The notes beneath the pieces were generated by a model. The model was given only the letters and a program-made list of their open reading frames with translations. It was not told the DNA's origin and made no database searches. Positions 1 to 64,000 of a DNA stretch of 64,000 bases are shown here, piece by piece. The translations under genes were made by a program, and so were the position numbers. Numbering within the stretch: position 1 is the stretch's first letter; every line of letters starts with the position of its first letter. The DNA lies in the NCBI GenBank assembly GCA_913056365.1, contig CAJXLT010000002.1, positions 1-64,000 on the forward strand. Reading direction: 5' to 3'. The DNA comes from an uncultured Paenibacillaceae bacterium (GTDB lineage Bacteria; Bacillota; Bacilli; Paenibacillales; K13).

Positions 1-94
1 TCCGAGAGTACCCTACCTTCTTCTATTTGTGAATACACTTTTTACCGAATTACACAAACTATTTTACGTCATCTTAATTGGCGTCCTAATAGAG

Positions 95-201
95 TCAAGT
101 AACAGTATAGCGAATCTGATAATACATATAGAAGGCAACATGAATCCTCTTCTGGACCGAGGAGCGTTAGCGACAATGCGTAAATATGGTGTTAGTCGAT
201 G
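95..201 (-). other. Probable divergent attC-like site (array continues left)
   Basis: The right boundary is well supported. The 9-mer at 191-199 reads TCGACTAAC on the minus strand, the exact complement of GTTAGTCGA at the start of the same cassette (760-752), and it is followed by the GATG that ends every other site here. The body is not homologous to the four other sites. The left boundary is a guess at 95-103 (GTTACTTGA on the minus strand), which can pair only partly with the right end. The stop codon of the neighbouring gene lies inside the site. Confidence 0.4.
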
Positions 202-725
202 TTCCCTCTTCTATCGAATATACCTCCAGCTTTTAATCTTACGACTTGAAATTTTCTAGCGATAATACTCTCATCTTCCTTCAACTTAACTAGTCTTCTC
301 TTACCTAATCTACTATCAAAATAAGCTATAGCCCTGATTAGTGGGTTAGTTGATGATAATGCATCATCTATTGATAAATTTATAAATTCTTCAATTGCAT
401 TATAGAATTCATACTGATTATGAATTCCCTGTTTTTCCATCTCACGTTCGGCAATCTTATAAGCTTTATAGTATTCGTCCTGCTGTTCAGGATTCCGCCA
501 GTCTAATGCATCGTTCTGCTTTCTTATATCATTAGCTAACGAGTTATACTGATAGCCCCTATTCACAGTACAAAAATCATGAATAATCTCATTATCAAAA
601 GTGACCCAACCTCTCCCTACTTGATCGTGAGTATCCCTATATCGAGTATTATGATAGGTAATCCTACTCTTCAGAGCATTACATAATCTGCTTTCGATTT
701 GTTTTTTTAATTTACTCCATTGCAT
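192..725 (-). CDS. Cassette-borne hypothetical protein, SF0329-like
   Basis: This 177-residue soluble protein has no signal peptide or membrane segment. Its N-terminus (MQWSKLKKQIESRLC) and the following region (RYRDTHDQ, then GWVTFDN) resemble my recollection of the uncharacterised SF0329 family; no function is known to me. It starts at ATG about 35 bases after the inferred cassette junction at 759/760, with only a weak AGAAAG-type ribosome site, and its TAA stop overlaps the next recombination site. It is AT-rich compared with the core genes, in keeping with a captured cassette. The gene is co-oriented with the attC-like sites, the normal cassette arrangement. Confidence 0.75.
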   Translation of the reverse strand: MQWSKLKKQIESRLCNALKSRITYHNTRYRDTHDQVGRGWVTFDNEIIHDFCTVNRGYQYNSLANDIRKQNDALDWRNPEQQDEYYKAYKIAEREMEKQGIHNQYEFYNAIEEFINLSIDDALSSTNPLIRAIAYFDSRLGKRRLVKLKEDESIIARKFQVVRLKAGGIFDRRGNID

Positions 726-751
726 AATGCTTTCACTCTTTCTAGGGAATT

Positions 752-919
752 TCGACTAACGTTCCCGTGTTCACGACGTCCCACCACCTTAAGGTCACGT
801 AGTGACCGGCCGCGATGCGGTTAGGTGGTGCGGATGTGTCCCGGCAATCACTTCTCCGACTTTTCTTCCGGGACCGAAGCGGCTTGTCCGCCGATGCGTG
901 AACACATTGTTATATGATG
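752..919 (-). other. attC-like recombination site A
   Basis: This is an imperfect palindrome of 168 bp. Read on the minus strand, it opens with TCATATAAC-AATG and closes with GGGAAC-GTTAGTCGA, which resembles the R''...R' ends of integron attC sites. The inner arms GTGTTCACG and CGTGAACAC pair. An internal stem CACCACCT (782-789) pairs with AGGTGGTG (823-830); the other three sites have different bases here but keep the pairing. The inferred crossover lies between the G and TT of GTTAGTCGA (759/760). The two outer ends do not match each other; each matches the far end of its own cassette. Confidence 0.8.
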
Positions 920-1044
920 CCGACTACATCTTTGAGATTCAAACAAATTGTAGCCTTTAATAATCTTTTTTTCGCTTAATTCTTCAAAAAGCCTGCTTTC
1001 TTCCGATATAAATAATATGCAAATCGATAATTGGGGGAATTAAA

Positions 1045-1299
1045 TTGAATAATAAAACAGGTGTTGTTCTCTTTTATCTCCAAATAAGTCTATATACACT
1101 AAAGATAATAACTTACGCCGGAATAGCAATTTTTCTATTTGGTCAGATTGAATTGAAGGAAATAAACGCCCCGGAAGATATTATGTTAATGATTGACGGA
1201 CCCTTAGGAAGAATGCTATTAATGGCAGCAATTCTCGAATCTATTCACAATTTCATTGGAATGGTAAAAAGGATGACAACAAGGAATGCAACATTGTAA
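1045..1299 (+). CDS. Small two-helix membrane protein in a cassette, antisense orientation
   Basis: This 84-residue protein starts at TTG with a GGGGGA ribosome site about 6 bases upstream. It has a hydrophobic segment at roughly residues 7-34 and a second at about 57-74, with a basic C-terminus (VKRMTTRN), so it is probably an inner-membrane protein. I do not recognise the family. It lies between sites A and B and reads against the direction of the attC-like sites, so it would need its own promoter. TTCAAA and TATAAA with an 18-base spacer occur upstream, near 987-1016. The N-terminus could lie elsewhere, but no better start was seen. Confidence 0.6.
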   Translation: MNNKTGVVLFYLQISLYTLKIITYAGIAIFLFGQIELKEINAPEDIMLMIDGPLGRMLLMAAILESIHNFIGMVKRMTTRNATL

Positions 1300-1328
1300 T
1301 GGATCACTCCCACAAAATCTCGTCGGTT

Positions 1329-1484
1329 TCATATAACGTTCCCGCATTCACGATCCCTCACCGGCTTAGATAGCTCCTATCTTAGCCGGTGCAGGGTCGT
1401 CGCCTGAATTCACTTCTCCGAAATCCCTCTGGTGACCAAGGGTCAGCTTGCTGGCCCCCCGCGTGAATGCATTGTTATCGGATG
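1329..1484 (-). other. attC-like recombination site B
   Basis: This 156-bp site is homologous to sites A, C and D. On the minus strand it opens with TCCGATAAC-AATGCATTCACG and ends with CGTGAATGCGGGAAC-GTTATATGA. The internal stem arms CACCGGCT (1359-1366) and AGCCGGTG (1384-1391) are fully complementary and extend inward to about 15 pairs with one mismatch. The inferred crossover is at 1336/1337. The opening 9-mer is complementary to the start of the toxin cassette (GTTATCGGA at 1969-1961), not to this site's own closing 9-mer. Confidence 0.85.
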
Positions 1485-1548
1485 TTCGAGACTTCTTCGA
1501 ATTTCTTACAAAGAGCACTTCAATTTCTTCATCTATCCAATAACCTAG

Positions 1549-1577
1549 TTTTCATCATAATGTAGTTATGGTAATAT
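1549..1577 (+). promoter_or_regulatory. Predicted sigma-A promoter for antitoxin RNA
   Basis: TTTTCA (1549-1554) and TAATAT (1572-1577) are separated by 17 bases. The promoter points toward the 3' end of the toxin gene and has no open reading frame behind it, which fits an RNA antitoxin. Confidence 0.5.
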
Positions 1578-1583
1578 ATATGT

Positions 1584-1710
1584 ATGAAAGCCGAGCGCGG
1601 GAACGCTCGGCGGGTACAATTGGCTTGGATGGGTTTATCCCTTCTTGAGTCATTTAAGGTCTAAAATCCCACCCTCGGCCTTCAGAAACCTTGGGGTGGG
1701 ATTTTACTTT
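1584..1710 (+). ncRNA. Putative antisense antitoxin RNA of a type I module
   Basis: A transcript from the upstream sigma-A type promoter would start near 1584. It would form a perfect 8-bp hairpin (1590-1597 with 1604-1611) and end at the strong hairpin 1663-1705 followed by T-rich sequence. It converges with the toxin mRNA and overlaps its 3' end, the layout of BsrG/SR4-like Bacillus modules. The ends are inferred only from promoter and terminator positions. Confidence 0.45.
1663..1705. terminator. Bidirectional terminator between toxin and antitoxin RNA
   Basis: AAAATCCCACCC (1663-1674) and GGGTGGGATTTT (1694-1705) form a perfect 12-bp stem with A/T tracts on both sides. It can therefore end convergent transcripts. 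It overlaps the toxin stop codon (1704-1706). Confidence 0.75.
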
Positions 1711-1793
1711 CTCTTATAATTCGAAGAGATGTATGTCAAAAGTGCAATAACAAAGGTTCCAAATAGGATCATAATCGTTATTGTATCTTTCAA
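1704..1793 (-). CDS. Type I toxin, holin-like membrane peptide (Hol_Tox type)
   Basis: This is a 29-residue peptide starting at TTG with a strong GGAGG nine bases upstream. The core ILFGTFVIALLTYI (about residues 9-22) forms one transmembrane helix, followed by a basic tail ending NYKRK. Sequence, size and layout match the putative holin-like toxins of Bacillota, small membrane peptides of TxpA/BsrG-type type I toxin-antitoxin pairs that depolarise or damage the envelope when not silenced by an antisense RNA. The gene sits alone in the cassette between sites B and C, co-oriented with the attC-like sites, with its own promoter. Toxin-antitoxin cassettes are common stabilisers of chromosomal integron arrays. 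Confidence 0.75.
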   Translation of the reverse strand: MKDTITIMILFGTFVIALLTYISSNYKRK

Positions 1794-1855
1794 CGCTGCT
1801 CACCTCCTTTCGAAGGGAGCAGTCCCCACCCAAGATTCAATTGTACTTGCTTTTG

Positions 1856-1864
1856 ATTATATCA
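1856..1864 (-). promoter_or_regulatory. Extended -10 promoter of toxin gene
   Basis: The minus strand carries TGATATAAT, a perfect extended -10 element about 60 bases before the toxin start codon. No clear -35 is seen. The leader of roughly 55 bases is typical for type I toxin mRNAs. Confidence 0.5.
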
Positions 1865-1960
1865 TTTCTTCCAAAATTATCATAGAACAAACGTTTTGTT
1901 TTTGTCCTTGAAGTCTTAATGATTTCCCATTTTTATCAGGTTTATATGTTTTCCCGAATT

Positions 1961-2129
1961 TCCGATAACGTTCCCGCATTCACGATCCCTCACTGGCTTA
2001 AGGTCCGAAGGACCTGCCGCGATGCGGTTAGCCAGTGCAGGGTTTTCGCCAGAATCCACTTCCTTGAAATCCCACTGGCGACCAAGGGACTCGGAGAGGC
2101 CCGCCGCTTGAATGCATTGTTATCGGATG
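1961..2129 (-). other. attC-like recombination site C
   Basis: This 169-bp site on the minus strand opens with TCCGATAAC-AATGCATTCAA and closes with CGTGAATGCGGGAAC-GTTATCGGA. The stem arms CACTGGCT (1991-1998) and AGCCAGTG (2030-2037) pair. Nested hairpins AGGTCC/GGACCT and GCCGC/GCGGT lie between them. The inferred crossover is at 1968/1969. Confidence 0.85.
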
Positions 2130-2151
2130 CCCTTGCCTTCTCCGAGTATAC

Positions 2152-2517
2152 TTACTCACTGTCTTCTTCTATCTTTCTTATCTTTATTACACTAGTCTGC
2201 GCTGGGAAAGATGCATCAATTTCATTATCCAGCCAGACTTCAACATAATCTCCTTTACTATATTTCTTTACATCCACTCCACTTAACCAATATGCTTCGT
2301 CAATTAAATCCAAAAACTCAATATCAATCTGTTCAGTATTCATGGCAGTTTCTTTACTAATTCCATTCACGACTAATATTCTCTCTCTATCATCAGTATC
2401 AATTACATAGCCTTTAAGATCAGATGGTCCAGAAGCACAGCCTAATACTACAAAGCAAAGCAAGGGTAATATAACAACCAAACGTTTTGTTTTATATATC
2501 ACAGAATTTCTATACAT
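2152..2517 (-). CDS. DUF3221-like lipoprotein in a cassette
   Basis: This 121-residue exported lipoprotein has an N-terminal basic region, a hydrophobic stretch and lipobox VLGC (Cys near residue 27), so it should be lipid-anchored on the outer face of the membrane. The mature part (GYVIDTDD, ILVVNGISKE, then VDVKKYSKGDYVEVW and SFPAQTSVIKI) resembles DUF3221/YobA-type domains of unknown function. The start is ATG at 2517, with GGGGGA seven bases upstream; an in-frame ATG at 2532 lacks a ribosome site. It is co-oriented with the attC-like sites and flanked by sites D and C. Confidence 0.75.
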   Translation of the reverse strand: MYRNSVIYKTKRLVVILPLLCFVVLGCASGPSDLKGYVIDTDDRERILVVNGISKETAMNTEQIDIEFLDLIDEAYWLSGVDVKKYSKGDYVEVWLDNEIDASFPAQTSVIKIRKIEEDSE

Positions 2518-2567
2518 GATTAGATCCCCCATTCAATCTATTTTCAAAAAAAGGTTGTGCAAGGGTT

Positions 2568-2720
2568 TCCGATAACGTTCGGTATTCACGAACCCTCACC
2601 GACTTAAGTGACCAAAGGGAACAGCCGCGATGCGGTTAGTCGGTGCAGGGTTTTCGCCTGAACTATCTTCTCCGGAATGCCATGACCAAGACCGCCGCGT
2701 GAATGCATTGTTATCGGATG
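2568..2720 (-). other. attC-like recombination site D
   Basis: This 153-bp site on the minus strand opens with TCCGATAAC-AATGCATTCACG and closes with CGTGAATACCGAAC-GTTATCGGA. The stem arms CACCGACT (2597-2604) and AGTCGGTG (2638-2645) pair, with bases that differ from the other sites in a compensatory way. GCCGC/GCGGT recurs as in A and C. The inferred crossover is at 2575/2576. Confidence 0.85.
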
Positions 2721-2746
2721 TTATTGCCCTCTTTGATTATGCAGAA

Positions 2747-3220
2747 TCAACTTTTGAATGAACAACTATAGCGTTCAACTCCCGGATACTTCTCACCCAA
2801 ACTGTTAATCACAAATCCAATATGTCTATAAAATTCAACAGCGTCATCATCTGTTTCTACAGTTACTTCTTTCGGGTTCTCTTTATTCAGAAGTTCGGAA
2901 ATTAATACTCTTCCAAAACCTTTTCCTCTGAATTCAGGTTTAACAGAAATGTGTGTTATTTCAATTACTTTCTTGTCAATATACTGATATCCTATCAACC
3001 CAATTGTTTTACCTTCCAATCCAATACCGTACAGTTGTAATTTGGAGCTTGCTTTATATTTTTCGATGATTTTCTTCAAACTATAAGTATCAGGGAAAAC
3101 GCACAAATATAGTAGATCTTTAATTTCTGGTTCTTCTATTCTTCCAATAATATTACTGAACAAATTTGCACTTCCTTTGTATTTGGGGTTTAAATTTACT
3201 GCAATAATTTCCGATAACAT
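2747..3220 (-). CDS. GNAT family N-acetyltransferase, first cassette
   Basis: A GNAT-fold acetyltransferase of about 157 residues. The acetyl-CoA pyrophosphate loop is visible as SVKPEFRGKGFGRVLI (R/Q-x-x-G-x-G/A type), followed by the family's FYRHIGF near the C-terminus. The substrate is unknown. The frame is open back to 3283, but the inferred attI/cassette junction lies at 3217/3218, inside the ATG at 3220-3218. The G of that ATG would therefore belong to the attI side and the rest of the gene to the cassette. No strong ribosome site precedes it. An in-frame ATG at 3283 would put 21 attI-encoded residues on the protein. Confidence 0.75.
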   Translation of the reverse strand: MLSEIIAVNLNPKYKGSANLFSNIIGRIEEPEIKDLLYLCVFPDTYSLKKIIEKYKASSKLQLYGIGLEGKTIGLIGYQYIDKKVIEITHISVKPEFRGKGFGRVLISELLNKENPKEVTVETDDDAVEFYRHIGFVINSLGEKYPGVERYSCSFKS

Positions 3221-3340
3221 CTTATTTGCGAACTTTCGCGAATACGCATACGTAGAAATGAATAAGCGTAGTTCGGGAAGCATGCGTTTTTGCGTAGCAT
3301 TCTGTAAGCCACCCTCTGCGCTATAGCATGATCATATCCC
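3210..3340 (-). other. Candidate attI site next to the recombinase gene
   Basis: GTTATCGGA (3218-3210 on the minus strand) repeats the closing 9-mer of sites C and D but is not preceded by the attC palindrome, as expected of attI. Just upstream lie an inverted repeat GCGAA/TTCGC (3228-3239) and partly repeated ACGCAAA/CGCAT motifs that could bind the recombinase. A possible -10 (TATGAT, 3336-3331), a GAGGGTGG ribosome-like motif (3316-3309) and a short reading frame starting at ATG 3300-3298 also fall here. These could drive the first cassette, but that part is speculative. Confidence 0.5.
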
Positions 3341-4477
3341 CTAATCCCCGTCCGACCAGATGCTATCAAGCGGATTGGGGATGCGACGAATGTCCTTAGT
3401 GCTGACGTGGGTATAGCGGCTCGTGGTGCGGCTGCTTTCGTGTCCTAGCAGTTCTTGGATGTAGCGTAAGTCCGTACCGTTCTCCAACAGATGTGTGGCG
3501 AATGAATGACGCAGAGCATGGACGCTCACCTTCTTCTGAATCCCTGCTCTTCTTATTGCTTGATCGAACACCTTCTGCACGGTTCGTTCTGTCAGATGCC
3601 GCCGATTATCTTGTCCAGGGAAGAGCCATACCATGGGCTGTTCCCGTTCCACATAGGTGCGCACAGCACGAAGGGCTGCTTCAGATAACAAGGTTTGGCG
3701 GTCTTTCTTGCCCTTACCTTGCTGAACACGAATCGTTCTCCGTGCAAGATCGAGATGCTGATGCTGCAAGCGAACGACTTCTCCTACACGCAACCCACCA
3801 GAATAAGTCAGCATGAGAATGGCGAGATGTTTTGGATTGTCCACTTGAGCCAACAGCTGCTTAACCTCCTCCTGGCTCAACACGTTGGGAAGCGATTGAA
3901 CTCGCTTCGGTCTGACGTAGGCTATGTCTTCCTTCTCCCCGTGCAACACATGCTTCACATAAAACTTCACTGCTCGAATAGCCTGATTCACATAGGAGGA
4001 ATAGCGACCTTGCTGCAGTATTGCATGTGTGTATTCATGCAACGCTCCTTTGCCCATAGGGCGTTGAGTCGTTTGAAGATGATCTACGAAACGACGCACC
4101 TGCCCACAGTAAGCTTTTACCGTCTTCGTACTGTAACCGCGCAGCTGCAGCTGCTTTCGAAGTGCGACTTCGTTCATTTGCAGGTGAACTGGTGAGGAAG
4201 GAACTGCTTTCCTTTCATACGAACCATGCTCCTTCATCCGGCGCAAGAGCCAAGCACAATCGCGAAGCAAGCTGTCTTGTACAACCGGTATGCAGGAAGG
4301 CAGCGCACGCAGTAACGTGTCAACCGCGACTTCCTTCAACGGGATTAGCCACAACCGCTCCGCAGGGATGTACAACCGCCCCGGAATTGCCTTAATCTCC
4401 GCTGCAACCGATACATCATACCGCTCCAAGGTCAAGCTGAGCTGACCGGAATTCCTTCTCCCCACATCAATCCTCAC
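3341..4477 (-). CDS. Tyrosine recombinase, candidate cassette integrase without an IntI patch
   Basis: This 378-residue tyrosine recombinase has catalytic residues R230, K255, H320, R323, H346 and nucleophile Y355 (SGGLR, GKGKKDR, HALRHSF, LLGHES, YTHVS). A SAM-like core-binding domain spans about residues 101-180. The first 95 or so residues form an extra domain (IPGRLYIPAERLWLIP) like that on some XerC/D-type integrases. Between the lysine hairpin and box II it goes directly from KKDRQTLL to a short loop and VWLFPG, so the roughly 20-residue insertion that defines IntI integrases is absent. GTG start with AAAGGA about 10 bases upstream. It is transcribed toward the cassettes, unlike class 1 integrons. 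Confidence 0.85.
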   Translation of the reverse strand: MRIDVGRRNSGQLSLTLERYDVSVAAEIKAIPGRLYIPAERLWLIPLKEVAVDTLLRALPSCIPVVQDSLLRDCAWLLRRMKEHGSYERKAVPSSPVHLQMNEVALRKQLQLRGYSTKTVKAYCGQVRRFVDHLQTTQRPMGKGALHEYTHAILQQGRYSSYVNQAIRAVKFYVKHVLHGEKEDIAYVRPKRVQSLPNVLSQEEVKQLLAQVDNPKHLAILMLTYSGGLRVGEVVRLQHQHLDLARRTIRVQQGKGKKDRQTLLSEAALRAVRTYVEREQPMVWLFPGQDNRRHLTERTVQKVFDQAIRRAGIQKKVSVHALRHSFATHLLENGTDLRYIQELLGHESSRTTSRYTHVSTKDIRRIPNPLDSIWSDGD

Positions 4478-4498
4478 GATTTCCCATTCCTTTCATCC

Positions 4499-4527
4499 AT
4501 TATAAATGACAAACCACCATTTGGAAA
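4499..4527 (-). promoter_or_regulatory. Sigma-A promoter of the recombinase gene
   Basis: TTTCCA and a perfect TATAAT are separated by 17 bases on the minus strand, 22 bases before the GTG start. No LexA-type operator was seen here, unlike many intI promoters. Confidence 0.55.
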
Positions 4528-4528
4528 T

Positions 4529-4573
4529 AAAAAAAGGAGACGTTCGACGGCATTCGCCATTCGATACGTCTCC
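4529..4573 (-). terminator. Rho-independent terminator after ricA/ymcA
   Basis: GGAGACGT and ACGTCTCC arms (4536-4543, 4566-4573) are followed by seven T on the minus strand. It marks the end of the conserved transcription unit; the accessory island begins just beyond. Confidence 0.85.
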
Positions 4574-4657
4574 GATGCTTTCGGTTACGACTCTATTTCC
4601 GTTATAGGAACGGATGCGTTACCCACACAGCCAATTCCATCTTCATCCTCGCACTAA

Positions 4658-5119
4658 TCAGTCACTGCAACTGGAAGGCGGCAGGTCAGTGCCGCTATCA
4701 ACGTTGATCTTCTCGGACAAGGTGTCCTTAATGATCGATACGACGAGCTGCAGCATATAATTAATGTCGGTCTGCGACTGCTGGAACTGCTGCACGAGCG
4801 GGATACCGTCCAGTTCTGCCTGTAATTCGTCCATCTCGGTTTCGATCTTCTTGATCATCTCTTCGTTCTTGAAGTATTCGAAGCCGACGACTTCCTTCTG
4901 CTTCTTCTTAATCTGCTTGATTAGGCTCTGCACCTTCTCGTTCTGGTCGATCATCTGCTCTGCCTTACGGTACAGCTGCACCTCTTCAGAGCTGGACATG
5001 AGCTGAGCTACTTCCTTCGCCTTCGCAATGATGTCCTCGCGCAGAATAAGATCCCGCGTGTTGTGCTCCTTCATCGTCGAGCAAGCCGGGGCCTGTCCAA
5101 CAGCTTGTTGTCCGTCCAT
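4658..5119 (-). CDS. ricA: RicA/YmcA family regulator of RNase Y complex
   Basis: This 153-residue helical protein of the YlbF/YmcA family is rich in coiled-coil sequence (QIKKKQKEVVGFEYFKN, then EMDELQAELDGIPLV). In B. subtilis, RicA (YmcA) with YlbF and YaaT forms the Y-complex, which carries iron-sulfur clusters and directs RNase Y to certain mRNAs, affecting biofilm, competence and sporulation. The C-terminal SSCSD holds a cysteine where B. subtilis RicA also ends in a cysteine-containing tail. The start is ATG with GGGAGG ten bases upstream. It follows miaB as in B. subtilis (ymcB-ymcA). The roughly 15 extra N-terminal residues relative to B. subtilis may be real or a start-site error. 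Confidence 0.85.
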   Translation of the reverse strand: MDGQQAVGQAPACSTMKEHNTRDLILREDIIAKAKEVAQLMSSSEEVQLYRKAEQMIDQNEKVQSLIKQIKKKQKEVVGFEYFKNEEMIKKIETEMDELQAELDGIPLVQQFQQSQTDINYMLQLVVSIIKDTLSEKINVDSGTDLPPSSCSD

Positions 5120-5250
5120 ATGATTCGCGCCTCCCTAATTACCTCTATCTATTCGAAAAAAACATCTATGGGTATGCTACAACGTCCTTCTTCCTACACT
5201 AGAGCGCACCTGCAACCTAGACCGGCAAGCGGTCAGCCGAAGTCTGCCGC

Positions 5251-6816
5251 TTAGCCCAGCGCCGCCGTTGTCTCCGTTATCGCCTGCTCGACGAGCTTGC
5301 CCTTCAGCAGCCACGTCTGCGGTTCGGTAATCCGCACTTGCACGAACTGGCCGCACAGCGACTTCGGTCCGCGGAAGTGGACGAGCTTATTCGTACGAGT
5401 GCGGCCGGAGAGCACTTCGGCGTTCGTCTTGCTCTCGCTCTCAACCAGCACCTCGACGACTTGCTCCTTGAGCGCCATATTCTTCTTCAGACTGATCTCG
5501 GACATCAGCTCATTCAATCGCTGCAGACGTGCCTTCTTGACCTCCATCGGCACGTTGTCTTCCATCTCTGCGGCTGGCGTGCCAGCGCGCGGAGAGTAGA
5601 TGAACGTGAAGCCGGAGTCGTATTCAACCTCGCGCACAAGCGACAGCGTGTCCTCGAACTGCTCATCGGTTTCACCGGGGAACCCGACAATAATATCGGT
5701 CGTTAGCACGACGTCCGGCATCGCCTGCTTGATCTTGCCTACAAGCTCCAGATACGTCTCGCGCGAATACTTGCGGCTCATCCGCTTCAGAATCTCGGAG
5801 CTGCCGGACTGCACCGGCAGATGAATATGCTCGACCAAGTTGCCCTTGGCAGCGAGCACCTCGATCAGATGATCGTCGAAGTCGCGCGGATGACTTGTCG
5901 TAAAGCGCACTCGCGGAATGTCGATCTTCTGAATATCGGCCATCAAGTCACCGAACAGATAATCGATGTCGTCGAAGTCCTTGCCGTAGGCGTTGACGTT
6001 CTGTCCGAGCAGTGTAATCTCCTTGAAGCCAAGTCTCGCCAGCTCGCGTACTTCGTCAATGACGTCCTGCGGACGGCGGCTCCGCTCCTTGCCGCGGGTA
6101 TACGGGACAATGCAGTACGTGCAGAACTTGTCGCAGCCGTACATGATGTTGACCCAAGCCTTCATCCCTTCCCGCTTCTTCGGCAAGTTCTCGATAATGT
6201 CACCTTCCTTGCTCCACACTTCAACGACCATTTCCTTGTTGAAGTAGGCATCGCGCAGTAAGTGTGGCAGTCGGTGAATGTTATGCGTTCCGAAGATGAT
6301 ATCTACGAAGGCGTGCTTCTGGAGAATGCGGTTGACGACTGATTCCTCTTGGGACATGCAGCCGCATACACCGAGAATGAGCTCGGGATTCTCCGTCTTC
6401 AGCGTCTTCAGGTGACCGATCTCACCGAACACCTTGTCCTCTGCGTTCTCTCGAATCGCACAGGTGTTCAATAGAATGACATCCGCCTTCGTACGATCCT
6501 CTACGAACGTATAGCCCATCGCTTCGAGCATGCCTTTAATCGTCTCTGTATCATGCTCATTCATCTGGCAGCCATACGTCGTTATATGGTAAAATCGGCC
6601 TTCGCCGAACTCCTTCATCTCATCAGGCACCGCAGTATCATAGAGCACCTGCACTTCTTCCTTGCCGCGGCGCTTCTCTTCCTTGTAGGAAGGCTCCGAG
6701 ACGATATGAATGTCGCGTCCAGCAATACGAATCCGCTTGCCTTGTTCGTCCTCGCTCAACACTTTCGCATTGGAAAAGTCGAAGTATTGGCTGTAATCCT
6801 TCGTTTCCTTCGCCAT
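5251..6816 (-). CDS. miaB: tRNA-2-methylthio-N6-dimethylallyladenosine synthase MiaB
   Basis: This radical SAM methylthiotransferase (about 521 residues) converts i6A37 to ms2i6A37 in tRNAs reading UNN codons. The N-terminal MTTase domain has the three cluster-binding cysteines in [18 protein letters not shown] and GVCGCMSQE. The radical SAM domain has CDKFCTYC for the SAM-bound [4Fe-4S] cluster. A TRAM domain (about the last 65 residues) binds tRNA. An in-frame GTG nine bases upstream lies only two bases after the GGGAGG, so the ATG at 6816 is preferred. It lies just upstream of ricA. The paralogue rimO is also in this window at 19585-20916. Confidence 0.95.
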
Positions 6817-6924
6817 GCTCCTCACTTCCTCCCTGTCGAACTCATTCCATCATTATAGCATGAACCCACTCGATTATCTATGGAATGCATGAGGATGTTA
6901 TGTGAACGCGCTTGACAAATCCGA

Positions 6925-7500
6925 CTAACTCAATATTTCACCTACATCACCAGTCTTGCTGCCCGCTGCGTTCGCTTCGTCTGTGTCGATATGCATGTCC
7001 AGCGCATAGCTGTCTGACACACGGGCAACGACGTCTTCGAAGATAAGGGGACGTTCACCATGCATGCGTACCCGCAGCTGTTCGCCGTTCGTGATGCCCC
7101 ACTTAGCAGCATCAGACGTATGGAAGTGAATGTGACGGGCAGCGACAATTACCCCTTCCTCAAGCACGACTTCGCCTTGCGGTCCCTTCACGATGATGCC
7201 AGGCGTTCCCGCAATATTGCCGGACTCGCGTACTGGTGCGTTCACCCCGATTGAGAAAGCATCCGTTCGAGAAATTTCGATCTGCGTCTTGCCTCGTGCC
7301 GGTCCAAGAATACGCACCTTCGGGAACGTTCCCTTCGGACCAGTGACAGCAACTGTCTCATTCGCTGCGAATTGTCCGGGTTGAGACAGATCCTTCAACA
7401 CAGTTAATTCCGCGCCCTCGCCGAACAAGATCGCGATATGCTCCTTCGATAGATGAATGTGTCTGGCGGACACACCGACTGGTACTTGCTTGCTCTCCAT
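6925..7500 (-). CDS. pduL: PduL-type phosphate acyltransferase
   Basis: This 191-residue member of the PduL family exchanges CoA and phosphate on short acyl groups (acetyl or propionyl-CoA to acyl phosphate). It is unrelated to Pta. The metal-binding histidines are visible as ARHIHLS (H14, H16), AARHIHFHT (H123, H125, H127) and LDMHIDTDE (H170, E175). It has no N-terminal encapsulation peptide, so it is cytosolic. The start is ATG at 7500 after an AAAGGTGTGG motif. It lies downstream of korAB but beyond a likely terminator. I infer that it may turn acyl-CoA made by KorAB into acyl phosphate for an acetate kinase encoded elsewhere. Confidence 0.85.
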   Translation of the reverse strand: MESKQVPVGVSARHIHLSKEHIAILFGEGAELTVLKDLSQPGQFAANETVAVTGPKGTFPKVRILGPARGKTQIEISRTDAFSIGVNAPVRESGNIAGTPGIIVKGPQGEVVLEEGVIVAARHIHFHTSDAAKWGITNGEQLRVRMHGERPLIFEDVVARVSDSYALDMHIDTDEANAAGSKTGDVGEILS

Positions 7501-7568
7501 GCTTATCCACACCTTTCGCGAATCTGCTCTTCTATGACTACCAGTATACCCGATTGTCTGCACGAAAC

Positions 7569-7600
7569 AAAAAAAAGAGACACAAGAGCTGCTGCTCTCA
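7569..7600 (-). terminator. Probable terminator after korB
   Basis: A short AGAGC/GCTCT hairpin and a run of eight T on the minus strand follow the korB stop. The T-run is several bases from the stem, so the exact fold is uncertain. Confidence 0.5.
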
Positions 7601-7617
7601 TGCCCCTCCTTCGCTGA

Positions 7618-8484
7618 TTAGCGGAACTCCGCAACCAGTTTGTTGAAGTCGTCTTCGCTCAAGTTCAGGTCTTGCTTCGCAAGCCCCTCGCCGCGGAACC
7701 CTGCAACTTGGTTTTCATAGCTTGGACGTGCTTGATCCCGATAGAGCAGACCGCACGCTAAGCTGTTCGTCTCCATAATCTTGGACATCGCCATCACACG
7801 GTTAGACGGATCATAGTCGGAGGATTCGTCGAGATCGACAATGTTCTCCTTGAACCAGTCGTACGTGTTGATCTTATTGAACGTCACACAAGGGCTGAAC
7901 ACGTTGATGAAGGAGAAGCCTTCATGCTTCATGCCTTCCTCGATAAGCCCGGTCAGCTGCTTCAAGTTACTGGAGAACGATTGGGCGACGAATGATGCGC
8001 CTGCAGCTAATGCCATCTCCAGCGGAGAAAGCGCAGATTCGATCGAGCCGGCTGGCGTACTCTTCGTCTTGAAGCCGAATGCGCTTCGCGGCGAGGTCTG
8101 CCCCTTCGTCAAGCCGTAAATCTGATTGTCCATCACGATATACGTAATATTAATATTACGGCGGATCGCATGAATCGTATGTCCCATACCGATCGCGAAG
8201 CCGTCGCCGTCACCGCCGGATGCCACAACGGTCAGCTCACGATTCGCCATCTTCAAGCCTTGCGCAATCGGCAAGGCACGACCATGAATGCCATGGAAGC
8301 CATACGCATTAATATAGCCGGATACACGTCCAGAGCAACCGATACCGGATACTACCGCCAGATCCTCTGGCTCCAGCCCTACATTGGCCGACGCACGCTG
8401 AATCGCTGCTTGTATGGAGAAGTCACCGCAGCCAGGGCACCAGTTCGGCTTCACCTTGTTACGGAAATCTTTGAATGTCGCCAT
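7618..8484 (-). CDS. korB: 2-oxoacid:ferredoxin oxidoreductase, beta subunit
   Basis: This 288-residue beta subunit of a 2-oxoacid (probably 2-oxoglutarate) ferredoxin oxidoreductase performs CoA-dependent oxidative decarboxylation with reduction of ferredoxin. The thiamine diphosphate/Mg site is clear (GDGDGFAIGMGH followed by DNQIYGLTKGQ). Cysteines in NWCPGCGDF (C16, C19) and GIGCSGR should ligate a [4Fe-4S] cluster. It starts one base after the korA stop, so the two genes are translationally coupled, and it makes a heterodimer or heterotetramer with KorA. Substrate choice between pyruvate and 2-oxoglutarate cannot be settled from sequence alone. Confidence 0.93.
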   Translation of the reverse strand: MATFKDFRNKVKPNWCPGCGDFSIQAAIQRASANVGLEPEDLAVVSGIGCSGRVSGYINAYGFHGIHGRALPIAQGLKMANRELTVVASGGDGDGFAIGMGHTIHAIRRNINITYIVMDNQIYGLTKGQTSPRSAFGFKTKSTPAGSIESALSPLEMALAAGASFVAQSFSSNLKQLTGLIEEGMKHEGFSFINVFSPCVTFNKINTYDWFKENIVDLDESSDYDPSNRVMAMSKIMETNSLACGLLYRDQARPSYENQVAGFRGEGLAKQDLNLSEDDFNKLVAEFR

Positions 8485-8485
8485 C

Positions 8486-10219
8486 TCACATCAACCCCTT
8501 GCAATGGTTATACACTTCTGCCGGAAGGAACGGGTTACCGTCATACTTCAACAAGCTGCCCAGCTTCTCAGCCTGCCCAACATGCAGCTTGATCTGATCT
8601 CTCAATTGGCCAGTCGCATTGTTCTCTACGACTACAACCTTCTTCGCCTTGTCCATCTGCTCCTTCACAAGCGCTGTCGGGAACGGGTGAACGAGACGAA
8701 TTGTCATATGGTTCGACTTGATACCATCCTTCTCTAACCGTCCGCGTGCTTCATCGATCGTACCGCCAAGCGAATTCATGCTCACGACTAGCAGATCAGC
8801 TTCATCATGAGGCGCATCCGCTTTGATCGGGTCAGTTACTTGGATGTTATTCAGCTTTCTCAGACGCTTATCCATCATGTTCTTGCGGTTCTTCGCATTC
8901 TCAGATGGACGGCCCTCTTCGTCATGTTCTACACCAGTAACGTGATGCAGACCGTTCTTCGTTCCAGGCAATACGCGCGGTGATACGCCGTCTTCAGTAA
9001 CGGCATAGCGCTTGAACAACTGCCCTTCTTCAGCCGGCTCCGGATTGTTCACTAGGTAACCGCGGTCAATCTTAACACGATTGAAGTCCAAGTTCTCAGC
9101 CGTCTGCTTCCCTAATGCCAGCTGCAGGTCAATCAACAGAATGACTGGACATTGGTACTTCTCTGCCAGATTGAATGCTTCCACTGCGTCATAGAAGCAT
9201 TCTTCGACCGTGCTAGGCGCTAATACAATCTTCGGAATTTCACCGTGCGTACCGTAGATCATCGCGTTCAGATCGCTCTGCTCCTGCTTCGTCGGCAAGC
9301 CTGTGCTCGGTCCACCGCGCTGCGTATCCACAACGACTACCGGTGTCTCCGTCATGCCGGATAGACCAATTGCTTCCATCATCAAGGACAGACCCGGACC
9401 AGCCGATGCTGTCAATGCACGCACACCGCCGTAATTGGCACCGATGGCCATCGTAACAGCTGCGATCTCATCTTCTGTTTGAATAACGGTACCGCCATAA
9501 TTCGGCAGACGCTTGATTAAGTACTCCATAATTTCAGATGCCGGTGTGATCGGATAAGCAGGCATGAATCGGCAGCCCGCTGTAAGCGCGCCGAGACCGA
9601 TCGCATCGTTGCCGATGACGAACAAGCGGCCCTCCCCGTCGCCAGGTTCAAGCTTGAATCCGTCCAATGAGATTTCTGAAGTATCCAGAATGTATTGCGC
9701 GCCTCGAGCAACAGCTTGGCAGTTCTTCTCCACAACTGCTGCGCCCTTGCGGCTGAATTCTTCCTCCACTACCTTCTGCACAATGCCAACATCGATGCCA
9801 AGCACTGCTGCGGAGGCACCTGTTGCAACCATGTTCTTCATCAGTGAAGTGCCGAGCTCCTCAGCAATCGCCGTGAACGGCACATCAAATAGCCGAGCAT
9901 CGATTCCTTCCGGAAGTTCCGGATTGAACTTAGCGTCAGCAATCACTACGCCACCCTTGCGCAGCTCGTAAGCGTTCAAGTCAATCGTCTCCTGATCGAA
10001 TGCGACCAGAATATCCAAATCATCGGAAATCGCACGAATCGGCTTCGTACTGATCCGGATTTTATTGTTCGTATGCCCCCCCTTGATCCGGGAGGAGAAA
10101 TGCCGATAACCGTACAAATAATAGCCTTCTCTGTTCAAAGCGTTGGAGAAGATCCGGTCTGTACTCTCAAGCCCCTCGCCTTGCTGTCCACCGATCTTCC
10201 ATGACAACTGGCTAATCAC
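8486..10219 (-). CDS. korA: 2-oxoacid:ferredoxin oxidoreductase, alpha subunit (gamma-alpha fusion)
   Basis: This 577-residue subunit joins an N-terminal gamma domain (SQLSWKIGGQQGEG, about residues 1-180) to the alpha pyrimidine-binding domain (MPAYPITPASEIMEYL, near residue 215) and a C-terminal transketolase-like domain. With KorB it forms the 2-oxoacid:ferredoxin oxidoreductase. The GTG at 10219 is chosen because AAAGGAG lies eight bases upstream; an in-frame GTG nine bases further up would touch the ribosome site. It is the first gene of korAB. Confidence 0.93.
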   Translation of the reverse strand: MISQLSWKIGGQQGEGLESTDRIFSNALNREGYYLYGYRHFSSRIKGGHTNNKIRISTKPIRAISDDLDILVAFDQETIDLNAYELRKGGVVIADAKFNPELPEGIDARLFDVPFTAIAEELGTSLMKNMVATGASAAVLGIDVGIVQKVVEEEFSRKGAAVVEKNCQAVARGAQYILDTSEISLDGFKLEPGDGEGRLFVIGNDAIGLGALTAGCRFMPAYPITPASEIMEYLIKRLPNYGGTVIQTEDEIAAVTMAIGANYGGVRALTASAGPGLSLMMEAIGLSGMTETPVVVVDTQRGGPSTGLPTKQEQSDLNAMIYGTHGEIPKIVLAPSTVEECFYDAVEAFNLAEKYQCPVILLIDLQLALGKQTAENLDFNRVKIDRGYLVNNPEPAEEGQLFKRYAVTEDGVSPRVLPGTKNGLHHVTGVEHDEEGRPSENAKNRKNMMDKRLRKLNNIQVTDPIKADAPHDEADLLVVSMNSLGGTIDEARGRLEKDGIKSNHMTIRLVHPFPTALVKEQMDKAKKVVVVENNATGQLRDQIKLHVGQAEKLGSLLKYDGNPFLPAEVYNHCKGLM

Positions 10220-10269
10220 AACGTCCACTCCTTTAATGATCGATCGTTTAGATCCACATCCGTTTAGAC

Positions 10270-10446
10270 CTAGTGTAGACCAAACGGTGCTAAAATAAGT
10301 GCTGAAACCGTAGCTGATAAAAAAATCTTTTCAATGTCATCATCCATATTAAGATGTCGTTCGACAAATTGCAAGCGCATTTCCCGCTTGAACACATAGA
10401 ACTTTTCGATCATATCGTTCTGTCTTTGAGAACGATTCATGTCCAT
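10270..10446 (-). CDS. Possible small protein between the dipeptidase gene and korA
   Basis: A 58-codon frame encodes a hydrophilic helical segment (QNDMIEKFYVFKREMRLQ) and a hydrophobic end (SATVSALILAPFG). It fills most of the gap between the dipeptidase gene and korA and runs the same way. No good ribosome site was found, and the frame stays open upstream into the dipeptidase gene, so it may not be translated. No family was recognised. Confidence 0.25.
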   Translation of the reverse strand: MDMNRSQRQNDMIEKFYVFKREMRLQFVERHLNMDDDIEKIFLSATVSALILAPFGLH

Positions 10447-10511
10447 ATTGTGATTACGATCGTTCAACCCCTTGCGTGACAAGGCTTCGTTCACATAATC
10501 AGTTTGACAAG

Positions 10512-11450
10512 CTACGCTTCCGGCAAGGAGGTACTGTAAAATTGTCGTGCATTTTCCCATAAAAAACCCCTCACTTGCTTTTCGCTGTATCTGCACAGCA
10601 ACGCTTCGACAAGCTGAGGGTAACAGCCAGCGTGCTCCAATCCGAGCACCCATTCCTTAATTCCGTCGAAGTCAGAGCCGAATGTCAGCTGCCGTTCCCC
10701 GCCGAGTCCGCACACATGATCCACATGACGCAGCACATCATCGATCGTCGCTCCGCTTCCCTTGCGCAAGAAATACGGTACGAAGGTCAACCCCATAATG
10801 CCGCCCTGCCGAAACAGCGCTTCAATCTGATCGTTCTTCAAATTGCGCGGGTGCGGACAGATCGCGTAAGCGTTCGAATGCGAGGCATAGAACGGCCGTT
10901 GACTTATTTCGCTCAGCTCCCAGAAGCCGGTTTCTGTCAAATGAGAGACATCCAATATCATACCCAATTGATTGCATTCGCGTACAAACTTCTTCCCCTT
11001 CACCGTCAGACCGCCTTGCCGCGGCTCTCTGACGCCGTCAGCCGCCCAATTTGCATAGTTCCATGTCAATCCTACTGCACGCACACCAAGGTCGAACAAA
11101 GCCCGCAGATAAGCTGTACGTCCCTCTAAGACATCCGCGCCTTCGAGTGTAAGCATCACTCCCGTCAGCTGCGAGTTGTCTTCCAGACTTGCCACATCTT
11201 GCTTGGAACGAATGGTCATGTAAGTCGGCGTTGCTGCAATCTGATCCTGGAACAGCCGGACCGCCTCCAAGCAATCATCCATCGTAGGCTTCGGCTTCCG
11301 ATCACACAGAAATATCGCGAACGTCTGCATCCGAACACCGCCGCTCCGTAATCGAGCGCGATTCACATCCAGACTGACCGCATCGAAGGTCAACCCAGGC
11401 TGATCCATAAGCTTCATCAACACGTCGCAGTGACCATCCCATATTCGCAT
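10512..11450 (-). CDS. Membrane dipeptidase-type metallohydrolase (peptidase M19)
   Basis: This 312-residue M19 (renal dipeptidase-like) enzyme hydrolyses dipeptides, including LD/DL forms in related proteins, using two zinc ions. Ligands are visible as WDGHCDV (His and Asp), LTLEGAD (Glu), LDVSHL and YASHSNAY (His) and GSDFDG (Asp). It has no signal peptide, so it is probably cytosolic despite the family name. The start is ATG at 11450 with GGGAGG 12 bases upstream. It lies downstream of spoVS across a terminator. Its physiological substrate is unknown. Confidence 0.9.
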   Translation of the reverse strand: MRIWDGHCDVLMKLMDQPGLTFDAVSLDVNRARLRSGGVRMQTFAIFLCDRKPKPTMDDCLEAVRLFQDQIAATPTYMTIRSKQDVASLEDNSQLTGVMLTLEGADVLEGRTAYLRALFDLGVRAVGLTWNYANWAADGVREPRQGGLTVKGKKFVRECNQLGMILDVSHLTETGFWELSEISQRPFYASHSNAYAICPHPRNLKNDQIEALFRQGGIMGLTFVPYFLRKGSGATIDDVLRHVDHVCGLGGERQLTFGSDFDGIKEWVLGLEHAGCYPQLVEALLCRYSEKQVRGFLWENARQFYSTSLPEA

Positions 11451-11488
11451 CCGATCTAACCGCCTCCCTTCTCGACAATAGGCAAAAG

Positions 11489-11516
11489 AAAAAAACCTGT
11501 TCACCAAGTAAACAGG
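11489..11516 (-). terminator. Terminator after spoVS
   Basis: CCTGTT/AACAGG stem (11496-11501, 11511-11516) followed by seven T on the minus strand, directly downstream of the spoVS stop. Confidence 0.85.
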
Positions 11517-11543
11517 CACTTCACGGCAAACTATCTATACCAG

Positions 11544-11804
11544 TTATCTCGGTTCCACAATCAGCTTGATCGCTGTGCGGTCTTCCCCATCAATTACGAT
11601 ATCCGTAAATGCGGGAATACAGATTAAATCCACACCGCTGGGAGCGACGAACCCCCGGGCGATAGCTACAGCTTTGATCGCTTGATTCAGTGCGCCTGCG
11701 CCGATCGCTTGCAATTCAGCGCTTCCCCGCTCACGCAACACGCCAGCCAATGCGCCAGCAACAGAATTCGGATTTGATTTACCGGAAACTTTCAATACTT
11801 CCAT
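11544..11804 (-). CDS. spoVS: Stage V sporulation protein S
   Basis: This 86-residue protein matches SpoVS over its whole length (MEVLKVSGKSNPNSVAGALA at the start). It is a small Alba-like protein that affects septation and spore coat or engulfment steps in Bacillus and is highly conserved in spore formers. It is monocistronic: a sigma-H type promoter lies about 50 bases upstream and a strong terminator follows. Strong GGGAGG ribosome site. Confidence 0.95.
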   Translation of the reverse strand: MEVLKVSGKSNPNSVAGALAGVLRERGSAELQAIGAGALNQAIKAVAIARGFVAPSGVDLICIPAFTDIVIDGEDRTAIKLIVEPR

Positions 11805-11856
11805 GAAAAGTACCTCCCAGGGAATGATGAGTGTTTGGATTCCAGTATCTATACTT

Positions 11857-11884
11857 ATTCGGGGGTCCCTGAGATAATTCCTTC
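11857..11884 (-). promoter_or_regulatory. Sigma-H type promoter of spoVS
   Basis: GAAGGAATT (11884-11876) and CCCGAAT (11863-11857) on the minus strand are separated by 12 bases. The sigma-H consensus is RnAGGAWWW, 11-12 bases, RnnGAAT. B. subtilis spoVS is also under sigma-H. Confidence 0.65.
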
Positions 11885-11896
11885 AAGAAAGCGCTT

Positions 11897-12691
11897 CTAC
11901 TCGTAAATAAATTCGTCTTCCCGCATGCGTATTAATCGAATCTGCGTCGCCTTGCCGGTTGTCTCATCAATCTCCGTCAGAACGGCGTGAAATTGCCATG
12001 GACCAGTATCCGATGTGAACCGAGCAGGAAGTCCAGTCAGGAAACGGTGCATCACTGCCTCCTTTTCCATGCCAAGTATACCGGCGCTTGATCCGCACAT
12101 GCCCACATCCGTTACATAAGCAGTACCGCCTGGCAGTACTTGCTCATCATGGGTCTGCACATGCGTATGTGTACCGACCACGACAGACGCACGACCGTCC
12201 AAATACCAGCCCATCGCAATCTTCTCACTCGTCGCCTCCGCATGGAAATCAACGAACACACAGCGCGTCTCATTGCCAAGCTCCTCCAACAACGCATCCA
12301 TCGTGCGAAACGGACAATCGAGCGGCGGCATGAACGTTCGCCCTTGCATATTGATGACCGCGAGTGACTTCCCCCGGTTCTTCAATACCATCATCCCTTG
12401 GCCAGGCGTACCTGGGGGGAAGTTCGCCGGACGGACAAGCCGGTTCTCGTCATCAATGAACTGGAAGATGTCCTTATTGTCCCATGTATGATTGCCCATT
12501 GTGAGTCCGTCCGCGCCCCAGTTGTACAATTCTCTTGCCAGCGCTTCCGTCAAACCTTTGCCTCCTGCAGCATTCTCAGCATTCACCAGTACGAAATCCG
12601 GCTGATGCTTCTGCTTCAACGCCGGAAGCATACGGCGCACCGCTTCTCTTCCCGCAGCGCCTACGACATCACCGATAAATAAAACCTTGAT
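11897..12691 (-). CDS. ymdB: YmdB family phosphodiesterase (TIGR00282), apparent ATC start
   Basis: This 265-residue calcineurin-like metallophosphodiesterase affects biofilm/motility cell fate in B. subtilis. Metal ligands are FIGDVVG (near residue 8), NAENAAGG, MGNHTWDN and the later GTHTHVQTHD. The first canonical in-frame start is ATG 12637, with only GTG 12646 just before it, but beginning there would remove the FIGDVVG ligand. Upstream the frame stays open to a TGA, and the codon eight bases after a strong AAGGAGG is ATC, where relatives have ATG (IKVLFIGDVVG). I therefore place the start at ATC 12691-12689. Alternatives are a sequencing error or a nonfunctional allele. Confidence 0.85.
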   Translation of the reverse strand: MKVLFIGDVVGAAGREAVRRMLPALKQKHQPDFVLVNAENAAGGKGLTEALARELYNWGADGLTMGNHTWDNKDIFQFIDDENRLVRPANFPPGTPGQGMMVLKNRGKSLAVINMQGRTFMPPLDCPFRTMDALLEELGNETRCVFVDFHAEATSEKIAMGWYLDGRASVVVGTHTHVQTHDEQVLPGGTAYVTDVGMCGSSAGILGMEKEAVMHRFLTGLPARFTSDTGPWQFHAVLTEIDETTGKATQIRLIRMREDEFIYE

Positions 12692-12764
12692 GATTCATTC
12701 CTCCTTGTATGTTGACCGACTATAGTCCGATTTCAGCTCAGCATGTATAACACCACCAGATGCA

Positions 12765-12790
12765 GAAAAAAGTGGCCAAAGGCCACTTTT
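12765..12790. terminator. Terminator between rny and ymdB
   Basis: AGTGGCC/GGCCACT arms (12771-12777, 12781-12787) with a T-run on the minus strand. The A/T tracts on both sides could make it bidirectional. It may be leaky, since rny and ymdB are often co-transcribed. Confidence 0.75.
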
Positions 12791-12830
12791 CCTGCTAGCA
12801 TGGTACGGCATTGCTGCCGATGGTGTATGC

Positions 12831-14372
12831 TTATTTGGCATATTCGACAGCCCGGGTTTCCCGGATTACTGTCACTTTGATATGACCCGGATAATCGAGC
12901 TCGCCTTCGATCCGCTTCGTAATGTCACGGGCCAGGCGGAACGCTTCTGCATCGTCGATCTTCTCCGGTGTTACCATGACGCGCAGCTCTCGACCGGCTT
13001 GTATCGCGTACGACTTGTCAACGCCATCGAACGATTCGGAAATCTCTTCGAGCTTCTCCAAGCGCTTGATGTACGTTTCCAATGTTTCGCGTCTTGCGCC
13101 AGGGCGTGCGGCTGACAAGGCATCTGCGGCACCTACCAGCACAGCGATAACCGATGTTGCCTCCGTGTCGCCATGGTGGGAAGCAATGCTGTTAACAACA
13201 ACAGGATGCTCCTTGTACCGCTTGCCAATTTCCACACCAATCTCCACATGTGAGCCCTCGACTTCATGATCGAGCGCCTTGCCGATATCATGCAAGAGAC
13301 CTGCACGCTTGGCCAGTGTGATGTCTTCGCCCAATTCCCCAGCCATCAACCCTGCCAAATGTGCGACCTCGAGCGAATGCTTCAATACGTTCTGACCGTA
13401 GCTAGTACGGAAGCGCAGACGACCTAGAATCTTGATCAAATCCGGATGCAGTCCGTGCACACCGATTTCGAAGGTCGCTTGCTCACCGTATTCGCGAATG
13501 CGCTCATCCACTTCCTTGCGCGACTTCTCGACCATTTCCTCAATTCGCGCCGGATGGATGCGACCGTCAGCTACTAGCTTCTCAAGCGCTGTGCGCGCAA
13601 TCTCCCTGCGAATCGGATCAAATCCTGACAGAATAACCGCTTCCGGTGTATCGTCAATGATGAGATCGATGCCTGTCAACGTTTCGAGTGCACGGATATT
13701 ACGACCTTCCCGACCGATAATACGGCCCTTCATCTCTTCATTCGGCAACGCAACGACTGAAACCGTTGTTTCGGCGACGTGGTCGGCAGCACAACGCTGA
13801 ATCGCTAGTGACACGATGTCACGCGCGCGCTTGTCCGCCTCCTCCTTCGCCCGCTGCTCCAAATCCTTGATAAGCTGTGCAGTCTCGTGGCGCACTTCCT
13901 GCTCCACGTTGCCCAGAATGATCTTGCGAGCGTCTTCGGTCGTAAGACCTGAAATCCGTTCCAATTCCGTTACTTGCTTGCGGTAAATGTCATCGATTTG
14001 TTCTTGTGTCTCTTCGATTCGTTTCTCTTTGTTGGCAACCTTCTCTTCTTTACGCTCCAAAGATTCTATTTTCTTATCCAGCGATTCCTCTTTCTGAAGC
14101 AATCGCCTTTCGAGACGCTGCACCTCATTACGACGGTCGCGAATGTCTCGCTCAGCCTCAGCCCGGAGTTTATGAACCTCGTCTTTAGCCTCGACGATCG
14201 TTTCTTTCTTCAGCGCATCAGCATCCTTGCGGCTCTGCTCGACAATCTGCTCAGCCTTCGCTTCCGCACTTGTAATCTTCGCCTCGGCAAGGGACTTCCG
14301 GATAAAATAACCAATCCCAAAGCATAAAGCGCCAACTACGAGAACAATCAAGAGCACGATGATTGGATCCAC
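12831..14372 (-). CDS. rny: Ribonuclease Y
   Basis: This 513-residue membrane-bound endoribonuclease initiates bulk mRNA decay in Bacillota. It has an N-terminal transmembrane helix (residues about 3-24), a long charged coiled coil (about 25-190), a KH domain with [13 protein letters not shown], and an HD domain with [12 protein letters not shown]. Length is close to B. subtilis RNase Y (520). The RicA protein encoded at 4658-5119 belongs to its specificity complex. A sigma-A type promoter 300 bases upstream implies an unusually long leader. Confidence 0.97.
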
Positions 14373-14672
14373 CTGCTCACCTCCTCGTCATTCGCTGCTC
14401 TGCTGCAGCAATCGCGAATGTGTTGGTTGTCATCATAAAGCTTTGGTTTTCAAATTCCATTTAATTACATTGTGTTGCGCATGTCATGCGTCCATTCGCC
14501 AAGTCACCAGTAAGATGCTGCTTCTTGATGCCGCACCGACAATCGTCAAGCATGAACCTTGTCGGAAATTCATAGATGCAGGCGAATGTTCAATAATGGG
14601 CGAAAGAATACCTGCAGACCGTTCAAGCTGCAGGGACTTCCAGCACAATAATGTGAATAGAAGTACTTACAT

Positions 14673-14702
14673 ATTGTATCTTTTGTAAATTCAGATTGTC
14701 AA
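14673..14702 (-). promoter_or_regulatory. Sigma-A promoter of rny
   Basis: Perfect TTGACA (14702-14697) and TACAAT (14678-14673) on the minus strand with an 18-base spacer. Transcription would start near 14665, giving a leader of about 290 bases. The 423-base gap (14373-14795) holds this promoter and no gene. Confidence 0.7.
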
Positions 14703-14795
14703 GATGAATGAAAAGGGTTATTTGCCAACACAGCACACAAGCCCAATCGTGCGGGCGTTGAATGGCTGAAAATTGTCGAAGCGTGCATGCGCTGC

Positions 14796-15476
14796 TTATT
14801 CGTCGAATTCAAATTCCGAATCTAGCGAATCAACCTCTTCTGCTTCCTCAGCATATGTTCGCAAGCTGTCTCGAATGACATCGGTATCGAAGCCCTTGCG
14901 GTATAGAAATGCCATCATCTTCTGTCGCTTAGCTCTGCTCTCTCCCTTCAAGGAAGGCCACTTCTTACGAATCCAATTCAGCGCGTTGTCCCGTTCTTGC
15001 TGGGCATTCGTCTCTGCCAGAGCATGGACAATATCCTCTTGCTCCACACCGCGCTGCTTCAGCTCCTGCTCAATGAGCCGCCGCCCCTTGCGCTGGATGC
15101 GGGTACGATGTGAAGACAGCTGTGCGGCGAAAGCTCGGTCATCCATCATGCCCAGCTCGCGGCAGCGGCTCATCGCTTGCTGAATGATCTTCGGCGCGTA
15201 GCCCTTCTGCCTCAATCCTTGCACGAGCTCGTGCTCTGAACGGGCACGCACGGACAGCCAGCGTATCGCCTGCTGAATCGCTTCCTGAGCAGACTCCTCC
15301 TGCTTGATGTGGGCAATGGTCGACTCGTCTAGTGTCTCGCCCTTGAGCAATCGGTACTTCACGAGTACGTCCTCATGAACGTCTAGCTGACGACCGTCGT
15401 CCAAATACACACTATATTGCCCGTGCAGCTTATCGTCCGCTGACACGGCTGTAATCGTATAACCTGAGCTGTTCAT
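14796..15476 (-). CDS. recX: Recombination regulatory protein RecX
   Basis: This 226-residue protein modulates RecA filaments. It is built of repeated three-helix RecX modules (for example SEHELVQGLRQKGY, then CRELGMMDDRAFA), with a basic middle (RIQRKGRRLIEQELKQRG) and an acidic tail. An ATG at 15521 lacks a ribosome site; ATG 15476 has GGAGGGG six bases upstream and is used. It lies downstream of recA behind a terminator, so read-through or its own promoter would express it. Confidence 0.92.
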   Translation of the reverse strand: MNSSGYTITAVSADDKLHGQYSVYLDDGRQLDVHEDVLVKYRLLKGETLDESTIAHIKQEESAQEAIQQAIRWLSVRARSEHELVQGLRQKGYAPKIIQQAMSRCRELGMMDDRAFAAQLSSHRTRIQRKGRRLIEQELKQRGVEQEDIVHALAETNAQQERDNALNWIRKKWPSLKGESRAKRQKMMAFLYRKGFDTDVIRDSLRTYAEEAEEVDSLDSEFEFDE

Positions 15477-15593
15477 GCCTATCCCCTCCACAGATGCCGC
15501 TGCTTCTTGGTCAGTGAGCATAACGAAGCTGGCTTCATCTTCCTGCGTGCCCTGTCACCGCATATCTGTCATGCATCGATCACCATACATGGC

Positions 15594-15618
15594 AAAAAGG
15601 CGTCCCCGAAGAGACGCC
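15594..15618 (-). terminator. Terminator after recA
   Basis: GGCGTC/GACGCC stem followed by TTTTT on the minus strand, just after the recA stop and before recX. Partial read-through would set the RecA:RecX ratio. Confidence 0.8.
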
Positions 15619-15638
15619 AATATCCTTAATATGGAAAA

Positions 15639-16688
15639 TTATTGTTCAGACAATAGCAGATCTTCCTCTTCCGCATCGTCTACATCCGGTTCTCCCTGCT
15701 GCGGAATCAAGCTGACAGCTTCGCGAATCTTCGTCTCGATCGTCTTCGATACTTCCGGATTGTCCTTCAAGAACTGCTTGGCGTTCTCGCGTCCTTGACC
15801 GAGCCGCTCACCTTCATAAGAGAACCAGGCTCCGCTCTTATTCACAATGTCCATCTCGACACCGATATCGATAATGCTGCCTTCCTTCGATATCCCTTCG
15901 CCGTACATAATATCGACATCCGCTTGCTTGAACGGCGGCGCTACCTTATTCTTAACGACCTTAATTCGTGTCCGATTGCCGACGATATCATTGCCCTGCT
16001 TAATCGACTCTACACGGCGTACGTCAAGGCGTACCGTGGAGTAGAACTTCAGCGCACGACCGCCTGGCGTAGTCTCGGGATTGCCGAACATAATGCCGAC
16101 CTTCTCCCGCAGCTGGTTGATGAAGATCGCGATCGTCTTCGACTTGCTGATCGCACCGGACAGCTTACGCAGCGCCTGCGACATCAACCGTGCCTGCAAG
16201 CCGACATGGGAATCACCCATCTCGCCCTCGATCTCAGCCTTCGGCACAAGTGCTGCAACAGAGTCGATGACGATAATGTCTACCGCACCGCTGCGCACCA
16301 ACGCCTCAGCGATCTCCAGTCCTTGCTCGCCTGTGTCTGGCTGAGCGAGCAGCAGCTCGTCGATGTTCACACCAAGCTTGCCGGCATATACCGGATCAAG
16401 CGCATGCTCCGCATCGATAAAGGCGGCTTGTCCGCCCGCCCTCTGTGCCTCAGCAATCGCATGCAGCGAGACGGTCGTCTTACCGGACGATTCCGGTCCG
16501 TACACTTCAATAATTCGGCCCCGTGGAAAGCCGCCTACACCTAGAGCAATATCTAGGGCGAGCGCGCCGCTCGACACAGTCTCCACCTGCATATGGGTAG
16601 ATTCCCCAAGCTTCATAATCGATCCCTTGCCAAATTGCTTCTCAATGTTGCGTAACGCCATATCCAATGCTGCGCGACGGTCCGTCAA
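15639..16688 (-). CDS. recA: RecA recombinase
   Basis: This DNA strand-exchange ATPase (about 349 residues) also activates LexA self-cleavage. Walker A is GPESSGKT, Walker B ends in VIDSVAAL, and the loop signature [12 protein letters not shown] is present. The acidic tail ends [13 protein letters not shown]. The TTG at 16688 gives the usual RecA start ([13 protein letters not shown]) with AAGGA ten bases upstream. An in-frame GTG nine bases further up lies too close to that ribosome site. A LexA-type operator is found about 50 bases upstream, so the gene should be SOS-inducible. Confidence 0.97.
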
Positions 16689-16736
16689 GAAACTCACATC
16701 CTTCGCTCAATATAATGGAACAATTGCGCCCGTAAT

Positions 16737-16750
16737 CGAACATACATTCG
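16737..16750 (-). promoter_or_regulatory. LexA (DinR) SOS operator of recA
   Basis: CGAATGTATGTTCG on the minus strand fits the Gram-positive SOS box (CGAAC-N4-GTTCG, one mismatch) and closely resembles the B. subtilis recA box. It is placed 49 bases before the recA start. Confidence 0.8.
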
Positions 16751-16844
16751 ATTAAAGGTTCAAAATAAAACCGCAACAAAGGTAAGTTCAGCTTTGTCAC
16801 GGTTCTTCCGTATACTCATAGTATAGTGCAATACGTCCAAGAAA

Positions 16845-18140
16845 TCAACCCTGAACCAATCGCTTCCACAGAAAAAATAACGCTTGCTTGCATGCCTTCA
16901 ACTTAATCATATCCCGATCACCGGTCAGCAGCAGCTTCTCAGCGACTGCGCGCTCGCCTCGTCTGGCGAGTGCAATATAGACCGTGCCCGGCGGATGACC
17001 TTCCGCCGGATCGGGTCCGGCAGCGCCGGTAAGGGCGAGCGCCCAATCCGAGTCCATCACCGCCGCTGCTTGTTCCGCCAAGCGCTCAGCTGTACGCGCG
17101 CTGACCGCACCGTACGGCGGCTCACCTGTATCTGCATGCTCTGGTCCCGGCGCAGGCTCCAGCCATGCAGCCGGGACATGCAACTGCTGCTGCTTCACTG
17201 CATTCGTGTAGCAGATGACTGAGCCGGCGAAAAAGCGTGAGCTACCCGACACATTCGTGAGCAGATCACTCAGCTTGCCGCCCGTACAGCTCTCTGCTGC
17301 CGACAGCCGCTCGCCTCTCGCAAGCAGCAGCTCGGATACCGCTTGCTCCAACGGGATATCCGTCTCCGCATACAGATGCTGACCGACACGCGCGCGAATT
17401 TCCCGCAGCACCGGCGCAAGCTTCGCCTCCGCCTCTAGTTCACTCGCTGCCCGAGTCGTCACGCGGAGCATAACCTCGCCCTCCTTGGCATACGGAGCTA
17501 GTGTCGGGTCCTGTTGGCCGTCTATGAGGTCGAGAAGCTGCTTCTCGAGGTTCGACTCGCCGATGCCGGCGAACCGCAGCATGCGCGAATAGAGCGGCTG
17601 TACGCTGCCCATGCGCTCTAGCAGCCACGGCACCGCATAGCGGGTGAACATCGGCTTCAGCTCGCGCGGCGGACCAGGCAGCACAATGAGCGCGCATCGC
17701 TCGCCGGCATAGGCGCTGCCTACCGCCATACCCGTATCATTCGGAAGTGTGTCTGCACCGGAGATCGTCCATGCTTGCCGGGCATTGCTCTCCGCCATCA
17801 CAAGACCTCGCTCACGGAAATACGTCTCGATCTTCGCCAATCCCTGCTCGTCCATCTCTACAGACTCACCTAAAAAATCGGCAGCCGCAATTCTAGTAAC
17901 GTCGTCCTGCGTTGGACCAAGCCCGCCTGTTACAATTAACAGATCTGCCCGAGCAGCAGCCTCCTCCAACGCTTCACGTATGCGTGCCAAATTATCGCCA
18001 ACCACAGTATGCCGATATACATTCAAGCCAAGTCCGGCAAGTGCTGTAGACAAATACTGTGCATTCGTATTCGTAATTTGCCCGAGCAGCAGCTCAGTGC
18101 CAACCGCAATAATCTCCGCAGATGCCAATGTTTTGTCCAT
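16845..18140 (-). CDS. cinA: CinA-like protein with C-terminal amidohydrolase domain
   Basis: This protein of about 431 residues combines an N-terminal MoCF/COG1058 domain (AEIIAVGTELLLGQITNTNA, then VTGGLGPTQDD) and a C-terminal CinA domain (SAAESCTGGKLSDLLTNV, ALTGAAGPD), the nicotinamide-nucleotide amidase type. It takes part in pyridine nucleotide recycling and, in naturally competent species, is linked with RecA, its neighbour here. Three consecutive ATG codons follow GGGAGG; the third (18140) has the best spacing. The leader upstream holds a block of short repeats. Confidence 0.93.
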   Translation of the reverse strand: MDKTLASAEIIAVGTELLLGQITNTNAQYLSTALAGLGLNVYRHTVVGDNLARIREALEEAAARADLLIVTGGLGPTQDDVTRIAAADFLGESVEMDEQGLAKIETYFRERGLVMAESNARQAWTISGADTLPNDTGMAVGSAYAGERCALIVLPGPPRELKPMFTRYAVPWLLERMGSVQPLYSRMLRFAGIGESNLEKQLLDLIDGQQDPTLAPYAKEGEVMLRVTTRAASELEAEAKLAPVLREIRARVGQHLYAETDIPLEQAVSELLLARGERLSAAESCTGGKLSDLLTNVSGSSRFFAGSVICYTNAVKQQQLHVPAAWLEPAPGPEHADTGEPPYGAVSARTAERLAEQAAAVMDSDWALALTGAAGPDPAEGHPPGTVYIALARRGERAVAEKLLLTGDRDMIKLKACKQALFFLWKRLVQG

Positions 18141-18222
18141 CATCATGGCCCTCCCTTTCAGATGCAACTTCATCTCCCACCATCTCGAACAAGATGAACT
18201 TGCAGCACACCCTATCACCGAT

Positions 18223-18385
18223 CAGCTCGAGCGAGATCCAACTTGCATCGCCAGCTCGAACAATTTTCCAACCCGCAACGATCCCAGCCACTGAACAGCT
18301 CGAATCCAAACCCGACCCGCGACGTCCAGCCACCGAACAACTCGAATCGAGATCCGAGTTGCAACACACTGCTGCACAGCTCGAA
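18223..18385. repeat. Degenerate CAGCTCGA repeats upstream of cinA
   Basis: CAGCTCGA or its one-mismatch form CAACTCGA begins at 18223, 18252, 18296, 18338 and 18377, at spacings of 29-44 bases. Longer similarity covers units two and three (both end CCAGCCAC-GAA). No gene is supported in this part of the cinA-pgsA gap. Confidence 0.6.
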
Positions 18386-18388
18386 CGC

Positions 18389-18573
18389 TAACGGAACTGA
18401 CAGACGCTATTCGCCCATTTTTCGCCCATTTCCGATACTAACGGAAATCCTGACCCCTTAGCGCTGCCAAACCACCTGCCAAACAACCAAATTCCACCGA
18501 TAAGAGTCGCTCATTTCCGTTAAAATTAGTTTCGCCTCTAAATAAGTAAAATAGGTGTTCCTGATTTCCGTTA
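18389..18573. repeat. Mirror-arranged TAACGGAA intergenic repeats
   Basis: TAACGGAA occurs at 18389 and 18439 (50 bases apart), and its reverse complement TTCCGTTA at 18515 and 18566 (51 bases apart). The block is therefore symmetric about its centre. No coding frame is convincing here. It looks like a genome-wide intergenic repeat of this lineage; the rest of the gap (18574-18711) shows nothing I can name. Confidence 0.6.
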
Positions 18574-18711
18574 GCGTCGCTTCGGATTTCGTTCAGATGC
18601 TTTTCTACTCTGGCTGTTTCTAACACCACCCAATTACTTCTACTCCTGCCACTTCCTACTCCATCCAGTTGCTTCCTTGCATCCATCGAAACAGCGACTG
18701 AGAAGCCACCC

Positions 18712-18743
18712 GAAGAAAAAAACAACCTGCGAAAAATCGCAGG
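18712..18743 (-). terminator. Terminator after pgsA
   Basis: CCTGCGA/TCGCAGG stem (18726-18732, 18737-18743) with TTGTTTTTTT following on the minus strand. It lies 225 bases after the pgsA stop and ends that unit before cinA. Confidence 0.8.
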
Positions 18744-18967
18744 CTGAACCGACAAGCAGCTCCATGCGTTCTTCACAGGCTGTACCGACGGCTCCTAAGC
18801 AACAGACAGCCAACATGTCAGAGCATCGTTGCAGACCGGCCAGCACGTACGAACACACGTCAATTTCAATTGCCTAAATGATGCGAACTTACAGGCTTAC
18901 CTGACTCCGACCAGAAAAATGACGGCAAGACTTCGGCGCCATTACCGTGTGCCGGAATCAAAGCACC

Positions 18968-19588
18968 TCAAGCTTTACTTTCTTCCGAGCCGTTGTTCTT
19001 GTCGTCTTTTTTGCGCGGCAGATGAATAACTTGCTTATTCTTGACAAAATAATCAATCCCAGAGTAAATCGTAATCACTGCAGCAAGCCAGCTCGAAATA
19101 ATATCGAACGGCACCCCGATGAACGTGAACGGGAAATTGTTCAGCAACAGTGCGATGATTGCCGTGATCTGAATGGCAGTCTTCCACTTTCCCCACTTGC
19201 TCGCAGCCATAACACGACCGTCAAGCAGCGCAATTTGCCGCAATCCGGTGACAGCAAATTCACGGCTAATGATGACAATCGCAATCCACGCATCCAGCTT
19301 ACCCATGTCTACAAGTGAAATGAGCACAGCTGCGATCAGCAGCTTATCCGCCAAAGGATCAAGCAGCTTGCCCAAGTTCGTTACGATCTTGTTCTTGCGA
19401 GCGATGTACCCGTCCAATCCATCCGTACTGGCAGCAAGAATGAAGATCAGCGTTGCGATAATTTGATTATACGTAATCGTAAAATCCGCGAATGTAATCT
19501 TCGGCAAGTCTAATCGGACCAGCAAGAAAAACATAATGACCGGTACCAAAAAAATACGTGCCAGCGTAATGCGGTTGGCCAGGTTCAT
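18968..19588 (-). CDS. pgsA: CDP-diacylglycerol-glycerol-3-phosphate 3-phosphatidyltransferase
   Basis: This 206-residue integral membrane enzyme makes phosphatidylglycerol phosphate, the committed step to phosphatidylglycerol and cardiolipin. The CDP-alcohol phosphotransferase signature is complete (DGLDGYIARK, then LGKLLDPLADK). About five hydrophobic segments are seen. Its ATG overlaps the rimO stop by four bases, so translation is coupled. The tail is highly charged (LPRKKDDKNNG). Confidence 0.96.
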   Translation of the reverse strand: MNLANRITLARIFLVPVIMFFLLVRLDLPKITFADFTITYNQIIATLIFILAASTDGLDGYIARKNKIVTNLGKLLDPLADKLLIAAVLISLVDMGKLDAWIAIVIISREFAVTGLRQIALLDGRVMAASKWGKWKTAIQITAIIALLLNNFPFTFIGVPFDIISSWLAAVITIYSGIDYFVKNKQVIHLPRKKDDKNNGSEESKA

Positions 19589-20916
19589 ACCGGCACTCCC
19601 TCCCCGGACAAGTCAAATTCATAAGCATGTGTAATCTTCACCTTGCGAATTTCACCTATGTCCGTGACGACACGAGACACATACACTTCCCCGTCAATCT
19701 CTGGCGCATCGAATTGAGACCTGCCGATATACACATCATTGCGGCCGTCGTACCGCTCTATTAACACATCGATCGTCTCGCCAACGTGCCGATTATTCTG
19801 TTCATTGCTGATTCGGCGTTGAATTTCCATCAACGTATTCGCCCGCCACTCCTTCACATCCTCCGGCACTTGATCCGGCAGTCGTGAAGCAGGAGTGTCT
19901 TCCTCCTGTGAATAGGCAAATACACCTAAGCGGTCGAAGCGAAGCTCCTCCACGAAGCGGCACAATCTCTCGAAATCTTCTTCCGTCTCGCCAGGAAAGC
20001 CGACGATCAGTGAAGTGCGCAAGGCGACTCCTGGAACTCTGTCGCGAATCTTCTGAACCAATTCGCGCACATCGCGTTGTCTGCCCGGTCTGCGCATCTT
20101 CTTCAGAATATGATCTTCACTATGCTGAAGCGGCATATCGATATACTTGCACACCTTCGGATTATTCGCCATTACCTCAATCAATTCATCCGTGAAGAAG
20201 CCCGGATAAGCATAGTGCAGACGAACCCAAGCAATGCCAGGCACTTCCGACACGCGGTTCAATAGCTCAGGGAGCATGAATGTGTCATACAGATCCGTTC
20301 CATAATTTGTTGAATCCTGCGCGATTAAGCTCACTTCACGCACACCTTGCTTCGCCAATTGCTCCGCTTCCGCCACGACCGATTCAATTGATCGGCTGCG
20401 GAATTTACCACGCATAATTGGGATACTGCAGAAGGTGCAGGCATTGTCGCAACCTTCTGCAATCTTAATATATGCCGTATAACGGGGCGTAGATAGCGTA
20501 CGCGGGAGCGCCTGTTCATAATTGAACACCGGATTGCCAACCATCACCGGCTTATGTCCCAGCAGCGCCTCATCTATAATCTCATTGATCTTGTGGAAGT
20601 CGCCCGTCCCGACGATACCATCAATTTCCGGCATTTCCTCCATTAATTCTTCCTTATATCGCTGTGTCAAGCAGCCAGAGACGATAAGCGCCTTCAGCTT
20701 GCCGGTACGCTTCAGTTCAGCCATGTCCAATACCGTATTGACCGACTCTTCCTTCGCCAGATCGATAAATCCACACGTATTGACGATCATCACCGTAGCT
20801 TCCTCGTTGCTCTCCGCAACGGAGAAGCCGCGTTGCTGCACAAGGCCGACCATGATTTCCGAATCTACGAGATTTTTCTCGCAGCCGAGTGTTGTTACTT
20901 TCACTTTCTCCGTCAT
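19585..20916 (-). CDS. rimO: Ribosomal protein S12 methylthiotransferase RimO
   Basis: This 443-residue radical SAM enzyme adds a methylthio group to Asp88 (E. coli numbering) of ribosomal protein S12. Cluster cysteines are in TTLGCEKNLVDSE, IVNTCGFID and VSGCLTQRY; the radical SAM motif is CDNACTFC; the C-terminal TRAM domain follows. GGGGGAACACGA precedes the ATG. It is homologous to, but distinct from, the MiaB at 5251-6816. Note the single-gene neighbourhood with pgsA downstream. Confidence 0.95.
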   Translation of the reverse strand: MTEKVKVTTLGCEKNLVDSEIMVGLVQQRGFSVAESNEEATVMIVNTCGFIDLAKEESVNTVLDMAELKRTGKLKALIVSGCLTQRYKEELMEEMPEIDGIVGTGDFHKINEIIDEALLGHKPVMVGNPVFNYEQALPRTLSTPRYTAYIKIAEGCDNACTFCSIPIMRGKFRSRSIESVVAEAEQLAKQGVREVSLIAQDSTNYGTDLYDTFMLPELLNRVSEVPGIAWVRLHYAYPGFFTDELIEVMANNPKVCKYIDMPLQHSEDHILKKMRRPGRQRDVRELVQKIRDRVPGVALRTSLIVGFPGETEEDFERLCRFVEELRFDRLGVFAYSQEEDTPASRLPDQVPEDVKEWRANTLMEIQRRISNEQNNRHVGETIDVLIERYDGRNDVYIGRSQFDAPEIDGEVYVSRVVTDIGEIRKVKITHAYEFDLSGEGVPV

Positions 20917-21013
20917 TCGTGTTCCCCCATCGGTCCTAATCGAATTCTTAACAAAGTATAATACAAGCCCGAAAGGGTGTCAAAGAAGGCGCCCTCCCGC
21001 TGACGCCCATTCT

Positions 21014-21505
21014 CTATCGATAATTCACAAATTGCAGATCAAGCGGTAAGTCAGCCTGCTTGAGCATCTGCATAATCTGCTGAAGATCATCAAGACTCTT
21101 GCCGCTTACGCGGATTTGATCACCTTGAATCTGACTTTTCACCTTCAGCTTACTGTCTCGAATGAGAATATTGATTTTCTTCGCATTATCTTGCTCAATC
21201 CCTTGCATAAGCTTGATCTGTTGACGCACCGTACCGCCGGAAGCCGGCTCAATCTTGCCGTAATCAAGGTTCTTCACTGAGACACCGCGCTTCACCATCT
21301 TCGATTGCAGAATGTCCATCACACTGTTCAATTTGTATTCATCATCCGAGCTGACGACAAGCTGCCCTTCCTCCAGCTTAATGGCACTCTTGCTGCCCTT
21401 GAAGTCATAGCGGGTTTCGATCTCCCTCTCAGCTTGCTGCACCGCGTTCGTCATTTCCTGCATATCCAGCTTTGACACGATATCGAATGAATGTTCAGAG
21501 GCCAT
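21014..21505 (-). CDS. yajQ: YajQ family cyclic-di-GMP-binding/nucleotide-binding protein
   Basis: This 163-residue DUF520 protein has two ferredoxin-like folds. The start is characteristic ([17 protein letters not shown], then RYDFKGSKS). Relatives bind nucleotides, with some members described as cyclic-di-GMP receptors or linked to temperate phage growth; the role in Bacillota is unsettled. The start is ATG 21505 after AGGTAGG; an in-frame TTG lies 21 bases upstream. It is monocistronic or first in a unit with rimO, 97 bases away. Confidence 0.9.
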
Positions 21506-21564
21506 AGAACCTACCTGCCTTTCCAACTAGATTTCTCGTGAAAATTATACCAGTCCTCACGTGC

Positions 21565-21606
21565 AAAAAAAAGCATACAGATAAGGAAACTCCAATCTGC
21601 ATGCTT
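21565..21606 (-). terminator. Terminator after the small membrane gene
   Basis: AAGCATGCAGAT/ATCTGTATGCTT stem (12 pairs, one wobble) followed by T8 on the minus strand. Confidence 0.85.
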
Positions 21607-21643
21607 CCGCTCATTGTCTCATCCTTACAACTGCTGCAACCTG

Positions 21644-21811
21644 CTATCTAGCCTGCTTGCGAACCGGATCACGGAACATATCCAGCACACCTAGCACAAT
21701 ATGCGCCAAGCCGAAGCCGAAAATCCCGTACCCCCATGCATCCGGTGTCAAGTACCACCCGAGCAGGCTGACGACGATGCCAAGACCAGTAACTACCCAG
21801 CTTGTTGTCAT
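21644..21811 (-). CDS. Small two-helix membrane protein
   Basis: A 55-residue peptide with two hydrophobic helices (SWVVTGLGIVVSLLGWYL and FGFGLAHIVLGVLDMF) joined by TPDAWGYGI and ending in a basic tail. GGGGG lies seven bases before the ATG at 21811, and a strong terminator follows the stop, so the gene is well delimited. I do not recognise a named family. It lies between the RodZ-like gene and yajQ, in the same direction. A second in-frame ATG six bases upstream is too close to the ribosome site. Confidence 0.7.
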   Translation of the reverse strand: MTTSWVVTGLGIVVSLLGWYLTPDAWGYGIFGFGLAHIVLGVLDMFRDPVRKQAR

Positions 21812-21885
21812 ATACATACCCCCAGAATTAAATTGGAATCTGATTCTATAGAGTAGTATGTCCCACTAGTCGGGCGTTATGCCAA

Positions 21886-22755
21886 TTAAGCTCCCGCAGC
21901 TTCGTCCGATTTGACCAAGTTGATTTGCACATTCCACGGATTGCTCGCCTTCAGATTCTCTTCTTCCAGCAGCACACCGTTCACCCGAATTTCGGCAGAG
22001 CTCGGCTTACCGAAGCGAATCCAGACGGAGTTGTCACTCACGATATTGTCTGTGTCATTCTGCCGATACATATTGTTTGAAGCTTGTATCTCAATCGGTG
22101 TGCCATTGCTGTCACCTTCACGGGCCACGACGTAGCAATCACCATTCGGAAATGCCAGTTCAATCTCAAGCTGCTCCACATTCGATACCGAGTAGATATA
22201 GCTGGATCCGTCCTGGTTCACATAGGCTACCTCCGGTTCCGGCTCTGGCTCAGATTCAGGTTCAGGATCAGGGGGTGGCAACGGCACAGAATCCATTCCG
22301 TCATTATTGCCAGTATCGGGCGCTACCTCATCGGTTATCGGCGGATTGGTAATTTCCTCGTCCGGTTCATCCTTGTTATAAGTTACCGAATAGATGACAA
22401 TGACAATAAGGAGGAGAAAGGAAAACAATAAGAGCGATGTCGTCCACTTTGAAATTTTGTCCATATTGGCAACTGAACGTCTGCGCGGCCGTCCAGTATC
22501 CGGCTTCGGCTCAGCAGTCGGTTCAGGTATGACGTTACGGTACAGACGCAATACTTCGTCTGGGTCCAGACCGACAGCTTCCGCATAACTCTTAATGAAG
22601 GCCCGTGTATAGAAATTACCGGGAAGTACTTTGAAGTCACCATCTTCAATGGCTTCCAAGTATCTTTTGCGGATTTTCGTCGTTTCTTGCAAATCTTCCA
22701 AAGTCAATCTGCGTTCGTTGCGCGCTTTCTTGAGCAGTTGACCAAGATCGGACAT
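21886..22755 (-). CDS. ymfM: RodZ-like membrane protein with N-terminal HTH (YmfM)
   Basis: This 289-residue protein combines a cytoplasmic HTH_25/Cro-like domain (about residues 3-70), a basic linker, one transmembrane helix (SLLLFSFLLLIVIVIYS, near residue 108), a Pro/Glu-rich spacer (PPDPEPESEPEPEPE) and an extracellular DUF4115-type beta domain. RodZ connects MreB filaments to the cell-wall elongation machinery. The order pgsA-rimO-(yajQ)-ymfM-ymfK-ymfJ matches Bacillus. ATG 22755 follows GGGAGGTGAATCTT. The acidic/proline spacer is a low-complexity stretch likely to vary in length. Confidence 0.92.
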   Translation of the reverse strand: MSDLGQLLKKARNERRLTLEDLQETTKIRKRYLEAIEDGDFKVLPGNFYTRAFIKSYAEAVGLDPDEVLRLYRNVIPEPTAEPKPDTGRPRRRSVANMDKISKWTTSLLLFSFLLLIVIVIYSVTYNKDEPDEEITNPPITDEVAPDTGNNDGMDSVPLPPPDPEPESEPEPEPEVAYVNQDGSSYIYSVSNVEQLEIELAFPNGDCYVVAREGDSNGTPIEIQASNNMYRQNDTDNIVSDNSVWIRFGKPSSAEIRVNGVLLEEENLKASNPWNVQINLVKSDEAAGA

Positions 22756-22796
22756 AAGATTCACCTCCCGTATAGTATGTAAGTCACAGCTTCCGT

Positions 22797-23594
22797 TCAG
22801 AAGCCCTCCAGTCTGGAAGTTATCGCTTCGATATCAATCACTTCGTTCGGTGTGTGGCGAAGCTCCACGATAAAATTGAAATCAGCATAATCATATTCCG
22901 ATTCATGAACGAATACATCGGGATGTTCGATCACCTTCGTCGCAGGCATATCCATGATGCTCCTAAGTAATTCATAATGCTTCTCTGTTGAGCGAACCGT
23001 GCTGACAATCCCGTCAATAATAAATATATTGTCAGGGTTCATCTCGTCCTCTGACAATTGATTGCGAACTGTCTGCCGCAGCAACGTAGAAGAGACGAAC
23101 GTCCAGCGCTTGTTCGAACAGACACTGCCAGCTATAATCGATTCCGTCTTGCCTACTCTCGGCATCCCGCGCAAGCCAATGACTTGATTGCCTTCCCGCT
23201 TGAATACTTCTCCCAAGAAGTCAACGAGTAAGCCGAGTTCGTCACGGGTGAACCGGAATGTCTTCCTGTCGTCCGAATCTCGCTCAATATAACGACCGTG
23301 TCGAACCGCTAATATATCGACAAGGCGAGGTGTCCGAAGTGCTGTCAACGTAATATTGTTCACCTTGGCCAGCATGCGGCCCATCAAGTCAATCTTCTCA
23401 TCGTCAGCCGATTCCAGCAGCATACCCCTCGTCCGATCCTCAACCCCGTTAATCGTAAGAATGTTAATATTCAACATGCCCATCAGAGAGGCAATATCTC
23501 CGAGCAAGCCTGGGCGATTCTTATGTATGCGATATTCCATATACCATTGCCTAGGTTCAGATTGCTGCGGAGCATGATGCGGTTCGTTGCTCAC
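22797..23594 (-). CDS. ymfK: DUF3388 protein YmfK (ACT-like plus P-loop)
   Basis: This 265-residue protein is conserved in Bacillales. The N-terminal part (YRIHKNRPGLLGDIASLMGM, residues about 21-40) looks like an ACT regulatory fold. The C-terminal part carries a Walker A-like GLRGMPRVGKTES (near residue 150) and a possible Walker B (IFIIDG). The function is unknown to me. GTG start with GAGG eight bases upstream. It lies between ymfJ and ymfM. Confidence 0.88.
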   Translation of the reverse strand: MSNEPHHAPQQSEPRQWYMEYRIHKNRPGLLGDIASLMGMLNINILTINGVEDRTRGMLLESADDEKIDLMGRMLAKVNNITLTALRTPRLVDILAVRHGRYIERDSDDRKTFRFTRDELGLLVDFLGEVFKREGNQVIGLRGMPRVGKTESIIAGSVCSNKRWTFVSSTLLRQTVRNQLSEDEMNPDNIFIIDGIVSTVRSTEKHYELLRSIMDMPATKVIEHPDVFVHESEYDYADFNFIVELRHTPNEVIDIEAITSRLEGF

Positions 23595-23757
23595 TCAATG
23601 CACCTCATTTTTTATGTAGCAATGTAACATAGTTTTCTACAAACTTCGTCATTCTCCTGCTCGAATGTATGCGAATTTCATAATAATCCTGCATCATTTC
23701 CCATAAACAGAGAGAGGCCCCCCAGTTCGGAGGGGCGCCGCCCTTATTATGCCAAAG

Positions 23758-24012
23758 TTACTTCTGATCCACCAGTTTTACCATCATGCGCGCCATTGTT
23801 TTGCGTTCCTCTTCGCTACCTACTTGCCACAATTGCTGAAGCAGTCGTTCTTCACCGTTTTTCGGATCAACTTTATCCTCTAGAAACTCCCCAATTTGAT
23901 AAGCCAGCTTGGAGATTGTTTCCTCACCCATTCCTGCGGCTTGCGCTTGATTCACACGCTCGGAAAGGAAAGATTTCCATTTGTCGAATGTTTCTAATAC
24001 CGTTGTTGACAT
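23758..24012 (-). CDS. ymfJ: DUF3243 protein YmfJ
   Basis: This 84-residue soluble helical protein (FDKWKSFLSERVNQAQAAGM, later LAYQIGEFLEDKVDP) matches the small DUF3243 family of Bacillales, of unknown function. ATG 24012 is preceded by an AAAGGAGATGGAG ribosome region. That region is itself one arm of a perfect 14-bp inverted repeat, so translation may be controlled by RNA structure. An in-frame ATG 24 bases upstream has no ribosome site. Confidence 0.88.
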   Translation of the reverse strand: MSTTVLETFDKWKSFLSERVNQAQAAGMGEETISKLAYQIGEFLEDKVDPKNGEERLLQQLWQVGSEEERKTMARMMVKLVDQK

Positions 24013-24013
24013 C

Positions 24014-24082
24014 TTCACTCCATCTCCTTTGTTCATAAAATTAATGACGGCGACAATCTTAATATGCCGGAGATGGAGTGAA
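24014..24082 (-). promoter_or_regulatory. Hairpin that would mask the ymfJ ribosome site
   Basis: On the minus strand TTCACTCCATCTCC (24082-24069) and GGAGATGGAGTGAA (24027-24014) form a perfect 14-bp stem with a 41-base loop. The second arm contains the ymfJ Shine-Dalgarno, directly before its ATG. It is not followed by a T-run, so it is not a terminator. No such pairing is required by coding, since the region is intergenic. Confidence 0.65.
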
Positions 24083-24097
24083 ATTATGCTGTGTATT

Positions 24098-24847
24098 TTA
24101 CGTTTGCCAGCCACCGTTCGGGCTGATGATCTGGCCATTGATGTAGCCCGATTCAGGCAAGGCGAGAAAATAGACGAGGGATGCAATCTCGTCCGGCTGA
24201 GCAAAGCGACCTGCAGGGATATGCTCCTGCAAGGCCAGCTTCTCCTCATCATTGAAGTCATTCATCATGTCCGTATCCACTACACCGGGCGCAACCGCAT
24301 TCACTGTTACACCTGACGGTGCGAGCTCCTTCGCCATCGACTTCGTCAGCGCATTGATGCCGCCCTTCGTCGCCGCATACAGCGCTTCGCAAGAAGCTCC
24401 CTTCTCTCCCCATATGGAAGAGATATTAATAATCCGTCCATAGCGTTGCCCGATCATATGCGGCATGAACAGCTGTGAACAGATGAACGCACCTCGCAGA
24501 TTCAAGTTCATGACATCATCCCATATGTCGTCAGTCAGGTCACTTAGCATACCATAATGACTGACCGCCGCATTGTTCACGACAATATCAGGCTTGAACC
24601 CTTGCACATCCATCCGTTCCTTCAGCCGAATAACCTGCGACCGCTCACGCAAGTCCGCTGATGCCGTCATCACCTTGCCGCCGAGCTCCATGCACGCTCG
24701 CGCCGTCTCATTGGCTGCTTCATGCCCGTTCAGATAGTGAATGCAAATTTGCATACCCATCGTAGCGAACCGTTGCGCAATCGCAGCGCCAATGCCGCGG
24801 CTCGCGCCGGTCACTAGCACCGTCATATCTGCAAGCGCCCGATTCAT
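24098..24847 (-). CDS. ymfI: SDR oxidoreductase YmfI (EF-P 5-aminopentanone reductase type)
   Basis: This 249-residue short-chain dehydrogenase has the cofactor motif TGASRGIG (residues 14-21), NNAA, and catalytic Ser-Tyr-Lys with INISSIWG and YAATKGG. B. subtilis YmfI reduces the 5-aminopentanone on Lys32 of elongation factor P to 5-aminopentanol, and the conserved ymfFHI neighbourhood supports that assignment. The ATG overlaps the ymfH stop by four bases. Confidence 0.88.
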   Translation of the reverse strand: MNRALADMTVLVTGASRGIGAAIAQRFATMGMQICIHYLNGHEAANETARACMELGGKVMTASADLRERSQVIRLKERMDVQGFKPDIVVNNAAVSHYGMLSDLTDDIWDDVMNLNLRGAFICSQLFMPHMIGQRYGRIINISSIWGEKGASCEALYAATKGGINALTKSMAKELAPSGVTVNAVAPGVVDTDMMNDFNDEEKLALQEHIPAGRFAQPDEIASLVYFLALPESGYINGQIISPNGGWQT

Positions 24848-26151
24848 CCACCCTCACCAGAAGCGAGCTGCTCCTCTGAAGCGACGATAGACACTGCCTG
24901 ACGCTGCCAGTCGAAATGCCCGTGAAGCCGCTGTTCCACACGATTCAACGTCAATGCCTCGTATTCATCTAATATGGTGAAGAAGTCAATCTCCTTGAAG
25001 CGGTACTGTGTGAACGAATTCGCAATAGCCTCCGGGGAATTCAGCATGCGCAAATACGCACCGATCTTCTTGCGCTTGCTTCGTTCGAAATCCTGCTCGC
25101 TGATACCGGTCTGACGAACCCGCTCCACTTCCTCGCGCACGCGCTGCACTAGCAGCTCGGGATCGCGTGTTTCCCCGCCGATAACGGAGAAGGAATAGCC
25201 GGTGCCCCAATTGTATTCCGTTGCGAATTGATCGGAGATCAAGCGCTCCTCATACAACGTCTGGAAGGCAGCCGAGCTTGGTCCGAACAGCAGATCGAGC
25301 AGCACCTTCATCTCCAGCTCCTGACGGAGCGCTTCTGGACCGGCTGCTGCATCTGGTTGATCCTTGAAGCCAATTAGACATTTCGGCAACGATACAGGCA
25401 AGTGAGAGACGCGCTTCGCTTCTCGAACGGCAGTCGGTTCCTCATCGAAGAAGCGCTCGATCTCCGCTTGTGGTGTCTGCTCCCGCTTCGTCTGATTATC
25501 GCGGATCAAGAGCATCATCTCCTCCGGATCGACACCGCCCACGATGAACAGCATCATATTGGAAGGATGATAGAACGTACGGTAACACGTATACAGCAAG
25601 TCCGTCGTAATCTCGGCAATCGATTCCTTCGTCCCTGCAATATCAATATGCACCGGATGCTTCTGGTACAACGCTTCGATCAGACCGAAATAAGCGCGCC
25701 AATCTGCATTGTCCTGGTACATATCAATCTCTTGACCGATAATGCCCTTCTCCTTCTCCACATTCTCTTCAGTGAAATAAGGATTTTGCACAAAATGCAG
25801 AAGCGTCTCCACATTTCCCGTAATTTGCTCAGTAGCCGAGAACAAGTATGCAGTCCGGTCAAAGCTAGTGAAGGCATTAGCGGATGCGCCTTGTGCTGCA
25901 AATTGAGCGAATATATCCCCTGTCGGCTCTTCGAACATCTTATGCTCCAGAAAGTGAGCAATGCCGTCAGGAACACGCAGCTTCTCCTCGCCCGGAGGTT
26001 GAAAATGGTGATCCATCGATCCATATTTCGTAGTAAACGTCGCATACGTCTTCTGGAAGCCCGGCTTCGGCAGGATGAACACGTCTAGCCCGTTCGGCAT
26101 CCGGTCGTGGACGAGCGTCTCCTGTAATCGCTTATAATGCTTCGTCTGCAT
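24844..26151 (-). CDS. ymfH: M16 family zinc peptidase YmfH (catalytic partner)
   Basis: This 435-residue insulinase-family protein has an intact inverted zinc motif HFLEHKMFE and the distal Glu in EKGIIGQEIDMY. It probably acts as a heterodimer with YmfF, with the substrate trapped between two clamshell halves. The start is ATG 26151 with GGAGG nine bases upstream. The gene begins inside the 3' end of ymfF (20-base overlap) and ends by overlapping ymfI. Its natural substrate is not known to me. Confidence 0.9.
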   Translation of the reverse strand: MQTKHYKRLQETLVHDRMPNGLDVFILPKPGFQKTYATFTTKYGSMDHHFQPPGEEKLRVPDGIAHFLEHKMFEEPTGDIFAQFAAQGASANAFTSFDRTAYLFSATEQITGNVETLLHFVQNPYFTEENVEKEKGIIGQEIDMYQDNADWRAYFGLIEALYQKHPVHIDIAGTKESIAEITTDLLYTCYRTFYHPSNMMLFIVGGVDPEEMMLLIRDNQTKREQTPQAEIERFFDEEPTAVREAKRVSHLPVSLPKCLIGFKDQPDAAAGPEALRQELEMKVLLDLLFGPSSAAFQTLYEERLISDQFATEYNWGTGYSFSVIGGETRDPELLVQRVREEVERVRQTGISEQDFERSKRKKIGAYLRMLNSPEAIANSFTQYRFKEIDFFTILDEYEALTLNRVEQRLHGHFDWQRQAVSIVASEEQLASGEGG

Positions 26152-27442
26152 GAGCGTTCTCCTCCTTCCGGTCACGTAAGAAATACACTGTGTCCAGTTC
26201 AACTTGCTCGGCAATGGAACGAATATGCTCACGGCTTACTTGATTAACTTCATCCAATAGCTGCTGCGGCGATCGCGACTTACCAGATAGAACTGCATTG
26301 AAGTCGAAGCCGATCATCTCGTGCGCAGAATCTTGAATCTCGCGCAAGTGGTTCGCTATCATCGCCTTTGTTTGCGCGAATTCCACATCCGTGATATCAC
26401 CATTCTTCATCGCCTCCAGCTGCTCCTTCATGATCGCCAGCGCTTGATCGACCTTGTCGAACTCAATGCCGGACTGCACCGTCAAGATGCCCTTATGCCC
26501 ATCGAAGCGGGATGAAGCGTAATAAGCCAGACTGGCTTTCTCACGCACATGAACGAACATCTTCGAATGCGGATAGCCGCCTAGAATTCCGTTATACATC
26601 AAGGCAGTCGGATAATCAGCATGTGCATATGTAACCGGTAATCGAAGACCAAGATTCAGCTTGCCTTGCTTGACATCTAGCTTGTCGGTCACCTTCTTCA
26701 CTGAACCGCGGCCTGCTCGAACAGAGGGAGCAGAATAGCTGATTGGCGCGCTAGCTTGCAAGTGGAAGTGCTCTGAGACAAGCTCCTTCACATCGGCCAT
26801 TGTCGTATCACCGACCACATACAAATCCATGGAAGCTTCCCCAATCCACGCCTTATATGCTTCATACACTTGATGTGCATCCAAGCCTTCCAGCTGATCC
26901 CGGCTTCCTAACGGGTGAAGACGGTACGGTTCGCCCTCGCACATCTCCTCTATACAGCGCTCCGCTGCATAGCGAATCTTATCGTTTACGATCGCCTCCA
27001 GACGCTTGCGCAGCGTCTCCTTCTCATCCTCCACATAATTAGACGAGAAAGCCCCCCCTTCGGTATGCGGATTCGTAATTGTTGTTCCAAGGAAGGATAA
27101 TGTTTCGGCCAGCAAGGACCGATCATCCTGCACGAACTTGTCATTGATAACATCCATGCGGAATTGGACAATTTGTGCATCCCCCCGCTTATAAATATCA
27201 AAGCCGAACCCGGCTCCATACAGTTGATCTAACACTTCTCGAAATTGCTTCGTAGCCGGATAAGCAGCATTGCCGCGCCGCAGCACGAACGGAACAAGCG
27301 CAGTCGGAGTCACCGTGTCCTCCTCTAGCTTGCGCCCCATGAACATCGAAACGGCAAACGTCTTGAAGCGATCTGTAGGCAATACATGCAATCGAACGGG
27401 ACCGATCTGATCCCGGATAAAGGATAGCTCTTGCAAGACCAT
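26132..27442 (-). CDS. ymfF: M16 family peptidase-like protein YmfF (no zinc motif)
   Basis: A 436-residue M16-fold protein. Where the catalytic subunit has HxxEH, this one has PATKQFREVLDQLYG, so the zinc ligands are missing and it is likely the substrate-binding partner of YmfH. The C-terminal half is typical of M16B (LNLGLRLPVTYAHADY). ATG 27442 lies in a ribosome-site-rich stretch (AGGAGAGAAAGGAGA); a TTG six bases later is also possible. Confidence 0.88.
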   Translation of the reverse strand: MVLQELSFIRDQIGPVRLHVLPTDRFKTFAVSMFMGRKLEEDTVTPTALVPFVLRRGNAAYPATKQFREVLDQLYGAGFGFDIYKRGDAQIVQFRMDVINDKFVQDDRSLLAETLSFLGTTITNPHTEGGAFSSNYVEDEKETLRKRLEAIVNDKIRYAAERCIEEMCEGEPYRLHPLGSRDQLEGLDAHQVYEAYKAWIGEASMDLYVVGDTTMADVKELVSEHFHLQASAPISYSAPSVRAGRGSVKKVTDKLDVKQGKLNLGLRLPVTYAHADYPTALMYNGILGGYPHSKMFVHVREKASLAYYASSRFDGHKGILTVQSGIEFDKVDQALAIMKEQLEAMKNGDITDVEFAQTKAMIANHLREIQDSAHEMIGFDFNAVLSGKSRSPQQLLDEVNQVSREHIRSIAEQVELDTVYFLRDRKEENAHADEAL

Positions 27443-27575
27443 TCTCCTTTCTCTCCTGAGGTCTACCATTGCTTCTTACCGCCCTATTCTAACGCAACTG
27501 GGAAACCAATACAAATAAAGTACCCACAAAAGTGAAGCATAGCTCCGAAGCCTATTCCGACTTCTTTCGCGGACG

Positions 27576-27632
27576 AAAAAAGCAACTCGCCTGACGCCGT
27601 GCAATGATCATGCGCAGCATCGGCCAGTTGCT
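27576..27632 (-). terminator. Terminator after sleB
   Basis: AGCAACT/AGTTGCT outer arms (27581-27587, 27626-27632) with further internal pairing and a T-run on the minus strand. Confidence 0.75.
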
Positions 27633-27644
27633 AAAGGCTATTCC

Positions 27645-28397
27645 TTACATACAGAAGATATGCTTGCCGATTCGCTTCACCTGCGGTCTGCTCCAAATCC
27701 ACTTCGACGTAGCCGTATCTGGGTTGAAATAGTAGATACATCCGCCAGACGGGTCCCACCCGTTCAGCGCATCTTGTACAGCTTGCTTCGCCTTCTCGTT
27801 CGGTGTGAGCCAAATTTGACCGTCTGCTACCGCCGTGAAGGCACCAGGCTGGAAGATTACACCCGAGATCGTATTCGGGAAGCTTGCCGACTTAATCCGA
27901 TTGAGAATGACAGCAGCAACTGCGACCTGACCCTCATATGGCTCTCCACGCGCTTCTCCGTACACGGCATTAGCCATCAGCTTCAGATCGTTATCGCTTA
28001 AGCCGAGATGACTAGAGCTAGCTATCTGCTGCTCTGATTGATTACGATTCTGCGTCGAGCCGAAGTTCTCATCGCCAGGCTTCCAGTTGCGTGTTGCCTC
28101 CCATAGCCGCAGCTTTGTCTTGGAACCAGCAATGCCGTCCACCTTCATGCCGAAAGCTGTCTGAAAGCTTTTCACACCGTTTAACGTTTGGTAACCAAAG
28201 TCACCGTCCACATTGCCTTTATAGTATCCGAGATATTTCAATCTCCCTTGCAGCTCCCGCACATCACTGCCTTGCGAACCATACTTAATCGTTGCCTTGC
28301 TGAATGCAGGCTCCGATTCTCGCCAATCCTTCCATTGGGCTAGAGTCATCAGGGCGATCATCACACAGCAGGTCACTAAGAGTAGTCGAGTTCTCAT
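27645..28397 (-). CDS. sleB: Spore cortex-lytic enzyme SleB
   Basis: This 250-residue lytic transglycosylase cleaves muramic-delta-lactam-containing cortex peptidoglycan at germination. It has a signal-anchor N-terminus (LLLVTCCVMIALMTLA), a peptidoglycan-binding domain (DVRELQGRLKYLGYYKG) and a hydrolase_2 domain with catalytic Glu in NAVYGEARGEPYEGQVAV. A perfect sigma-G promoter precedes it. In Bacillus sleB is normally followed by ypeB, which stabilises SleB; here a terminator and then ymfF follow, so no adjacent ypeB exists. Confidence 0.95.
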   Translation of the reverse strand: MRTRLLLVTCCVMIALMTLAQWKDWRESEPAFSKATIKYGSQGSDVRELQGRLKYLGYYKGNVDGDFGYQTLNGVKSFQTAFGMKVDGIAGSKTKLRLWEATRNWKPGDENFGSTQNRNQSEQQIASSSHLGLSDNDLKLMANAVYGEARGEPYEGQVAVAAVILNRIKSASFPNTISGVIFQPGAFTAVADGQIWLTPNEKAKQAVQDALNGWDPSGGCIYYFNPDTATSKWIWSRPQVKRIGKHIFCM

Positions 28398-28446
28398 CGG
28401 GCTTCACCTTTCTCCTGTTCGTAGGCTTATCGCATTACGCTTCGCT

Positions 28447-28477
28447 TAGTATGAGAAAGGAATTGCCGTTCTATTCA
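28447..28477 (-). promoter_or_regulatory. Sigma-G promoter of sleB
   Basis: TGAATA (28477-28472) and CATACTA (28453-28447) on the minus strand with exactly 18 bases between, matching the sigma-G/sigma-F consensus. It should drive forespore expression. Confidence 0.85.
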
Positions 28478-28511
28478 AAGTTCTCCTGATCTGCCTGCAC
28501 GCTCCACTCAT

Positions 28512-28551
28512 AAAAAAAATGCTGCAAAACATATGTCTATGTTCTGCAGCA
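28512..28551 (-). terminator. Terminator after spoIIIE
   Basis: TGCTGCA/TGCAGCA arms extended by ACATA/TATGT pairing, then T8 on the minus strand. Confidence 0.85.
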
Positions 28552-28581
28552 GTCTCTGCTCGATGCATCATTCAATTCGAA

Positions 28582-31272
28582 TTAAGACGGAACCTGGCTC
28601 TGGTTGTACTGATCGAGGCTCACTAACACCTCTCTCGGCTTGCTTCCCTCGTAAGGACCGACTACTCCTTTGGCTTCCATAGCGTCAATTAACCGTGCGG
28701 CACGCGTATAGCCGATACGCATCCGGCGCTGCAGAAGAGAGACAGAAGCTTGCTTCGCCTCAAGCACAACTTGTACAGCTTGATCGTACAGCTCATCCTG
28801 CGCTTCCTCCGGCGCTGCACTCGCTTCCTCAACTGTTGGCACCATCTCTTCCCGATATTCGGCCTCCTGTTGTGTGCGGACGAACTCCACGACAGTCTCG
28901 ACCTCCTTGTCTGACAAGAATGCGCCTTGAATCCGAACTGGCTTGGAGGCACCGACCGGCACGAATAACATATCGCCGCGGCCAAGCAGCTTCTCTGCAC
29001 CAGCAGAATCCAGAATCGTGCGCGAATCGACTTGAGAAGATACGCCGAATGCGATGCGCGAAGGAATATTCGCTTTAATAACGCCCGTAATAACATCAAC
29101 AGACGGACGCTGCGTAGCGATAATCAAGTGAATACCGGCAGCACGCGCCATCTGCGCGAGACGACAGATCGCATCCTCTACATCATTAGCAGCAACCATC
29201 ATTAAGTCTGCAAGCTCGTCTACGATGACGACGATGTAGGGCAGCTTCTTCTCGCCCTGTGATTCCAGCAGCGCATTGTACCCTTCAATGTTGCGAGTGC
29301 CGGATTTGGAGAACTGTTCATAACGCTGCTCCATCTCCTTAACGACTTTCTTAAGCGCCAACGATGCACGTCGCGGATCCGTTACTACGGGCGCCAGCAA
29401 GTGTGGAATACCGTTATACACATTGAGCTCAACCATCTTCGGATCAATCATTAGAAACTTCACTTCATCCGGCTTTGCCTTGAACAGTACACTCGTAATA
29501 ATGCCGTTAATACATACAGATTTCCCTGATCCTGTAGCACCGGCGACTAACAGATGCGGCATCTTCGCCAGGTCGGCAACAATTGCCTGGCCGGATATAT
29601 CACGTCCGAGTGCGATCGACAGCTTGGCGTCTGATTCATGGAAGGCTGAGCTCTCCATTACTTCGCGCATAGAGACAATCGCTACCTCACTATTCGGCAC
29701 TTCAATACCGATAGCCGCCTTGCCTGGTATTGGCGCCTCCATGCGAATATCCTTCGCTGCCAATGCAAGCGCGATATCATCTGTAAGACCGACGACACGA
29801 CTTACCTTCACGCCAACATCCGGTTGGATCTCATAACGCGTAACAGACGGTCCGCGGACAACCTCCAGCACTTTCGCACGCACACCGAAGCTCTCCATAG
29901 TCTGCTCAAGCTTACGCGCATTCGCCTGATAATCGAGTGAACCGCCTGCACGACCGCCGTTTGACGGCTTTGCCAGCAGATGAAAGGACGGTAATAAATA
30001 CGGCTTCTCCTGTTGCTGCTGGGCTTCGCCGCTTATCGCAAGATCGACTTCTTCCCCTAGTTCCGCTGCAGAATCCATCTCACTAGCAGACGATGCATGG
30101 CTGCTAGCCGCATTCAACCCGCCATCGCCCTTAGCTTCCTTCGGAAAGCTTACAGTAAGTGTCCCAGGCTTCGTCTCACTCATTACTGGACCGGATTGAT
30201 CGTCCTCAACAGCTTCATCGCCTTCTATTGGCTCTACATGAAGCGGATAATCTGATTCAGGCAGCTGCCCATCCAATTGTCCGGCATCAGCTAACTCTGA
30301 CTTCTCTTGCCATTCCTCCTGGAAATCGCGGAAGCGAATCGTATTCCCCCATTCCTCATCATTGTCCGCACCTATCGACTCTATATCGGTGTCTGCAGCC
30401 TGATCAGGAGCTTCGAGATAGACGTCCTCTTCTACCTGCTCCGCTTGTTCCCTATCAGCTGTTGCCTTGTCAGATGAACGGAACAAGTCGAAGAATACCG
30501 GCTTCTTGCGTTCCTTCTTCGGTTCCTTCTTAGATTCCTTCTCCGGCCAATAGGTTTCTTCGTCAATACTTCCCTCGACTGGTTCCTCGAGTCGGTCCGT
30601 CTCCAGTACAAGCTTGGAAGCCGTACGCTCGGCTTGCCATTCGCGTAATTTGCGTCTCGCATCCTGCGCAATTCCTCGTACGGCAGCTTTGACCTTGGCT
30701 CCCATCTCTACGTAGCTCCAGCCCGTCAAGCACATGAAGCCGATTGCCAGCAGTGCAATCTCGACGAATCGAGCGCCGAGTGTATCGAACAGAAAGTAAC
30801 TGATTCCGTAGATGAAAGCGCCGACAAACCCGCCGCCTGCCGCCTGCTTAAATGCCGCATTTCCACCTTCCAATTGAAACTTGTCCTGCAAATTTTGAAT
30901 AGGCTGTTGAATAATTGCTCCAGAAGTATAGTCACCTTCGGGCTTCAATTCCTGGAATAAGCCAATATGTAAATGCAACGCATAAGCGACCACCAGCAGC
31001 AGCAGTCCTGTCTTGCGGTACGACCACTTGCGCGGCCATTCCCGCTTGATCATTGCGTACAAACCAATATAAATTAGCAGCAGCGGCAGGACAAAGTATA
31101 ACTTGCCTATCAAAAAAAAGCATAGGCTGCTCATCGCTCTCCCGACTGGACCGAGTCCCGGCAGTTCCCCTTTGCCAGCTATGGTGATCCAAGAAAGCAT
31201 TATCAGCACTATGCCGTAAATTTCAAACTTGAGGTTCGTTCCGAACGACTTCTTCTTGCGCTTCCTGGCCAT
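28582..31272 (-). CDS. spoIIIE: DNA translocase SpoIIIE/FtsK
   Basis: This 896-residue septal DNA pump has four N-terminal transmembrane segments (about residues 14-190), a long acidic linker (about 210-425), then the motor with Walker [15 protein letters not shown] and Walker B-like [13 protein letters not shown], and a C-terminal winged-helix gamma domain ([20 protein letters not shown]) that reads polar DNA sequences. In B. subtilis it moves the chromosome into the forespore and clears DNA from septa. ATG 31272 follows GGGGGTG. It sits upstream of sleB and downstream of ylzJ as in the B. subtilis ymfB-ylzJ-spoIIIE order. Confidence 0.95.
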
Positions 31273-31335
31273 GTTCGCACCCCCGCCCTGTATTATATCA
31301 CAACTTAGGCGATGTGCGAACACCCGTTCAGATAA

Positions 31336-31563
31336 TTATCGATCCAATTCAGAAATCCAATTGAACACCGCACCCGGCATATACGCCGGATTCAAATAAT
31401 CGTTCGGACGAGGACTGTGTATCCGCACGATGCGTGCTTGCTGCTCATCGATCGACTCAATCTCCATCGTAATCCCATTAATCACTACTTCTCGGGTAGG
31501 TGCGCGCTTATTATCCTCCAATTCCTGCATGACCTGCTCCATTGGTACGACTGTATGCATCAT
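31336..31563 (-). CDS. ylzJ: YlzJ-like protein
   Basis: A 75-residue protein matching YlzJ of Bacillales in size, sequence feel ([13 protein letters not shown] near the end) and position between tepA and spoIIIE. The function is unknown. Its ATG overlaps the tepA stop by four bases, implying translational coupling. Confidence 0.85.
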
Positions 31564-32291
31564 TGCATATATCCCCCCTCACCTGCGACACGCCGTTCGT
31601 CGATTAATCGATGTAATTCCGCTATCGCATCACCGATGCCGCCCAAACGGTCAATTAAACCGTACGTCACTGCATCGGTCCCGACGACCGTCGTTCCGAT
31701 ATCACGCGTTAATTCGCCCGTCTTGAACATAAGCTCCTTCAGCTTTTCCTCGCTAATGCGGGAATGAGCTGTCACGAAGCGAAGCACTCGTTCCTGCATC
31801 TTGTCGAGATACTCGAACGTCTGCGGCACGCCAATGACGAGACCGTTCAGGCGAATCGGATGAATCGTCATCGTTGCCGATTCCGCTATGAACGAGCAAT
31901 GCGCCGATACAGCGATCGGCACACCGATGCTGTGTCCACCTCCAAGCACGACTGTTACCGTCGGCTTCGATAGCGAAGCGATCATCTCCGCTATGGCAAG
32001 ACCGGCTTCTACATCTCCACCAACCGTATTAAGCACAACCATAATCCCTTCGATTTTCGGATTCGTCTCCGCTGCTACCAGCTGCGGAATCAAATGCTCA
32101 TATTTAGTCGTTTTATTCTGTGGCGGCAATGTCATATGTCCTTCTACTTGCCCGATAATCGTCAAGCAGTATAAATTCGAATCAGCAACAGGTGCAGTTG
32201 TTTGTCCCAGCTGTTGAATCGTATCGGTCACTGTATGTTTCTTATCCGGCGTATCGCCGACTTCTTGAGTTGCTCTGTTTGGTGTCATCAT
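31560..32291 (-). CDS. tepA: ClpP-fold protease TepA (YmfB)
   Basis: A 243-residue member of the ClpP/crotonase superfamily. [17 protein letters not shown] and the Ser in [10 protein letters not shown] (near residue 121) correspond to the serine protease active-site region. B. subtilis TepA was described as enhancing protein translocation and degrades small acid-soluble spore proteins in some reports; the exact role is uncertain. The N-terminal 45 residues look disordered. AAGGAGAG precedes tandem ATG codons; the first is used. Confidence 0.88.
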
Positions 32292-32448
32292 ACCGACTCT
32301 CCTTATGCAGATCTTGCACGGAGTGGAGCACTTATTTTATCTCCTCCATCCGATGCTGTTCCTAGTATCCGCAGAGTGGGCTTGCCTTCATGCATGAACA
32401 AGCGGCTTTGTTCCAGTGTGCGCTCAACATTGTTCGAAATTGCCATAG

Positions 32449-32505
32449 AAAAAAGCTCGAGCCAAGCAAAACGGTGCTGTACCGTCTTGCATGATTCGAG
32501 CTTTC
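32449..32505 (-). terminator. Terminator after RNase J gene
   Basis: AAGCTCGA/TCGAGCTT outer arms with internal ACGGT/ACCGT pairing, then T6 on the minus strand. Confidence 0.8.
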
Positions 32506-32545
32506 TTATATCCCTTCTGTTAAGTGACTTCGGTTCACGGATTCA

Positions 32546-34219
32546 CTATACTTCCATAATAATTGGAAGGATCATCGGTCTTCTCCGCGTTTGTTCATAT
32601 AAGAATCGTCCGAGCGCTTCCTTGACGTGCGTCTTCAGGGAAGCCCATTCATTGACGTTCTCATTCATTAATTTGTTCAATGTATTCATAACAATCTTGT
32701 TCGCCTCATCCAGCAGGCCCTCGGATTCACGCACATATACGAAACCGCGCGATATAATGTCCGGTCCTGACAAGATGCGTCCTTCTTGCTTGCTGAGCGT
32801 AACGACTACGACCAGAATACCGTCCTGGGACAACAGCTTGCGGTCTCGCAATACGATGTTGCCGACGTCGCCAACGCCCAAGCCATCTATCAGAACGTTG
32901 CCGAAAGACACCTTGCCTGCCTTGCGCGCCTGTCCGTTCTGAATTTCTATGGTGTCTCCAATATCGATCATGAATATATTATCAGGCTCCACCCCGACAG
33001 CTTCACCTAACAGAGCGTGGTGCCGAAGCATCCGGAATTCACCGTGAATCGGAATGAAGTACTTAGGCCGCATCAAATTCAACATCAGCTTCAGCTCTTC
33101 CTGACTGCCGTGACCGGATACGTGTACACCTGACATACTTCCTCCGTAGATGACCTTCGCCCCTAATCGGAACAGCTCATCCACAGTACGACCAACGTAC
33201 TTCTCGTTGCCAGGAATAGGTGTCGCTGCAATCACTACAGTATCACCTGGCAATATGTCAACTTTACGATGGGTCGATCTTGCCATACGAGTCAATGCTG
33301 ACATCGGCTCGCCTTGACTGCCTGTAGATAAAATCGCTACACGGTTGCCTGCAAGCTTGTTCACTTCTTCCGGTTCAATCAGCATGCCGTCAGGAACGTT
33401 CAAGTACCCTAGATCCGCTGCAATGCTCACTACATTCACCATACTTCGTCCGACAACCGCAAGCTTGCGGTTCGTCTCATAAGCAGCTTCGATAACTTGC
33501 TGAATACGGTGAATATTGGAAGCGAAGGTAGCGACCACAACACGTTGCTGCGCTTGCTGGAATACTTCCTTCAGCTCCTTGCCTACGCTTTTCTCTGAAG
33601 GAGTAAATCCTGGCCGTTCTGCATTCGTGCTATCAGACAGCAGCGCTAATACGCCACGGTTCCCGATCTCGGCCATCTGGTGCAGATCTGCATACTGGTC
33701 ATTGACTGGCGTATGATCAAACTTGAAGTCACCTGTGTGCACGATCAGTCCTTCTGGCGTATCCAAGCAGACACCGACAGAATCCGGTATACTGTGATTC
33801 GTTCTGAAGAATGTCGCTGTCATGCTGCCGAGCCGCACCTCAGAATCCGCATTAATCAAGATGCGCTTCGTCTCACCGAGCAAACCGGCTTCCTTCAGCT
33901 TGCTCTCTACAAGTCCGAGCGTTAACTTCGTACCGTATACAGGCACATTCAGATTGCGCAGCACATAAGGCAGACCGCCGATATGATCTTCGTGGCCATG
34001 TGTGAGCAGAATTGCCCGTACTTTCTCACGATTTTCCATCAAATAGGAAATATCAGGAATGACAATATCAACACCAAGCATATCTTCATCCGGGAATTTA
34101 AGCCCTGCATCGATGACTACAATATCGTTGCCATATTGTACACAGTACATGTTCTTGCCAATTTCACCCACGCCGCCTAGAGCGAAAATGGTCGCTTTAT
34201 CGTTATTCTTTTTTGACAC
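32546..34219 (-). CDS. rnjB: Ribonuclease J
   Basis: This 557-residue metallo-beta-lactamase/beta-CASP ribonuclease has 5'-3' exo- and endonuclease activity in mRNA decay and rRNA maturation. The zinc motif THGHEDHIGG (near residue 74) is intact, with HTGDFKFD, the beta-CASP region and HVSGHGSQEE following. The GTG start has AGGAGG seven bases upstream. It lies downstream of dapA at the position of ymfA (rnjB, RNase J2) in B. subtilis. The intact HxHxDH-type motif suggests an active enzyme, more like J1. Confidence 0.93.
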   Translation of the reverse strand: MSKKNNDKATIFALGGVGEIGKNMYCVQYGNDIVVIDAGLKFPDEDMLGVDIVIPDISYLMENREKVRAILLTHGHEDHIGGLPYVLRNLNVPVYGTKLTLGLVESKLKEAGLLGETKRILINADSEVRLGSMTATFFRTNHSIPDSVGVCLDTPEGLIVHTGDFKFDHTPVNDQYADLHQMAEIGNRGVLALLSDSTNAERPGFTPSEKSVGKELKEVFQQAQQRVVVATFASNIHRIQQVIEAAYETNRKLAVVGRSMVNVVSIAADLGYLNVPDGMLIEPEEVNKLAGNRVAILSTGSQGEPMSALTRMARSTHRKVDILPGDTVVIAATPIPGNEKYVGRTVDELFRLGAKVIYGGSMSGVHVSGHGSQEELKLMLNLMRPKYFIPIHGEFRMLRHHALLGEAVGVEPDNIFMIDIGDTIEIQNGQARKAGKVSFGNVLIDGLGVGDVGNIVLRDRKLLSQDGILVVVVTLSKQEGRILSGPDIISRGFVYVRESEGLLDEANKIVMNTLNKLMNENVNEWASLKTHVKEALGRFLYEQTRRRPMILPIIMEV

Positions 34220-34360
34220 TTGTAAACCTCCTATGCCGTATTGACGACGATCAAAATAGGAAACCGTTTCTATAAAAACCGCACTTAGTCACTTAAAGAT
34301 CATTATACATGATCGGAATGTGAAAACACAAGGGAACCGCCGTTATGTATTAGGATACCC

Positions 34361-34393
34361 AAAAAAACAAATCGATGCCGCGACATCGATTTG
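34361..34393 (-). terminator. Terminator after dapA
   Basis: Perfect 10-bp stem CAAATCGATG/CATCGATTTG followed by T7 on the minus strand. Confidence 0.9.
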
Positions 34394-34438
34394 TAAGCAG
34401 ATACTATAGAAGCAATATATAAATCCATATGCGAATGT

Positions 34439-35308
34439 CTACTTATCAGGAAACAAATGACCGATAAGCTTCTTCTCATGTTCATTGGCTTCCACTAGCG
34501 GCAAGCGCACAGTGCCAACCGGATAGCCCTTGAGTCCTAATGCGTATTTGACCGGTACTGGATTCGGGCATACGAACAGACCGTTGAAGATCGGCAGCAG
34601 CTCGCGGTGCAAGCGCCCTGCTTCTTCTGCATCCCCCTGCTCGAACGCATTGACCATGGCGCGGATTTCCTTGCCGATCAGATGGGAGGCTACACTGACG
34701 ACCCCATATCCGCCAACCGATAGGATAGGCATTGTCATCGAGTCATCACCGCTGTATATCCGGAAGCCATCTGCTGCATGACTCCGTATTTCGGCGATTT
34801 GGTCCAGATCGGTCGATTCCTTAACAGCGACAATATTCTCCACGAATGACAAGCGAATCGTCGTCTCCGGATTAATATTAACGCCAGTACGCTTCGGAAT
34901 ATTATACAGCATCACTGGCAGAACTGTGGATTCGGCAATGGATTGAAAATGCCGGTATAGCCCTTCCTGCGTCGGACGATTGTAGTACGGCGCAACCAGC
35001 AGCAGCCCATCTACACCTAGCTTCTCCGCTTCTTGGCTAAGATGGATCGAATGTGCTGTACTGTTACTGCCGGTTCCTGCCACTACCGTACAGCGCTTGT
35101 TGGCTTTCTCTACGACAAAAGCGAATAGCTGCAGCTTCTCTTCATCGGATAATGTCGGTGATTCGCCAGTCGTTCCGCATACTACTAATCCGTCCGTTCC
35201 TTGCTCCACAATAAGATATTCAATTAGCGCTGCCGTTAGTTCCCAATCGATTGCCCCGTCTGCATCGAACGGAGTAACCATCGCCGTAATTACTTTTCCA
35301 AAATCCAC
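34439..35308 (-). CDS. dapA: 4-hydroxy-tetrahydrodipicolinate synthase
   Basis: This 289-residue TIM-barrel aldolase condenses pyruvate with aspartate semialdehyde, the first step of the lysine/dipicolinate branch. The substrate loop VVCGTTGESPTLSDEE, the tyrosine in VMLYNIPKRTGVNI and the Schiff-base lysine in IVAVKESTDLDQ are present. GTG start with GGAGG nine bases upstream. It forms a cluster with dapG, asd and dpaBA, so its product feeds both peptidoglycan and spore dipicolinate. Confidence 0.96.
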   Translation of the reverse strand: MDFGKVITAMVTPFDADGAIDWELTAALIEYLIVEQGTDGLVVCGTTGESPTLSDEEKLQLFAFVVEKANKRCTVVAGTGSNSTAHSIHLSQEAEKLGVDGLLLVAPYYNRPTQEGLYRHFQSIAESTVLPVMLYNIPKRTGVNINPETTIRLSFVENIVAVKESTDLDQIAEIRSHAADGFRIYSGDDSMTMPILSVGGYGVVSVASHLIGKEIRAMVNAFEQGDAEEAGRLHRELLPIFNGLFVCPNPVPVKYALGLKGYPVGTVRLPLVEANEHEKKLIGHLFPDK

Positions 35309-35332
35309 AATGAACGTCCTCCTTCACAACCT

Positions 35333-36556
35333 TCAGCCTGCCAGATGGAGTTGAAATTGATCATGTAAGGCTCGTACAGAAGCCTCCATATGTCCACCCT
35401 GTACGAGCACCCAAATCGTCGTGTGTGAATCCGCTGATTGTAAGATCGGGATATCACTCGACGTCAATGCTTCTACAATACGCGCCATTACGCCCGGCAC
35501 GCCCGCCATGCCGCCGCCGATGATCGAAACCTTAGCACAGCCTCGTACGAGGCGGGCTGGATAGCCAAGCGTATCCAGAACCTGCAAGGCACGGTCTGCC
35601 TCCTTGTCGAACACGGTGTATACAACGCCAGAAGGATTCACATTAATGAAATCTATACTAATCTGATGCTTCGCCATCGCCTTGAAGACAGCAAGCTGCA
35701 GATCATATTGTCCATCCGGTGCGGCAATTTGGATTTGCGTTATATTCGGTACGTTCGCGATGCCCGTGATCGTCCGATCGCTAACATGTCCCGTGCCCGC
35801 ATCGGCGACATTAGGAATGGTGACAAGTGTGCCCGGCGCATCGGAGAATGTCGAGCGAACACGTACCGGAATTCTTCCATGCATCGCGATTTCTACAGCT
35901 CGCGGATGAATCACCTTTGCGCCGTTCTGAGCCATGTGACATATTTCATTATACGACACTCGCTCCAACGGTACCGCATTGTTCACAATTCGAGGATCAG
36001 CGGTCAAGATACCGTTCACGTCTGTGAAGATATCGACACGTTCGGCTTGCAATGCGACGCCTAATGTAGTTGCAGTCGTATCGCTGCCCCCTCTGCCGAG
36101 CGTCGTAATGTCACCGGATATTGTGCGTCCTTGAAATCCTGTTACGATCACAACTTGCCCTTCCTCTAACAATGCGCGAATGCGCTCAGGCTCCATTGCA
36201 GTAATGTGCGCATTGCCGTGAGCCGCGTTCGTAATGATTCCGGCTTGGCCGCCGGTCAGCACAGCAGCATCGATACCATCGCAACGCATAACACTGCACA
36301 ACGTAGCAGCCGAAATCAGCTCCCCGCAATGCAGCAGCAGGTCCATCTCTCGATTCGGCAGGTCACCGCCATTATCTCGTATCCACTGCAGCAACGTATC
36401 CGTAGCATACGGGTCGCCGCTCCGACCCATAGCGGATACGACAACGACTACACTGTATTGCTGTGCTAGCGCACGCTTCACCTGTCGGACGGCATGTTCC
36501 CTAGCCTCTGTATTGGACAAAGATGTGCCGCCAAACTTCTGAACAAGAATACGCAT
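35333..36556 (-). CDS. dapG: Aspartate kinase I
   Basis: This 407-residue aspartokinase is the first enzyme of the aspartate family pathway. The N-terminal kinase motif QKFGGTSLSN and TLGRGGSDTTA are followed by two ACT domains in the C-terminal third (about residues 255-400) for feedback control. The B. subtilis enzyme in this position, DapG, is the meso-diaminopimelate-sensitive isozyme. ATG 36556 follows GGGGAG. It lies 24 bases before dapA. Confidence 0.95.
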   Translation of the reverse strand: MRILVQKFGGTSLSNTEAREHAVRQVKRALAQQYSVVVVVSAMGRSGDPYATDTLLQWIRDNGGDLPNREMDLLLHCGELISAATLCSVMRCDGIDAAVLTGGQAGIITNAAHGNAHITAMEPERIRALLEEGQVVIVTGFQGRTISGDITTLGRGGSDTTATTLGVALQAERVDIFTDVNGILTADPRIVNNAVPLERVSYNEICHMAQNGAKVIHPRAVEIAMHGRIPVRVRSTFSDAPGTLVTIPNVADAGTGHVSDRTITGIANVPNITQIQIAAPDGQYDLQLAVFKAMAKHQISIDFINVNPSGVVYTVFDKEADRALQVLDTLGYPARLVRGCAKVSIIGGGMAGVPGVMARIVEALTSSDIPILQSADSHTTIWVLVQGGHMEASVRALHDQFQLHLAG

Positions 36557-36614
36557 GATATACTCCCCACTCATTATATTCTAGAGTGCAGGCGCAATGC
36601 GTGTCCGTTCAAGC

Positions 36615-37661
36615 TCAGGCTTTGTCTTGTTCAATGGCAATATATTCTGCGATTTGCACCGCGTTCCAAGCTGCGCCCTTCAGCAGATTGTCGGAGACAA
36701 CCCACATATTCAATGCGCGCGGATGATTCAGATCCTTGCGCATACGACCTACGAACACGTCCAGCTTGCCCGCAGCATCCGTTGCCAACGGGTACACTTG
36801 ATTCGCAGAATCGTCCTGCAGCACAATCCCAGGTGCATCCGACAATAATTGTTTCGCTTCCGCTAGTTCGAAATCCTTCTTGAACTCGACATAAATCGAT
36901 TCCGAGTGTCCATAGATGACCGGAATCCGAACACATGTCGCCGTCACTTCGATCGATTCGTCATCCATAATTTTCTTCGTCTCGCGAATCATCTTCATCT
37001 CTTCCAGAGTAAAGCCATTATCCTGAAATTTGTCAATCTGCGGAACAGCATTGAATGCAATCTGATGCTTCACTGGCAATGATCCTACCGGCAGAATATC
37101 CGGATTCGGCTCGTTGCCGTCCAACACTTCGCGCGACTGGCGCAATGTCTCATCAATAGCCTTCGCTCCTGCACCAGACACCGCCTGATACGTTGACACA
37201 ATAATACGAGCGATGCCATAGCGGTCATGCAACGGTTTCAAGGCAGCTACCATCTGGATCGTTGAGCAGTTCGGATTAGCGATAATCCCCTTATGCTCGT
37301 TGATCTTGTCCATATTCACTTCCGGCACCACCAGTGGTGTATCCGGGTCCATACGGTAAGCATTCGTGTTATCAATACAGATTGCACCGCGTTCTACAGC
37401 AGCTGGCGCCAATGCTCGGCTCACATCTCCACCTGCACTGAACAACGCAATTTCCACGCCTTCGAAGCTTTCTGGAGTTGCTTCTTCCACAGTCAGCTCC
37501 TGTCCCTTGAACATGACTTTCTTACCTGCTGAACGTGCGGAAGACAGCAACTTCAACGATTGGATGGGGAAATCACGTTCTTCCAAGAGCTTAAGAATTT
37601 GCTCTCCTACGGCGCCTGTTGCTCCTACAATTGCTACTTCAAACTGCTTCTGATTCGTCAT
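36615..37661 (-). CDS. asd: Aspartate-semialdehyde dehydrogenase
   Basis: A 348-residue NADPH-dependent enzyme reducing aspartyl phosphate to aspartate semialdehyde. The Rossmann motif VAIVGATGAVGEQIL and the catalytic cysteine in ANPNCSTIQMV (near residue 130) are clear. The frame is open 150 bases upstream, but ATG 37661 has the ribosome region AGGAGAGGGG and gives the family length. It lies between dpaB and dapG. Confidence 0.96.
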   Translation of the reverse strand: MTNQKQFEVAIVGATGAVGEQILKLLEERDFPIQSLKLLSSARSAGKKVMFKGQELTVEEATPESFEGVEIALFSAGGDVSRALAPAAVERGAICIDNTNAYRMDPDTPLVVPEVNMDKINEHKGIIANPNCSTIQMVAALKPLHDRYGIARIIVSTYQAVSGAGAKAIDETLRQSREVLDGNEPNPDILPVGSLPVKHQIAFNAVPQIDKFQDNGFTLEEMKMIRETKKIMDDESIEVTATCVRIPVIYGHSESIYVEFKKDFELAEAKQLLSDAPGIVLQDDSANQVYPLATDAAGKLDVFVGRMRKDLNHPRALNMWVVSDNLLKGAAWNAVQIAEYIAIEQDKA

Positions 37662-37731
37662 ATCTTCGCGTCCCCTCTCCTCTTCATCATTCCTAGTTCG
37701 TATTGTATCCGAGACTATACAGCAGCTCCGG

Positions 37732-38337
37732 TTATGGGGTAGACATATAGCGGAACTTCTCACACAGCATAGGCTGCAGCTGCTTGCCCTGATATGCGGC
37801 TTCACATGCATCTAACGCAAGCTCCATGCGCGACACAAGCGAGTTCGGCTTCACTTCAGGCGCATCTTGCCCGAACGGCACGAAATAAATATGCTTCGTA
37901 TTCATTAGTTTTGCAAGATTGGATGCATTCATGCCTAATGCATCGTTCGTAGAGATAGCTAGCACAAGCGGCCGCTGATTACGCAGCTGCGCCTTGGCCG
38001 CCATCAGTACCGGACTGTCCGTCATGGCGTTAGCCAGCTTGCTCGTCGTGTTACCCGTGCATGGAGCAATTAACATAATATCCAGCTTCTTCGATGGTCC
38101 TAACGGTTCCGCATCTACAATTGAAGAAATGATATCATTCCCCGTCGTTTCTTTCAACTGTTTTTGCCAATCCTCCGACTTGCCGAAGCGGGTATCCGTC
38201 TGCATCACAGTATGCGAAGCGATCGGAATTACATTTGCCCCCGTATCAGCAAACTGCTTCATAATTGGCATGATTTCCGGTAACGTGCAATGGGAACCTG
38301 TCAAGGCAAATCCGATCGTAATACCCTTCCAATTCAT
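37732..38337 (-). CDS. dpaB: Dipicolinate synthase subunit B
   Basis: This 201-residue flavoprotein-fold subunit (spoVFB) has a start ITIGFALTGSHCTL, followed by MLIAPCTGNTTSKLAN, the flavin-type phosphate loop. With DpaA it converts dihydrodipicolinate to dipicolinic acid in the mother cell; the product is stored in the spore core with calcium. Its ATG overlaps the dpaA stop by four bases. The order dpaA-dpaB-asd-dapG-dapA is the same as in B. subtilis. Confidence 0.95.
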   Translation of the reverse strand: MNWKGITIGFALTGSHCTLPEIMPIMKQFADTGANVIPIASHTVMQTDTRFGKSEDWQKQLKETTGNDIISSIVDAEPLGPSKKLDIMLIAPCTGNTTSKLANAMTDSPVLMAAKAQLRNQRPLVLAISTNDALGMNASNLAKLMNTKHIYFVPFGQDAPEVKPNSLVSRMELALDACEAAYQGKQLQPMLCEKFRYMSTP

Positions 38338-39233
38338 TCCTCATCCCCCCGTTTCGTGAAGTCCTCCATAATGAGTCGGGATGCGCAGCTCGCAATGATA
38401 CGTCCGGCCGTCTTCGGCGCAACGATACCCGGCAAACCCGGGGCGAGCATGGCTTTGATCCCCCTTCTCTCGGCATAGCGGAAGTCTGTTCCGCCTGGCT
38501 TGGAGGCCAAATCGATAATGAAGGCATGATGAGGTAAATTGGCTATGACTTGCGCTGTGACTATCATAGATGGAATCGTATTAAAAAGCAAGTCAACCTG
38601 CTTCGCCTCCTCGCTCACCATCTGCGTATAGAACGGCTCGAATCCCATTTCTGTTGCTCTTGCGAAATGGTCCTCCCGCCTAACACCTACCTTCACTTTT
38701 GCGCCTAGCCCGTGCAGGGATCGTGCCATCGTGATACCTGTTCTGCCGAACCCAAGCACCATAGCACAGGAGCCATGAATCGTGAAATCCGTATTTTGAA
38801 TCGCAATCATCAGTGCGCCTTCAGCTGTAGGAATCGAATTGTATATGGCTACATCATCTCGTTCTAGAAGTTCAACCAGACGTACTTGGTGATCTTGGCA
38901 CAGCTGCCGAAGCTTCGGCTTGGCGATGCCTGTATAGATCACGGCTTGCGCATGAATGCTTAGAAAATACTTTTCTTCCAATTGAACAGGTTCTGCGGCA
39001 AACACAGATTCGACCTTGCCATCGTCGTCCATCCCGACTACCGGTAATAATATCGCATCCGCTTCATGCAGCAGCGATTCAGACAGCTCCGCTTTACGTA
39101 CGCCACCGTATTGGTTGTGCAAATTATCGAATCCGACCAATGTCACACTTGCATCCAACTCAGCTAGCTTGTGAATCACCTCCAGCTGCCTGGCATCACC
39201 GCCAATCATTACGGCGTTCAGTCCTGTCAGCAT
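38334..39233 (-). CDS. dpaA: Dipicolinate synthase subunit A
   Basis: A 299-residue NAD(P)-binding subunit (spoVFA). The Rossmann motif VLGFGRTGITMARSL lies near the middle, after an N-terminal domain starting LTGLNAVMIGGDARQLEVI. It acts with DpaB in dipicolinate formation. ATG 39233 matches the Bacillus start (MLTGL) but is 14 bases from AAAGGAG; an in-frame GTG at 39248 touches that motif. A sigma-K type promoter lies just upstream. Confidence 0.93.
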   Translation of the reverse strand: MLTGLNAVMIGGDARQLEVIHKLAELDASVTLVGFDNLHNQYGGVRKAELSESLLHEADAILLPVVGMDDDGKVESVFAAEPVQLEEKYFLSIHAQAVIYTGIAKPKLRQLCQDHQVRLVELLERDDVAIYNSIPTAEGALMIAIQNTDFTIHGSCAMVLGFGRTGITMARSLHGLGAKVKVGVRREDHFARATEMGFEPFYTQMVSEEAKQVDLLFNTIPSMIVTAQVIANLPHHAFIIDLASKPGGTDFRYAERRGIKAMLAPGLPGIVAPKTAGRIIASCASRLIMEDFTKRGDEE

Positions 39234-39273
39234 AACGGATCGGTTCACTCCTTTCTACCCCTGTTCCATATCC

Positions 39274-39302
39274 CATCCTATGCATACGCCCATATGGTGG
39301 TG
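39274..39302 (-). promoter_or_regulatory. Sigma-K type promoter of dpaA-dpaB
   Basis: CACC (39302-39299) and CATAGGATG (39282-39274) on the minus strand with a 16-base spacer; the sigma-K consensus is mACm, 16 bases, CATAnnnTA. One mismatch in the -10. Sigma-K control of dipicolinate synthase is established in B. subtilis. Confidence 0.65.
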
Positions 39303-39405
39303 ACTGCTCCCTAGGTGATAACAGCCCCTATCTATAGCTATGCGGACAGTGATTGTGCGGGGAGTACGGTTACACCGATATAACTGTCACTTGCCCCTTT
39401 ACTTC

Positions 39406-39689
39406 GTTATCCCCTTCGCTCAGCCTCAATTACTTCTTGGTACCGTGCGTGCTGTTACGAACTCATCTCGATTTGACTTGCTACGCAATGCCCACTACTG
39501 CTAACCTCACCGAAAAATGCATTACGCAGCACCACCACCTCGTTATTCCACTCACTCAGCATTCAGCAGCTGATTCATCTGTACAGACATTAAAGATCGA
39601 CAGCCGCTTGCTGACTTGCCATCAACATTCTATGCGAATCTGAGGGAAGGGGATAGTGTCTGAGTGGAAGCTGAGGGAAGGGGATAGTG
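39406..39689. repeat. Short repeats in the dpaA-dut gap
   Basis: CTGAGGGAAGGGGATAGTG occurs at 39640-39658 and 39671-39689, 31 bases apart, and an inverted near copy (TTATCCCCTTCGCTCAG) at about 39408-39424. Apart from these, the sigma-K promoter (39274-39302) and the dut terminator (39757-39780), nothing I can name is in the roughly 580-base gap. Confidence 0.55.
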
Positions 39690-39756
39690 AACAAAAGGAC
39701 TCAGAGTTAGTTACAGAGACATGTCGGAGCTTCAGCAGACAGTGGATTGCAGCAAC

Positions 39757-39780
39757 AAAAAAACGCCAGAATCGGCGTTT
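39757..39780 (-). terminator. Terminator after dut
   Basis: AAACGCC/GGCGTTT stem followed by T7 on the minus strand, just before the repeat-bearing gap. Confidence 0.85.
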
Positions 39781-39814
39781 CAAAACATAATTGACTATGT
39801 TGTTCTCGTGCGAA

Positions 39815-40273
39815 TTAACCACGGCCGGTATGGCCGAAGCCTCCAGTGCCGCGAACGGTGTCAGGCAGCTCATCCGTTTCTACGAATACGGTCTTCGGAA
39901 TATATTGGAATACCATCTGTGCAATGCGCTCGCCCCGTTCGATACGGAACGGTTCCTGGCCGAGGTTAATCAGAATCACCTTGATCTCGCCCCGATAATC
40001 CGCATCGATCGTACCCGGTGTATTCAAGCATGTGATCCCATGCTTAGCCGCAAGTCCGCTGCGCGGCCGAATCTGAGCTTCTAACTCGGCTGGCATAGCG
40101 ATTGCGACGCCCGTTGGGATCAAGGCGCGCTCACCTGGCGCTAGCTCCACGGGTTCCCCTACAGCAGCATACAAGTCATAGCCGCTTGCCAGCTCGGACA
40201 TCTTCCGCGGTGTCGGTACGTCTTCATTTCCCGGCAGCTTGTTGAGCAGAATCTGATAGGACAATACAATCAT
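39815..40273 (-). CDS. dut: Deoxyuridine 5'-triphosphate nucleotidohydrolase
   Basis: A trimeric dUTPase of about 152 residues that hydrolyses dUTP to dUMP, keeping uracil out of DNA. Motifs in order: ASGYDLYA (I), RPRSGLAAK (II), [13 protein letters not shown] (III), RIAQMV (IV) and [10 protein letters not shown] (V). GGAGG precedes ATG 40273 by one base, so a TTG nine bases later (40264) may be the true start. The start overlaps the mlpA 3' end. Confidence 0.92.
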
Positions 40274-41516
40274 TCCTCCAATCCGCAATATCGTGATCCG
40301 ATTCGCCTACCATAGAGAGCGCGCTCGGATGATTAAGTATTCGGCCAGCCAACTGCTGAACGCCTTCCATCGTTACAGCTTCAATCCGTTGAATCATATC
40401 ATCCAGACTTGGATGTTCACCAGTCACCAGCTCATTCTTCCCGAGACGGTTCATCCGACTAGCTGTACTTTCCAAACTTAAGATTAAGCTTCCCTTGAGC
40501 TGTTCCTTGCCTTTGCTCAATTCGCTATCTGTAAGACCGCTATCACGCATATTACTTAGAATGTCCAAGGTCAAGTCCAATACTTTCTTCGTCTGCTTCG
40601 GCGCTGTTCCTATGTAGATCGTCAGTAATCCGCTGTCCGTATGAGCAGAATGGTAAGAGTATACCGAATAGGCCATACCGCGATTCTCCCGGATTTCCTG
40701 GAACAATCGTGAGCTCATTCCTCCGCCAAGCGCATTGTTCAACAGCACCATCGCATACAAATCACGATCACGATGCGAGCAGCCAGGGAACGATAAGCAT
40801 ATATGATTCTGTTCAGTCTTCTTCTGATGGAAGATGGTATCCCCCAGAAATTCGGGACTGTCCAATGGAGCATGTGACCCAGGCAATGGAATACGGCCAA
40901 AGTGCTGCTCCAACAACTCCTCTGCTCCGTCGATGAGATGTCCCGCTACACTGATAACAATCTCATCAGCGACATAGTAATCTTCTAGATACCTTCGAAG
41001 ATCCTCTGCTGCGAATCGTTCCAAATTGTCCTGTGTGCCCAGTATCGGATAGCCTAGCGCGTGTGTGCCATATGCAGCCTTAGCGACCAAGTCATGTACG
41101 AGATCATCCGGTGTGTCTTCATACATCGCAATTTCCTCATAGATAACGTTCTTCTCCTTGTCCATCTCGACATCTGCATATAAGGAACGGTAGAACATGT
41201 CGGCAAGCACTTCAACCGCCATAGGAAGGTGCTCGTCCAGTACTTTCGCGTAGTAGCATGTATATTCCTTGGCTGTAAAGGCATTGACATTACCGCCGAT
41301 CCCGTCGAATATCTCTGCAATTTCTCTGGCAGAATACTTCTCTGTACCCTTGAACAGCATATGTTCGATAAAATGGGAAATACCGTTCGTCTCCGGTTGT
41401 TCGTTCCTAGAGCCTGTCTTCACCCAAATCCCGAAGGAGACGGAACGAAAGGAAGTAAGCGGTTCCGCCACTACCCGAATCCCGTTAGACAATCGATAAC
41501 GCTTCAATATATACAT
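40224..41516 (-). CDS. mlpA: M16 zinc peptidase MlpA (YmxG)
   Basis: A 430-residue mitochondrial-processing-peptidase-like enzyme with zinc motif [10 protein letters not shown] and the distal Glu in [14 protein letters not shown]. In B. subtilis MlpA has been linked to control of extracellular protease genes. ATG 41516 and a TTG at 41507 both follow GAGGGGG; the TTG has better spacing and gives the Bacillus-like start KRYRLSNG. It overlaps dut by 50 bases. Confidence 0.92.
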
Positions 41517-41629
41517 CCCCCTCACTCGAGTTGGCAATAGCCGTCTCGCAAACCTAATTATGAATTCTATCAGAAGTCGAAACAACACTCAACAAATTGT
41601 GACAGCCATACAAGGCTTCCCCTCGTCAT

Positions 41630-42643
41630 TTACTGCTTCGGTATTCGCTCGCTTGACAGCAGATCACTAACTGTGCCAAGCATTAAGCTTTGGCTATGGA
41701 CTTCCTTAATTAACTGATCCAACGCTTGACTGGATGACAATGTCGGGTGCATGAGAATCATAGCTCCCGGTTCTATACGCGATGCAATTTTGCGAACGAT
41801 GGATGATGGCGTCGGGTTTTTCCAATCAACAGTATCGATTGTCCACAATACAGTGACCAATCCATATTCAGCTGCGATATCTACAGTTTGTTGGTTATAA
41901 TCACCAGAAGGCGGGGCGAACAGCTTGTTCTTGACACCTAATCGGGCGAGCAATGCTTCTGTTTTTTGAATTTGCGCTGCTGCTTGCTGCCTGCTTAACT
42001 GACTCATATTCGGATGTGAATATGCATGATTGCTCACTTCATGGCCTTCTTCTATTATTTGCTTAGCTAATTGTTCATTGTTCTCCAGCCAGCTTCCATC
42101 AAGGAAGAAGGTTGCAGCTGCGTTATGCTTACGCAATGTTTCGAGCATGACCGGCACATATTCGTTACCCCAAGCAACGTTGATCATAAAAGCAGCCATT
42201 GGCTTGCGCGGATTGCCTTTGTATACCGGATGAGCACCTAAATCTTGAAGCTGAACAACAGGCTCGACTTCCGTGTAGACCCATTCGATATCGTCTCCTG
42301 TTGCTTTTGTCAGTTTGAACGTCTGTTCCACATCTACTTGTATACCATTGTAACCGGGAATTGCCTTCCATACCGGATCAAGCTTGGCATTAACCGCTGA
42401 TTCGTTCTGTGCTTCAGCCTGCTGCATGATTCGTTGCAGAAGCTCACGATCGTCCGCATTCATCGTGCCGCTTGCGTAGAGTTCCTCGGTATCCATTGGA
42501 TAATGTTGATAGTAAGCATACCGATTTACCGGTTCATGCTGCTGTACCGATTGAATATACGCATTGATAGGTCCAGACCAGGTCAAAATGCCCGCAAGTA
42601 TGACGAAACAAGCGACCATTATCCAGTCCTTTGCGTGTCCCAT
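41630..42643 (-). CDS. ylxY: Polysaccharide deacetylase-like protein YlxY, degenerate active site
   Basis: This 337-residue protein has an N-terminal signal anchor (WIMVACFVILAGILTW) and a NodB-fold C-terminal half. The second metal motif is present (NHAYSHPNM), as is APPSGDYN, but the first motif, usually TFDDG, reads INVAWGN, so the catalytic Asp pair is absent. The family position between pnp and mlpA is conserved in Bacillus (ylxY). Enzyme activity is therefore doubtful; a wall-binding or sporulation role is possible. Confidence 0.88.
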   Translation of the reverse strand: MGHAKDWIMVACFVILAGILTWSGPINAYIQSVQQHEPVNRYAYYQHYPMDTEELYASGTMNADDRELLQRIMQQAEAQNESAVNAKLDPVWKAIPGYNGIQVDVEQTFKLTKATGDDIEWVYTEVEPVVQLQDLGAHPVYKGNPRKPMAAFMINVAWGNEYVPVMLETLRKHNAAATFFLDGSWLENNEQLAKQIIEEGHEVSNHAYSHPNMSQLSRQQAAAQIQKTEALLARLGVKNKLFAPPSGDYNQQTVDIAAEYGLVTVLWTIDTVDWKNPTPSSIVRKIASRIEPGAMILMHPTLSSSQALDQLIKEVHSQSLMLGTVSDLLSSERIPKQ

Positions 42644-42750
42644 CCCGCATCACATCCTTCTACTTACCAGGTTTGTCCTTAATCTATGCATAGGATTTCC
42701 TCAATATGTCTCAGCTGCAGCAGGACAAGCGATCCTATCTCGAACCATAC

Positions 42751-42784
42751 AAAAAAAGAGTCAGATCTCACTCTGGCTCTTTTG
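42751..42784 (-). terminator. Terminator after pnp
   Basis: AGAGCCAGA/TCTGACTCT imperfect stem followed by T7 on the minus strand. Confidence 0.75.
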
Positions 42785-42823
42785 CTTCGTGCTTGTGTAG
42801 TTGTTCTGTTGCAGCCTTACGGA

Positions 42824-44926
42824 CTAGCTTCTTGCCGGAACTTCCGCTTGCAATATAGCTTTGCGCGACAAGTTGACTCGGCCTTGCTGGTCAATTTCCG
42901 TAACTTTAACCGTTATCGTATCACCGATCTTCACGACATCTTCCACCTTGGCAACACGTTCGGTCGACAGCTGCGAAATATGGACCAATCCGTCCTTGCC
43001 TGGCAAAATTTCTACGAATGCCCCGAACTTCTCAATACGCTTGACTGTGCCAAGGTATGTCTCGCCTACGACGACTTCCTTCACCAAGCTCTCGATAATG
43101 TCCTTCGCTTTGCCGTTCATTTCACTATTAGCTGATGCGATGTACACGCGTCCATCCTGTTCAATGTCAATCTTGACACCGGTCTCGTCAATAATTTTGT
43201 TAATGATCTTGCCGCCAGCCCCAATGACATCACGGATTTTGTCCGGATTAATCTGCATCGTCAATATCTTCGGCGCATATTGGGACAATTCGGTGCGTGG
43301 CTTGTCAATTCTCTCGATCATCTTGCCTAGAATGAACATTCTGCCTGCACGGGCTTGCTCCAGTGCTTCCGTCAAAACTTGGCGGTCGATGCCGTCAATT
43401 TTGATATCCATCTGAATGGCGGTCACACCTTGAGCTGTACCTGCAACCTTGAAGTCCATATCACCGAGATGATCTTCCATGCCTTGAATATCAGTCAATA
43501 CCGCAACATGCTCGTCATTCTTGACCAGACCCATTGCAATACCAGCAACCGGAGCTTTGATTGGCACACCTGCATCCATCATCGCCAATGTGCTCGCACA
43601 AATGCTGGCCTGTGATGTCGAACCGTTCGATTCAAGCACTTCTGATACAAGGCGAATCGTGTACGGGAATTCTGCTTCGCTCGGGATGACCTTCTCTAGC
43701 GCCCGCTCGCCTAATGCGCCGTGTCCGATTTCGCGTCGTCCCGGCGGACGGAGCGGTCTTGCTTCGCCAACACTGAACGGCGGGAAGTTGTAATGATGCA
43801 TGAAGCGCTTCTCTTCCTCCAGTGAAATGCCGTCGAGAATTTGCACATCGCCCAATGCGCCTAATGTACATATGCTGAGTGCCTGGGTTTGTCCGCGTGT
43901 GAACAGCCCAGAGCCATGTGTACGGGGTAGCTGCGATATGTCGCATTCAATCGGACGAATTTCGTCCAATGCCCGTCCATCAGGACGAATCTTATCATGG
44001 GTAATGAGTCTGCGCACTTCTTCCTTCACGATAAGATACAGCATTTCCTTAACATCACTAAGCAACTCCGGAGTCTCTGCATATACTTCAGTAAAATGGT
44101 CGAGCGTCTCCTTGTTAATCGCGTCGATAGCATCCTGACGTTCATGCTTCTCATGGATGCTTACCGCTTGCTTCAAGCGATCCCCTGCATATGTAAGCAC
44201 AGCCTGTTCGACAGACTCATCGACCTTATGCAGCTTCACTTCCATCTTCGGCTTGCCCGCGAGATTCACGAACTCTTCCTGAGTCGCGACGATCTTCTTA
44301 ATCTCCTCATGACCGAACATGATCGCTTCCAGTATCGTTGCTTCTGATACTTCGTCTGCTTCAGCCTCGACCATCATAATGGCATCTTTCGTACCGGCAA
44401 CTACGAGGAAGATGTCACTCTTCTCCTTCTGATCCACGGTTGGATTCGCAATGAATTGTCCGTCGATTCTGCCTACAATGACGCCGCCGATCGGGCCGTC
44501 GAACGGTACGTCGGAAATACTAAGTGCAGCGGAAGTACCTATCATCGCTGTAATTTCCGGTGAGCAGTCTTGATCCACGCTCATGACGAGATTGACGATC
44601 TGCACATCGTTACGGAAGCCATCCGGAAATAAGGGACGAATCGGACGGTCTGTCAGGCGACTGGCAAGAATAGCCTTCTCACTCGGACGACCTTCTCGCT
44701 TGATGAACCCGCCCGGAATTTTGCCAACCGCATAGAGACGCTCCTCATAATTGACGGTCAACGGAAAAAAATCCAAATCCTTCGGTTCGCTGGAGGCGGT
44801 AACGGTACACAACACGACAGTATCCCCGTACCGAACCTTCACTGCGGCATTCGCCTGCTTAGCCAAGCGCCCTGTTTCCATGGTTAGCTTGCGGCCAGCC
44901 AGCATCATTTCTACTGTTTGAAGCAT
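42824..44926 (-). CDS. pnp: Polyribonucleotide nucleotidyltransferase
   Basis: A 700-residue PNPase that degrades RNA 3'-5' by phosphorolysis. Two RNase PH-like domains (the second with [18 protein letters not shown] and [12 protein letters not shown], bearing the metal-binding Asp) are followed by KH ([13 protein letters not shown]) and S1 ([18 protein letters not shown]) domains. ATG 44926 has GGAGG six bases upstream. It lies downstream of rpsO behind a structured intergenic region. Confidence 0.97.
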
Positions 44927-45030
44927 ATTGTTCCTCCTGTTCTTCCTGCTTAGGCAATGAATAGCCCTCTATTTCCATTCTGCATAATAACCAGTATTTC
45001 CTTCTCTAAAGGAAAAAATGACCCCTATGG

Positions 45031-45127
45031 AAAAAAGCAACCAGTATCCACCATTACCCCTAGCCCAAGTTCGCGCGAGACAAGCGCGAACGTGCGGCGC
45101 AGGAGCTAGAGCGGCGACACGGGTTGC
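45031..45127 (-). terminator. Structured rpsO-pnp intergenic region with terminator
   Basis: Outer arms GCAACCC/GGGTTGC (45121-45127 and about 45037-45042) are followed by T6 on the minus strand, and an inner perfect 8-bp hairpin (GTTCGCGC, 45069-45076; GCGCGAAC, 45084-45091) is nested within. It would end rpsO transcripts or act as a processing/attenuation site before pnp. Confidence 0.65.
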
Positions 45128-45151
45128 TTCTTATAGCTTAGGTATCTTGTC

Positions 45152-45421
45152 TTAACGGCGCAGTCCTAGACGCTCGATCAGAGCACCGTAGCGCTTCACA
45201 TCCTTGTTCTTCAGGTATGCCAACAGCTTGCGGCGCTGACCTACCATCTTCAACAGACCGCGGCGGGAGTGATGATCCTTCTTATGCTCACGCAAATGCT
45301 CAGTCAAGTTTTGGATGTTTTCCGTAAGGATAGCGACTTGTACTTCCGGAGATCCAGTATCTGAATCATGAACCTTGTACTCCGAAATCAATTGTTGCTT
45401 ACGATCTTGTGTTAATGCCAT
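45152..45421 (-). CDS. rpsO: 30S ribosomal protein S15
   Basis: An 89-residue ribosomal protein that binds 16S rRNA in the platform. The signature [10 protein letters not shown] and [19 protein letters not shown] are intact. ATG 45421 has AAGGAGG eight bases upstream. It precedes pnp, as in most bacteria. Confidence 0.97.
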
Positions 45422-45511
45422 CCTTCTCACCTCCTTCTCTTCATGTATCCCCTTCAGCCCAGAGCGCGTCGGTGATTACGCGTCCCCATGCCGAGGTTCA
45501 CAACGCAACCT

Positions 45512-45541
45512 AGTATAGCACAAAAAATTAGAAAAAGTAAA
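45512..45541 (-). promoter_or_regulatory. Sigma-A promoter of rpsO
   Basis: TTTACT and extended -10 TGCTATACT on the minus strand with an 18-base spacer, about 90 bases before the rpsO start. Confidence 0.5.
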
Positions 45542-45557
45542 GGAATTCCTTCTCTGC

Positions 45558-46502
45558 TTACTCGTTACGCTTGTCAGACAGCACCTTGCGAGCATGCTCG
45601 ATATCTTGTTGTATTTGAGCGACCAACTCCTCGACGGAACCGAACCTTACTTCGCCGCGCAAGTAATGAACGAATTCTACACGGAGCTCTTCGCCGTACA
45701 GATTCCCCTTGAAATCTAGCACGTGCACTTCAAGCACTTCTGGACCTGCGCCGCCGAAGGTAGGCTTCACACCGATATTCATCACACCTGCATGGATATG
45801 TCCATGCACATGCGCGCGCACCGCATAGACGCCACTCTTAGGTATGACATAGGGCATCGCTACTTCGACATTGGCTGTCGGCACACCGATTGTCGAGCCT
45901 CTTCCTTCTCCATGCACAACAGTACCGCATATCGAATAATACCTGCCAAGGAACCGCTCTGCACGTTCCAGATGTCCCATATGCAAGCTCTCACGGATAA
46001 GCGTACTGCTTACCTTGTCACCTTCTAGGTTGAACGGTTTGATCACATCGACCTGCATGCGATCCCGTCCCAGCTCCCGCAGTGTATCGACCGTACCCTT
46101 GCCCTTATGGCCGAATGTGAAATCGAAGCCAACGACCACTGTATGGATGCGGAGCGGCATGAGCATCTCCTCCACGAATCGTTCTGGGGACACCGATGCG
46201 AATGCGCGATCGAAATGAACGATATAAGTGCGGTCCACACCTAGCGCGGCGAATCGCTCCAACCGCTCCGGCAGTGGAGCCAGATAGCGGGAATAGCCTG
46301 CCAGACCAAGCACTTCGCGCGGATGCGGATCGAAGGTCATGATCGCTGATGCGATCGATTCGCGTCGGGCAATGGACAAGGCGTGGTGAATGACATCTTG
46401 ATGTCCCAAGTGAACACCGTCAAAATCGCCAATCGCCACCGCTTGTGCCTCCGGGATGTCTATCGATGTGCCCGCAGGGAAGGATAAATGTATTGTCTGC
46501 AT
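45558..46502 (-). CDS. ribF: Bifunctional riboflavin kinase/FAD synthetase
   Basis: A 314-residue enzyme making FMN and FAD from riboflavin. The N-terminal adenylyltransferase domain shows GDFDGVHLGHQDVI and the C-terminal flavokinase domain HGEGRGSTIGVPTANV. An upstream in-frame ATG at 46532 overlaps truB; ATG 46502 is used on ribosome-site spacing (GGGAG, ten bases). Confidence 0.94.
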   Translation of the reverse strand: MQTIHLSFPAGTSIDIPEAQAVAIGDFDGVHLGHQDVIHHALSIARRESIASAIMTFDPHPREVLGLAGYSRYLAPLPERLERFAALGVDRTYIVHFDRAFASVSPERFVEEMLMPLRIHTVVVGFDFTFGHKGKGTVDTLRELGRDRMQVDVIKPFNLEGDKVSSTLIRESLHMGHLERAERFLGRYYSICGTVVHGEGRGSTIGVPTANVEVAMPYVIPKSGVYAVRAHVHGHIHAGVMNIGVKPTFGGAGPEVLEVHVLDFKGNLYGEELRVEFVHYLRGEVRFGSVEELVAQIQQDIEHARKVLSDKRNE

Positions 46503-46524
46503 AGCTCCTATTCTCCCATCCTTC

Positions 46525-47478
46525 CTATCCATTGAACTCGTCCGTTAACGCCATAATCTTCTTCGGCTTGAGCAGTTGCAAAGTATCATTCCACACGAAG
46601 ATCCCCAGAAAGCGACCGTCGTTATTATAGGTACGGAATAACGTCTCGTCTTCCGCAGTCTTCGGTGGAGATAGCAGCCGAAGCTTCTGTCCGTGCAAGG
46701 CCCGTGCAGCCAGATCATCGGACAGAGTAAGCGTCGGTATATGGGTAAGCGGATAATCATCAGGCAGTATCGCTTCTTGCTCACGTTCCTCCTGTACGAG
46801 CGACTCCAGCTGTTCCAGTGTGACACAGCGATCCTTGCGGATATGTCCGGTTGACGTTCGAACGAGCCGGCTCATAACAGACGGATAGCCAACAGAAGCT
46901 CCTATATCCTTACACAGCGTACGAATATAAGTACCCTTCGAGCATACGACGCGCAACGATAATTCCGGATATCCATCCTCTCGGATATGCCAGTTCGTCA
47001 GCTCCAGATTGTAGATGAACACCTTGCGCGCTTGCCGCTCCAGCTCTATCCCTTGTCTCGCCCATTCGTACAACCGCTTGCCATCTACTTTCAACGCTGA
47101 ATACATCGGCGGTACTTGCTCGATGCTTCCCTGGAAGCGAGCGAGGGCTGCTGCAGCTTCATCCCGACTCAGCTTCACCTCATCGACTTGCTCGACGATC
47201 GTTCCTTCCAGATCCTCTGTGTCTGTAGCGAATCCGAATACCATAGTCGCTTCGTACTCTTTGGGCGCAGCTTGAATATATTCGACCAATCGAGTCGTCC
47301 GCCCCAAACAAAGAGGAAGCACGCCCGTCACTTGCGGATCGAGCGTGCCTGTATGACCGATCCGCTTCATCCGAAGCAGCCGGCGTGCTTTGGCGACGAC
47401 ATCATGGGACGTGAGGCCGACAGGCTTCCAGATCGGAAGCACCCCTGCTCTGTCAATGCGCTTATGCCCTTGGCTCAT
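46525..47478 (-). CDS. truB: tRNA pseudouridine(55) synthase
   Basis: A 317-residue enzyme forming pseudouridine 55 in the T-loop. KPVGLTSHDVV and the catalytic Asp in GHTGTLDPQVTGVL are present. Its ATG overlaps the nrnA stop by four bases. It belongs to the nusA-infB operon, as in B. subtilis. Confidence 0.95.
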   Translation of the reverse strand: MSQGHKRIDRAGVLPIWKPVGLTSHDVVAKARRLLRMKRIGHTGTLDPQVTGVLPLCLGRTTRLVEYIQAAPKEYEATMVFGFATDTEDLEGTIVEQVDEVKLSRDEAAAALARFQGSIEQVPPMYSALKVDGKRLYEWARQGIELERQARKVFIYNLELTNWHIREDGYPELSLRVVCSKGTYIRTLCKDIGASVGYPSVMSRLVRTSTGHIRKDRCVTLEQLESLVQEEREQEAILPDDYPLTHIPTLTLSDDLAARALHGQKLRLLSPPKTAEDETLFRTYNNDGRFLGIFVWNDTLQLLKPKKIMALTDEFNG

Positions 47479-48464
47479 ACGAGCGCCTCCTCAGCAGCAG
47501 TGAGCACGCGCGAGGTTATGTCAGCCAGGCTTCCTTCCAACGTAGCCCCTGAAGCCCGAATATGTCCGCCGCCGCCGAACAGCTGGGCCACCTTGGCTAC
47601 ATCAGCACGGCCGCCCGAGCGGAAGCTGACCTTATAACGATCGTCCGCAATTTGCTTGAATAAGATTCCGACTTCTACCCCTTCGATATTACGCGGATAA
47701 TTGACGAGTCCGTCCATATCTTCCGGTGACGCGCCTGTATCTGCTAAATCTTGTATGTTGACCACAAGCCAAGCAATCTTGCCGCTGCGGCAGAAGCTTA
47801 ATGTACCTAGTGCCTTACGCAGTAGATTGAGCTGTGACGGCGTAATCTTCTCCAATAGATGCGCAGCGAGCTCATCCGCACTGCAGCCGAGCTCTAACAG
47901 CTGTGCGGCTTGTCGCAGCACCTTCGCTGAAGTGTTCGAATAGCGGAAGCCGCCTGTATCGGTCAACAAACCGGTATAGAGACATTCAGCCACGGACAGC
48001 TCCCACTGCAACGCTAGCGACTCCAGTAAATCAAACAAAATTTCCGCAGTCGCAGCTGCGTCAGGAGCAATGAGCGCCTGAGAGCCGAACCGGTCATTCG
48101 TTGGATGATGATCGATATTGAGCAGAGCACAGTTGTCACTTAATAAGTGCGCAACGTCGCCAAGTCGGGAATAGTCCGCGCAATCTACGGCGATCACAGC
48201 GGTAAATGGTTGATGCGACGCCAATTCCTCGAGCAGACATATCTCCTTCGAACCGTGCAAGTAAGTAAACTTACTCGGTACAGGGTCTGCGTTCGCTAGC
48301 ACATAGCTCTTACCAAGCTGCTTCAGCATCCAGCCAATGGCGCAGGTAGAGCTGATCGCATCGCCATCCGGACTGACATGAGAGACGACCAGGTAATGGT
48401 CGTAGTCCAACATGAACTGCTTGGCTGCCGCAAGCTCTGCGCTGTACACCGCCGACCTGCTCAT
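47475..48464 (-). CDS. nrnA: DHH family oligoribonuclease/pAp phosphatase
   Basis: A 329-residue DHH-DHHA1 phosphoesterase of the NrnA type, which degrades RNA oligonucleotides of 2-5 residues and dephosphorylates 3'-phosphoadenosine 5'-phosphate. The motifs [19 protein letters not shown] and [11 protein letters not shown] bind Mn, and the C-terminal [11 protein letters not shown] binds substrate. It overlaps truB and rbfA by four bases each. B. subtilis has ylxP/rbfA/truB here and nrnA elsewhere; the insertion is common in related genera. Confidence 0.93.
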
Positions 48465-48817
48465 TGAGACGAATCTCCCTTATTCAGATTCTGAAGCAGC
48501 TTCTCAATACGGCTGCCGTAGTCAATCGATGTGTCGAACTTAAACAGCAGCTCAGGCGTATGCCGCATTCGGATGCGCTTGCCCAGCTCTGAACGGATGA
48601 AGCCGCCCGCTTTGTCCAGCGCTTTCAGCGTATTCTCCTTCTCCTCATCACTGCCCAGAACGCTCAAGTACACCTTCGCCTGAGACAGATCATTGGTAAC
48701 GTCTACACCGGTTACAGTAATAAAACCAACGCGAGGATCTTTGATCTCACTCTGAATAATGTGACTCAGCTCTTTCTTAATCTGCTCGCCTACACGGCCG
48801 ACGCGAATTTTGGCCAT
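48461..48817 (-). CDS. rbfA: Ribosome-binding factor A
   Basis: A 118-residue KH-like 30S maturation factor needed for 16S rRNA 5' processing and cold growth. The characteristic [19 protein letters not shown] start and KVYLSVLG are present. AGAGAGGTG precedes the ATG. It is seven bases from infB. Confidence 0.95.
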
Positions 48818-48824
48818 AAGCCTA

Positions 48825-51305
48825 TCACCTCTCTATTGCTTCCATCACGAAAGCCTCAATAATGTCTCCTTCTTTAAGGTCGTTATAATTGTCGAAAGAT
48901 ATACCGCACTCATACCCTTGTGCTACTTCCTTCGCATCGTCCTTAAAGCGCTTGAGGCTATCCAACTGCCCTTCGTATACGACGATTCCATTGCGCACAA
49001 GACGCACCTCGGCATTGCGAGACATCTTGCCGTCTAGTACCATACAGCCGGCAATCGTACCAATGCGAGATACCTTGAATATGTTGCGGACTTCCGCATG
49101 ACCGATCACATTCTCGCGGTATTCCGGATCCAGCATCCCCTTCATCGCCGATTCGATCTCTTCGATGACGTTGTAAATAATCCGGTGCAGACGAATGTCT
49201 ACTTTCTCCTGATCGGCTGCCGCTTTCGCCAACGGCTCAGGACGTACATTGAAGCCGATTACGATCGCATTGGATGCCGAAGCCAGAATAATATCCGATT
49301 CTGTCACAGCACCCGCACCTGTATGAATAATCTTCACACGCACGCCTTCGATGTCGATTTTCTCCAATGAGCCGCGAAGCGCCTCGACAGACCCTTGCAC
49401 ATCGCCTTTGATAATGACAGGCAATTCCTTAACATCGCCTTCTTGAATATGTTTGTACAGATCGTCCAGCGTTACCTTCTTGTTCACGCCAAGCGCAGAT
49501 TCACGCAAGGTGTTTGCACGCTTCTCCGCAATCTCACGCGCTTTGCGCTCATCGTCGAACGCTATGAAGCGGTCGCCAGCTTGCGGTACGTCGTTCAAGC
49601 CGGTCAGCTCTACCGGTGTGGACGGACCTGCATCCTTCAGTCTGCGGCCCTTGTCGTTCACCATCGCGCGCACACGACCGAAGCTAGCGCCTGCAACGAA
49701 TGCATCGCCAACCTTAAGCGTTCCGGTCTGCACGAGAATACGAGCGACAGGTCCGCGTCTCTTGTCCAGCTCAGCCTCGATTACCGTGCCTTGAGCCAAT
49801 CTATCCGGATTCGCCTTGTATTCCTGAACTTCTGCAACGAGCAGGATCATCTCTAACAGCTCGTCAAGCCCTTCACGCTGCTTAGCAGATACATTGACGA
49901 AGATCGTATCGCCGCCCCACTCTTCCGGCACGAGTTCATATTCCGTCAAGCTTTGCTTGATCTTGTCCGGATTCGCCTCAGGCTTGTCGACCTTGTTCAC
50001 CGCAACAATTATCGGGACATTCGCCGCTTTTGCATGATTGATCGCCTCAACTGTCTGCGGCATCACACCGTCATCTGCTGCAACGACCAAGATCGTAATA
50101 TCCGTAACCTTCGCACCGCGTGCTCGCATCGTCGTGAACGCTTCGTGACCCGGTGTATCCAAGAATGAAATTTTCTTATTCTTGATCTCTACTTGATAGG
50201 CGCCGATATGCTGTGTAATACCGCCCGCTTCGCCTTCAGTAACGCGGGTCTGGCGAATTGCATCGAGCAGGGTCGTCTTGCCGTGATCGACATGACCCAT
50301 AATTGTGACGACCGGCGGACGCTCTTGCAGGTTCTCCGGATCTTCTGGCACCTCTTCGAGTTCGAACGGATCTTCCTCTACTGGAAGCTTCAGTTCTACT
50401 TCAACCTTGAACTCGTCGGCGACTAGTTGAATCGCTTCAAGATCCAGCTCTTGATTAATGGTAGCCATGACGCCCAGGAAGAGCAGCTTCTTAATAACTT
50501 CAGAAGCATCCTTATGAAGCAGCTTAGCAAGCTCGCCTACAGTCATGCTGCCGCGAACGATCATTTTCTTTGGCGTGTTGTCGACTTTTTCCTTCCGCGG
50601 CTGCTGGTTCTGACGTCCGCGATTGTTCCTTCCGCCGCGACCGCCTCGGTATCCGCCCGCCTTGTTATCGTCGAAACGGCGCTGATTCGATTTCGTCTTC
50701 TTCGTCTTGCCCTTGCTGGATGCATGGTCATCAGCCTCGCGTGTATATCGGCGATTGCTGTCAGCGGATTGCTGACTCTGATTGGCAGGACCGGTGTTGC
50801 GCTGCTGCGCAGACGGCTGCTGCTGGCCTTGCGGCTTATTGTCCGTCCTACGCTGCGGACGATCTCCGCTGCCTGTCGGGCGCTGTCCGGACTTCTCAGG
50901 ACGTCCCTGACGGTTGCCGCTATCACTGCGGCTTGGGTTGCTGCGGTTGCCTTGCTGTCCGCGACCGTCCTGTTGCTTCTTCGCAGCAGGTTGATTGCCG
51001 CCGCCTTGCTGTTGTCCGCTCTGTTGTCCATCCTGGTTGCGCGCTGGTCTCTCTGCCCGACGTTCCTGCTGCGAAGCAGCGGGAGCCGATTCCTTATCAC
51101 TGTCACGCTTTGCAGCCGCATTGGCCTTAATGTCACGGAAGAAGCCTTCCACCGCTTTCACCATCTCATTCTCCATCACACTCATATGGTTATTGACGGG
51201 AATGTTCAGTCGTTTAAGAATCGTAATAACCTCTTTGCTGCTCATATTAAGTGATTTCGCGTATTCATAGACACGCAGCTTATCTTTGTTTTCCTGTTTG
51301 CTCAA
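48825..51305 (-). CDS. infB: Translation initiation factor IF-2
   Basis: An 826-residue GTPase placing fMet-tRNA on the 30S subunit. There are two IF2_N domains (about residues 9-45 and 245-305) separated by a long Gln/Gly/Arg-rich low-complexity stretch (about 70-240), then the G domain ([24 protein letters not shown]) and domains II-IV. TTG start with GGAGG nine bases upstream. The start overlaps the ylxQ end by 26 bases. No ylxP lies between infB and rbfA. Confidence 0.96.
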
Positions 51306-51621
51306 TACCAGTCACCTCCGCTGAGTTTTCCAATTGCCGCTTGACCAGACTTGCCAGCCCGTCATCAGTTACGGCTAGCAGCACCCGTTCGCCCTTACCA
51401 GTTCCGGCTCCAAGCTGCGCTCGGCTGAATTCGCGAACGATCGGCACCTTATAGTACCGGCATTTGTCCTCCGCCTTCTTCGCCGTATTCACGCTTGCAT
51501 CGGACGCCAGCAGCACCAGCTTGGCTTTCCCAGAGCGAACCGCCTTCAACACGCCTTCTTCTCCTAGCGCTAAGGCACCCGCACGCATAGCCAAACCGAC
51601 AGCTTGCAGCGCTTTATTCAT
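51280..51621 (-). CDS. ylxQ: L7Ae-family K-turn RNA-binding protein YlxQ
   Basis: A protein of about 113 residues of the L7Ae/L30e family ([20 protein letters not shown], then [15 protein letters not shown]), an RNA-binding protein encoded between nusA/ylxR and infB. The start at ATG 51621 has CAGGTG six bases upstream; ATG 51627 is an alternative. It overlaps both neighbours. Confidence 0.93.
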
Positions 51622-51928
51622 CTTCATCACCTGAAGCTGCCTTCTGTGCAATGAATTGGTCTTCCATCTGTATGAAGTCTTGTTCTAATCTGTCGTATAT
51701 CTCCGGCTGAACCGTTGCCTTCAACGCACGTTCGAAGGCACGGCTTTTCTTCGCCAGCCTGAAGCATGCAGCCTTGCCGCACAAGTATGCGCCCCTGCCA
51801 GGCTTCTTCCCGGCCAGATCAATCGCGATATCGCCTTCGGGGGAGCGAACCACCCGTATGAGCTCGCGCTTGGATTGCATTTCGTGACAAGCTACACACT
51901 TGCGCAAGGGCACCCGCCGTTTCCGCAT
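51614..51928 (-). CDS. rnpM: YlxR/RnpM RNA-binding modulator of RNase P
   Basis: A 104-residue protein with the DUF448 signature (PLRKCVACHEMQSKRELIRV, then GRGAYLCGKAACF). B. subtilis YlxR, renamed RnpM, binds and modulates RNase P RNA. ATG 51928 has AAGGAGG seven bases upstream. It sits between nusA and ylxQ in the canonical order. Confidence 0.94.
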   Translation of the reverse strand: MRKRRVPLRKCVACHEMQSKRELIRVVRSPEGDIAIDLAGKKPGRGAYLCGKAACFRLAKKSRAFERALKATVQPEIYDRLEQDFIQMEDQFIAQKAASGDEDE

Positions 51929-51961
51929 CGGAGTTCCTCCTTCCCTGACAAGCAATCCGAA

Positions 51962-53059
51962 TTAGTCGAACGAGACGAAATCCTGCGGCAGCTCGACTGT
52001 ATCCGTCCGCGGACGTCCGAGTTCTTCCTCCGCTTGGGATTCACTCTTAATGTCTATCTTCCAGCCCGTCAGCTTGGCAGCCAATCGCGCGTTCTGTCCC
52101 TTAATGCCAATCGCTAAGGAAAGCTGATAGTCCGGTACGATGACACGTGCTACCTTCTCTTCCTCGAATACATTCACTTCCAGCACCTTCGACGGGCTGA
52201 GCGCATTCGCGACATACTCTTCGACATCCTCAGACCAGCGAACGATATCAATCTTCTCGCCGCGCAGCTCATTGACAATCGTCTGCACCCGAGCGCCCTT
52301 CTGACCGACACAGGAACCGACCGGATCGACTTCAGCATTGCGGGAATATACCGCGATCTTCGAGCGGTGTCCGGCTTCGCGTGCGACAGAGCGAATTTCT
52401 ACGACCCCGTCATAAATTTCAGGAACTTCAAGCTCGAACAGTCGCTTCAGCAGTCCCGGATGTGTGCGGGACAACATAATTTGCGGTCCCTTCGTTGTGT
52501 TCTCAACCTTCGTAATATAGGCCTTCACACGATCATTGTGGGTCGGCTTATCGGTAGGCATTAGCTCATTCTGCGGGAGCACTGCTTCCACCTTACCGAG
52601 GTCCACATACACATTGCGCGGATCGATGCGCTGCACGATACCGGTCACGATATCTTCTTCCTTGTCGATGAACGCATGGTATATTAAGCCGCGCTCTGCC
52701 TCGCGAATGCGTTGTGTCACAACCTGCTTCGCTGTTTGCGCGGCAATTCTGCCGAAATCTCGCGGTGTTACTTCCAGCTCTACAATATCATCTAACTGAT
52801 AATTCCCATTCAGGTCGCGCGCAGCCTCGAGCGAAATTTCCATTCGCGGATCAAGCGCCTCTTCTACCACTGTCTTGCGTGCGAACACCTTGATGACACC
52901 GGTATGACGGTTGATATCGACACGCACATTCTGAGCGGTGTTGAAGTTGCGCTTGTAGCTGGAGATCAAAGCCGCTTCGATCGCTTCCAGCAGCACATCC
53001 TTGCTAATCCCTTTCTCTCTTTCAATCTCATGCAAGGCTTCAATAAAATCGGTATTCAT
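51962..53059 (-). CDS. nusA: Transcription termination/antitermination factor NusA
   Basis: A 365-residue RNA polymerase-associated factor with an N-terminal domain, S1 domain ([20 protein letters not shown]) and two KH domains ([29 protein letters not shown]). It has no C-terminal acidic repeats, as usual in Bacillota. ATG start with a modest ribosome site (GAGG). First major gene of the nusA-infB unit after rimP. Confidence 0.96.
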
Positions 53060-53101
53060 CTACCCTATATCCTCCTTTCAAATCCAAGCAATATTGCATG
53101 G

Positions 53102-53560
53102 TCAAAATGCGATCGCCAGACGTGCGCTGGCTGCCTTCTCTACAGGAATCGCATAACTCTTCTGGGCTGCACGCACCGAGATGGTCACCCCATCGTAAGC
53201 TTCAAGCGTTCCTTCAAATTCCTTCATGCCGTTCAAGGGCTCATATGTCGTAATCAACACATGCTTGCCGACAGCACGCTCGAAATCTTCGGGCTTCTTC
53301 AGCGGACGTTCAGCTCCCGGCGAAGAAACTTCAAGGAAATAAGCCTCTGCTATGGGATCGGTTTCGTCCAGCTTGCTGCTCAAATATTCGCTGATGCGGC
53401 CGCATTCATCAATGTCAATGCCGCCTTCTTTATCAACAAATACGCGCAAGAAACGGTTGCTTCCTTCCTTGACGTATTCTACATCCACTAGTTCGAAGCC
53501 GTTATCCCGCAAAAAAGGCGACAGCATTTCTTCCACCATACTTGGGATGCCTTTCTTCAC
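53102..53560 (-). CDS. rimP: Ribosome maturation factor RimP
   Basis: A 152-residue 30S maturation factor with an N-terminal alpha/beta domain (GFELVDVEYVKEGSNRFLRV) and a C-terminal Sm-like domain. It retains the core FLEVSSPGAERPL. GTG start with AAAGGAG ten bases upstream. It heads the operon rimP-nusA-rnpM-ylxQ-infB-rbfA. Confidence 0.95.
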   Translation of the reverse strand: MKKGIPSMVEEMLSPFLRDNGFELVDVEYVKEGSNRFLRVFVDKEGGIDIDECGRISEYLSSKLDETDPIAEAYFLEVSSPGAERPLKKPEDFERAVGKHVLITTYEPLNGMKEFEGTLEAYDGVTISVRAAQKSYAIPVEKAASARLAIAF

Positions 53561-53608
53561 TTGGGGATTGCTCCTTTCCTAAAAAAATATGTACACCGTT
53601 ACCAAGGC

Positions 53609-53641
53609 AAAAAGTTAAGAGTGGGTTTCCCCACTCTTAAC
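53609..53641 (-). terminator. Terminator after polC
   Basis: Perfect 12-bp stem GTTAAGAGTGGG/CCCACTCTTAAC followed by TTTTTG on the minus strand, separating polC from rimP. Confidence 0.9.
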
Positions 53642-53708
53642 GGATTGTGACTTATCGGAATGTACCAATAGATAGTATATCATGATTGCAAGCTTCTTAC
53701 AAGCACCC

Positions 53709-56700
53709 TCAGAACAGCGACAGCTGATTGGACTCCGGCAATCCTCGGAAGCAACCAAGACCGTTCAGGATTTCCACGACCGTCTTCGACGCTTTGGAAC
53801 GCTGCTGGAAATCCTCGATAGACAGAAACTCACCGCCATCACGAGAAGCGGCTATATTGCGTGCAGCATTCTCTCCCACACCCTGAATAGCTGAGAACGG
53901 CGGAACTAAGGCATCGCCATCAACTTGAAAGCGAGCCGCATCTGAACGATACAAGTCGATGCCCTTGAAGGTGAAGCCGCGCGCAGTCATCTCCAGCCCC
54001 ATCTCCAGAATGGAGATCATGCTCTTCTCCTTCGGACTTGCTTGGAAGCCCTTCGCTTCAATCTCCTGCAGCTGCTTCAAGATCGCGTCATAGCCTCTGC
54101 AGAACAAGTCAACATCGAAGTCCTCTGCTCGAACCGAGAAGTATGTCGCATAATACGCTATCGGATAATACAGCTTGAAATACGCTGTACGCACAGCAGA
54201 GATGACATAAGCGGAAGCGTGCGCCTTCGGGAACATGTACTCAATGCGCAAGCAAGAATCGATGTACCACTTCGGCACTTTATGCTCCCGCATAATCTCG
54301 ATCCACTCGTCCTTCAGGCCCTTGCCCTTCCGGACACTCTCCGTAATCTGGAAGGCTAGTCCGGATTCCAAGCCCGCCTTGTAGATGAGGTACAGCATAA
54401 TGTCATCCCGACAACCGATGACAGTCTTGATTGTACATGTTCCGTTCTTAATGAGCTCTTGCGCGTTGCCGAGCCAGACGCCGCTGCCGTGTGACAAGCC
54501 GGAGATTTGCAGCAAGTCCGCGAACGTGGACGGCTGCGTCTCCTCCAGCATCTGTCTGACAAACTTCGTCCCCATCTCCGGGACACCGTAAGTGGCCACC
54601 GGTGTTCGAATTTGTTCCGGTGTCACGCCAAGCGCTTCGGTAGAGCTGAACAAGCTCATCACCTTCGAATCATTCATCGGAATCGTCGTCGGATCGACCC
54701 CGGTCAAGTCCTGCAGCATCCGCATCATCGTCGGATCATCGTGCCCAAGAATATCAAGCTTCAGCAGATTGGCATCGAAGGCATGATAATCGAAGTGCGT
54801 CGTCTTCCATTCGGAGTTCGTATCATCAGCCGGGTACTGCACCGGCGTAATGTCCTCGACCTCAATATAGTCCGGAACGACGACGATGCCGCCGGGATGC
54901 TGGCCAGTACTGCGCTTGACGCCTGTACAACCGCCAGCCAATCTGAGCACTTCAGCGGTGCGCCACGATTGGTTCTTGTCCTCTTCATACTTCTTCACAT
55001 AACCGAATGCGGTTTTCTCCGCTACTGTGCCGATCGTACCTGCACGGAACACACTCTTCTCCCCGAACAGCACCTTCGTGTAATTATGAGCTTGCGGTTG
55101 GTAATCGCCAGAGAAGTTCAAGTCTATATCCGGAACCTTATCTCCCTTGAAACCAAGGAACGTCTCGAACGGAATATCCTGCCCGTCTCCCTTCATGTCA
55201 ACGCCGCACTTCGGACAGTCCTTATTCGGCAGATCGAATCCGCTCGGCACACTGCCATCGGTGAACCACTCCGAATGCTGACAGGAGCGGCATAAGTAAT
55301 GCGGCGGCAGCGGATTAACCTCGGAGATGCCAAGCATCATCGCCACTACAGATGAGCCGACAGAACCACGCGAACCGACTAAGTATCCGTCCTCATTCGA
55401 TTTCTTAACCAGCCGCTGAGAAATAAGGTACAGGGCGGCGAAGCCTGCTTTCGTAATCGGCACAAGCTCGCGTTCGAGCCTGTCCGTCACTACCTCCGGA
55501 ATCGGATCGCCATACAGCTCGCTTGCCGTACGATAGCATGTCTCGCGCATCTCCTCATCCGCACCTTCAATAACAGGGAAGAACGGGGTGCTCGGGAACA
55601 TCTCGATCTCGTCGATCTGATCTGCGAACGTGTTCGTATTGCGCACGACAACTTCATACGCCTTGTCCTCGCCAAGGTGACGGAATTCATGCAGCATCTC
55701 TTGCGTTGTGCGGAAATGCACGTCCGGCTTCTGCATATCCTTCAGCGGACTGAATCCAGTAATGCCGTGAATCGTAATGTCGCGGGAGATCTTGTCTCGC
55801 GGGTGCAAGTAATGCACATTGCCGGTCGCCACGACAGGCTTGCCTAATCGTTCGCCAATGGCGCACACCTTGCGATTCGCTTCTTCCAGATGAGCGATGC
55901 TGCCGACAAGCCCCTTATCTACCAAATGCGCATTGTTACCAGTCGGTTGAATTTCCAGCACATCATAAAACCGTGCAATCTCCTCCGCATCCTCCTCGGC
56001 TTTGTTCAACACTGTCTCATATAATTCACCCTTCTCGCAGCCGGATGCAATGAGCAGACCGTCCCTAAGCTCAACCAGCTTGCTCTTCGGAATACAAGGT
56101 ACGCGGTGGAAATATTCAGTATGCGACAACGAAACAAGCTTGAACAAATTTTTCTTCCCCGTCGGATTTTGCGCATAGATCGTACAATGGAACGGACGGG
56201 TGTTGCGCCAGTTGCGGCCGACTCGATCGTTCAAGCGGGCCAAGTCTGTGAAGCCTTCTTCAGCCGCATCCTTCAGCAACTGCATCAGAATTAATCCGAG
56301 CGCAACCGAATCGTCCACCGCTCGGTGATGATTCTCCAGACTGACCTTGCACTTGCCAGCCAATGTATTCAAGCGATGATTCTTCATCGTCGGATACAGC
56401 ATGCGCGCAAGCTCGAGTGTATCCAGCACAGGATTATCAAGTATCGGCATATCTAGTGACTTTAAGTTTTGCTGGATAAATCCCATATCGAAATTGGCGT
56501 TATGTGCAACGAGCACAGCGTCGCCGCAGAACGCGACGAATTGCTCGATAACAGGTGCTAGCTCAGGCGCATCCCGCACCATATCATCTGTAATATTCGT
56601 TAACTGTGAAATATGGTAGGGAATGCTCTCGTGCGGATTCACGAACGACTCGAATCGATCGATCTCTTGACCGCCTTGCATCTTTACTCCGGCAATTTCT

Positions 56701-58010
56701 ATAATCTTGTTCGCCGTAACCGAAAGCCCGGTCGTCTCTATATCGAAGACGACATAGACCGTATCCGCCAACAGCTGCGGGCGCGGACGGGTCACGATCG
56801 GTACCGAATCGTTGATGACGTTCGCCTCAACCCCGTATATCACCTTGATGCCATGGTCATGCTGTGCATGGAACGCCTCCGGGAATGCTTGTACACCGCC
56901 GTGATCGGTTATAGCAATCGCTTTGTGGCCCCATTTCTTCGCTTGTTTCACATACTGACTGATCGGTGTTATCGCATCCATCGTACTCATATTCGTGTGC
57001 AGATGAAGCTCGACACGCTTCTCCTCCGCTTCATCCTTCCGTTCGGGCGGCGCCATCATCTCCTGCACATCGTTCGGTATCATCCCGAGTTCAGGGGGAT
57101 TCTGGAAGCGGTCATACTCGACCTTGCCCTTAGCCTTCACCCACATGCCGTTCGCCAGCTTGGACAGCACCTTCACATCTTCCTTACTCTTGGCGAATAC
57201 CTTGCAAGCAAGCGAATCGGTGAAGTCCGTTAAGTAAAATGTAAACAAAGTACTGCCATTGCGCAGCTCCTTGCGATCTAATTGAAATACGGAGCCTTGA
57301 ATGGTAGCTTTCTTCTCCTCGTCTACGATTTGGCGAATCGGGACTGCCGCTTCCTTGATCTCATACCCGAAGGAAACCTTGGCCTCTGGATCACGGCTAT
57401 TGTCCGGCTCCGGCTCTGCGGCGGTCAATGCTTGTTCCACATAAGCACGGTCTTCTTCTACGATCTTCTTCGCATATTTATCGAACTCCTCGCGGCCCGC
57501 GTCATTCAGCTCGAAGACGACTGTAACCTTGCGACCGAATGTGTTCGCATAATACTGCATGACAAGCTGATCAATCTGCTTCTTCCTAGCCATCTCAATT
57601 CCGGTTTCATTCAGCATCTGCAACCGAATGACAGCGCCCTTCACCTCAAGCTTCGCCTTTGTCATCCAGCCGTTCAGACTGATGACCTGCTTCTGCAGCC
57701 ACTGTAAGGCCAACTGCCAATATTCCTCAATCAAGGAACTGTCGTCTACTTGGTCGGCAAAAGCGATCCGCCAGTCCACATCGGCAACCGGTGCAAACCG
57801 TTGCTTCAGCTTCTCATCGAATTGCACCAGCACGTCCGCGGGGATCAGTCCAGGCAATTCTAGGAAGAACGTCCACGTACGGGCAGTCCGGCTGACTTCC
57901 ACCCGTTCCAAACTTGCGCCTTGGAAATAACTTTGCTTCATCTCTGCCGACAACTGTACTTGATCTAGCAATTGCTCGAACCGTTCGCGCTTTCCCGATG
58001 ATCGGTCCAT
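53709..58010 (-). CDS. polC: DNA polymerase III alpha subunit, PolC type
   Basis: A 1433-residue replicative polymerase with its own proofreading exonuclease. Order: OB domain, PHP domain (HLHTNMSTMDAI, ITDHGGVQAF), DnaQ-like 3'-5' exonuclease (FDIETTGLSVTANK) inserted in PHP, palm with catalytic Asp in PDIDLNFSGDY, a zinc finger (CRSCQ, then CPKCGVD), and the C-terminal helix-hairpin-helix (FSAIQGVGENAARNI). Length is close to B. subtilis PolC (1437). ATG 58010 has GGGGGG eight bases upstream; the frame is open further up without a ribosome site. Confidence 0.97.
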   Translation of the reverse strand: MDRSSGKRERFEQLLDQVQLSAEMKQSYFQGASLERVEVSRTARTWTFFLELPGLIPADVLVQFDEKLKQRFAPVADVDWRIAFADQVDDSSLIEEYWQLALQWLQKQVISLNGWMTKAKLEVKGAVIRLQMLNETGIEMARKKQIDQLVMQYYANTFGRKVTVVFELNDAGREEFDKYAKKIVEEDRAYVEQALTAAEPEPDNSRDPEAKVSFGYEIKEAAVPIRQIVDEEKKATIQGSVFQLDRKELRNGSTLFTFYLTDFTDSLACKVFAKSKEDVKVLSKLANGMWVKAKGKVEYDRFQNPPELGMIPNDVQEMMAPPERKDEAEEKRVELHLHTNMSTMDAITPISQYVKQAKKWGHKAIAITDHGGVQAFPEAFHAQHDHGIKVIYGVEANVINDSVPIVTRPRPQLLADTVYVVFDIETTGLSVTANKIIEIAGVKMQGGQEIDRFESFVNPHESIPYHISQLTNITDDMVRDAPELAPVIEQFVAFCGDAVLVAHNANFDMGFIQQNLKSLDMPILDNPVLDTLELARMLYPTMKNHRLNTLAGKCKVSLENHHRAVDDSVALGLILMQLLKDAAEEGFTDLARLNDRVGRNWRNTRPFHCTIYAQNPTGKKNLFKLVSLSHTEYFHRVPCIPKSKLVELRDGLLIASGCEKGELYETVLNKAEEDAEEIARFYDVLEIQPTGNNAHLVDKGLVGSIAHLEEANRKVCAIGERLGKPVVATGNVHYLHPRDKISRDITIHGITGFSPLKDMQKPDVHFRTTQEMLHEFRHLGEDKAYEVVVRNTNTFADQIDEIEMFPSTPFFPVIEGADEEMRETCYRTASELYGDPIPEVVTDRLERELVPITKAGFAALYLISQRLVKKSNEDGYLVGSRGSVGSSVVAMMLGISEVNPLPPHYLCRSCQHSEWFTDGSVPSGFDLPNKDCPKCGVDMKGDGQDIPFETFLGFKGDKVPDIDLNFSGDYQPQAHNYTKVLFGEKSVFRAGTIGTVAEKTAFGYVKKYEEDKNQSWRTAEVLRLAGGCTGVKRSTGQHPGGIVVVPDYIEVEDITPVQYPADDTNSEWKTTHFDYHAFDANLLKLDILGHDDPTMMRMLQDLTGVDPTTIPMNDSKVMSLFSSTEALGVTPEQIRTPVATYGVPEMGTKFVRQMLEETQPSTFADLLQISGLSHGSGVWLGNAQELIKNGTCTIKTVIGCRDDIMLYLIYKAGLESGLAFQITESVRKGKGLKDEWIEIMREHKVPKWYIDSCLRIEYMFPKAHASAYVISAVRTAYFKLYYPIAYYATYFSVRAEDFDVDLFCRGYDAILKQLQEIEAKGFQASPKEKSMISILEMGLEMTARGFTFKGIDLYRSDAARFQVDGDALVPPFSAIQGVGENAARNIAASRDGGEFLSIEDFQQRSKASKTVVEILNGLGCFRGLPESNQLSLF

Positions 58011-58084
58011 GACGAAGTCCCCCCAACTCATGTCGTACTCAACTTCTGAATCTCCAGCCCTCTCCCAAGGACTTGCCGAAATAA

Positions 58085-58123
58085 CAAGAGCGAACCTCAC
58101 ACGTGCTCGCACACGGGGTTCGC
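58085..58123 (-). terminator. Probable terminator after proS
   Basis: GCGAACC/GGTTCGC arms (58090-58096, 58117-58123) with an inner GTGC/GCAC stem and a weak T-rich tail (TCTTGTTATTT) on the minus strand. Confidence 0.4.
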
Positions 58124-58229
58124 CCCTAGATTTAACTGACCAGGCCCCGCGTAAGGAATGGAAGCAATGCTATGCTTCGCTTCTTCTCGCGTGGGATACA
58201 TACTTCTCTATATATCGACATTCTCCTGC

Positions 58230-59678
58230 TTAATACGCACGGGCAAATACAACTGTATGCTTCGCCTTATCCTCACAGACAAGACATTGACTCTTATGTT
58301 CGCTTACTTCGAACGGAATGTTGCGGCTCGTAGCGCCAGTCTCTTCCTTCACCGTATGCTCACATGCGTCAGAGCCGCACCAGCCAGCTAGCACGAAGCC
58401 GCGCTTCTGCTCCATCTCACTGCGCATCTCATCCAACGTTTCGACAGACTTGAAGTTGTCCTTCATGAATGTCTTGGCATCCTCGTACATATGCTTCTGA
58501 ATTTCGTCCAGCATAGCCTGTACTTCCTCGACAAGATTGTCCTGCTTCACGATTCGCTTCTCTTGTGTATGCCGTGAGACAAGCACAACTTGGCCGTTCT
58601 CCATATCACGCGGACCAATCTCCAGACGGAGCGGAACTCCGCGCATTTCATATTCGTTGAACTTCCAGCCCGGGCTCTGATCGGACCGATCGTCGACACG
58701 CACTCGAATGCCGGCCGACTTCAATTCAGCATACAGCTCATCCGCCTTAGCTACAACTTGCTCGCGCGATTTCGCTGGTCCAATTGGGATCATAATAAGT
58801 TGGGTAGGCGCTACCTTCGGCGGCAGGTTCAAGCCGCGGTCATCGCCATGTACCATAATAAGCGCACCGATCAGCCTAGTGCTAACCCCCCATGACGTTG
58901 TGTGCGTGAATTGCAGCTGATTGTCCCGATCGAGAAACTTAATATCGAACGCTTCTGCGAAGTTTGTCCCCATATAGTGAGAAGTACCCGCCTGTACAGC
59001 GCGGCCGTCCTTCATCATCGCCTCGATCGAATACGTATCGCGGGCGCCTGCGAACTTCTCTGAAGGTGTCTTCTGCCCCACTACAACCGGAATACTAAGG
59101 AAATCCTCGACGAAAACCCGATAGATGTCCAGCATACGCATCGTCTCTTCGCGCGCTTCATCTTCCGTCTCATGCGCAGTATGACCTTCCTGCCAAAGAA
59201 ATTCACTCGTACGAAGGAATGGCAGTGTTCTCTTCTCCCAGCGGACTACATTCGCCCACTGATTGACAAGCAGAGGCAGATCACGATAAGACTGTATCCA
59301 CTTCGCATACATATGGCCGATCATCGTCTCAGATGTCGGACGAATCGCCAGCCGTTCCTCCAGCTTCTCGCCAGCCGCTTCTGTTACCCAAGGTAACTCT
59401 GGGTTGAAGCCCTCGACATGCTCCTTCTCCTTCTGGAAGAAGCTCTCCGGTATGAACAGCGGAAAGTACGCATTGCGGTGACCGGTTTCCTTGAACTTCG
59501 CGTCCAGCTCGCGCTGCATCAACTCCCATATTTCGTAGCCTTCCGGCTTGAATACGATGCAGCCGCGCACTGGTGAATAGTCCATTAAATCGGCCTTCTT
59601 GATTACATCTATGTACCAGCGGGAGAAATCTTCTCCCTGCGGCGTAATTTCCTTCACAAATTGCTTATCCTTCGCCAT
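58230..59678 (-). CDS. proS: Prolyl-tRNA synthetase, archaeal/eukaryal type
   Basis: A 482-residue class II synthetase. The motif-2 region RWEKRTLPFLRTSEFLWQEG and motif 3 region are present. The bacterial INS editing domain between motifs 2 and 3 is absent, and the C-terminal zinc-binding-like extension (GWCGSDACEH, CLVCEDKAKH, ending in RAY) is present, as in archaeal/eukaryal-type ProRS. B. subtilis has the longer bacterial type (about 564 residues) at this locus. GGAGGAG precedes the ATG. It lies between rseP and polC. Confidence 0.95.
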   Translation of the reverse strand: MAKDKQFVKEITPQGEDFSRWYIDVIKKADLMDYSPVRGCIVFKPEGYEIWELMQRELDAKFKETGHRNAYFPLFIPESFFQKEKEHVEGFNPELPWVTEAAGEKLEERLAIRPTSETMIGHMYAKWIQSYRDLPLLVNQWANVVRWEKRTLPFLRTSEFLWQEGHTAHETEDEAREETMRMLDIYRVFVEDFLSIPVVVGQKTPSEKFAGARDTYSIEAMMKDGRAVQAGTSHYMGTNFAEAFDIKFLDRDNQLQFTHTTSWGVSTRLIGALIMVHGDDRGLNLPPKVAPTQLIMIPIGPAKSREQVVAKADELYAELKSAGIRVRVDDRSDQSPGWKFNEYEMRGVPLRLEIGPRDMENGQVVLVSRHTQEKRIVKQDNLVEEVQAMLDEIQKHMYEDAKTFMKDNFKSVETLDEMRSEMEQKRGFVLAGWCGSDACEHTVKEETGATSRNIPFEVSEHKSQCLVCEDKAKHTVVFARAY

Positions 59679-59742
59679 ATTCTATCTCCTCCACAGCGTC
59701 AGCAGTAACTAACTTGATAAATATACCGACGCAATACGGTGA

Positions 59743-61014
59743 TTAACTGCGGAACAACCGCAAAATATCGTTATACGTAACCGCGATCATCAACACCATA
59801 AGCAATGCAAATCCGATAAAATGCACCATGCTTTCACGACTTGGCTCAACAGGTCTGCCCCGTACTGCTTCAAGTCCAAGGAACAGTAGACGGCTTCCGT
59901 CTAGTGCAGGGAATGGAAGCAGGTTGAAGATGCCAAGATACAAGCTGAGCATGCCCGCCCAGAACACATACACATCCATGCCTCGTTCCACCGCATCACC
60001 TGTCACTTCGGTAATGCGTACAGGACCGCCAAGATCGTCCAGCTTCAGCTGCAGTGTAACAAGCTGCTTCAACCCGTCAAATATGACGACCGTGGAATCT
60101 TTCATAATGACGGCAGATCGCTCCACAGCTTCCCAAGGATTCGGTGTTCGCGTAGGTACATTAGACCCTACACCAATCCCTACCTTGCCCACATCATCAA
60201 CATTAGCCGGCGTAACCTGAAGGGTGACAAGTTCCTCGTTGCGCAGGACTACCCATTCCATCTCTTTATCAGGGTATTCTTGGATAAGGCTGATCAATCG
60301 TTCACGATCTACACCTATCTCCTCGCCATTGACGCTTACGATCACGTCTCCTTCGGCAACACCTGCTCGATCAGCAGGCGAGTTCTGCTCAACACTCAAC
60401 ACGTCTGTCGTCGTAGGTTCACCAATTGGTACACCAGTCATATAGACGACCGTGAAGAACAGAATGAACGCGAGTATGAAGTTCATCATCGGTCCTGCGA
60501 ATATTGCCATCGAGCGTTGCCCGACGGTCTTCCCACCAAACTGCCGGTTAAGCGGCGCGATCTGCATGTCCATTCCTTTGGAAACAATTTCTGCCTGCTC
60601 ATGAACGGGCAGCACTTGCCGCTCACCGTCTACTTCCCATTCCATGACAAGCTCTTTCTCCAGATCGATTCGCTCTACAGTCCCGACGAGGCAATCCGCT
60701 CTGCCTTCTACACCGTCTGTATAAAATCGAGTCACCTTGCCGTCTTCGATGCGCACAGCGACACGATGACCAGGATTAATCTGCACGATCTCCGGATCTT
60801 CTCCTGCCATGCGAACGAACCCGCCGATTGGCAGCATACGCAGCGTATACCGTGTTTCCTTGCGCTTATAACTGAACACCTTCGGACCGAAGCCTATCGC
60901 GAATTCCCGTACTAGAATACCCGCTCGCTTAGCAAAGTAGAAATGCCCGAATTCATGGATGCCGACGAGCAGGAAAAACATCACTACAGTCAACAAAATG
61001 CCTTCAGCCGTCAA
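59743..61014 (-). CDS. rseP: Site-2 protease RseP/RasP
   Basis: A 423-residue intramembrane zinc metalloprotease. HEFGH in the first transmembrane helix (near residue 22), a PDZ domain (NSPADRAGVAEGDVIVSVNG) and the distal LDG (FPALDGSRLL) are present. It cleaves anti-sigma factors and remnant signal peptides in the membrane. The TTG at 61014 is chosen from AAAGGAAG seven bases upstream; an in-frame TTG at 61035 lacks a site. Gene order dxr-rseP-proS-polC matches B. subtilis. Confidence 0.94.
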   Translation of the reverse strand: MTAEGILLTVVMFFLLVGIHEFGHFYFAKRAGILVREFAIGFGPKVFSYKRKETRYTLRMLPIGGFVRMAGEDPEIVQINPGHRVAVRIEDGKVTRFYTDGVEGRADCLVGTVERIDLEKELVMEWEVDGERQVLPVHEQAEIVSKGMDMQIAPLNRQFGGKTVGQRSMAIFAGPMMNFILAFILFFTVVYMTGVPIGEPTTTDVLSVEQNSPADRAGVAEGDVIVSVNGEEIGVDRERLISLIQEYPDKEMEWVVLRNEELVTLQVTPANVDDVGKVGIGVGSNVPTRTPNPWEAVERSAVIMKDSTVVIFDGLKQLVTLQLKLDDLGGPVRITEVTGDAVERGMDVYVFWAGMLSLYLGIFNLLPFPALDGSRLLFLGLEAVRGRPVEPSRESMVHFIGFALLMVLMIAVTYNDILRLFRS

Positions 61015-61106
61015 GCTGTCACTTCCTTTGCACAAAATCGATGATATTAGCTTAACATGGACCCTTACTATTATACAAGCAAACCGGCTTGTTCATGAAT
61101 GAATCG

Positions 61107-62255
61107 TTAAAAAGAGACTGCCTCCGCTTGCATCCTCGCCCATTGATCGATTTCGACAATCGCTTCTAGGTCTGGCGCCGCTTCATGTTGATGTGCGGAC
61201 AGCACTTGCTCAATAATCGATTCAATATGTAAGAACTCGATCTCCCCGCGGAGGAACCGGGCAACCGCAACCTCGTTCGCTGCATTGAATACCGTCGGCA
61301 TACTGCCGCTTGCTCGACCGCTTTCGTAGGCCATTCGCAAGCAAGGGAACCGCCCTTCATCCATCGCACGAAAGTTCAGCTTGCCAATGCTGGCCAGATC
61401 GAGCTGTTCAGCAGCGAGCGGAAGCCGATTCGGGTAGCTTAGCGCATATTGTATCGGCACGCGCATATCCGGCAGGCCAAGCTGTGCGATCACACTGCTG
61501 TCTGCAAACTGAACGAAGGAATGAATGATGCTCTCCGGATGAACCAGCACATTGATTTGATCATAAGGCAACTGGAACAGCCAGTGTGCTTCGATGACTT
61601 CAAGACCCTTGTTCACCATCGTCGCAGAATCAATCGTAATCTTAGCGCCCATCGACCAGTTCGGATGACGCAATGCCTCTTCAACAGTTACACCCTCTAG
61701 CTCACTCCTCGTTCGATCGCGGAACGAGCCGCCGGAGGCGGTCAACGTAATCGAAGCGACAGTGCTGCGCCTCTCTCCTTGCAAGCATTGGAAGATAGCC
61801 GAATGCTCACTGTCGATCGGTAGCATCGTCACGCCGTGCGCCTGCAGCATGTCGGTCACAATGTGGCCGGCTGTCACTAATGTTTCCTTATTCGCAAGAC
61901 CAATCGTCCGGCCTGCTTCAATAGCCGCTAGCGTCGGCTTCAGCCCAATACTGCCGACCATTGCACTGACGACATAATCGGCATCGCCTGATGCAGCAGC
62001 TTCCATAAGCGCCGCTTCTCCATACGCAATCTGAACAGGCCGACTTAGTCCGCTGCGGAGACGATCTGCAGCATCCTTGTCAGCAACAACTACACGCTTC
62101 GGTTGAAATTCATCTATTTGGGCAGCCAATAGCTCTGTATTGCATCCTGCTGCTAATGACTCAATGCGGAACTGATCCGGATGTTGGCGAACGACATCCA
62201 ATGTCTGCGTGCCGATAGATCCGGTAGAACCGAGAATGACTAGTCGACGATTCAT
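61107..62255 (-). CDS. dxr: 1-deoxy-D-xylulose 5-phosphate reductoisomerase
   Basis: A 382-residue enzyme of the MEP isoprenoid pathway forming 2-C-methyl-D-erythritol 4-phosphate. N-terminal NADPH motif [12 protein letters not shown], metal/substrate residues [12 protein letters not shown] and the catalytic loop [17 protein letters not shown] are present. Together with uppS (below) it supports undecaprenyl phosphate synthesis. Good GGAGAGA ribosome site. Confidence 0.96.
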
Positions 62256-62293
62256 GCGGCAACATCTCTCCTTCCAGTTTCAGGGTCTAGCAT

Positions 62294-63088
62294 TCAGAGT
62301 GCGGGAAGGATTTGAAGCACATGGACGATCGGGAATACAATCAACCAGCTGTCTACCCGATCCAGTACACCGCCGTGACCCGGCAACAAAGTTCCGGAGT
62401 CCTTCACATTACGCACCCGCTTCAAGGCGGATTCGATCATATCTCCGCTTTGTCCTGCCACAGCTGCTGCCAATCCGAGCAGCAGCGCCTCGTTCGGAGC
62501 AAGATCCTGCGGGCGCAACCACGACCAGCAGACGGCGAATACAATCGCGACGACCATTCCTCCGATCGCACCCTCGATCGTTTTGTTCGGACTAATGGAC
62601 GGCCACAGCTTCGTTCGTCCGAATGCGCGACCCGCGAAGTATGCCCCGATATCTGACATCCACACGCTAACAAAGACGAGCATGGTCAATGCCAGACCAT
62701 ATTCCAATCGCGTTACCATCATATAATGAAAGCCAAATCCTATGTACATCACACCGAGAAAACCTAGCGCAGCGTGATCAACGTTTTCACGATTTTTCGT
62801 TGCTACCGTAATGAATAGCATCACTGCGAGCAACATCCAAACTACAGCAATCCAATCATATTTGGGCCAAGCGGCAAAAGGAAATCCCTGCAGAATAATG
62901 ACCAACATACCGACGAAGCCTGCGATCGCAGTGGGACCGAAACGCCGAATGCGATTTAACGTCAAAAACTCGTAGTATCCGATCAAGGACAGCCCAGCCA
63001 TTAAGAGGGCGAACCATAGGTTCCCCAATACGAGTACAGCTAAGAATCCGGCTGCTGCCGGTATTCCCGTAAGCAATCGCTGTTTCAT
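62294..63088 (-). CDS. cdsA: Phosphatidate cytidylyltransferase
   Basis: A 264-residue multipass membrane enzyme making CDP-diacylglycerol from phosphatidate and CTP. The family signature lies near the C-terminus (SALKRVRNVKDSGTLLPGHG, then DRVDS). About eight hydrophobic segments. ATG 63088 lies six bases after GGGGGG. Its product feeds PgsA (18968-19588). Confidence 0.95.
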   Translation of the reverse strand: MKQRLLTGIPAAAGFLAVLVLGNLWFALLMAGLSLIGYYEFLTLNRIRRFGPTAIAGFVGMLVIILQGFPFAAWPKYDWIAVVWMLLAVMLFITVATKNRENVDHAALGFLGVMYIGFGFHYMMVTRLEYGLALTMLVFVSVWMSDIGAYFAGRAFGRTKLWPSISPNKTIEGAIGGMVVAIVFAVCWSWLRPQDLAPNEALLLGLAAAVAGQSGDMIESALKRVRNVKDSGTLLPGHGGVLDRVDSWLIVFPIVHVLQILPAL

Positions 63089-63117
63089 GATCATCCCCCC
63101 TGTTTTGCGTCTGACCG

Positions 63118-63888
63118 CTACAAACCTCCGTATCTTCGTACGCGCTTCTGATAATCGAGTATGGCGCGTTGGAAATGAACTTCTGTAAAATCAGGCCAGA
63201 ATACTTCTGTAAACCACAGCTCCGCATATGCAAGTTGCCACAGCATAAAGTTGCTTAGCCGAATTTCACCGCTTGTACGGATCAGCAGGTCGGGATCTGG
63301 CAGATCACCGCTAAGCAAATATTGCCGGAACATGCTTTCGTCCAATTGGTCTGCCCGCACGGTGCCAGCGGCTGCATCCTCCATTAACTTTTGCACACTG
63401 TGCAGTATTTCTTTGCGTCCTCCGTAGTTGAAGGCGAAGTTTAAGACAAGCCCCGAGTTCTTCTCTGTACGCTTGACAGCTTCTTCAACTGTCTGCAAGG
63501 TCTGCTCCGGCAGCAGCTCCCGATGACCCATCATACGAACTTGAACGTTCTTCTCTTCTAGCTCCCCTATCATCTTGGGGAAGAACTCCTGCGGCAAGCC
63601 CATCAAATAATCGACTTCATCTTTCGGGCGCTTCCAGTTTTCCGTGGAGAACGCATACAGCGTTAATACGTGGACCCCTAGCCGATCAGCGGCCATCGTA
63701 ATTTCGCGGACGTTATTCATCCCGGTATGATGCCCTGCGACACGAGGCAAGCCGTGTTCAGTCGCCCAGCGTCTGTTGCCGTCCATGATGATCGCCACGT
63801 GCTCCGGCACGCTCTTCTTATCGACAGAAGAACGTGCTGCTTCTCTCGAGTCCGCTTTCCCCTTAGATTGAAACAGACGTTTGAGCAT
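63118..63888 (-). CDS. uppS: Undecaprenyl diphosphate synthase
   Basis: A 256-residue cis-prenyltransferase making the C55 lipid carrier precursor for peptidoglycan. HVAIIMDGNRRWA (catalytic Asp) and RTSGEIRLSNFMLWQ (pyrophosphate-binding) are present. ATG with GGGGGAAGC upstream. It lies between frr and cdsA, the usual order. Confidence 0.97.
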   Translation of the reverse strand: MLKRLFQSKGKADSREAARSSVDKKSVPEHVAIIMDGNRRWATEHGLPRVAGHHTGMNNVREITMAADRLGVHVLTLYAFSTENWKRPKDEVDYLMGLPQEFFPKMIGELEEKNVQVRMMGHRELLPEQTLQTVEEAVKRTEKNSGLVLNFAFNYGGRKEILHSVQKLMEDAAAGTVRADQLDESMFRQYLLSGDLPDPDLLIRTSGEIRLSNFMLWQLAYAELWFTEVFWPDFTEVHFQRAILDYQKRVRRYGGL

Positions 63889-63920
63889 CCCGCTTCCCCC
63901 ATCTTTCGGATGATAACTCC

Positions 63921-64000
63921 TTAAACTTCCAGTATTTCCTTCTCCTTCGCTGCGAGTACCTTATCCACTTCTGCTGTAAATTTATCAGTCAGCTTCTGGA
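63921..64000 (-). CDS. frr: Ribosome recycling factor, 3' end only
   Basis: The last 26 codons are present before the window edge. They encode QKLTDKFTAEVDKVLAAKEK and end EILEV, the conserved C-terminus of Frr, which splits post-termination ribosomes with EF-G. The TAA is 32 bases before uppS, as in B. subtilis. Confidence 0.9.
   Translation of the reverse strand, partial: QKLTDKFTAEVDKVLAAKEKEILEV

Follow-up and report, generated by a model that had tools for sequence, protein, structure and literature searches.

Of the systems described so far, the integrons, as represented by the class 1 integrons and the chromosomal integrons of Vibrio, come closest to the locus considered here. In integrons, the R' box follows the consensus GTTRRRY, toxin cassettes are usual in the chromosomal representatives, and sites without a recombinase also occur (CALINs). 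In the Treponema-type integrons, the integrase gene points towards the array and encodes a true IntI with the patch. The attC site of integrons is presented, in the excerpt of PMC3053210, as a bottom strand with extrahelical bases, and an IntI-specific additional domain near patch III is presented as necessary in the excerpt of PMC9668308 (citing Messier and Roy, 2001). One further example of recombination at a folded single-strand site is the integration of CTX-phi by XerCD, recombinases without an I2-like domain (Escudero, 2016; PMC4792948, in excerpt); unlike the system described below, CTX-phi borrows the XerCD of its host and possesses neither its own recombinase nor cassettes. As to the Firmicutes, the excerpted text of an early survey states that only matches with the IntI additional domain/patch were retained, and notes that integrons were absent from 103 complete Firmicutes genomes (Nemergut, 2008; PMC2426708). 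Firmicutes are, in the excerpt of PMC8618304, listed among the phyla with detected integrons, and thus integrons in this phylum are not new as such. Among the matches listed from the open-access literature, with PMC9668308, PMC8618304, PMC3053210, PMC4909258, PMC8876359, PMC4035279, PMC4792948, and PMC2426708 included, the excerpted text describes neither patchless integron-like arrays in Bacillota nor a HARP-bearing tyrosine recombinase.

The stretch of DNA analyzed here (the window) comprises 64,000 nucleotides of contig CAJXLT010000002.1, starting with position 1 of this contig, from the 4.65 Mb genome of an uncultured Paenibacillaceae bacterium (GCA_913056365.1). At 3341..4477 on the minus strand it encodes a patchless tyrosine recombinase of 378 aa (GTG start), with the residues RKHRH and Y present, which very probably is the integrase of an integron-like system of cassette capture, acting on folded single-strand attC-like sites that would be recognized via loop asymmetry, a junction, and the N-terminal domain. 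With the class 1 and the Vibrio chromosomal integrons this locus shares the RKHRH+Y recombinase, an attI-like site by the gene and an array of small cassettes, which end in an imperfect palindrome, possess a start complementary to their own R'' and a crossover in GTT, and have the more stable fold on the bottom strand. Unlike in integrons, the recombinase lacks the IntI patch/additional domain and carries an extra N-terminal domain, the array lies behind its 3' end, the sites are branched, R' is mostly GTTAnnnG, and the L stem is often uninterrupted. The orientation of the recombinase relative to the array is that of the Treponema-type integrons. With the Xer proteins (archaeal XerA, XerC/XerD) the recombinase shares a similar length of the interval between the active-site lysine and histidine, and unlike them it is accompanied by an array and an attI-like site and possesses the N-terminal domain. 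A related catalytic domain is also found in Pseudomonadota recombinases of approximately 300 aa, labeled IS91like (L150, which adjoins an IS91-like transposase, L197, L199, L200, L206, L216, and L056), which form a separate clade, have a short N-terminus and show no array signal (four of the seven examined).

The cassette array in the window

Four copies of an imperfect palindrome of 149-165 nt divide the small genes found 3' of the recombinase gene, in an array of cassettes each with one such attC-like site. An attI-like site, recognized as such by its sequence alone, is found beside the recombinase gene, approximately 125 nt beyond it, at 3211..3262 on the minus strand (outer limit approximate). 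Its core box is GTTATCGG (3218..3211, with the G at 3218), a motif that is present at a similar offset in relatives, and its R box is complementary in 8 of 8 positions to the R'' of the first cassette. A covariance model of attC gives a weak match (E 0.2) at this attI-like site, at 3211-3259 on the plus strand, opposite to the strand of the array sites.

The sites are all on the minus strand, as are the cassettes, with the exception noted. Cassette 1 (2576..3217) encodes a GNAT acetyltransferase (ORF 2747-3163; Pfam Acetyltransf_10, 9.7e-12), whose probable TTG start, assigned by eye, is inside the cassette at 3163, and ends in attC-like site 1 (2569..2717). Cassette 2 (1969..2575) encodes a DUF3221 protein (ORF 2152-2532; Pfam 7.8e-15) and ends in site 2 (1962..2126), with fold z values of -5.02 for the bottom and -3.95 for the top strand. 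Cassette 3 (1337..1968) encodes a putative holin-like toxin, Hol-Tox, of 29 aa (ORF 1704-1793; PF16935, 6.7e-10), and ends in site 3 (1330..1481). Cassette 4 (760..1336), to which no strand is assigned, contains an 84-aa ORF on the plus strand (1045-1299), reversed versus the array and without a Pfam match, and ends in site 4 (753..916), which was missed by the strict site pattern and read by eye. Cassette 5 (1..759) encodes an SF0329 family protein (ORF 192-725; Pfam 6.6e-49), and the contig ends before an end site is reached. Each of the four complete cassettes matches its own start, and sites 3 and 4 mismatch their own R'. A search of the window against Rfam gave no match, and model R1, built from short sites, detects one of the four window sites, weakly (E 0.12).

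Folding of the sites and cassette boundaries

The attC-like sites measure 80-296 nt, with a median of 131 (161 exact sites). From 103 sampled site references, 55 of them of up to 140 nt, 30 are contained in alignment A4, and 24 of those, all 98 nt long, in alignment A5, while alignment A6 is composed of 19 longer, window-type sites, the four of the window included. The 24 aligned 98-nt sites present an R stem, an L stem and three arms, in which 93.3% of the cells are paired; changes on both sides are seen in 13 of 34 pairs, and the covariation score of 0.184 (versus 0.028-0.063 when slid) was reached by none of 500 shuffles. The number of further pair types, 24, is lower than the shuffle mean of 27.2. 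The short sites are predicted to fold as a covarying four-way junction. For the 19 longer sites, RNAalifold predicts 15 pairs, seven with changes on both sides, five of these being in the L stem; as the sites were selected by L-stem pairing, the L stem is no independent evidence. The outer three pairs of the R stem often fail within one site, as is expected if its two sides derive from different cassettes. Of 160 distinct sites, 133 fold more stably as the bottom strand, and a wobble test of the folding strand (G.T versus A.C) was neutral, at 35 versus 31.

When repeat segments are chosen without any pattern, the pair TAAC..GTTA is present in 186 of 219. Spacer pairs with a difference of three (4/7, 3/6, 6/9, and 5/8) account for 145 of these 186 sites, and an uninterrupted L stem of at least 8 pairs is found in 101 of them, which suggests that the classical bulged bases may be absent. 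The R' boxes fit GTTAnnnG in 216 of 242 cases, and only 59 of the 242 fit GTTRRRY, so the integron consensus does not describe these sites. Some portions of the R and L boxes do not vary in sequence, and the classical attC boxes are less invariant than those found here.

As to the boundaries of the cassettes, if these are circles cut at G^TTA, then the variable bases that follow GTTA belong to the next cassette, and R'' should pair with the start of its own cassette. The outer four bases of R'' match the start of their own cassette 4/4 in 115 of 176 cassettes, and a 4/4 match within one and the same physical site is found in 14 of the 176; the mean match is 3.28 for the own start, 2.12 for the same site, and 2.01 when the other sites of a locus are taken. 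By locus (n = 32), 29 agree, one is opposite and two tie. From this difference the crossover can be located at GTTA, in agreement with cassettes that are circular. Further evidence is presented by 11 pairs of cassettes common to different genomes (87-99% identical), in which the outer R'' bases are identical in 11 of 11, the start bases in seven, and the bases after the end site in none; one shared cassette directly follows attI in L049 and has an internal position in L126. Comparison of this kind indicates that the cassettes are mobile as units cut at G^TT. They have a median length of 780 bp, and in 139 of 174 the longest ORF runs along the array strand.

The attI-like site follows the same logic of complementarity. 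In 29 of 36 loci its R box is complementary in 8 of 8 positions to the first detected R'', at an offset of 97-151 nt from where the match to the recombinase ends; complementarity failed in 7 of the 36, in three of which (L045, L051, and L139) the best match is an attC further along. The attI motif scores at least 12/16 in 42 of 62 loci, three of its positions being fixed by the search, and its surroundings are conserved, as GAAGTtCGTAAAtAAGAcGTTA (consensus of 51 loci). In our reading, the CGTAAATA part of attI resembles the attC L' box CGTGAATA, and its spacing of four bases is that of the R''-L'' side.

The alternative that survives best is that recombination takes place at duplex sites, as with phage or transposon integrases, and that the palindromes are only binding sites. 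Tyrosine recombinases normally use duplex DNA, and the invariance of parts of the R and L boxes agrees with such a use. However, the outer R bases differ between cassettes yet are complementary within each, and the arms covary; as sequence-specific duplex binding provides no explanation for either, we consider this alternative unlikely.

The recombinase and its relation to IntI

The recombinase possesses the Pfam domains Phage_integrase and Phage_int_SAM_4, and its AlphaFold model has a mean pLDDT of 90.3. R230, K255, H320, R323, H346, and Y355 are all invariant among 37 aligned sequences, that of the window included, and the protein presumably is catalytically active. The interval from K255 to H320 is encoded at 3518..3715 on the minus strand. 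A sequence-only reading of this DNA had pointed to a short loop in this interval, without the extra helix that carries the patch in IntI. This is borne out: in one alignment of 76 proteins the interval is 65 residues in the window protein, and the AlphaFold model contains no helix between the helices 266-279 and 297-311. The surplus of IntI had been put too low, at approximately 20 residues, as the interval is 105-107 residues in nine IntI of the same alignment (one of which has E in the K column), approximately 41 more than in the window protein, and the loop had been placed at 3341-3640, positions that encode residues 280-378. Neither by length nor by helix does the window protein, therefore, possess the additional domain of IntI.

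The short interval is shared by relatives. It is 64-66 in 25 rows of the BacillotaArray set and 64-69 in 17 Bacteroidota rows of the same alignment, and the IntI insert is absent from all 42 rows of these two array sets that were measured. The names of the sets do not imply that an array was seen in each row, as several contigs stop right after the gene; the BacillotaArray set includes L154 (Bacteroidales) and L156 (Spirochaetota), both outside of the clade of 23 described below; and the broken recombinases L034, L125, and L133 were excluded from the protein sets, with their loci kept in the site counts. In three other recombinases of the host genome the interval is 72, 71, and 78, and the first two of these are putative XerC/XerD.

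In the tree with IntI, all nine IntI rows form one clade (100/100) on a long stem, with the family excluded; 23 Bacillota rows, the window included, form another clade (98/91), apart from IntI; and the Pseudomonadota recombinases of approximately 300 aa form a third (100/99). Members of the clade of 23 head cassette arrays where the sequence sufficed, with exceptions such as L057/L105. A placement of the window protein with phage or transposon integrases of duplex sites, the result that the sequence-only reading had named as speaking against it, was thus not found. Scores point in the same direction. With the NCBIfam model integrase_gron (TIGR02249; cut-off 265 bits) the window protein obtains 192.2 bits and five relatives 191-235, all below the cut-off, versus 410-508 for four IntI controls. 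Among the NCBIfam models, XerA_Arch scores highest with the window protein (215.6, cut-off 220), followed by XerD (180.6 of 329.6) and XerC (178.3 of 335.15), with all three cut-offs missed; two of five relatives, L058 (230.8) and L142 (222.6), pass XerA_Arch. The recombinase, without a patch, below the IntI cut-off and outside the 100/100 IntI clade, is not an IntI.

An ordinary integron with a divergent IntI, a normal member of that family whose patch is merely reduced, is accordingly a very improbable explanation. It could draw on the best solved-structure match, which is IntI4 (2a3v) both by sequence and by fold, on the fact that integrase_gron is matched at all, and on the AU tests, in which neither a grouping of the Bacillota with IntI (p 0.357) nor one of the window protein alone with IntI (p 0.0925) is rejected at 0.05. 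The AU tests likewise do not reject a grouping of the Bacillota with the Bacteroidota (p 0.187) or of all three (p 0.126), and several deep orders of the tree are thus compatible with the data. Against the explanation by a divergent IntI stand the 32.4 log units that are lost when the window protein is forced to group with IntI, the absence of the insert from both array sets, the scores of the window protein and of all five relatives, the exclusion of the family from the IntI clade, and a search of 60 genomes of the order, run without an IntI-bearing control genome, in which none reached the IntI cut-off.

The N-terminal domain

The first 95 or so residues, encoded at about 4187..4477 on the minus strand, had been read as an extra domain, and this reading stands: they are predicted as a separate domain, with a pLDDT of 92.0 when modeled alone, and IPGRLYIPAERLWLIP (residues 31-46) can be aligned with IRxIxGRxWxPxEKxWxIPYT, the consensus of the family. 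In some relatives this domain is HARP-like by sequence. At E<=5, 11 of the 37 sequences of the family match HARP (PF07443), and among seven relatives scanned in detail the matches fall in the same region in six, with one (L072, 32.3 bits) above the Pfam gathering score of 25 bits and most below it; the window protein itself has no match to PF07443. HARP binds branched DNA. HARP domains fused to other SNF2 proteins are, in the excerpt of PMC4035279, stated to confer annealing-helicase activity.

In structural comparisons with the domain alone, all 623 Foldseek matches stayed above E 0.001, and VIA-align gave, at levels that the tool calls common, Z 5.8 to the IS621 recombinase (8wt9), Z 5.5 to a chloroplast Holliday-junction resolvase (6kvn), and Z 4.6 to the first 55 or so residues of XPB (5tnu; rmsd 2.2 over 54). 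In a fold search with the whole model the matches were filled by the catalytic domain.

The presence of the domain is correlated with arrays. Among 37 patchless relatives, an array signal is seen in 10 of the 16 that are extended at the N-terminus by at least 60 aa, versus none of the 21 that are not; as all 10 positive rows are Bacteroidota and kinship is ignored in the statistic, this is a correlation across related sequences and no test of function. For this comparison 37 of 80 loci were dropped (30 with less than 2 kb downstream and seven with cut or broken ORFs) and six IntI rows set aside; the rows with a short N-terminus include partial hits (L198, L226), and the site finder was without validation on known IntI arrays. 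It is plausible that the N-terminal domain takes over the recognition of the site. Since Bacteroidota relatives have short hairpin-like sites, the domain and the four-way junction are not coupled.

Proposed mechanism

The sequence-only reading had also supposed that, if the recombinase uses folded sites, the task of the IntI patch must be solved differently. Part of this holds, as the patch region is gone in 42 rows and folded, covarying attC-like sites adjoin the gene, and thus recognition of the folded site would need to work patch-free; the part concerning extrahelical bases is less certain, as such bases may be absent in their classical, bulged form. The preferred reading, of an integron-like integrase with folded sites, would operate as follows. 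Circular cassettes, each with one structured attC-like site, would be inserted at the attI-like site approximately 125 nt behind the recombinase gene, with the crossover at the start of GTTA, and could be excised again. The attC-like site would be used folded and single-stranded, most likely as the bottom strand, with an R stem, an asymmetric internal loop (usually 4 versus 7 nt), an 8-bp L stem and a junction with three hairpin arms. In IntI, the choice of the strand and the block of the second exchange are the work of the patch and the extrahelical bases, while here both may follow from the asymmetry of the loop and from the junction, as read by the HARP-like N-terminal domain. Resolution would probably proceed by replication, as in integrons. 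As far as sequence data can establish them, the loop length, the structure and covariation of the sites, the cassette boundaries, the shared cassettes, the attI-like motif, and the genomic association are all in place.

A wider proposal, which we offer tentatively and would place somewhat short of even, is that of a second, IntI-independent route to an integron, in which a Xer-like recombinase gained an N-terminal domain that binds branched DNA (HARP-like) instead of an internal patch, the attC is a cloverleaf-like four-way junction in which a loop asymmetry of three nt replaces the extrahelical bases, and the system spread through Bacillota and Bacteroidota, invisible to surveys based on the patch. 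If the recombinase proves active, a widespread cassette system devoid of the domain would show that the patch is not needed. A patchless system also makes the origin of integrons testable, presents a natural experiment on strand choice and could show an alternative way to recognize folded DNA, and the patchless arrays suggest that Bacillota harbor a large pool of cassettes.

Distribution of the recombinase and the arrays

Of 392 genomes of the order, 134 contain relatives of the recombinase at E<1e-45, many of which are degraded. Relatives are also present in 33 of 398 genomes of a phylum sample, 30 of these outside of the class. With an alignment as the query, relatives are also found in Bacteroidota and other groups (best 80 of 591 matches), and a single-protein search of genome contigs and viral contigs confirmed nothing. 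In the sister genome (G001), the recombinase (L034) has two stop codons and is located approximately 0.5 kb from the contig end, with an attI motif of 16/16.

Across 62 loci, a strict asymmetric site pattern, derived from the arrays of the Paenibacillus order themselves, finds 242 sites on the recombinase-sense strand of the 668,386 bp downstream, versus nine on the opposite strand and one in the 259,393 bp upstream, with at least one site in 39 of the 62. In most loci from other classes of the phylum repeats are present and strict-pattern sites are none. Without a pattern, of the 55 loci whose downstream sequence extends for 1 kb or more, 51 contain at least two repeated segments in it, not all of these segments being sites; no downstream repeats are found in L105, L110, L123, and L124 despite enough sequence. 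A looser generic site finder gave 52 links downstream versus four upstream (80 loci), and a stricter one found at least three sites in L161 alone among 26 loci.

Sites detected by model are present in 122 of 134 order genomes with the recombinase versus 81 of 258 without it at E<1e-45 (odds ratio 22 over 392 genomes, with kinship ignored), the latter resembling integrase-less attC clusters; in the 12 recombinase-bearing genomes with no such site, as elsewhere, the search scored at most 10 candidates per genome, with strict filters. The least probable of the alternatives makes the recombinase a passenger beside arrays that are either relics or mobilized by XerC/XerD of the host. It could call upon the sites in genomes without the recombinase and upon the several broken recombinases, that of the sister genome included, but sites without a recombinase occur for integrons as well, and the alternative is opposed by an attI-like site that has the same core at a nearly fixed place behind the recombinase and by the strength of the association.

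Observations similar to those on the Bacillota arrays can be made for two relatives from Bacteroidota, L161 (Rufibacter) and L148 (a Pontibacter plasmid), which possess arrays with hairpin-like sites of approximately 56-70 nt. In L161, R'' pairs 5/5 with the start of its own cassette in four of six cassettes and with the same site in none, and in L148 the pairing with the own start, read by eye, is seen in three of three. A shortened relative of the recombinase, annotated as TnpF or tyrosine recombinase and with a match that begins at residue 151 or 166, is found directly upstream of tet(X3) on plasmids (L149, 6010-8031; L055, 6103-7986). A cassette site was sought behind tet(X3) and no attC-like site was established there, and a cassette origin of tet(X3) is to be taken as a lead. 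As to further cassette contents, cassette 7 of L039 encodes a protein with an AbiTii domain (PF18864, 1.3e-13), by its name a phage-defence family.
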